A DNA stretch of 27,093 nucleotides from a virus: the IMG/VR virus record IMGVR_UViG_3300037189_018721, positions 1 to 27,093 of that record; one strand, written 5' to 3'. A model generated the notes under the pieces. The model was not told the origin of the DNA. It searched no databases and saw only the letters and a list, made by a program, of their open reading frames with translations. Positions 1-27,093 of this stretch are shown here, one piece after another; the first letter of the stretch is position 1, and each line of letters starts with the position of its first letter. A program made the position numbers and the translations under genes.

Positions 1-648
1 AAATTCAAATCATTAGGAACAAAGGGAATGTATTGTGGAGATGAACCATTAACTTTTCTAGGAAGAATTGATCAAATTACAAAAGTACTTGAAAAGTTAA
101 AGAACAATCCAGATGATCGTCGTATGATTGTGAGTGCATGGCATCCACACTGGGTAGATCATTGTGCTTTGCCGCCCTGTCATTGCTTATTCCAGTTCCA
201 TACAGAAGAATTGACATTGGAAGAGAGAATTGAAATTTTACAAAAACAAGTTGGTCCTGTAAATCTTCCTAAATCGGAAATGTGGGTTATTCAAAAATTA
301 GCCGAGGAAAATATTCCTACCCGTCGTTTGAATTGTTTGTTATATCAACGAAGCAATGACTTTTTCTTGGGCGTTCCTTTTAACATTGCTTCATATAGTT
401 TATTGACTGCAATGATTGCACATGTTGTAAACATGGTGCCGGGAACATTTACACATTCGCATGGTGATTCACATGTTTATGTTAATCATTTAGACCAAAT
501 TAAATTGCAAATGACCAGAGAACCAAAACCACTTCCTAAGCTATGGTTAAACCCTGAAGTCAAATCATTGTTTGATTTCAAATTTGACGACATCAAGTTG
601 TTGGATTACGATCCACATCCTGCGATCAAAGGACAAGTTGCTGTATGA
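1..648 (+). CDS. thyA: Thymidylate synthase ThyA, C-terminal part (5' end cut by window)
   Basis: Methylates dUMP to dTMP with methylenetetrahydrofolate, supplying phage DNA synthesis in the cytoplasm. The frame is open from base 1, so the first ATG at 28 is internal; 215 residues are visible. Numbered from the window start: phosphate-binding R40-R41, catalytic Cys60 in PPCH, the QRS motif at 116-118, and N128 in PFNIASY. That Asn selects dUMP; dCMP hydroxymethylases carry Asp there. The end, [11 protein letters not shown], closely matches the E. coli ThyA end, so the C-terminus is complete. Between Cys60 and N128 there are 68 residues against 31 in E. coli, an insertion of about 37 residues (roughly 70-108) starting [10 protein letters not shown]. 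Similar insertions occur in some bacterial ThyA proteins as far as I recall. The stop overlaps the next start by ATGA. Confidence 0.97.
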
Positions 649-911
649 AATTTAAAGTTATTGCTAACCTTGTTGATGGGGTCATTGCTGCAAATAATAA
701 TAATATTGTTTGTTTCAAAGAAAACTCACTTAGAGATAAAAATGGAGAAGATTCATTATATGATTCAGAAGGAATTTATATTGGCCAAATCCTCACCGAA
801 AAAATGCATCGAAATGCTGATATATATTGGTGGTATACCAAAAAAGAATGGACACAAATGAACAAAATGTTCATGAAAATTCATAAAAAAACTCAAAATA
901 AAAAAGCTTGA
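645..911 (+). CDS. Small protein of unknown function, translationally coupled to thyA
   Basis: Not recognised. It has 88 residues, and its ATG overlaps the thyA stop in an ATGA, so translation is probably coupled. The first ~16 residues ([16 protein letters not shown]) read like the first strand and loop of dihydrofolate reductase, the enzyme often encoded next to thyA. The rest (aromatic YWWY near residue 61, then a Lys-rich tail) does not look like DHFR, and 88 residues is about half a DHFR. I therefore do not call it DHFR. The tight coupling suggests it is expressed with nucleotide metabolism; function is open. Confidence 0.75.
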
Positions 912-939
912 AAAGTGTTTCTACTTACTATATATTGTA

Positions 940-968
940 GTGCGTTAGGTGTCAATAGCTTATCGCAC
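940..968 (+). promoter_or_regulatory. Imperfect stem-loop in the leader of the vWA gene
   Basis: GTGCG (940-944) pairs with CGCAC (964-968). After one T-T mismatch, TAGG (946-949) pairs with CTTA (959-962) including one G-U. The loop is about 9 nt. There is no T-run after it, so it is not a standard terminator. It lies 35 nt before the ATG at 1004 and could affect mRNA stability or translation. The rest of the 92-nt gap (912-1003) is AT-rich and shows nothing else clear. Confidence 0.25.
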
Positions 969-1003
969 AATACTTAACAATTAACAATTAAACATTAGAA
1001 ATT

Positions 1004-2011
1004 ATGGCTAATACCATTCAAAATTATATTAATCACATTGTATTTGTAGTTGACGCATCAACTTCAATGCATAGTCTCTCTAACGAAACTGTAAAAGTTT
1101 TCGATTCTCAAATTAAACATCTTGCGACTCGCAGTAAGGAACTCGACCAAGAAACTCGTGTTACGGTTTATCTATTTAGTAGCACCATCAAATGTCTTAT
1201 TTACGATAAAGACGTTTTACGTCTTCCAAGTTTAAAAGAACATTATAATGCTAGTGGAAATACTGCATTGATTGATGGAACAGTTACTGCACTAGATGAT
1301 TTGGCGACAACTCCACAAAAATATGGTGATCACGCATTTTTGGTATATGTAATGACTGATGGCGAAGAAAATAACAGTCGTAATACTACTGCAACATTGT
1401 CTACTAAGATCAAAAATCTTCCTGATAATTGGACTGTTGCTGTTCTTGTACCAAATCAAACCGGTGTTCATGAAGCAAAGAAATTTGGATTTCCTGCAAA
1501 TAATATCCAAGTTTGGAGTGCAGTTCAAGGCGGTGTTGAAAAAGCAGGTGAAACTATCAAAGCTGCAACTGATAATTTCATGAAGGCACGTGCAACTGGT
1601 GTGCGCGGCACTAAGAATTTATTCGATTTGGACATTACTAAATTGACAAAGAGTGCAGTAATGAATTCATTGAATGAATTAAATCCTACCGATTATCATT
1701 TGCTTCCAGTGCAAACTGATAGTGTTATCAAACCATTTGTTGAGAGTTGGACCAAGGTATCATATGTTAATGGAAGCGCATATTATCAATTAACAAAACC
1801 CGAAAAGGTTCAATCATATAAGCAAATTGCAATTCAAGATAAAGTTAATGGTAAAATTTACAGCGGCGTTAATGCACGTACAATGTTAAATTTACCAGCA
1901 CAAGAAGTCAAAGTTAATCCTGCTTCGCATGGAACTTATGATATTTTTGTACAAAGTACTAGTTTTAATCGTAAATTGATTAAGGGTACAAAGTTACTTG
2001 TTATCAAGTAA
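1004..2011 (+). CDS. von Willebrand factor A (vWA) domain protein
   Basis: 335 residues. The N-terminal ~190 residues form a vWA fold with a complete metal-ion-dependent adhesion site: D17-x-S19-x-S21 in DASTSM, T87 in the GNTAL stretch, and D119 in TDGE. vWA domains bind protein partners through a divalent metal. The C-terminal ~135 residues form a separate domain I cannot name; it contains GSAYYQLTKPEKVQSYKQ and ends in a beta-rich stretch. No signal peptide or membrane segment is seen, so it is probably cytoplasmic. It stands alone between a 92-nt leader and a terminator at 2027-2070. The partner and role in infection are not shown by the sequence. Confidence 0.85.
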   Translation: MANTIQNYINHIVFVVDASTSMHSLSNETVKVFDSQIKHLATRSKELDQETRVTVYLFSSTIKCLIYDKDVLRLPSLKEHYNASGNTALIDGTVTALDDLATTPQKYGDHAFLVYVMTDGEENNSRNTTATLSTKIKNLPDNWTVAVLVPNQTGVHEAKKFGFPANNIQVWSAVQGGVEKAGETIKAATDNFMKARATGVRGTKNLFDLDITKLTKSAVMNSLNELNPTDYHLLPVQTDSVIKPFVESWTKVSYVNGSAYYQLTKPEKVQSYKQIAIQDKVNGKIYSGVNARTMLNLPAQEVKVNPASHGTYDIFVQSTSFNRKLIKGTKLLVIK

Positions 2012-2020
2012 ATAATAAAT

Positions 2021-2026
2021 TATAAT
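2021..2026 (+). promoter_or_regulatory. Candidate -10 box (TATAAT) touching the terminator stem
   Basis: A perfect TATAAT ends at the base before the left arm of the 2027-2065 hairpin. Transcription starting ~7 nt downstream would begin inside the left arm, so that transcript could not form the terminator. The same layout recurs at 3199 and 7692. TATAAT is common by chance in DNA this AT-rich, so a single instance is weak evidence. Confidence 0.35.
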
Positions 2027-2070
2027 GATGCCGGTATATTAGTTCTAAATATAGATACCGGCATCTTTTT
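2027..2070 (+). terminator. Intrinsic terminator after the vWA gene
   Basis: An 11-bp perfect stem, GATGCCGGTAT (2027-2037) with ATACCGGCATC (2055-2065), has a 17-nt AT-rich loop and is followed by five T. The GC-rich stem stands out in AT-rich surroundings. The next ATG is only 17 nt beyond the T-run. Confidence 0.88.
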
Positions 2071-2086
2071 GATAAATTCAATTCTT

Positions 2087-2578
2087 ATGGCAAGACCAAA
2101 AAAGACAATTAAAAATGAAGATTTCAAATCTAAACTCGCAAAAAAATTGAAGATGTCTTCAGAAACAACTGAACCATCTGAGTTAGATGAAGTTAATATT
2201 AAACCAAAGAAAGTAAAAAAATTATCAAAGGCCGAAGAAACTGAATTAGAAGATGATATTATTGGTAAGTCATTTAAAATAATTCCAGTATCATTTCCTC
2301 CATCAACAATTGAGTATGATTCATTTTATAATATTCCAAAAGAGAATATTGTAACAAAAAATACTGATCTTGGAACTCGCGTGATTGTTGCAAAATATCC
2401 GGCATTTTATAAAATTTATCTGATTAAATATCATGAAAAAGGAACTCCGTTTTATCCAAATGGTGGAGTCGAAGTGTATAATTCTACATTTGATATGAAA
2501 CAAAGTTTCCCATTACAAAGTGTGGCGGTGCATCCTACAAAAAAGGATAAATACAGAGTAACTATAATCGACGAATAA
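2087..2578 (+). CDS. Unknown protein with a basic, charged N-terminus
   Basis: Not recognised. I chose the ATG at 2087; an upstream in-frame TTG at 2069 lies in the terminator T-run and is unlikely. The 163-residue product begins MARPKK, an AT-hook-like basic motif, followed by a Lys/Glu-rich and probably disordered region to about residue 60. The remaining ~100 residues look globular and beta-rich (aromatic and Pro-rich, with TRVIVAKYPAFYKIYLIKYH). It could bind nucleic acid through the basic start, but that is inference only. It directly follows a terminator and is followed by a 136-nt gap. Confidence 0.78.
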   Translation: MARPKKTIKNEDFKSKLAKKLKMSSETTEPSELDEVNIKPKKVKKLSKAEETELEDDIIGKSFKIIPVSFPPSTIEYDSFYNIPKENIVTKNTDLGTRVIVAKYPAFYKIYLIKYHEKGTPFYPNGGVEVYNSTFDMKQSFPLQSVAVHPTKKDKYRVTIIDE

Positions 2579-2642
2579 AAATTATAATAACTCGACAGAC
2601 TAAGAGTGATAGAGTACTCTCATACGTACAAATTAATTTAAA

Positions 2643-2663
2643 GTCATGACTGGTTATCATGAC
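2643..2663 (+). promoter_or_regulatory. Short stem-loop in a 136-nt intergenic gap
   Basis: GTCATGA (2643-2649) and TCATGAC (2657-2663) form a perfect 7-bp stem with a 7-nt loop. No T-run follows, so it is not a typical terminator. It sits about 50 nt before the ATG at 2715. The rest of the gap (2579-2714) contains a short GAGTACTC palindrome and AT-rich sequence, with no gene. Confidence 0.25.
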
Positions 2664-2714
2664 ATGTTACAATAAAACCAATAAATAAAATACATAAATT
2701 AGGAATAGCATAAT

Positions 2715-2930
2715 ATGGCTACTAAAGCAGTGAATCAAGACAATGGAACAACTTCTAACAAGAAGTTTGTTGTTACCCGCAGTGGAGTTCGTGTATCTGA
2801 TCGCGAATATGATAATGTTAATGATGCCGGTGATGAAGTGGCACATTGGAAAAAGATCGTATCTCGTTGGCCAGATGGGTCGAAAATTAGTGTTGAAGAA
2901 TATAATGATAAGAAACATCGTGTATATTAA
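2715..2930 (+). CDS. Small protein of unknown function
   Basis: Not recognised. 71 residues, mostly charged, with a Trp/Lys-rich middle (HWKKIVSRWPDGSKI) and no membrane segment. The ATG follows an AT-rich leader with no Shine-Dalgarno. It is separated by 3 nt from the next small gene, so the two are probably co-transcribed. An overlapping +1 frame from 2743 is an unsupported shadow. Confidence 0.7.
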   Translation: MATKAVNQDNGTTSNKKFVVTRSGVRVSDREYDNVNDAGDEVAHWKKIVSRWPDGSKISVEEYNDKKHRVY

Positions 2931-2933
2931 TCT

Positions 2934-3179
2934 ATGAATAAAACAAATACCACAGGATTGCGTGAAGCGATTGTAAATGCAACATCAGTCGATGAAGTTG
3001 AATCACTATTAAAGCAAGGATATGATACTTTCACGGTTGCTAGTGAAAGAACCAAGCGTAGTTGGAAGTTATCTGCCAGAAAGCGATTAATTCAATTGCA
3101 AAAACCGAATTCAGCATCAGAAGAAGGTTCTGAACAAAAGGTAACTAAAAAGTCACAAAAGAAGAGTGTAAAGAAATAA
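2934..3179 (+). CDS. Small basic protein of unknown function
   Basis: Not recognised. 81 residues. The N-terminal ~60 residues look helical (SVDEVESLLKQGYDTF), with an Arg/Lys-rich patch near 42-56. The tail is almost pure Lys/Ser/Gln, so it may touch nucleic acid (inference). It lies 3 nt after the preceding gene and ends 29 nt before the hairpin at 3209, which would close this small operon. Confidence 0.7.
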   Translation: MNKTNTTGLREAIVNATSVDEVESLLKQGYDTFTVASERTKRSWKLSARKRLIQLQKPNSASEEGSEQKVTKKSQKKSVKK

Positions 3180-3194
3180 GTATATATACATATA

Positions 3195-3207
3195 TATTTA
3201 TAAAATA
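3195..3207 (+). promoter_or_regulatory. Candidate late-type promoter box, TATTTATAAAATA
   Basis: This exact 13-mer also occurs at 25924-25936, again between genes. It contains TATAAAAT (3199-3206), close to the TATAAATA -10 element recognised by T4 gp55, and a gp55-like sigma gene is present at 9221. The box ends 1 nt before the terminator stem at 3209, so initiation would fall inside the left arm. Chance occurrence in AT-rich intergenic DNA cannot be excluded. Confidence 0.4.
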
Positions 3208-3208
3208 G

Positions 3209-3242
3209 AACGTCACTAAATTCAATTTAGTGACGTTTTTTT
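3209..3242 (+). terminator. Intrinsic terminator, long perfect stem
   Basis: AACGTCACTAAATT (3209-3222) is the perfect complement of 3224-3237 around C3223; in practice the loop opens to a few bases. A run of seven T follows (3236-3242). It would end the 2715-3179 transcript. The next start codon is 35 nt beyond the T-run. Confidence 0.9.
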
Positions 3243-3277
3243 GTTTTTGTAATAGTCTTACCGATATTTATTTACGT

Positions 3278-3625
3278 ATGCCAAAAAGTAAAAAAACAAA
3301 GTCGTCATACACGCCATATTTGTTACCATCAAATTTTGAGGAAATGGATAAATTTATTGAATTAAATAAAACGGTTATGACAGAGCAGGTTGTCGCGTCT
3401 ATCGAATATGCGCTTGAAAAAAATATTCCCGTTGTTGAAGTTTTCAAATTTAAAAGTTCTGATTTTGTTATAACTCTATCATATGATAGTTTTCAAAACA
3501 ATCTTGAGAATGTTTACAAATATTACATTGACACAGAAAACTATGAATTGTGTGCCAGAGTAAAAAAGTTAGAAGATAAATTAAATGCAATTTCTTATAA
3601 ATTAATTACGCATGAAAAAAAATAA
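3278..3625 (+). CDS. Small protein of unknown function upstream of phoH
   Basis: Not recognised. The frame is open from 3230, but an ATG there lies inside the terminator; the ATG at 3278 gives a credible 115-residue protein starting MPKSKKTK. The body is mixed alpha/beta with a helical C-terminus (ARVKKLEDKLNAISYKL) that may form a short coiled coil. It overlaps the PhoH gene by 14 nt, which implies co-expression. No motif gives a function. Confidence 0.75.
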   Translation: MPKSKKTKSSYTPYLLPSNFEEMDKFIELNKTVMTEQVVASIEYALEKNIPVVEVFKFKSSDFVITLSYDSFQNNLENVYKYYIDTENYELCARVKKLEDKLNAISYKLITHEKK

Positions 3626-4331
3626 AACAAAAAAAGATAACAGTCCTGTAGTTTATCAAAAAAATAAAATCAAAAGTGAATTAACTATTGATCAACGCGA
3701 ATTAACGGAAAAGCAAAAAAAATTCATTGAAATTGCAATGAATAAAAATACAAAATTAATGTTTATTAGTGGACCGGCAGGTACATCAAAAACATATATC
3801 AGTATTTATGTTGCTTTAACATTGATGAATCAAAAGAAAGTTAGTGATTTATTATATTTGCGTAGTGCAGTAGAAAGTAGTGAAAGTAAAATTGGATTTT
3901 TACCGGGAGAAGCCAATGAGAAGATGTCGCCTTACATGCAACCTTTATTAGAAAAGCTATCTGAATTACTACCAAAAGGTGAAGTGGATATGTTGGAAAA
4001 GGATGGTAGAGTATCTAGTGTTCCTATTGGATTCTTGCGTGGTTTGAATTGGAATGCTAAAGCAATTGTTGCTGATGAAGCTCAAAATATGACACAAAAA
4101 GAGCTTATTACTCTTATGACCCGTGTTGGTGAATTTAGTAAAGTATTTATATTAGGTGATCCAGAACAAGCTGATATTGGAAATAAGAGTGGGTTTTTAA
4201 AATTAATGAACCATTTTGATGATGCTGATAGTCAAGAAAATGGAATTTATACATTTAAATTTGACGAAGAAGATATCGTAAGAAGTGGATTAGTAAAATA
4301 CATCATTAAAAAAATAAAAAAATTATACTGA
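3612..4331 (+). CDS. phoH: PhoH-family ATPase
   Basis: 239 residues with the full PhoH core: a TEKQKKFIE lead-in, Walker A GPAGTSKT (54-61), GFLPGE (95-100), Walker B-like VADEAQN (153-159) and the LGDPEQ sensor motif (181-186). PhoH proteins are predicted P-loop ATPases/RNA helicases and are very common in phages; their exact role in infection is not settled. The first ~25 residues are Lys-rich and outside the core. Length fits single-domain phage PhoH (no PIN domain). It overlaps the preceding gene by 14 nt and is followed by a fibre gene 26 nt later. Confidence 0.95.
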   Translation: MKKNKTKKDNSPVVYQKNKIKSELTIDQRELTEKQKKFIEIAMNKNTKLMFISGPAGTSKTYISIYVALTLMNQKKVSDLLYLRSAVESSESKIGFLPGEANEKMSPYMQPLLEKLSELLPKGEVDMLEKDGRVSSVPIGFLRGLNWNAKAIVADEAQNMTQKELITLMTRVGEFSKVFILGDPEQADIGNKSGFLKLMNHFDDADSQENGIYTFKFDEEDIVRSGLVKYIIKKIKKLY

Positions 4332-4332
4332 T

Positions 4333-4343
4333 ATATACTTATA
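4333..4343 (+). promoter_or_regulatory. Repeated AT-rich motif ATATACTTATA before a virion gene
   Basis: The same 11-mer lies at 21260-21270. Both copies precede virion genes, ending 14 nt (here) and 6 nt (there) before the ATG. It could be a late promoter element or simply AT-rich leader sequence; the unequal spacing weakens the promoter reading. Confidence 0.25.
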
Positions 4344-4357
4344 TATATTAAAAGCAT

Positions 4358-5581
4358 ATGTCAAGTAAGACGATATTCCAATTAACCAATTATAGTTCAT
4401 CATTACAAGTTCAAAATAATGACTTGTTTTATATTACTGATGTAGCTAATTCTGAGACCAAGCAAATTAATGCATCCGCATTAGCTGGTTATGTTTTGCT
4501 GACCGGTTCTAGTTTTATTAGAACCGGCAGTTATAGTGGTTTATTTTATGGAACTGCTTCATATGCAAATAATGGATTATCTTCTAGTTATGCATCCACT
4601 TCTTCATATGCATTAAATTCGCCGGGAGCCGGTATTGCAGGCGGTGCAAATATCGGAACAGGATCTAATTTGTTTGGAGTATATGACAGTGTTTCAGGAA
4701 CTTCTTTAAATTTTAAATCTCTTCGTGGTGGATCAAATATTACAATTACAGAAGATTCTACAAATCATGTACTTCAAATTGCATATAATGGAGGTACTGG
4801 AGGAGTAACAAATCCGGGTGGAAGTAATACTGCGGTTCAATATAATGATGGCGGTGCATTTGCTGGAAATGGTAATTTTACTTATAATACAACAACTGGA
4901 CAATTAACAATAATTCCATCAGTAACAACAAATCCGGGATTGATTGGTACAAGTAGTTTTGCAATTAGTTGTAGTAGAGCAATTACCAGTAGTTATGCTG
5001 TTAGTGCAAGCAATGCATATAGTAGTAGTTACGCAATAAGTTCAAGTTATGCTCTTAGTAGTAGTTATGCTACAACCGCAGGAGTAGCATTAAGTCTTGC
5101 TAGTGGAACCGGAGTTAAAAAGATTAGTAATTCAGTTAATGCAAGCGATATTACATGGAGCGATACTGGAGATGGTGCAACGTATCATCAAACAGGATTT
5201 TATATTACAGTTACTCCAAATAGTATTTCAAGCACATATATTATTGATCTTAATGTTCCTGTTTATTGGTATTTAGGTGGATATTCTAGTTTGTTTGGAA
5301 CTAATTTAGGAGTAACATATATTTTAAAACGATCAATTAGTGGTGGTGGAACAACAACTTTAGCTTCATTTTCTACTTATAATATTATTATTGATGGAAA
5401 TGCTAAATGGGGATATCCACGTAATACTGCCGCATCAAGATTAGATATATCTAAAAAATGGGTAGATAGTCCTAGTACAACCAATGCAGTAACATATGAA
5501 TTATGGGCAGTGTCAGATAGTATATATGGAGGATCTTTGATCGTTAAACAAAATGCAACAATTGTAGCAACTGAATATTAA
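4358..5581 (+). CDS. Tail-fibre-like protein with SSYA repeats
   Basis: 407 residues. The N-terminus (to about residue 50) resembles the start of the next protein: a short strand, then NDLFYITD and a link to a leucine-rich turn, a layout common at fibre attachment ends. SSYA-type heptads occur at about 65-88 and 207-245 and probably build a trimeric shaft. Between them, phrases such as GGSNITITEDS and NTAVQYNDGGAFAGNG are typical of phage fibres. The C-terminal ~155 residues are a beta-rich domain with aromatic clusters, probably the distal tip. It is rich in Ser/Thr/Gly/Ala with few charges, as expected for an extracellular virion protein. It is paired with the next fibre gene 5 nt away. Receptor binding is inferred. 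Confidence 0.82.
   Translation: MSSKTIFQLTNYSSSLQVQNNDLFYITDVANSETKQINASALAGYVLLTGSSFIRTGSYSGLFYGTASYANNGLSSSYASTSSYALNSPGAGIAGGANIGTGSNLFGVYDSVSGTSLNFKSLRGGSNITITEDSTNHVLQIAYNGGTGGVTNPGGSNTAVQYNDGGAFAGNGNFTYNTTTGQLTIIPSVTTNPGLIGTSSFAISCSRAITSSYAVSASNAYSSSYAISSSYALSSSYATTAGVALSLASGTGVKKISNSVNASDITWSDTGDGATYHQTGFYITVTPNSISSTYIIDLNVPVYWYLGGYSSLFGTNLGVTYILKRSISGGGTTTLASFSTYNIIIDGNAKWGYPRNTAASRLDISKKWVDSPSTTNAVTYELWAVSDSIYGGSLIVKQNATIVATEY
4987..5078 (+). repeat. Coding repeat, ~21-nt unit encoding SSYA heptads
   Basis: AGTAGTTATGC-like units recur with 21-nt spacing at about 5021-5078, with one more offset copy at 4988. They encode SSYAISS, SSYALSS and SSYATTA in frame. Codons vary between copies (TAT/TAC, GCT/GCA, AGT/TCA), so selection appears to act on the protein repeat rather than on DNA. 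Confidence 0.7.
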
Positions 5582-5586
5582 TTTAT

Positions 5587-6714
5587 ATGTCATATATTAA
5601 AATTAGTCAACTAGATCCAATTTCCAGCATTACTGGATCAGATTTTTTTCCATTGGATCAAAGTAGTTCTTTATTAACTAAACGAGGAAATATTGATCAA
5701 TTAAAAACGTATTTATCTACCGGAAGTTTTTCTGGAAGCTTTTCTGGGTCTTTTGTTGGAATTGGAACGTCTCCGCAATTTGTAGGAACTGCAAGTTGGG
5801 CACAAAAATCAATTAGTAGTAGTTATGCAACTGCAAGCACAAGTGCAAGTTATGCATTAACTGCAAGCTATGCTGCTAATGGAGGTAGTGGAGGTGTAGG
5901 CGGCAGTGGAACTGTAAATTATGCTACGTTGTGGGCAACAACTACAACTTTAAAAGATTCTGAATTGTCTACTGATGGAACGACATATTCATTAAATGGA
6001 CGTAATTTTACATTAACAAGTGGAAATATTACAGTTACTGGATCTTCGAATGCAGGAGTTATAGTTCAAACTCCAAGTGGATATTCAAATTCAGATGCAT
6101 ATTTAGCTTTACAAAGTACCGGCAAAGCTTCTCTTTATTTATATAATAATAATCGGGCAACGACATATCCTGATCAAGATTTATGGACTATTCAAGTAGG
6201 AGGTAGTGGTAGTATGTTATGGTTGGTTCCAAGTGGATCAACTCAATTGCGACCATTGACAGGTTCATATTCTGCAAATGATTATTATGTCATGAAAGCT
6301 TTAAGAAATGACCTTTATTTCTTTCCATATCCAAGTTCAGAAACTCCTGCGAGAGATGCCAAATTTGGTATCGGGATTCAGCCGCCGACAGATCATTTAA
6401 CAAGTTCTTATTTACGTGCAAGATTGCATATCAATACATGGACAAGTGGATCAAGTGACTATCCAAATGCAGTAGTAACAAATAATTTGCCGGGAATTAT
6501 TGTTACCGCTCATAGTGGAAGTGATGCTGACGTATTTTGTGTTAGTTCAAGCGGAGTAGTTTATTCGACTGGATATTCTGTAATATCAAGTAGTGGTTAT
6601 TATTATTCGACAATTTTGCCAAGTGGAAGTTTTGCAGTTATTGAAGATAATGGTTCAATGTATTTGTATGCAAGAAGTGCCAATGGTAAATTAAGATCTG
6701 CAAGCTTGGCTTAA
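5587..6714 (+). CDS. Second tail-fibre-like protein
   Basis: 375 residues. The start, YIKISQLDPISSITGSDFF, followed by a LLTKRGNIDQLKTYL segment, is the same kind of N-terminal module as in the preceding fibre, and suggests both dock in a similar way. GSFSGSFSGSF occurs near 48-56, and SSYA/ASYA heptads at about 67-100 include GTASWAQ. A Gly-rich linker (GGSGGVGGSGT) leads to a large beta domain carrying residues typical of distal fibre regions. No chaperone/autocleavage domain is visible at the C-terminus. It may be an alternative or partner fibre to the upstream gene (inference). Confidence 0.8.
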   Translation: MSYIKISQLDPISSITGSDFFPLDQSSSLLTKRGNIDQLKTYLSTGSFSGSFSGSFVGIGTSPQFVGTASWAQKSISSSYATASTSASYALTASYAANGGSGGVGGSGTVNYATLWATTTTLKDSELSTDGTTYSLNGRNFTLTSGNITVTGSSNAGVIVQTPSGYSNSDAYLALQSTGKASLYLYNNNRATTYPDQDLWTIQVGGSGSMLWLVPSGSTQLRPLTGSYSANDYYVMKALRNDLYFFPYPSSETPARDAKFGIGIQPPTDHLTSSYLRARLHINTWTSGSSDYPNAVVTNNLPGIIVTAHSGSDADVFCVSSSGVVYSTGYSVISSSGYYYSTILPSGSFAVIEDNGSMYLYARSANGKLRSASLA

Positions 6715-6733
6715 TTAAATAAAAAATGTTATA

Positions 6734-7675
6734 ATGATATTTGTTCAAATTGCAAGTTATAGAGATCCTGAATTAATACCGACTGTTTTGGATTTGGTTG
6801 ATAAAGCTGATCATCCAGAACAATTGCGTATTGTTGTTGCATGGCAACATGATGATAATGAAAGTATAGAACCAATAAAACATTTAATTGAATATATTGA
6901 TATACCATATGTTGAAAGTAAAGGTGTTTGTTGGGCACGAAATTTGATTCAACAAAAATACAATGGTGAAGAATATACTTTACAATTGGATTCACATCAT
7001 AGATTTATTAAAGGATGGGACAGTATATTGTTACAAATGTACGAAGATTGTAAAAATTTAGGAAGTGAGAAGCCTTTAATTACTGGTTATTTGCCGCATT
7101 TCAATTCATTGACAGATGAATATAAAAATGAAATTTGGCAAATGAATGTTGAAAAATTTATGGATGAAGGACCATTATTTTTTGTTCCTGAACCAGTATC
7201 TACATTAGATGTTGAAATTAATCAACCAATACCTGCACGTTTTTATAGTGCTCATTTTGCTTTTAGCAACGGCGATTTTGCAAAGGTTATTCAACATGAT
7301 CCTGAATATTATTTCTATGGAGAAGAAACAAATATTACTGTGAGAGCATATACACATGGATATGATTTATATCATCCTAATAAATTAATAGCATGGCATC
7401 AATATACTAGAGACAATCGTCCTAAACATTGGGATGATCATATTAATACAGATAAAAAGACTGTTAAAAAAGAATGGTGGGAAATGGATAATGAATCTAC
7501 TAAAAAACACCGTAGTCTTTTCGGTATAGATGGTGAATCCACAACTATCTCTAAGTATGGATTTGGTAATGAACGAACCGTACAAGATTATGAACAATAT
7601 GCTGGCATTCGATTTGCTGACCGTTATATTAGTGAATATACATTAAAAAAATTGCCTCCACCAAATCCACTTTGA
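6734..7675 (+). CDS. Glycosyltransferase of the GlcNAc-transferase type (PF11397-like)
   Basis: 313 residues. The N-terminal IASYRDPEL and the WARNLIQ segment (67-73), followed by LQLDSHHRF (83-91), match the GT-A fold family of Skp1-type GlcNAc transferases; D86-x-H88 is the metal/nucleotide-sugar site. The conserved C-terminal half includes HFAFSNGDF, YGEETNITVRAYTHGYDLYHP and WHQYTR. It would transfer a sugar from a nucleotide donor in the cytoplasm. It sits directly after two fibre genes, so it may glycosylate a virion protein; modification of host glycans or DNA is an alternative. Family is fairly sure; substrate is unknown. Confidence 0.88.
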   Translation: MIFVQIASYRDPELIPTVLDLVDKADHPEQLRIVVAWQHDDNESIEPIKHLIEYIDIPYVESKGVCWARNLIQQKYNGEEYTLQLDSHHRFIKGWDSILLQMYEDCKNLGSEKPLITGYLPHFNSLTDEYKNEIWQMNVEKFMDEGPLFFVPEPVSTLDVEINQPIPARFYSAHFAFSNGDFAKVIQHDPEYYFYGEETNITVRAYTHGYDLYHPNKLIAWHQYTRDNRPKHWDDHINTDKKTVKKEWWEMDNESTKKHRSLFGIDGESTTISKYGFGNERTVQDYEQYAGIRFADRYISEYTLKKLPPPNPL

Positions 7676-7691
7676 GATTAAATAATGGTTA

Positions 7692-7697
7692 TATAAT
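7692..7697 (+). promoter_or_regulatory. Candidate -10 box (TATAAT) touching the terminator stem
   Basis: A perfect TATAAT ends at 7697 and the left arm of the next hairpin begins at 7698, the same arrangement as at 2021-2027. Initiation ~7 nt downstream would begin within the stem. Chance AT-rich matches are possible. Confidence 0.35.
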
Positions 7698-7732
7698 AGA
7701 CTCTGTTATGAATAATGGCAGAGTCTTTTTTT
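7698..7732 (+). terminator. Intrinsic terminator after the glycosyltransferase
   Basis: AGACTCTG (7698-7705) pairs perfectly with CAGAGTCT (7719-7726) around a 13-nt loop, followed by a seven-T run (7726-7732). The next start codon is 23 nt beyond it. Confidence 0.88.
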
Positions 7733-7755
7733 ATCTAATTGATATTTATAATTAT

Positions 7756-8733
7756 ATGAAATTTTTAACATTTGAACGTTTAGTTGGTCTAACCTCATTA
7801 TTTATCGCAAGTTGTGCTGCATTCTTTAGTATCATTGGAATTGGTATGTTGTTCAGTGGATCTTCAATTGCCGCAATGATTATGGCAGGATCACTTGAAT
7901 TGGGCAAATTAGTAGCAACTAGTTTTTTATATCGATATTGGAATAAAACAAAGGGGTTTTTAAAAGGGTATTTAACTGTAGCAGTTTTTGTTTTAATGAT
8001 TATAACTTCGTTGGGAATTTTTGGTTATTTAAGTAGTGCATACCAACAATCAAGTTTGGAAAATGCTTTAATTGAGAACAAAATTAAAATGGTTGAGGAA
8101 CAAAAAATTTCTGTAAAAGATAAAATTGTATCTTCTAAAACAAGAATCTCTAATGTTACACAATTGAGAAATAGTCAAGAAGATCGATTGAATCAAAGTA
8201 TGACAAATACATTGATTGCACGAAATCCTATACAATTAAAACAAATTCAACAACAAACTCAAGATTTGATTGAAGAAAGTGAAAAAAACATTCAAATTGA
8301 AAATGAGCGTATTCAAAAAAGTACGGATGAATTGCAAACATTAGATGCCCAAATTAATAAATTAAAAATGGAAATGGGATCAAAAAAGGATGTTCAGACA
8401 TTTAAATTTGTGGCAGATGAATTTGGAGTTAATATTAATAAAGTAGCAAAATGGTTTATAGTTGCGTTAATTTCTGTGTTTGATCCTCTAGCTGTATGTT
8501 TGTTACTTGCATATAATACTACGTTAGTTAAAGAAACTAATGAAATACCTACAATTAAAGAAATAGAAAAAATTAAAGAAGAAGTGCATGAAGAAGTGAA
8601 GCAAGAAGAATCTAAAATTGAGCCGGTTTCAAATGAATCAACGGAACCTGCAATTTCATCAGATCCTACACCTGAATCTGCTCAGATACCGCAAGGAAGA
8701 CCGGCAGGAAAGCCTTATACATATAGTTTTTAA
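7756..8733 (+). CDS. Multi-span membrane protein with a long coiled coil
   Basis: I chose the ATG at 7756; the open frame reaches back to a TTG at 7672, but that would cross the terminator. 325 residues. Hydrophobic segments lie at about 8-33, 37-57, 72-92 and 231-256. Between the third and fourth is a ~110-residue Gln/Glu/Lys-rich helical region (100-210), probably a coiled coil, and the C-terminal 65 residues are Glu/Pro-rich and disordered. An acidic Glu48 lies inside the second span (SLELGK). Exact function is unknown. Possible roles are inner-membrane remodelling or lysis control, but it lacks a recognisable holin or spanin signature. Confidence 0.85.
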   Translation: MKFLTFERLVGLTSLFIASCAAFFSIIGIGMLFSGSSIAAMIMAGSLELGKLVATSFLYRYWNKTKGFLKGYLTVAVFVLMIITSLGIFGYLSSAYQQSSLENALIENKIKMVEEQKISVKDKIVSSKTRISNVTQLRNSQEDRLNQSMTNTLIARNPIQLKQIQQQTQDLIEESEKNIQIENERIQKSTDELQTLDAQINKLKMEMGSKKDVQTFKFVADEFGVNINKVAKWFIVALISVFDPLAVCLLLAYNTTLVKETNEIPTIKEIEKIKEEVHEEVKQEESKIEPVSNESTEPAISSDPTPESAQIPQGRPAGKPYTYSF

Positions 8734-8760
8734 GTTTTTTGATAGTTTCCGGTTTATTCG

Positions 8761-8802
8761 TTATATGTAGATACAGTTTGCAACGCAAACATTTACATAT
8801 AA
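8761..8802 (+). promoter_or_regulatory. Two-part stem-loop just before a small gene
   Basis: The outer stem TTATATGTA (8761-8769) pairs perfectly with TACATATAA (8794-8802). Inside it, GTTTGC (8776-8781) pairs with GCAAAC (8785-8790) around an AAC loop. Unpaired GATACA and ATT form an asymmetric internal loop. Only four T separate the structure from the ATG at 8807, so the hairpin covers the position where a ribosome would bind. It may control translation, protect the mRNA 5' end, or act as a weak terminator. Confidence 0.55.
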
Positions 8803-8806
8803 TTTT

Positions 8807-8947
8807 ATGGAACAATCCGATATTAAAGAAGTATTACATATATTAAAGCATGGTTATAAAATTCAAGATTGGGATTCAATAGAAGAAGCTATTGAATATC
8901 TTACTGATTTTTGTGACGATGATGTAGAAGTAGACGAAGATAATTAA
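8807..8947 (+). CDS. Very small acidic protein (46 residues)
   Basis: Not recognised. ATG at 8807, TAA at 8945-8947. The product begins MEQSDIKEVLHILKHGYK, appears helical, and ends in an acidic tail (CDDDVEVDEDN). It fills the space between two membrane-protein genes exactly and lies 13 nt before the next ATG. A strong stem-loop sits directly upstream. Its size and acidity would suit a regulatory or inhibitor role, but nothing in the sequence proves one. Confidence 0.65.
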   Translation: MEQSDIKEVLHILKHGYKIQDWDSIEEAIEYLTDFCDDDVEVDEDN

Positions 8948-8960
8948 ATTAAAATAAATT

Positions 8961-9224
8961 ATGATATTGACAATCGTTATATTAAGTGTATTGTTATTAG
9001 CATCAATAGGATTAAACTTTTATTTTTCTAATAAATTATTGAATGCAATAAGTTCAATTGAAGAAAATCAGCAATTTATAAATAAAATTGCAAAAGAAGT
9101 TGATTCTACGTATAAGCAATTAAAATATATTGATGATAGACAAATGTTTGAGAAAGATGATGATGTTGGATTTGTTTTTACAAACATTGTAGATTTGATA
9201 GACCAATTAAATCAAAAAATATGA
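8961..9224 (+). CDS. Small single-span membrane protein
   Basis: 87 residues. One hydrophobic segment at about 2-24 (ILTIVILSVLLLASIGLNFYF) works as an N-terminal anchor. The remaining ~60 residues are charged and helical, probably a coiled coil, and would face the cytoplasm or periplasm. No lipobox is seen. It ends in an ATGA overlap with the late sigma gene, so the two are translationally coupled. Function is unknown. Confidence 0.8.
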   Translation: MILTIVILSVLLLASIGLNFYFSNKLLNAISSIEENQQFINKIAKEVDSTYKQLKYIDDRQMFEKDDDVGFVFTNIVDLIDQLNQKI

Positions 9225-10141
9225 TTACAAAAAATAAACGTAAATTATTAAAAAAAACTAAATTAGTTAAAAAATATAAAAAGAATAAACAATTAAGTAA
9301 AAAATTGGTAAAGTCAAAGGGAAAGCGTAAAAAGACAAATGTAATTCCTACAAAGCCAGTTAAAAAAATTAAGGAAAAGGCTAAGGAACCCAAAATTAAT
9401 GTTGTGGTTCCTGAAATTATTATAGAGGCGGAAGAAAAGCCAAAAAAATCTCCGGTAATGTATTTTACTAAAGATACCGAAACTGCTATTATTGAATATA
9501 ATAAAGAAGAGGATATGGAGAAAAGAAATCAAATATATAATGAAAAAATTAAATATAGTTTTGAAAAATTGGTAGAAAATATTTTTTATACATTTAAATT
9601 TACATATTTTGATAATTCTCCTGCTGAAATTCAAAAAGAAACGGTTGCACATTTAGTTGCAAATATAAGTAAATTTCAAGAAAATAAAGGTAAAGCATTT
9701 GGTTATTTTAGTATTATTGCCAAGCATTATTTAATTTTCCACAATAATAATAATTACAAACGTTTTAATCAAAATGTAGATATTAGCGACACACCAAGTG
9801 AAACCACCGTATGTTTACAAGTAGAAGATAAATATTATAAAAACACTGAGATGGGTGAATTCATGAAGATGATGATAGCCTATTGGGAAAAAAATGTTGG
9901 TAAAATTTTTACTAAACAAAAGGATCTCAATATAGCAAATGCAGTAATTGAACTATTTAGAAATAGTGATCGCATCGACGCATTTAATAAGAAAGCATTG
10001 TATTTGTATATTCGTGAAATTAGTTCATGTAAGACACAACAAATTACTAAAGTAATTAATAAAATGAAACAATATCAAACTAATATTACTAAATGTTATA
10101 TTAATAATGGTATATTACAACAAAATCCTTATAAAACGTAA
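9221..10141 (+). CDS. Late-transcription sigma factor, gp55-like
   Basis: 306 residues. Residues ~80-185 (starting YFTKDTETAIIEYN, with KRNQIYNEKI and AFGYFSIIAKHYLIFHNNNNYKR) match the sigma region 2 pattern of T4-type late sigma factors, which bind host RNA polymerase core and read a -10-only late promoter. A helical C-terminal part (~210-290) contains a possible helix-turn-helix around LYIREISSCKTQQITK. The first ~75 residues are an added tail extremely rich in Lys and not part of the fold; gp55 of T4 is only about 185 residues. It is translationally coupled to the upstream membrane-protein gene and precedes the baseplate block it probably activates. A gp33-type co-activator was not seen in the window. 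Confidence 0.85.
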   Translation: MITKNKRKLLKKTKLVKKYKKNKQLSKKLVKSKGKRKKTNVIPTKPVKKIKEKAKEPKINVVVPEIIIEAEEKPKKSPVMYFTKDTETAIIEYNKEEDMEKRNQIYNEKIKYSFEKLVENIFYTFKFTYFDNSPAEIQKETVAHLVANISKFQENKGKAFGYFSIIAKHYLIFHNNNNYKRFNQNVDISDTPSETTVCLQVEDKYYKNTEMGEFMKMMIAYWEKNVGKIFTKQKDLNIANAVIELFRNSDRIDAFNKKALYLYIREISSCKTQQITKVINKMKQYQTNITKCYINNGILQQNPYKT

Positions 10142-10160
10142 TAATTAACTATTTAAAATT

Positions 10161-10541
10161 ATGGACTTTGAATTTGAAATTTATAAAGGCAAAAAATTTT
10201 CATCATTATTGAAAGATATTGTTGTTAATAGTGAAGATCGAAACGATACTATTCAGCAATTTATTGATGATATGCGTCTATTGATTAAAACTCCTAATGA
10301 TGCACTCATGATTATTCCTTTAATTAAAGAATACTTGGATGTAACTGTAAAAAATGATGAACAATTAATTAAATTAGCCGCAATTATTCAAAGATTAGCT
10401 ACAAATCAAGGAGGAAAAGAAGGTGAAGCTGCGTTTGGGTTAAGTGAAGAAGAGCGTAAACAATTAATGGAAGAAGCAAATAGTATTGCTAAAGAAATTA
10501 CTGCACCTGTTGAAATTAAAACTCCAGATAAACCATCATAA
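10161..10541 (+). CDS. Unknown helical protein before the spike gene
   Basis: Not recognised. 126 residues, almost entirely helical by composition (DTIQQFIDDMRLLI, IIPLIKEYLDVTVKN, EERKQLMEEANSIAKEI), acidic, with a Pro-rich end. It lies 19 nt after the sigma gene and 3 nt before the spike gene. The position suggests a role in late expression or baseplate assembly, but there is no motif to decide. Confidence 0.75.
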   Translation: MDFEFEIYKGKKFSSLLKDIVVNSEDRNDTIQQFIDDMRLLIKTPNDALMIIPLIKEYLDVTVKNDEQLIKLAAIIQRLATNQGGKEGEAAFGLSEEERKQLMEEANSIAKEITAPVEIKTPDKPS

Positions 10542-10544
10542 TTT

Positions 10545-12173
10545 ATGTCATATTGGAAAATTAAAAATGCAATTGGAAGTAATTCTAAATTTAATCAAAA
10601 TGGATTTAAAACTAATGAAACTACTTCTGCGTTGTCGGAGTTTTATGAATTAGAAGAAGCGGTAGTATTAGATATTATTTTGGATGAAACTCATCCTGCT
10701 ATTCAAAATCTAGTTGCGGAAGAATGGCCTGATAATTATAAAGATCAACCAACTGAAGCAACTAATTCAGCAACTAAAAAACCTACAAAAAATTATACAT
10801 ATATTGGACGTGTATTATTTAGAGGACTAAATTCTCAAATAGGTTTACCACGTGAACAATTATCATGGGCAAAACCATTACACTCTACTGGTATAGTTGA
10901 ATTTCCATTGTATAATGAAGTTGTAATGGTAGGCAAATATAGAGGAGAGTGGTATTATTTCCGTAAATTAAATATTAACGGATTTACAAACCAAAATGCT
11001 AATTTTAATATTGAAATAGCTGAAGGAAATACATCTGGAAATCGTAAAAATGACGATACAAATAGTAATAAATTTACTCCAGTTAATGGACCAATATCTT
11101 ATGTTGGATCAAAATTTATTACTACTGTAAATAATTCTGGTGTGTTAGGATCATATTTTCGTGCCAATAATAAAATTCGTGCATTAAAAAAATATGAAGG
11201 CGACACGTCATTAGAAAGTAGATTTGGTCAGTCTATACGTTTTTCTTCATATGATTCTATACGTTCACATGATAGTGGAAGTCTAAAATATATAGATTAT
11301 AAAAATTGTGGAAATCCAAGCATACTTATTCGCAATCGCCAACGTCCTTTGGGAGATGATAAAAAAACTACACAATTACATCCTTTGTTGCCTCCGATTC
11401 CAGTGATTCCAGAAGTTGAAAAAAATGCAGGCGGTATTATAGAAGAAGATATTAATAATGATGGATCTTCGATTCATATTACATCGGGATTGATCGAATC
11501 AAAGTGGAAAACAACAGTTTATAAGACAATTTTCTGTCAAGATAAGTCCGAAGAACAACCAAAATATTCTCCTTCGGGGTCAACTTCATTTATAAAAAAC
11601 ATTCCATTAAATGGCGAACAAATTGTAATCAATACAGATCGTTTAATTTTAAGTAGTAGATTTGATGAAACGTTGCATTATAGTAAAAAACGTTATGGTG
11701 TGGTTACTGATAGTGAATATACTGTGGATGCACATGATCAAGTAGTAATTACAACCAATAAAAAGACAGTAATTAACAGTCCTGCAATTTATTTGGGACA
11801 ATATGATGAAACAAATGAACCTGCATTATTAGGACAAACTACGGTAGATTGGTTATATGATTTATGTGAATGGTTAAAAATTCATGTTCATTTATATGAC
11901 CATACGCATCCAAATACTGGCAATGCTAATCCAAATCAAACTAATACACCTATACATCCGCAAATATTGGCATTAGAACAAATGCAAGCACGTTTAAAGC
12001 CATTATTAAGTCGTAGAGTGTTCATTACCGGCGGCGGTTATGCAAATGGAGCAAATGGTGTGGCTCCAGCAAATACGGATAGTAAAGTTTCTCCAACTTC
12101 CATAAACATTTCGACTGGCGAAGGTGTTCCGGGTGGATTTTATGGAAAAAATAGTAGAAAATTAAATAAATAA
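10545..12173 (+). CDS. Baseplate central spike/hub protein, gp5/gpV-like
   Basis: 542 residues. The N-terminal ~150 residues resemble the OB-fold of spike proteins: VVLDIILDETHP, YIGRVLFRG, then IVEFPLYNEVVMVGKY. The central part is Asn/Ser-rich. Near the C-terminus a helical segment (TTVDWLYDLCEWLKIHVH) leads to HVH and HTH, the His-x-His pattern that coordinates iron in spike tips such as P2 gpV. No lysozyme domain like that of T4 gp5 is visible. It acts at the tip of the tail tube and punctures the outer membrane. It directly precedes gp25-like and gp6-like genes, as expected for a baseplate cluster. Confidence 0.8.
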   Translation: MSYWKIKNAIGSNSKFNQNGFKTNETTSALSEFYELEEAVVLDIILDETHPAIQNLVAEEWPDNYKDQPTEATNSATKKPTKNYTYIGRVLFRGLNSQIGLPREQLSWAKPLHSTGIVEFPLYNEVVMVGKYRGEWYYFRKLNINGFTNQNANFNIEIAEGNTSGNRKNDDTNSNKFTPVNGPISYVGSKFITTVNNSGVLGSYFRANNKIRALKKYEGDTSLESRFGQSIRFSSYDSIRSHDSGSLKYIDYKNCGNPSILIRNRQRPLGDDKKTTQLHPLLPPIPVIPEVEKNAGGIIEEDINNDGSSIHITSGLIESKWKTTVYKTIFCQDKSEEQPKYSPSGSTSFIKNIPLNGEQIVINTDRLILSSRFDETLHYSKKRYGVVTDSEYTVDAHDQVVITTNKKTVINSPAIYLGQYDETNEPALLGQTTVDWLYDLCEWLKIHVHLYDHTHPNTGNANPNQTNTPIHPQILALEQMQARLKPLLSRRVFITGGGYANGANGVAPANTDSKVSPTSINISTGEGVPGGFYGKNSRKLNK

Positions 12174-12202
12174 ATATCAACATTAAATAATAGTTATTAT
12201 AT

Positions 12203-12730
12203 ATGACAAGTGATCAATTTAAACAAATCGTTCGTGGTATAGTCAAGGAAGAAGTTGAAAAGATTTTACCTACATTGATTCCACAAATATTAAGTGAAGC
12301 CTTTGGTGGAAGTCGTCCTGCGCCACAACCAAAAAAAGAATCCACTGCTGATTTTTTTGAAAGTTTGAAGGCGGCTACAACTCCACAAGTTGCAAAGCAA
12401 AAAGCTCCAAAGAAATTTAGTAGTAATCCGCTATTAAATGAAATTTTAAATGAAACAGAAGGTGGAATTCCGCCTGATGTAACTGGATACGGACAAGGAA
12501 TGGGATTGCCTCCTATGCAAAAAATGGGTGCTCATCCAATGAATGTTCAACAAGCTCAACCTTTATTGAATGAAACAACAAAGGCACAAGCTCAAATTGG
12601 TGCATTTAAAGATTATAGAGCATTGATGAAAACAATTGATAAAAAGAAAAAAGAAGGATTTATGGGAGGATCTGCTGCCGGATTTAGTATTGAAGGCGGC
12701 ATTCCAAATGATTTTAGCACAATCGACTAA
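12203..12730 (+). CDS. Unknown protein in the baseplate cluster
   Basis: Not recognised. 175 residues. A charged N-terminal helix (QFKQIVRGIVKEEVEKIL) is followed by a Pro/Gln/Lys-rich linker and by Gly/Met-rich and Gly-rich stretches, so much of it is probably disordered. It lies between the spike and gp25-like genes, 29 nt after the first and 6 nt before the second. It may be an assembly factor or minor baseplate component (inference from position). Confidence 0.75.
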   Translation: MTSDQFKQIVRGIVKEEVEKILPTLIPQILSEAFGGSRPAPQPKKESTADFFESLKAATTPQVAKQKAPKKFSSNPLLNEILNETEGGIPPDVTGYGQGMGLPPMQKMGAHPMNVQQAQPLLNETTKAQAQIGAFKDYRALMKTIDKKKKEGFMGGSAAGFSIEGGIPNDFSTID

Positions 12731-12736
12731 TAATAT

Positions 12737-13135
12737 ATGAACCCAATCGGAATAGTATTACCAATTACTCGCGGAAGCACCGCAGGGTATTTTAATCAAT
12801 CATATGATAGTTTAACACAAATTAAATCAAATATCATTAATTTACTACGTACTAATTCCGGTGAACGGAGAATGCAACCCAAATTTTCTGGTGGGTTGCA
12901 AGAATTATTATTTGAGCAAAATATACAAGAAACTCCTGATTTGTTAAAACAAATTATACAGGATAAAATTAAAATGTGGATTCCGGGTGTTGAAGTAAAA
13001 AATGTTAATTTAACATTATCTGATGTAGAAAAAAATACTTTGACTGATACTTATAAAGTATACTTAAAGTTAGATTTTATTTATAACAATCAAAGTGATA
13101 CATTGTCACTAACTTTTACATCAACTAACGTATAA
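12737..13135 (+). CDS. Baseplate wedge protein, gp25/GPW-like
   Basis: 132 residues, the usual size for gp25. The diagnostic stretch is SGERRMQPKFSGGLQELLFE (41-60), with conserved Glu43 in the turn that contacts sheath and wedge. A preceding helix (LTQIKSNIINLL) and the later IPGVEVKNVNLTL fit the family. gp25-like proteins link the baseplate wedge to the first sheath ring and start sheath assembly, so this phage has a contractile tail. It is separated by 3 nt from the gp6-like gene, the normal gene pair. Confidence 0.95.
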   Translation: MNPIGIVLPITRGSTAGYFNQSYDSLTQIKSNIINLLRTNSGERRMQPKFSGGLQELLFEQNIQETPDLLKQIIQDKIKMWIPGVEVKNVNLTLSDVEKNTLTDTYKVYLKLDFIYNNQSDTLSLTFTSTNV

Positions 13136-13138
13136 TTT

Positions 13139-15121
13139 ATGGCAAATATCGTACAAAAACAGTTTAGTGCAAATAAAAAGGACATAAAATATGTCAATAA
13201 AGATTTTGCGTCTTTAAAAGATGCATTAATTCAATATGCACAAACATATTTTCCAAACTCATATAAAGATTTTAGTGCAGCATCTCCCGGCACGATGTTT
13301 ATTGAACAAGCTGCGTATGTTGGTGATGTATTATCATATTATACAGATTATCAATTCAAAGAAAGTTTGTTAAATTATGCCGAAGAACGTAAAAATGTAT
13401 TAGCATTGGCTAATTATTTGGGTTATCGTACAAAACCAGTAACAGCAGCTACAACAACTGTTGATATTTATCAATTAATTCCATCAATTAAAGATTCAGT
13501 AACGGGAGAATACATTCCTGATGAAAACTATACATTGGCAATTAGAGAAAATATGCAATTGTCTAATAGTAGCGGTGTTTATTATATTACTGTAAATCCA
13601 GTTGATTTTTCAGTTAATACAAAACACTCTCCTAGAGAAGCAACTGTATATTCAAGAGATGCGTATGGTATTCCTCAATTCTTTTTGTTAAAGAAATCGA
13701 CAACTGCAATTGCCGGACAAATTATTACTGCCACATTTAATATTAATGCAGCAACACAATATTTAAATTTGTCATTATCGGAACCAAATGTCATCGATAT
13801 TTTAGATGTGCGTGATAGTGATAATAATAGATGGTATCAAGTAGATTACTTGGCGCAAGATTTAATTTATACTGATGAAGATAATGTTAAAGTCAATGAT
13901 GGAGATTTATTTGTTTACAACAAAGATGTTCCTAAATTAATTAAAGCGTTAAAAACTTCTCGTAAATTTACAGTTAATGTAACAGCAAACAATACTACAT
14001 ATTTACAATTTGGTCCCGGCACAAATAATATGTCGGATGAAATGATTTATCCGACTCAAGATTTAGTTGGAGTTGGATTACAAAATTTAAACAATTTAAA
14101 TTTGTCATATGATAGTAGTAAATTATTAAATACAGATTCAATGGGACAAGCTCCTGCAAATACTACATTAACTATTAAATATATTATTGGCGGGGGAATA
14201 TTGAGTAATTGTGCATCGGATGATATTAAAACAGTTGTTTCTGTTGATTTTGCAAATGATATTAATGGATTAACTCCTTCACAATTAAGTTTATTTCAAA
14301 CAATTAGAAATTCTTTGAGAGTAACAAATCCAGTTCCGGCAACTGGAGGAGCCGATCAAGAATCGATTGATGAAATTAGACAAAATGCATTAGCAAATTT
14401 TGCTTCTCAAAATAGAACGGTCACAGCAGATGATTATGTAACCAGAGTTTATAGTTTACCTTCTAACTATGGTACTATTGCAAAAGCATATGTGGCATCA
14501 AATACAAGTCTTAATGTAAATGTAAATCAAAATATTAGTGGATTTACTGATTACAATAATCAAGTAACATTGTTAAATAATGCGACTGATAATTATTATC
14601 GAAAAGTTAATTATAACGTATCAAATCCATTTAGTATTAATTTATATGTTTTGAGTTACGATAGTAATAAAAATTTAACTACTATTAATAATGCATTACA
14701 ATATAATTTATCTAAATATTTAGAAAAGTATAAATTATTAACTGATGGAATTAATATTATTGATGGATATATTATTAATTTCGGAGTCAATTTTAAAATT
14801 TCTGTTTATAACAATTATAATAAACGTGATGTATTAAATACTTGTATTCAAAAGGTAAAAGATTTTTTTGCAATTGAAAAATGGACATTTAATCAACCAA
14901 TTAATATAAATCAATTGGAACTTGAAATTGCAAATACTGAAGGAGTTCAATCGGTTATTAATATTGAGTTTAATAATTTAACAATTAACGATGGTGATTA
15001 TTCTCCATATGAATATAATCTTCAACAAGCAACTTTAAATAAGATTGTGTATCCTTCATTAGATCCATCCGTATTTGAAATTAAATATCCAGACACAGAC
15101 ATTAAAGGAGCGGCAATTTAA
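13139..15121 (+). CDS. Baseplate wedge protein, gp6 / baseplate J-like
   Basis: 660 residues, the same length class as T4 gp6. The N-terminal part carries the family hallmark: FASLKDALIQYAQTYFPNSY, SPGTMFIEQAAYVGDVLSYY and YAEERKNVLALANYLGYRTK. Near residues 400-440, GGADQESIDEIRQNALANF and SQNRTVTADDYVTRVYSLPS match the J-domain signature. gp6 dimers form the core ring of the wedges and drive the baseplate shape change at contraction. It overlaps nothing but is tightly linked to the gp25-like gene. Confidence 0.94.
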   Translation: MANIVQKQFSANKKDIKYVNKDFASLKDALIQYAQTYFPNSYKDFSAASPGTMFIEQAAYVGDVLSYYTDYQFKESLLNYAEERKNVLALANYLGYRTKPVTAATTTVDIYQLIPSIKDSVTGEYIPDENYTLAIRENMQLSNSSGVYYITVNPVDFSVNTKHSPREATVYSRDAYGIPQFFLLKKSTTAIAGQIITATFNINAATQYLNLSLSEPNVIDILDVRDSDNNRWYQVDYLAQDLIYTDEDNVKVNDGDLFVYNKDVPKLIKALKTSRKFTVNVTANNTTYLQFGPGTNNMSDEMIYPTQDLVGVGLQNLNNLNLSYDSSKLLNTDSMGQAPANTTLTIKYIIGGGILSNCASDDIKTVVSVDFANDINGLTPSQLSLFQTIRNSLRVTNPVPATGGADQESIDEIRQNALANFASQNRTVTADDYVTRVYSLPSNYGTIAKAYVASNTSLNVNVNQNISGFTDYNNQVTLLNNATDNYYRKVNYNVSNPFSINLYVLSYDSNKNLTTINNALQYNLSKYLEKYKLLTDGINIIDGYIINFGVNFKISVYNNYNKRDVLNTCIQKVKDFFAIEKWTFNQPININQLELEIANTEGVQSVINIEFNNLTINDGDYSPYEYNLQQATLNKIVYPSLDPSVFEIKYPDTDIKGAAI

Positions 15122-15122
15122 T

Positions 15123-16703
15123 ATGCATCATTTTATATATCCAAGTAAAGATACCTACATTACCAATGAGACTAACTATCTCAGTAAAAATCTTGGTATT
15201 GATGAGTTATTGGAAGTGAATGCAAAAACACAGTTATATAAAACTGTGACTTTATATGCTTCACAAAGCGTATCTGCATCCTATGATATTCCTTCTAATT
15301 TATATAAATTTACCGGAAGTGTTAATAATGGGTATGTGAGTGGATATGATACTGGTAGTTTATTGGTAGTGAGTGGAAATAGTGATGTGGTTGCTTATAA
15401 TTATTTTACAGGCACTGTCACTGGTAGTTTGAATGGAGCTACTTATACCGGAAGTATATCAAATACGCATTGTCATATTGCTGGACTTATTAGTGGATCT
15501 TTAACTGGAAGTTGGAGCGGCAGTATTTGTAATGCATCTGGTACATTAGGAAATTTTATAGGAGTAGGACAAGGAGCTTTTGAAGGAACTCAAAGTGTAT
15601 ATAGTCCAAGTACAACATTTCAAAATATTCCTTCGTTAAGTAGAGCATTATTAAAATTTGATATATCCTCAATTTCTGCTTCTATTGCAAATGGAAGCAT
15701 TCAAAATACAGGATCTTTGAAGTTCACTTTGAAAATGAAAGTTACAGAAGCAAATGAATTGCCACTTTCATATTCAATGTATGCATATCCAGTTAGTCAA
15801 AGTTGGGAAATGGGTGATGGCCGCTATGAAGAAGGCGGATCTTCTTATGGTACAAGTTGGTATTATAGAAATTATTCAGGTGATTCTGGAAGTTATTGGT
15901 ATCCATTGACTGGAAGTAATATTTATAACTTTGTTGATTATTTAAATACTGCATCATATGCAAGTGAATCCTTTAACAAAGGCGGTGGTACATGGTATTA
16001 TTCAGTACCAAATACATATGCTACTGCATCTTCAGGTTTCTGTGCTGGTATAACTACAGGAAGTACATTAATAGCAAAACAAAATTTTAATTATGAAACA
16101 TCTGATATTAATATGGATGTTACAAGTATTGTAAATTCATGGATATGTGGATGCGTACCAAATGAAGGTATTATTATATTAACATCTTTAGAATTATCAC
16201 AAGCAGATGGAACGAATGCAAGTTTAAGATTCTATGGAAAAGATACAAATACTATTTATATTCCATGTTTAGATGCTAAATGGGATGATAGTATATATAC
16301 AACGGGAAGTTTAGTTGCCGTTAGTGAAAGCATTCCGTTTACAGTTGTAGCTAAAAACGTTAGTAAAAATTATAAATTTGGAAGTATTCCTCGTATTGAT
16401 GTATATGCAAGAGCAAAAAATCCTTTAAAGAATTTTGTTAAAGGATATCAAATGAATCAATATTTGACTTCAAGTTTATTGCCTACCAGTTCATATTATG
16501 CAATTAAGGATAATGAAAGTGAACGCGTGGTAGTTGATTTCGATGAAGGTACAAAATTGAGTTGCGATGGAAACATTCATTATTTTACAATTGATACAAC
16601 TTCTTTGGCGGAAGAAAGATTTTATCGTTTATTAGTTAAAATAGTAACAAATAATACGACACAAATATTTGATAATGGATATGTATTTAAAATCACACGA
16701 TGA
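15123..16703 (+). CDS. Virion protein with a DNRLRE-like domain
   Basis: I chose ATG 15123, 1 nt after the upstream stop; an earlier in-frame ATG at 15075 lies inside the gp6-like gene. 526 residues. The opening YPSKDTYITNETNYLSKN, the later SRALLKFDISSI, DINMDVTSIVNSW and ASLRFYGKDTN are the spaced motifs of DNRLRE-type beta domains, here split by a Gly/Ser/Thr-rich insert (about 95-160) with GSLTGSWSGS repeats. The C-terminal ~120 residues look like an Ig-like domain (VDVYARA-type strands, FYRLLVKIV). Its place right after gp6-like suggests an outer wedge or fibre-connector component, the position of T4 gp7/gp8 (inference). Confidence 0.8.
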   Translation: MHHFIYPSKDTYITNETNYLSKNLGIDELLEVNAKTQLYKTVTLYASQSVSASYDIPSNLYKFTGSVNNGYVSGYDTGSLLVVSGNSDVVAYNYFTGTVTGSLNGATYTGSISNTHCHIAGLISGSLTGSWSGSICNASGTLGNFIGVGQGAFEGTQSVYSPSTTFQNIPSLSRALLKFDISSISASIANGSIQNTGSLKFTLKMKVTEANELPLSYSMYAYPVSQSWEMGDGRYEEGGSSYGTSWYYRNYSGDSGSYWYPLTGSNIYNFVDYLNTASYASESFNKGGGTWYYSVPNTYATASSGFCAGITTGSTLIAKQNFNYETSDINMDVTSIVNSWICGCVPNEGIIILTSLELSQADGTNASLRFYGKDTNTIYIPCLDAKWDDSIYTTGSLVAVSESIPFTVVAKNVSKNYKFGSIPRIDVYARAKNPLKNFVKGYQMNQYLTSSLLPTSSYYAIKDNESERVVVDFDEGTKLSCDGNIHYFTIDTTSLAEERFYRLLVKIVTNNTTQIFDNGYVFKITR

Positions 16704-17140
16704 ACTCATTTGATGCAGAAGTTAAATCATTTTTAGTGCAAGGAACATTTACCAATAATTTGGACGATGTCGGCAATATAAATTTATTCACGGAACCAGT
16801 TGATGCAAATCAACGTTATGTTGCTGTTTCACTGTTAAATTATATTTATAAAAATGACCAAATTGAGTCGTTGTATGATGTAAATATTACCGAATTTACT
16901 ATACCATCAACAACGTCTACTTTAAATGTGATATCAGCAACAGATACAATTGATAATCTTTCTTCTGAAAATGCATCTTTGAAAGACCAATTAAATGCAG
17001 TTTTGGCAGCAAGTACATCTAAGTTTACTGACAATGATATTTCTGCTGCAAAAGATGTAATCGTTAAACTCCGCATACAATTGGGTGAAGGAAAAACTAA
17101 CGCTGATTTCTCAGACACATTTCCATACCTCAAAAAATAA
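16700..17140 (+). CDS. Small unknown protein in the baseplate cluster
   Basis: Not recognised. 146 residues. The ATG overlaps the upstream stop (ATGA). The N-terminal half is mixed, including RYVAVSLLNYIYKNDQ, with a helical coiled-coil candidate at about 83-103 (TIDNLSSENASLKDQLNAVL). It is coupled to the DNRLRE protein and lies 3 nt before the 1362-residue gene, so it is probably a minor baseplate or assembly protein. Confidence 0.75.
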   Translation: MNSFDAEVKSFLVQGTFTNNLDDVGNINLFTEPVDANQRYVAVSLLNYIYKNDQIESLYDVNITEFTIPSTTSTLNVISATDTIDNLSSENASLKDQLNAVLAASTSKFTDNDISAAKDVIVKLRIQLGEGKTNADFSDTFPYLKK

Positions 17141-17143
17141 TAT

Positions 17144-20100
17144 ATGGCATTCGTATATCAAACAATATCATCAAATGTTGACAGTTTAAATTCTGGGTCG
17201 TTTTATACACAACCGGATTTAGATAACGTGTTGTCTGGATCTATTACTGATAAATATTTTGGTGCATCCGAACAAGATTTTATTGAATTTTCAGTATATG
17301 ACATTGATGGAAATATTAAATATTGGAACACATTACAAACTTCTCCAGTTTATAATATTTTAACTTCCACATATAAAGATGTTAATCAAAAAACGCTAAG
17401 TTATAGTTATAAACAATATAATAGTGGATATACATTATCTTTTAATCGTAATATATTATTAGATCCATTAACTAATTTAAGTTCTAGTAATGTTCCAGTT
17501 GGTAATTATGTATTGTCATATAATTTTATCAGAAATATTGGAGGCACTCAAGATTATCCATTGATAATCAAAAATATTTCAGTTTCTCGTAAAGAAATAC
17601 AATTGGTTCCTTCTTTTAAATTGGATCCGAATGATGAAACCGGCAAGTTAATTAATTTAGAATTAATTGCATTTTGCCAAAAGAAAATATTATTGCGCGA
17701 CGTTATTGGAATTTTAACTTCTCAATTGGAAAAATATCAAATTTATTCAAATGCAAATGAATTAATTGCAAATAATAAAAATATATTTACATTAATGAGA
17801 ACCACATTTGGATTTGCAACTGATCTAGATGTTATTAAATTTTTAAATGACATATATGTTGGGTTTAAGAATCCAGTTTATGGTAATGATAATCAAGTAA
17901 TTTATGATGTATTTGATGGTATCCTAAATTATTTAAAAAATTGGTTATATACTTACTATCAAAATATTGTTTCTGTTGATGAATTATTGGCAAATATGCA
18001 ATATATTGTTAATAAAGCAACCGAAATTCGTTTAAATAAAAATAATGTATTTTTCGGAACAAATATTGCAAATAAAAAAATAATCACGGACTTTATTACA
18101 TCAATTTTTTATGATCAATTTATTAAAGTTGTAGTCAATAATATTTATATTGATTATACAAATAAATTTCTTGGTTATTTACAAAATTCTTTAAATTTTG
18201 GAAACAATCAATATTATCCGATTTTAAATTATACTGGATATATTGAAAACAATTCTCCTGTAATCATTGTTAAACTTTTGGATTATCTTCCTCAACAAGT
18301 TGGATTACGTGATCGTTGCTGGATTTCAAATATTTCAATTGTTCCATTAATTCAAAAATTTGTAGTTAATGCACCTGTCGTTAGAAAGAGCTTTAAAATT
18401 TCCGGGCCTAATTTTAAAGTAAAAATTAATGATTACAAAACTAAGCCGGTAAATTACCAATCAAGTACAGATTTAACTTTATCATCTGCTGATACAAATA
18501 ATATTAATTTCTATAAAACATTAACTGAATTAAATGTAGATTATAGTGATTTCTCAAATTTTATTGTTTTTTCTTCTGCCGAAATCAGAACAAAATTATT
18601 ATTAAATAAAGTTTCTAAAATTAATCAGTTAAATTATAAGATAGATCAATATACATCTTCATCAATCAGTGCGTCAGGTGCTTTGAGTATGTCATATGCA
18701 GTGGATGTTTTAGCGGCACAAAAACAAATTGATTCAATTTATAATACATTTGATGGATTTGATGTATATTTAAACAACCAATCATTTGTACAATCTGGAT
18801 CAACTAATAGTGATTTAACAAGTTATATTGATTCTGCGATTGAATATGATAAAACAAATCAAGATAGTTTAACTAATAATACACCACAACATATTTTAGT
18901 TGATGATGATAACGCAGATTATTTAATTTTCTTATCAATGATCGGACATCATTTTGATAATTTATATTTGTATACTAATAAATTCCCAACCTTACAATAT
19001 TCTGACATTAACTTATCTGGTTCCACAGCAAATTCAAATAATTCATATATTGCATCATTTGCTAATGTTTTGTTAGAGCAATTTGGGTGGAATCCTATTA
19101 GTTCTTTTGATGGTTCTACAATTTCAGCAACATATTTAAGTGGATCAAATAGTATTTCAGATGATCAAAAGTTAAAAACTATTTGGAATCGTATTTTACA
19201 AAATCTTCCAATAATTTACAAAACAAAAGGAACGGAAGAATGTGTTCGTTTAATTTCTAATATTTATGGAATACCTCATAATTTATTAAATGTTAAAGAA
19301 TTTGGCGGCAACAACATTTCACATGAAGATAAATCATCTTATACATTTGATGCAAAATATTACTTTACTAAATTTCAAGGAAATCATGAAGTAATTTTAT
19401 TTCCATCTCCATCTCCATTTACTACATTTGAATTTAAATTTAAAGTAGATGCAACTCATCCATATCAACAAAATGTTCCAATACAATTCGTTTATGCAAG
19501 TGGATGGACACTTACGCTTGTTAAAACAGTTGAAACCGGCGCAGGAAAATTGATATGGGACAGTGGACTTGCATCAATGACTATTGATGACGTTCCTATT
19601 TTTAATGGTAAAATTTATAACATTTTATTTAATGTATTGACCACAACATCAGAATTTGATGATCCACTCAATACAGAAAATCCTCCAATTTTAGTAGAAT
19701 TAAGAATTACATCTACTGAAGATGATCGCATAGTATTTGATTCTAAACGAACTGAATTATTAACATATGATTATTACAGTGTTATAACCAGTCCGGGTAC
19801 AATTTACTTAGGAAATTACGCATCCCCATATAATTTATTTTATGGAAATATTGATAAAATTAATATTTGGAAAACTCAATTGAGTGATGATGCATTTTTA
19901 GATCATTGTAAAAATTTTGATGCCTACAACAATTATAGTTCATCTACAAATTATGCAGACTTGTATTATCGCTATAGTTTTGATTATCCAATTAATTTAT
20001 ATACTGGATCTGGATATGTATCCGTACCAAATGCAAATAAATATTATTCAATTGTTACGGCATCTGCTTACAATTTTTCACCAAATACTGTTGAACTAAT

Positions 20101-21232
20101 CAATTGTATTCCTACTTCTGCATCGATCTTTCCATATCAATTTGATGAAATTAATGTTCGTCAAAACATTCAATTAGATAATGCCGGACCTAATAAATAC
20201 AAAAATAGCAAAATCAATCGTGCCACAGAAACTGCGGTGGCTCGTTTAATGCCAAATGAACGAAGTGTTGTATCTAATAATATTACACAAGACTCAAATT
20301 TAATTGGAGTATATATTTCTCCATTTAAAATTAGAGATGATGATATGACAAATTTCTTGGGCAACTACAATTTAATGAATGAAATTGGTGATCCTAGTAA
20401 TTTGTATAAAAATCAATATGAAAAATTACGTCAATTAAGAAATGATTATAATACAAATAATTTGGCGGAAGTTGTATTGTATCAAGAATTTTTAACTTTA
20501 TATAAACATTATTTTGACGGTTCATTTTTCGATACCGTTCGTCAATTGTTTCCAATACGTTCTAGAATAATTGATGGTATTATTATTGAACCTAGTATTT
20601 TAGAGCGTAATAAATATCAAAATAAACCAGTTGATAGTGGTTTGAGTATGGATCTGAGTGATTCTGCATATGATCAAGCATATTCAGTTCTCGGATTAAA
20701 TATTGCAATGCAAACTGCTTCATTAATTTCATATGTTGCAAAAAATGGAAATCCTACTATCGGACAGAATAATAATTTTAAACAAAATTATATATCTGAT
20801 GAATCTTCACTACGCAGAAATAGTATTTTGTCTATTGGCGGCAATTACTTGACATATGATAAAACTAATACATTAACGAGTTACGTGGCGTATAAAACAG
20901 ACGTGACGTATAATATTATCAACGTATCAAGTAGTTATAGTCATTCATTTAGTGAATATAATTTTGCTCCATCAGGAAGTTCTTTGCCTGTAAATTATAC
21001 AGTTTCAGCAGAATCTTATCCAAATGGGCATTTATCATTGAAAACCAGACCGTTAAGAGGGTTGAATATAATTAATTTTGAAGATAAATCTATTAGTTCT
21101 TCTGTATTTATCAAGTCTAATCAAACTATATATACAACTGTAAATGATCAGGGTATTCCAGATGGAAGCTCTCCCGTAGAAATAACAAGCGTAAATAAGA
21201 ACACAAATCAAATTTCTTTGACGACAGAATAA
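17144..21232 (+). CDS. Very large virion protein with a LamG-like domain
   Basis: 1362 residues, the largest gene here, rich in Asn, Tyr, Ser and Ile. Residues to ~600 show no named domain. At about 675-725 a motif block (KTIWNRILQNLPIIYKTKGT, then IYGIPHNLLNVKEFGG) occurs in baseplate/tail proteins of other large phages as I recall them. Residues ~740-920 resemble a LamG/concanavalin-like jelly roll, ending with YGNIDKINIWKTQLSDDAF. The remaining ~440 residues are again unassigned, with Ser/Tyr-rich beta stretches. Size and position after gp6-like suggest a peripheral wedge protein such as T4 gp7 or gp10. The LamG part may bind glycans. Virion location is quite sure, exact role is not. Confidence 0.8.
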   Translation: MAFVYQTISSNVDSLNSGSFYTQPDLDNVLSGSITDKYFGASEQDFIEFSVYDIDGNIKYWNTLQTSPVYNILTSTYKDVNQKTLSYSYKQYNSGYTLSFNRNILLDPLTNLSSSNVPVGNYVLSYNFIRNIGGTQDYPLIIKNISVSRKEIQLVPSFKLDPNDETGKLINLELIAFCQKKILLRDVIGILTSQLEKYQIYSNANELIANNKNIFTLMRTTFGFATDLDVIKFLNDIYVGFKNPVYGNDNQVIYDVFDGILNYLKNWLYTYYQNIVSVDELLANMQYIVNKATEIRLNKNNVFFGTNIANKKIITDFITSIFYDQFIKVVVNNIYIDYTNKFLGYLQNSLNFGNNQYYPILNYTGYIENNSPVIIVKLLDYLPQQVGLRDRCWISNISIVPLIQKFVVNAPVVRKSFKISGPNFKVKINDYKTKPVNYQSSTDLTLSSADTNNINFYKTLTELNVDYSDFSNFIVFSSAEIRTKLLLNKVSKINQLNYKIDQYTSSSISASGALSMSYAVDVLAAQKQIDSIYNTFDGFDVYLNNQSFVQSGSTNSDLTSYIDSAIEYDKTNQDSLTNNTPQHILVDDDNADYLIFLSMIGHHFDNLYLYTNKFPTLQYSDINLSGSTANSNNSYIASFANVLLEQFGWNPISSFDGSTISATYLSGSNSISDDQKLKTIWNRILQNLPIIYKTKGTEECVRLISNIYGIPHNLLNVKEFGGNNISHEDKSSYTFDAKYYFTKFQGNHEVILFPSPSPFTTFEFKFKVDATHPYQQNVPIQFVYASGWTLTLVKTVETGAGKLIWDSGLASMTIDDVPIFNGKIYNILFNVLTTTSEFDDPLNTENPPILVELRITSTEDDRIVFDSKRTELLTYDYYSVITSPGTIYLGNYASPYNLFYGNIDKINIWKTQLSDDAFLDHCKNFDAYNNYSSSTNYADLYYRYSFDYPINLYTGSGYVSVPNANKYYSIVTASAYNFSPNTVELINCIPTSASIFPYQFDEINVRQNIQLDNAGPNKYKNSKINRATETAVARLMPNERSVVSNNITQDSNLIGVYISPFKIRDDDMTNFLGNYNLMNEIGDPSNLYKNQYEKLRQLRNDYNTNNLAEVVLYQEFLTLYKHYFDGSFFDTVRQLFPIRSRIIDGIIIEPSILERNKYQNKPVDSGLSMDLSDSAYDQAYSVLGLNIAMQTASLISYVAKNGNPTIGQNNNFKQNYISDESSLRRNSILSIGGNYLTYDKTNTLTSYVAYKTDVTYNIINVSSSYSHSFSEYNFAPSGSSLPVNYTVSAESYPNGHLSLKTRPLRGLNIINFEDKSISSSVFIKSNQTIYTTVNDQGIPDGSSPVEITSVNKNTNQISLTTE

Positions 21233-21259
21233 TATTTAAATGAAATTTCTTCAATAGAA

Positions 21260-21270
21260 ATATACTTATA
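21260..21270 (+). promoter_or_regulatory. Second copy of ATATACTTATA
   Basis: Identical to 4333-4343 and also directly before a virion gene (ATG at 21277). The 44-nt gap also has a weak 6-bp hairpin, ATTTCT/AGAAAT (21245-21261), without a T-run. It may help restart transcription after the very large upstream gene; evidence is only the repeat. Confidence 0.25.
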
Positions 21271-21276
21271 CTTAAT

Positions 21277-21906
21277 ATGGCATATTTAGACAACACTACA
21301 ATTACAGTAACAGCTACTCTTACTAAAAAAGGAAGAGAATTGCTTGCTAAAAACGGCAATCTAAACATTACATCATTTGCATTGGCGGATGATGAAATTG
21401 ATTATGGTTTATACCAAGCAAATCATCCGCTTGGCAGTGCATTTTATGATTTGGCAATTAGAAATACTCCTGTGATGGAACCATTTAGTGACGAATCTCA
21501 GTTAATGAAATATAAATTAGTCACATTACCTGCTGGAGTAACTGCAATTCCTGTTATTACTGTTGCACCAAGTATTATTGATGTTTCACGTACTTATGCG
21601 GCAGACATCATTATAAGTCCAAGTACGAATCCTACTTATAATACTACACTTGGATATACTGCAATTTTGGGAAATAAAAACGTAGGATCGTTAATTGTAA
21701 CTCAAGTCAATAGTTTAAATAGCGTTTCAAGTACAATTCCAAGTTTTGCAGGAGATGCAGTAACTGAAAGTTCTCAAGTAGTAATCGGTCTCCAATTTAA
21801 ATTTGTACCAAATACCGCATTAACCAAAACAACGACTACTACAATTACTCTCATCGGAAATGAAAGCGGCGGTAGTGTAACAATTCCAGTAAAAGTAACC
21901 GTATAA
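21277..21906 (+). CDS. Conserved phage virion protein
   Basis: 209 residues. The start, MAYLDNTTITVTATLTKKGR, followed by NITSFALADDEIDYGLY, is a pattern I recall from structural proteins encoded beside baseplate genes in other large myoviruses. The C-terminal ~80 residues are Thr/Ser/Val-rich beta structure, probably Ig-like (SVTIPVKVTV end). It lies 5 nt before the next virion gene. The exact place in the particle is unknown. Confidence 0.75.
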   Translation: MAYLDNTTITVTATLTKKGRELLAKNGNLNITSFALADDEIDYGLYQANHPLGSAFYDLAIRNTPVMEPFSDESQLMKYKLVTLPAGVTAIPVITVAPSIIDVSRTYAADIIISPSTNPTYNTTLGYTAILGNKNVGSLIVTQVNSLNSVSSTIPSFAGDAVTESSQVVIGLQFKFVPNTALTKTTTTTITLIGNESGGSVTIPVKVTV

Positions 21907-21911
21907 ATTTT

Positions 21912-23033
21912 ATGATATTTAATCAATTTACAGACACAGATGTTGTTTTAGGAAGAACAATTAGAGTTTCTTCTGGATTCTGGGCAGATGGTAATTTTGC
22001 GCATTCGCAATCCGCATTGTTTACTTCATCTACACAAACACAATTAACTGGTTCAAATGGTGCAACCGATATTAAAAATGGTTTGTATTATTTCAATGTT
22101 TATAATGGTAATCCAAATCCATCTGACTTAACCTACGACATTAGTTCTCAAGTGCATTTTTCAATTGCATACGGAGATTATTATGGATCAGGATCAGGTG
22201 ATGGTAATACCAGTAGTTTAGCAAATACTACTAAGGCTATATATTCTCAATATAAAAATACATTATTGACTCCAAATGATACATTATTTAATTTTAAAAC
22301 TGGAAGTTATACAAATGTAGCTGGTAATATTACTGATAATACTTCAACTATTACTGGATCATCAATTTATGTTATTTCATTTACCACAGATAAATTTAAA
22401 GATAGAATTGATGAAGGACAAATTGAATTTACTATAAGCGGAGCAAATGGAATTTTTACATTCATTGACGATTCTACTGTTGTTAAATCTCAACAAGATA
22501 CGTATAACATTATTAGTGGAAGTATAATTAATGGAGTTGCCACTCCATATTATTCCGGAAATAGTATAAATTATCAATCTATTGGTATTTTATATCCAAA
22601 AACTGGAGACATTGTTTTAAATGCGGCTGCATTAAGTAGTAGTGTAGGTGTTACTTATGATAATGGAATCACGGGTGCATATAAAGTTAATCAAAAATAT
22701 TTATATCAAGCACTTGTTGCTGCCGGAACTGTTAATGGTAATGTGATGAAAGTAAGAAAATCAGAATTTTTACCATCACGTCAATATTTCGTGCGTGTAA
22801 AGAATCAAGATTTTAACTATAGTAATAATCCTAGTTATGTTTCTGATGGAACAGATGGTAATACCAAAGGTTCAATTATAATAAATGAATTTTTAACTGA
22901 TCCAAAGGCATATCCTACTACGGTTGGATTATATGATGATTCTAATGAATTGGTTGCAGTTGCAAAATTAAGTCAGCCAGTACAAAAGAGTTTTAATAAT
23001 GAATTATTAATTAGAGTACGTTTGGATTTCTAA
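21912..23033 (+). CDS. Virion protein with a C-terminal module shared with the 25039 gene
   Basis: 373 residues, Ser/Thr/Asn/Tyr-rich, with no signal peptide. The N-terminal FTDTDVVLGRTIRVSSGFW and VHFSIAYGDYYGSGS are typical of structural proteins in large phages as I recall them. Near the C-terminus, DFNYSNNPS is followed ~35 residues later by TTVGLYDDSNELVAVAKLSQ and a final beta strand (LLIRVRLDF). This module recurs in the protein at 25039. The gene is tightly followed by the next (3 nt). Probably a baseplate or fibre component. Confidence 0.78.
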   Translation: MIFNQFTDTDVVLGRTIRVSSGFWADGNFAHSQSALFTSSTQTQLTGSNGATDIKNGLYYFNVYNGNPNPSDLTYDISSQVHFSIAYGDYYGSGSGDGNTSSLANTTKAIYSQYKNTLLTPNDTLFNFKTGSYTNVAGNITDNTSTITGSSIYVISFTTDKFKDRIDEGQIEFTISGANGIFTFIDDSTVVKSQQDTYNIISGSIINGVATPYYSGNSINYQSIGILYPKTGDIVLNAAALSSSVGVTYDNGITGAYKVNQKYLYQALVAAGTVNGNVMKVRKSEFLPSRQYFVRVKNQDFNYSNNPSYVSDGTDGNTKGSIIINEFLTDPKAYPTTVGLYDDSNELVAVAKLSQPVQKSFNNELLIRVRLDF

Positions 23034-23036
23034 AAA

Positions 23037-23669
23037 ATGATTAAAAGTTTAAATAGAGATGATATACAAGTCACTCCATTTATTGCAGCCAAGACATGGA
23101 ATTTACAAAACATTGAAGGAAATGATGTTTTGTTATGGGTCTCTGGTTCATTGAGTGGATCTCTGTCTCTTACATATATTGATTATGGAGACGGATCTTC
23201 TACATATCCAATTACAAGTTCAGATTGTGGACTAGCATTAGTTCCACAATCTAACGATGCTACATTAAATTATCAACGAGGAATAAAAACATCAGGTATA
23301 TTTTTTCCTTCGTCAAGCCAATATTATAGTTCCGCATCTAATCCGATTAATATAGATGGAACTTACATGGGACTCGTATATAATACAAATAAAAATTTAT
23401 TTTATAATACATACGATAATCCTACACAAATTTGGGGATTAGAAAATATTAATTTGCATACATCAAATCGTATCTTGACTGATAGTATGGATGTTTTTAA
23501 TCTTTCACGATTTCAATTTGGTGAAAAGATTGTACCAAATACGGTAATTATACAAGATAACGCTGGAGAAATTGATTATACAATTATTGATGACGGTAAA
23601 ACAAATTTAATCTTAAACGGAGATTATTTTTCTAAATTTCAAACAGTTACATTTGAATCTACAATATGA
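23037..23669 (+). CDS. Virion protein of unknown role
   Basis: 210 residues beginning MIKSLNRDDIQVTPFIAAKT, with WVSGSLSGSLSL near residue 34 and DYGDGSSTYP soon after. Mostly beta-rich and polar, with a C-terminal IIQDNAGEIDYTIIDDGKTN. It overlaps the next gene by ATGA, so both are made in linked amounts. No domain can be named; the virion role is inferred from composition and position. Confidence 0.75.
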   Translation: MIKSLNRDDIQVTPFIAAKTWNLQNIEGNDVLLWVSGSLSGSLSLTYIDYGDGSSTYPITSSDCGLALVPQSNDATLNYQRGIKTSGIFFPSSSQYYSSASNPINIDGTYMGLVYNTNKNLFYNTYDNPTQIWGLENINLHTSNRILTDSMDVFNLSRFQFGEKIVPNTVIIQDNAGEIDYTIIDDGKTNLILNGDYFSKFQTVTFESTI

Positions 23670-25042
23670 GTGATTTTTCAAATCAAAATTATGGATATTC
23701 GACTGCTACAAATAAAACAAATATTGTTATTGGCAATCCATCTAGTTTTGTTTATAAGTCATCCTCACTAAATACGGGTAGCGTCGAAGTATTAAAGTAT
23801 GATATTGAAACAGATAAATACCTTAATGAAGTTACTATTAGAAAATATTTTCATCCTGATATTTTAATTGCGGCAGAAAGTGGAGATTTATTGGCTAGAG
23901 ATTCTAACGGCGATTATTTTTTATATGAGTACGATAAATTAATTCCGGTTGCAAATAAATTTGGACAATCAGTTGCAATATATAATAACACGATTGTTAT
24001 TGGAGATCCTTTATTTTACTATGCGGTTTCAGCGGCATCGAATTCTGCAATTATTACAGGATCTAGTGTTGATATATTTGATACTACCGGAAGTTATTTA
24101 ACAAGTATCACAAATAGCTATGATACAAATTTTGATTATACAACTTCATTTGGTGAATCTGTATCTATTTACAATGACATTTTAGCTATTGGAGCCAGTT
24201 CAATTTCTAGTAGTACAGGTGCGGTTTATTTATATAAAAATATTTCGAATACATGGACTTATTATCAAACATTGACAGGAAGTTCAGCCACCGCAGGTAG
24301 TAAATTCGGAGGTGTTGTTCGTATTGATCAATCTGGAGTAAAAACTATTGTAGTTGGTAATAAAGCAACTGGCAGTGGAGTGGTATACGTTTTTTCATAT
24401 AATACAAGTAGTGCGTATTGGGATCAATCAACTATTTTATATGCAGATCGAACATTAACCAGTTCTTTACAAGAGATCAATAATAATTGGACTCCTTTAA
24501 TTACATCAAGTGCAAATCCTGATGGATATGGAAATTCAGTTGCAATATATGAAAATGATATTTTAGTCGGGGCACCAACTGATACGATATATAAACAATA
24601 TGATGGATCGAGTGTTTCAAGACAAAGAGGAGCCGTTTATTTTTATGAAAATTGCAATAACAGTTTACATTTATGGAAGATAGTTCAAAAATCATTTGGT
24701 AGTAAAGAACTATTAAATACAAATCAATTTGGGTGGGATGTTGCAATTTATAATACATCTTCGATAGTATCATCATTAAAAACAAATTATCCATTCACTG
24801 GATCTTATGTAGAAAATACATTGTATAAAAAATACGATTGTAATCCAGATGATGTTGAATATAATGTTTTGGGACAATTGGTTGCATATCAAAAAAACGT
24901 TACAAGTTCCACTTGGGATATTATAACAACCATTACAAAAAATAAAACTTATGGGGATCCATATAAATTGTATGGATATTCAGTTTCATTTTATGACAGT
25001 GCGTTTGCGGTTGGATCTCCAATTATAACAAATAGTATATGA
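23666..25042 (+). CDS. FG-GAP repeat beta-propeller virion protein
   Basis: 458 residues. Seven repeats of the integrin-alpha-like FG-GAP type can be read, starting near residues 8, 97, 162, 213, 288, 355 and 435: for example NKFGQSVAIYNNTIVIGDP, TSFGESVSIYNDILAIGAS, GYGNSVAIYENDILVGAP and KLYGYSVSFYDSAFAVGSP. Several are followed by a GAVYLY/GAVYFY strand. Seven blades is a standard propeller, and the last repeat at the very C-terminus could close the ring with the first. Such propellers usually bind proteins or glycans. It overlaps both neighbours by ATGA, so it belongs to a coupled group of three virion genes. Confidence 0.82.
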   Translation: MSDFSNQNYGYSTATNKTNIVIGNPSSFVYKSSSLNTGSVEVLKYDIETDKYLNEVTIRKYFHPDILIAAESGDLLARDSNGDYFLYEYDKLIPVANKFGQSVAIYNNTIVIGDPLFYYAVSAASNSAIITGSSVDIFDTTGSYLTSITNSYDTNFDYTTSFGESVSIYNDILAIGASSISSSTGAVYLYKNISNTWTYYQTLTGSSATAGSKFGGVVRIDQSGVKTIVVGNKATGSGVVYVFSYNTSSAYWDQSTILYADRTLTSSLQEINNNWTPLITSSANPDGYGNSVAIYENDILVGAPTDTIYKQYDGSSVSRQRGAVYFYENCNNSLHLWKIVQKSFGSKELLNTNQFGWDVAIYNTSSIVSSLKTNYPFTGSYVENTLYKKYDCNPDDVEYNVLGQLVAYQKNVTSSTWDIITTITKNKTYGDPYKLYGYSVSFYDSAFAVGSPIITNSI

Positions 25043-25920
25043 GTAATATTCAAGGTTCAACATACATTTATGATTTTAGCAATTTGGTAAAAAACCATGT
25101 TGTAGGAAATGTATTTTATCGTGACGGCAAATTTATTTTGTCAAATAGCGGATCTGTATTTGATGAATTATTGAAAGATAGAAGTAATCTCAATGAACCT
25201 TTATATGATATTACATATAAAAGTCAACAAACAATTTATGAAAAACAAGTTATTTGTCGTATTGAGCCGGGTGAATTTAATTATAGTACAAATCCAAGTG
25301 CATTAATTCCAAATAATTTTATATACGACATCGATAAAAATAATTTATTTAATTTTATTGATTTGGATCTCATTTTTAGATATATTAATTATAAAATTAA
25401 TGGTAATTATAGTTGGTTTGATTATATAGAATCTACTGATGACGACTATCAATGGTATTCTGCATATTATGCTAAATACAATTTGAAAAATAAAGGAGCC
25501 GATTATATTGCTCCATATGTAGATTATTTAGAATCCATTTATACGACATTTGATATTGACGGCAACAATAAAGTGTATATTAATGATTTATACATGTTTT
25601 TTAAATATTTTACTAATAGTTTAACAAAAGACGTTGTGTTTAGATATGTTGATTTAAAATCAACACGAAAAAATATAGAATCAATAACTACATATTTGGA
25701 TACGATGACCGGTAAAAATGGTTATGGAAAAATAAAACCTGAATTCTTTAATTTTGATATTAGTTCGTCTATGGATAAGACTGGTTCTTATTTAGCTCCA
25801 TTCATCACTACAGTTGGATTATATAATGGTGTAGATTTAGTTGGAGTCGCTAAATTAGGCATGCCGATTAAAAATAGTGGAGAATTACCATTAAATATTT
25901 TAGTTAAATGGGATATTTAA
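25039..25920 (+). CDS. Virion protein with two dockerin-like EF-hand loops
   Basis: 293 residues. Two 12-residue calcium-loop matches are visible: D97-I-D-K-N-N-L-F-N-F-I-D108 and D172-I-D-G-N-N-K-V-Y-I-N-D183, each followed by a hydrophobic helix (LDLIFRYI, LYMFFKYF), as in dockerin type I repeats. They are ~75 residues apart, more than in a normal dockerin. The protein also carries EFNYSTNPS (79-87) and TTVGLYNGVDLVGVAKLG (257-274), the same C-terminal module as the protein at 21912; the loop region lies between the two halves. It probably binds calcium and stabilises a virion interface; the cohesin-type partner, if any, is unknown. Confidence 0.8.
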   Translation: MSNIQGSTYIYDFSNLVKNHVVGNVFYRDGKFILSNSGSVFDELLKDRSNLNEPLYDITYKSQQTIYEKQVICRIEPGEFNYSTNPSALIPNNFIYDIDKNNLFNFIDLDLIFRYINYKINGNYSWFDYIESTDDDYQWYSAYYAKYNLKNKGADYIAPYVDYLESIYTTFDIDGNNKVYINDLYMFFKYFTNSLTKDVVFRYVDLKSTRKNIESITTYLDTMTGKNGYGKIKPEFFNFDISSSMDKTGSYLAPFITTVGLYNGVDLVGVAKLGMPIKNSGELPLNILVKWDI

Positions 25921-25923
25921 TAA

Positions 25924-25936
25924 TATTTATAAAATA
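25924..25936 (+). promoter_or_regulatory. Candidate late promoter box, TATTTATAAAATA
   Basis: Identical to 3195-3207 and also intergenic. TATAAAAT is close to the T4 late -10 element. It ends 14 nt before the ATG at 25951 and could transcribe the last three genes separately from the long structural block. Support is only the repeat and the presence of a gp55-like sigma gene. Confidence 0.35.
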
Positions 25937-25950
25937 TAACCATATAAATT

Positions 25951-26247
25951 ATGCCAATTCCAATTACCAGAGAGTCATTAAATATCACCCTTGAAGAAAG
26001 ATATGCCAAGCAAAAAGCTGGCGGTGCATTTGATGCTAAGAATATTGTAACTCAAGCAGATACTATTGCTCCTTTAGAAAAACCATCCGACAAAGGTATG
26101 GCTTATACTATTGATAAAGGTGGATTTCGCGTAGGAATGCCTGTAGGATTGAGTGATTTAGCGGATGTTCCTGATCGTAAAAACAGTGTTTCTAAAGAAT
26201 TAAGTAGTTATAGTAAAGGATTATCAGATAAAAAGTATAAACCATAA
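25951..26247 (+). CDS. Small unknown protein after the structural block
   Basis: Not recognised. 98 residues, beginning MPIPITRESLNITLEERYAK, polar, with no membrane segment; the second half has a GFRVGMPVGLSDLADVPDRK stretch and a Lys/Ser-rich end. It sits 30 nt after the last virion gene behind a candidate promoter box and 22 nt before the RuvC-like gene. It could be a minor virion or assembly protein. Confidence 0.72.
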   Translation: MPIPITRESLNITLEERYAKQKAGGAFDAKNIVTQADTIAPLEKPSDKGMAYTIDKGGFRVGMPVGLSDLADVPDRKNSVSKELSSYSKGLSDKKYKP

Positions 26248-26269
26248 AGTATTTACTATATATGGTTAT

Positions 26270-26767
26270 ATGACACTTGGATATGATGCCAGCACGACCA
26301 CCGTAGGGTGGTCTTTTTTTGATAACAATGAAGTTCAGGACTGTGGATTTATTGATATCAGTAAATTAAACACAAACAAAGAAAAAGCATTTTATGTTAT
26401 TGATACATTAAAATCGCATCCACTTATAGGTAAAGTTGATAAAATAAATTTAGAAGCTGCATTAAGTGGATTCATGAGTGGACGATCAAGTCAACAAGTT
26501 ATTATTAAACTCACTCGATTTAATGCGTTATTTGAATATATTATAAGTGAATATTATAAAATTCCAGTCACATTATTGAGCGTAAATACAATTCGTAAAA
26601 AAGCATTTGGTAAATGCCGTATTAAAGGAATGAAATCAAAAGATTTTGTAAAGGCCCAATTAGATCTTAGAATGAAACTTGCAAAATGGGACAAATTTAA
26701 AAAGAATGGGAATTGGGATGATCGTAATTTTGATATGTATGATGCAATTGTGTGCTCTATGTATTAA
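26270..26767 (+). CDS. RuvC-like Holliday junction resolvase / RNase H-fold nuclease
   Basis: 165 residues, close to RuvC length. The four acidic residues of the RuvC active site are present: D6 in GYDAS, E62 in NLEAALSGF, and D155 and D158 in DMYDAI. It would cut four-way and branched DNA with Mg2+, clearing replication intermediates before packaging, the job done by endonuclease VII in T4. D6 fixes the start at 26270, because any later start loses it. A strong terminator-like hairpin lies inside codons 9-17. The next gene begins 2 nt after the stop. Confidence 0.92.
   Translation: MTLGYDASTTTVGWSFFDNNEVQDCGFIDISKLNTNKEKAFYVIDTLKSHPLIGKVDKINLEAALSGFMSGRSSQQVIIKLTRFNALFEYIISEYYKIPVTLLSVNTIRKKAFGKCRIKGMKSKDFVKAQLDLRMKLAKWDKFKKNGNWDDRNFDMYDAIVCSMY
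26296..26320 (+). terminator. Intrinsic terminator hairpin inside the RuvC-like coding sequence
   Basis: GACCACC (26296-26302) pairs perfectly with GGTGGTC (26307-26313) around a GTAG loop, followed by seven T (26314-26320). All of it is coding (T10-V-G-W-S-F-F region). The seven-pair GC-rich stem is very unusual in this AT-rich DNA. It could end read-through from the structural genes, with ribosomes on the message suppressing termination. Confidence 0.75.
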
Positions 26768-26769
26768 AT

Positions 26770-27093
26770 ATGACAAGAGAAGCAATACTTGAACTCATTC
26801 GTAAAGTTAAAAAATTAGCCGATAAAGGTGTCGGCGGCGAATCAATTGCTGCTAAAGCTAAATTTAAAACGCTTTGTGAAAAATATAATTTATCTGAAAA
26901 AGATTTTGATTTAGCAGAATCTGAAACTTCTAATAGATATTTTATTTATAAAAATGAACATCACCGGGCACTATTATCAAATATTATTTGTATGATTTTA
27001 GATGTACCTGTATTTAAATGCGGCGAATCAAATAATGTAATGCGTATTAAAATGACTGATTCTCAATATGCAGATACTATTGAAGCGTACAAT
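26770..27093 (+). CDS. DUF2786-like protein, 3' end cut by window
   Basis: 108 residues are visible and the frame stays open to the last base, so the gene is partial. The ATG at 26770 is 2 nt after the RuvC-like stop. The N-terminal ~47 residues (ILELIRKVKKLADKGVGGES, then AAKAKFKTLCEKYNLSEKDF) fit the helical DUF2786 pattern: small-residue-rich helices and a YxLSExD turn. The following part (FIYKNEHHRALLSNIICMIL) begins a second domain with a His pair. Function of the family is not known. Confidence 0.8.
   Translation, partial: MTREAILELIRKVKKLADKGVGGESIAAKAKFKTLCEKYNLSEKDFDLAESETSNRYFIYKNEHHRALLSNIICMILDVPVFKCGESNNVMRIKMTDSQYADTIEAYN

Follow-up and report, generated by a model that had tools for sequence, protein, structure and literature searches.

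Genes and terminators of the window

The window, i.e., the whole stretch of DNA analysed here (27,093 bases), is an entire IMG/VR virus record. It is AT-rich (30% G+C) and carries nearly all of its genes on the + strand. Genes for thymidylate synthase, PhoH, a baseplate wedge protein, and a RuvC-like protein are found among them, indicating that the window is part of the genome of a T4-related myovirus. Megablast with the first 9 kb found no named phage that matches closely, and the window gave no hits in Rfam and tRNA scans. Relatives are found among viral contigs. One of them (L003) is 95-98% identical in DNA to the window, three (L004, L005, and L013) are about 75% identical, and the others are at 70% and below. 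Eight contigs are referred to as the window group and six further relatives form a second set. All contigs are metagenomic fragments in which gene starts were simply called as the first ATG, and nonredundant genes were counted. The features discussed below are as follows.

2021..2026, + strand: TATAAT upstream of terminator 1; not a conserved promoter, common only to the window and the near-identical L003
2027..2070, + strand: intrinsic terminator 1 downstream of the VWA gene, with stem, 17-nt loop, and T-run; stem altered by a compensatory change in L003
3199..3206, + strand: TATAAAAT upstream of terminator 2; not conserved
3207..3242, + strand: intrinsic terminator 2; in nearly all of 37 orthologues, with differing stem sequences
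3263..3271, + strand: putative late promoter box GATATTTAT; its motif A lies 14 nt upstream of ATG 3278
3278..3625, + strand: conserved 115-aa gene, first of the PhoH operon; predicted to be near-leaderless
4334..4342, + strand: putative late box TATACTTAT of the tail-fibre-like gene 4358; its motif A at -23 would give a leader of about 11 nt
7692..7697, + strand: TATAAT upstream of terminator 3; not conserved, otherwise only in L003
7698..7732, + strand: intrinsic terminator 3; stem pair G-U changed to G-C in L003
7741..7749, + strand: putative late promoter box GATATTTAT behind terminator 3; its motif A lies 14 nt upstream of ATG 7756
9221..10141, + strand: probable divergent gp55-like late sigma factor; helical core preceded by a Lys-rich N-terminus
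21261..21269, + strand: putative late promoter box TATACTTAT, also in the G3 and G7 orthologues; its motif A lies 15 nt upstream of ATG 21277
25922..25930, + strand: putative late box AATATTTAT of gene 25951, shared with G3 and G7; its motif A at -28 would give a leader of about 16 nt

Each of the three terminators consists of a conserved G+C-rich hairpin followed by a T-run. As judged from sequence comparison they are credible, stems 1 and 3 by their compensating or improving changes and stem 2 by its conserved hairpin, although two of the site 2 orthologues (L180 and G5) score poorly in the terminator scan. In L004, L005, and L013, gene 2087 directly follows the VWA gene without a terminator, implying that an insulator was added in the lineage of the window, with no new promoter to be seen. 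The VWA gene itself (starting at 1004) has a sigma70-like TTGAAA-17-TATATT and a hairpin in its leader of about 65 nt (window 908-1003). A similar promoter and hairpin, with differing stem letters, are found upstream of the VWA gene in L004 and L005.

Boxes upstream of the terminator stems

A sequence-only reading of the window had proposed that the boxes directly preceding the three stems are promoters. RNA started at such a box would begin in the left arm of the stem, so that only read-through RNA would form the hairpin and terminate. The boxes and stems at 2027, 3209, and 7698 are located as described. At site 1 the stem GATGCCGGTAT (2027) directly adjoins TATAAT (2021-2026), and at site 3 the stem AGACTCTG (7698) directly adjoins TATAAT (7692-7697). 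At site 2 the stem AACGTCAC (3209) begins 2 nt after TATAAAAT, or immediately after it if the stem is counted from 3207. The reported box-stem gaps of 0, 2, and 0 nt are thus correct with this one qualification. The distances from T-run to ATG are 16, 35, and 23 nt; the first had been given as 17.

Each single adjacency has a P of 0.03-0.05 when its own 40-nt flank is shuffled with dinucleotides kept; that all three intergenic terminators of the window show one is notable but was noticed post hoc. Among 108 nonredundant intergenic terminators from 14 contigs, five have a box within 0-2 nt of the stem. The comparison with shuffled sequence that had been suggested shows this number to exceed dinucleotide shuffles (0.67 expected), but when columns are permuted so that the A-rich flank is kept, 2.0 are expected (P 0.045) and the excess nearly vanishes. 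Much of it is accounted for by the A-rich flank opposite the T-run. A general sigma70 scan likewise found 82 sites vs. 83.3 in shuffles, i.e., no excess.

A search of the relatives, also suggested earlier, goes against the boxes. At site 2 a box abuts the stem in only 2 of 37 distinct orthologues and is gone in the other 35, while the terminator is retained in nearly all. The 75% relatives (L004, L005, and L013) lack sites 1 and 3, which are seen only in the window and L003, so that conservation is judged at site 2. The boxes before terminators are mostly a by-product of AT-rich flanks, and promoters starting in the left arm are very improbable. At site 1, where no late box (see below) is present and TTGTTA-17-TATAAT is a fair sigma70-like match, the idea is conceivable, with support limited to the near-identical L003. 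E. coli-style TATAAT boxes can thus be misleading in AT-rich phage DNA.

A perfect ATATTTAT at window 3194-3201 overlaps TATAAAAT just upstream of terminator 2, in the window and L003 only. RNA started at this copy would merely be short and end at the terminator. In L004 and L013 its place is taken by AT-rich repeats.

A conserved box between terminators and gene starts

At sites 2 and 3 the conserved box is found not before the stem but downstream of the T-run. It is [TG]ATA(T/C)TTAT, i.e., TATAYTTAT/GATATTTAT, mostly 12-15 nt before the ATG. In the orthologues of gene 3278 (no homologue of which was found in GTDB genomes), GATATTTAT, GATACTTAT, or a similar element is retained between T-run and ATG, and in 32 of 37 the last 30 nt before the ATG include a perfect ATAYTTAT, mostly at -14 or -17. 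Genes similar to 7756 in two relatives (G14 and G17) likewise carry the box, and the TATACTTAT box before the tail-fibre-like gene has identical spacing in G1, G2, G3, and G7. The + strand of the window contains 14 perfect ATAYTTAT, six of which fall within the 790 intergenic bases; ATAYTTAT is absent from 2071-2086, between terminator 1 and gene 2087. Before gene 2715, the noncoding segment 2643-2714 is partly conserved and contains GTCATGACTGGTTATCATGAC, and L004 and L005 keep TGACTGGTTATCGCATATCA.

Genome-wide counts were made over genes preceded by a gap of 20 nt or more. ATAYTTAT starts at -18..-12 in 27 of the 201 such genes of the window group (shuffle mean 0.35, max 3), in which the motif was first noticed. 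The corresponding figure is 61 of 469 (shuffle mean 0.99, max 4) in the six further relatives, which were chosen after a pattern count showed an excess there, three contigs with weaker excess being left out. The perfect box covers only about 13% of gap-preceded genes. Its starts peak at -12..-15, with 22 at -12 and none at -11..-8. Operon-internal genes rarely have it in place (3/106 in the window group and 8/288 in the further relatives). A perfect box is in place after 18 of 53 terminators with a gene 10-130 nt downstream (0.44 expected), and boxes are also found behind tRNA genes. The box genes of known role are those for a head-tail adaptor and a tail fibre; many others are of unknown role. 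At the position of a -35 element, information content is near zero across 88 perfect sites, and upstream of the boxes weak AT-rich tracts occur at about helical-turn spacing. Microcystis phage Mel-JY01 and the sampled part of LR756508 are without a start-codon-locked box. An EM motif search picked up tRNA T-arms rather than promoters.

Another class of genes has TTGAC at about -45..-29 of the ATG, also locked to it. The two signals are nearly exclusive (late box in 94 genes, TTGAC in 60, and both in one). The TTGAC class precedes genes for helicase, DHFR, glycosyltransferase, and ATPase, mostly of metabolism, with one exception, a baseplate hub gene. Restriction of the late box to first genes, its position after terminators and tRNA genes, and its exclusion of TTGAC all fit its being a promoter.

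In the 369-kb relative G9, TTGAC promoters cluster at 280-320 kb (L193-L211). Their limit is at -34, and 30 genes have TTGAC at -42..-32 (2.2 expected). The 280-320 kb segment is probably an early region with near-leaderless mRNA. The TTGAC promoters of G9 have TCTGATA -10s.

A candidate late sigma factor

The gene at 9221-10141 has homologues in the whole group, in the cultured Flavobacterium phage immuto, in Mel-JY01, and in a 484-kb metagenomic phage. The predicted structure of its product has a confident core (about residues 81-180 and 211-290) and a disordered Lys-rich N-terminus. Most structure matches are to sigma factors, but they are weak, with PDB E values of 0.14 and worse. In BFVD the best match (1.5e-5) is nameless and the next (0.0076) is a Bacillus phage sigma. 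Pfam and PHROGs scans of the protein itself, as well as a sequence-profile search of PDB, found nothing. PHROG 234 (late sigma factor) is matched by the distant homologue L233 only (1.3e-7). A scan of the relatives with sigma alignment A3 gave two loci, and the patterns were low-complexity. The weak structure matches together with the one PHROG hit in a distant homologue suggest that 9221-10141 probably encodes a divergent gp55.

Start point and leader length

In T4 late promoters, the 8-base box starts at -13 (PMC2988020). The distance from box to ATG here equals that from a -10 element to the start point; therefore, transcription is expected to start on the A of the ATG or no more than about 4 nt upstream. 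The hard limit seen at -12 is also as predicted for a start on that A. In the T4 register, leaders of 0, 1, 2, 3, and 4 nt are implied for 23, 24, 24, 10, and 7 genes, i.e., for 88 of about 138 cases, to which a longer tail is added, with 11-16 nt for some boxes. Zheng et al. (PMC3160421) recognise leaderless genes in silico by a TA-like signal located about 10-12 bp upstream of the start. Shine-Dalgarno-like motifs are rare at operon-internal starts in most contigs.

The working unit would be an intrinsic terminator, a spacer of about 10-45 nt, the late box [TG]ATA(T/C)TTAT, and then the ATG. The terminator, observed as a structure, is expected to halt read-through from the upstream operon. 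The box, whose motif, orientation, and position are observed, would act as a -10-only late promoter, and host RNA polymerase carrying the phage gp55-like sigma probably recognises it. With RNA synthesis starting so close to the ATG, the late mRNA would be leaderless or nearly so. Boxes upstream of the stems would be unnecessary in such a unit. We consider it likely that a terminator is combined here with a -10-only late promoter, probably read by a gp55-like sigma, and that RNA starts at the AUG or 0-4 nt before it. Compact insulation by a terminator plus a -10-only promoter, as proposed by the sequence-only reading, is thus retained, but with another box and in the order terminator, late box, ATG. 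Similarly, the gp55-type sigma it invoked is plausible as the reader of a -10-only promoter, though not at the upstream TATAAT or TATAAAAT boxes.

Alternative explanations of the box

The motif lies 4-8 nt before the ATG, a possible position for a ribosome signal, and Shine-Dalgarno-like motifs are rare in these contigs. It could thus be a translation-initiation element, a Shine-Dalgarno substitute in a longer leader, and no promoter. Against this, only 11 of 394 operon-internal genes have the motif, and it stands behind terminators and tRNA genes and excludes the TTGAC class. In immuto the motif precedes late genes at variable and larger distances, a shift not expected of a ribosome element. 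We regard this explanation as quite improbable. The core of the motif is also complementary to the T4 late box, TATTTATA being the reverse complement of T4 TATAAATA, which would allow an antisense late promoter. The distance to the downstream ATG is fixed with a hard limit, though, sense-strand position 4 is C or T rather than A or G, and the reverse complement of the motif has no peak before gene starts. An antisense promoter is extremely improbable.

If the box is a promoter in the sense direction, it might still serve the host's own sigma rather than the phage gp55-like one. Apart from its final G, the Bacteroidota -7 element TAHHTTTG is similar to TATAYTTA; as in F. johnsoniae, AT-rich tracts lie upstream at intervals of one helical turn (PMC6847099); and one relative infects Flavobacterium. 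On the other hand, a separate TTGAC class that excludes the box is expected with different early and late sigmas, and the gp55-like gene is conserved across the group. Recognition by a host sigma is unlikely.

Comparison with known promoters

Like a T4 late promoter, the one proposed here has one A/T box of 8 bases, located about a helical turn upstream of the start, and no -35 element (PMC2988020). As in the T4 late system (gp55/gp33/gp45), the box precedes late genes and a gp55-like protein is encoded (PMC2988020). It differs in sequence, TATAYTTAT/GATATTTAT instead of TATAAATA, and in being locked to the ATG. TATAAATA occurs five times, with no peak. TA-led bacterial genes have in common with the box genes a TA-rich, -10-like signal located about 10-12 bp upstream of the start codon (PMC3160421), whereas here phage late genes are concerned and the motif is longer and stricter than TANNNT.

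Promoters of Bacteroidota sigma-ABfr (TTTG/TAHHTTTG) overlap with the box in TATA(T/C)TTA and also have AT-rich tracts at helical-turn spacing (PMC6847099). Their last position is a near-invariant G, where A is found here, and a near-invariant T of theirs may be C here. TAnnTTTG has no peak before gene starts. Leaders at such host promoters average 33 nt, whereas the leaders implied here are about zero. AR9 and phiKZ also use short phage-specific late motifs with defined start points, but these are read by phage multisubunit RNA polymerases and are AACA-6N-TA/G and TATG (PMC5312081).

There is perhaps an even chance that the arrangement extends across a widespread group of T4-related and jumbo phages with few Shine-Dalgarno sites, with start-codon-locked TTGAC early and TATAYTTAT late promoters, leaderless mRNA for many first genes, terminators as upstream insulators, and a divergent gp55 reading the late box. 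The box provides a testable late-promoter consensus and predicted start points for a large, mostly uncultured phage group, in which the hard limit at -12 would permit promoters and start codons to be annotated from sequence. Leaderless late mRNA, as box positions suggest, would imply leaderless late translation, for which reports on T4-related phages were not found in the literature searched, itself incomplete in coverage.

Immuto (Immutovirus) has a homologous gp55-like protein (34% identity) and ATATTTAT/TATTTATAA before late genes (portal, terL, and PhoH), several of them behind terminators. Its leaders are about 6-20 nt and its box is not start-codon locked, unlike that of the window group. 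A Bacteroidota host for the window's phage was suspected from immuto and the missing Shine-Dalgarno sites; this is weakened by the TTGAC promoters. In immuto (L190), a block that recurs upstream of many small genes, GTTGC...TATATTTAGGTATCAATAATTAAAAC, resembles an early promoter cassette that has been multiplied.
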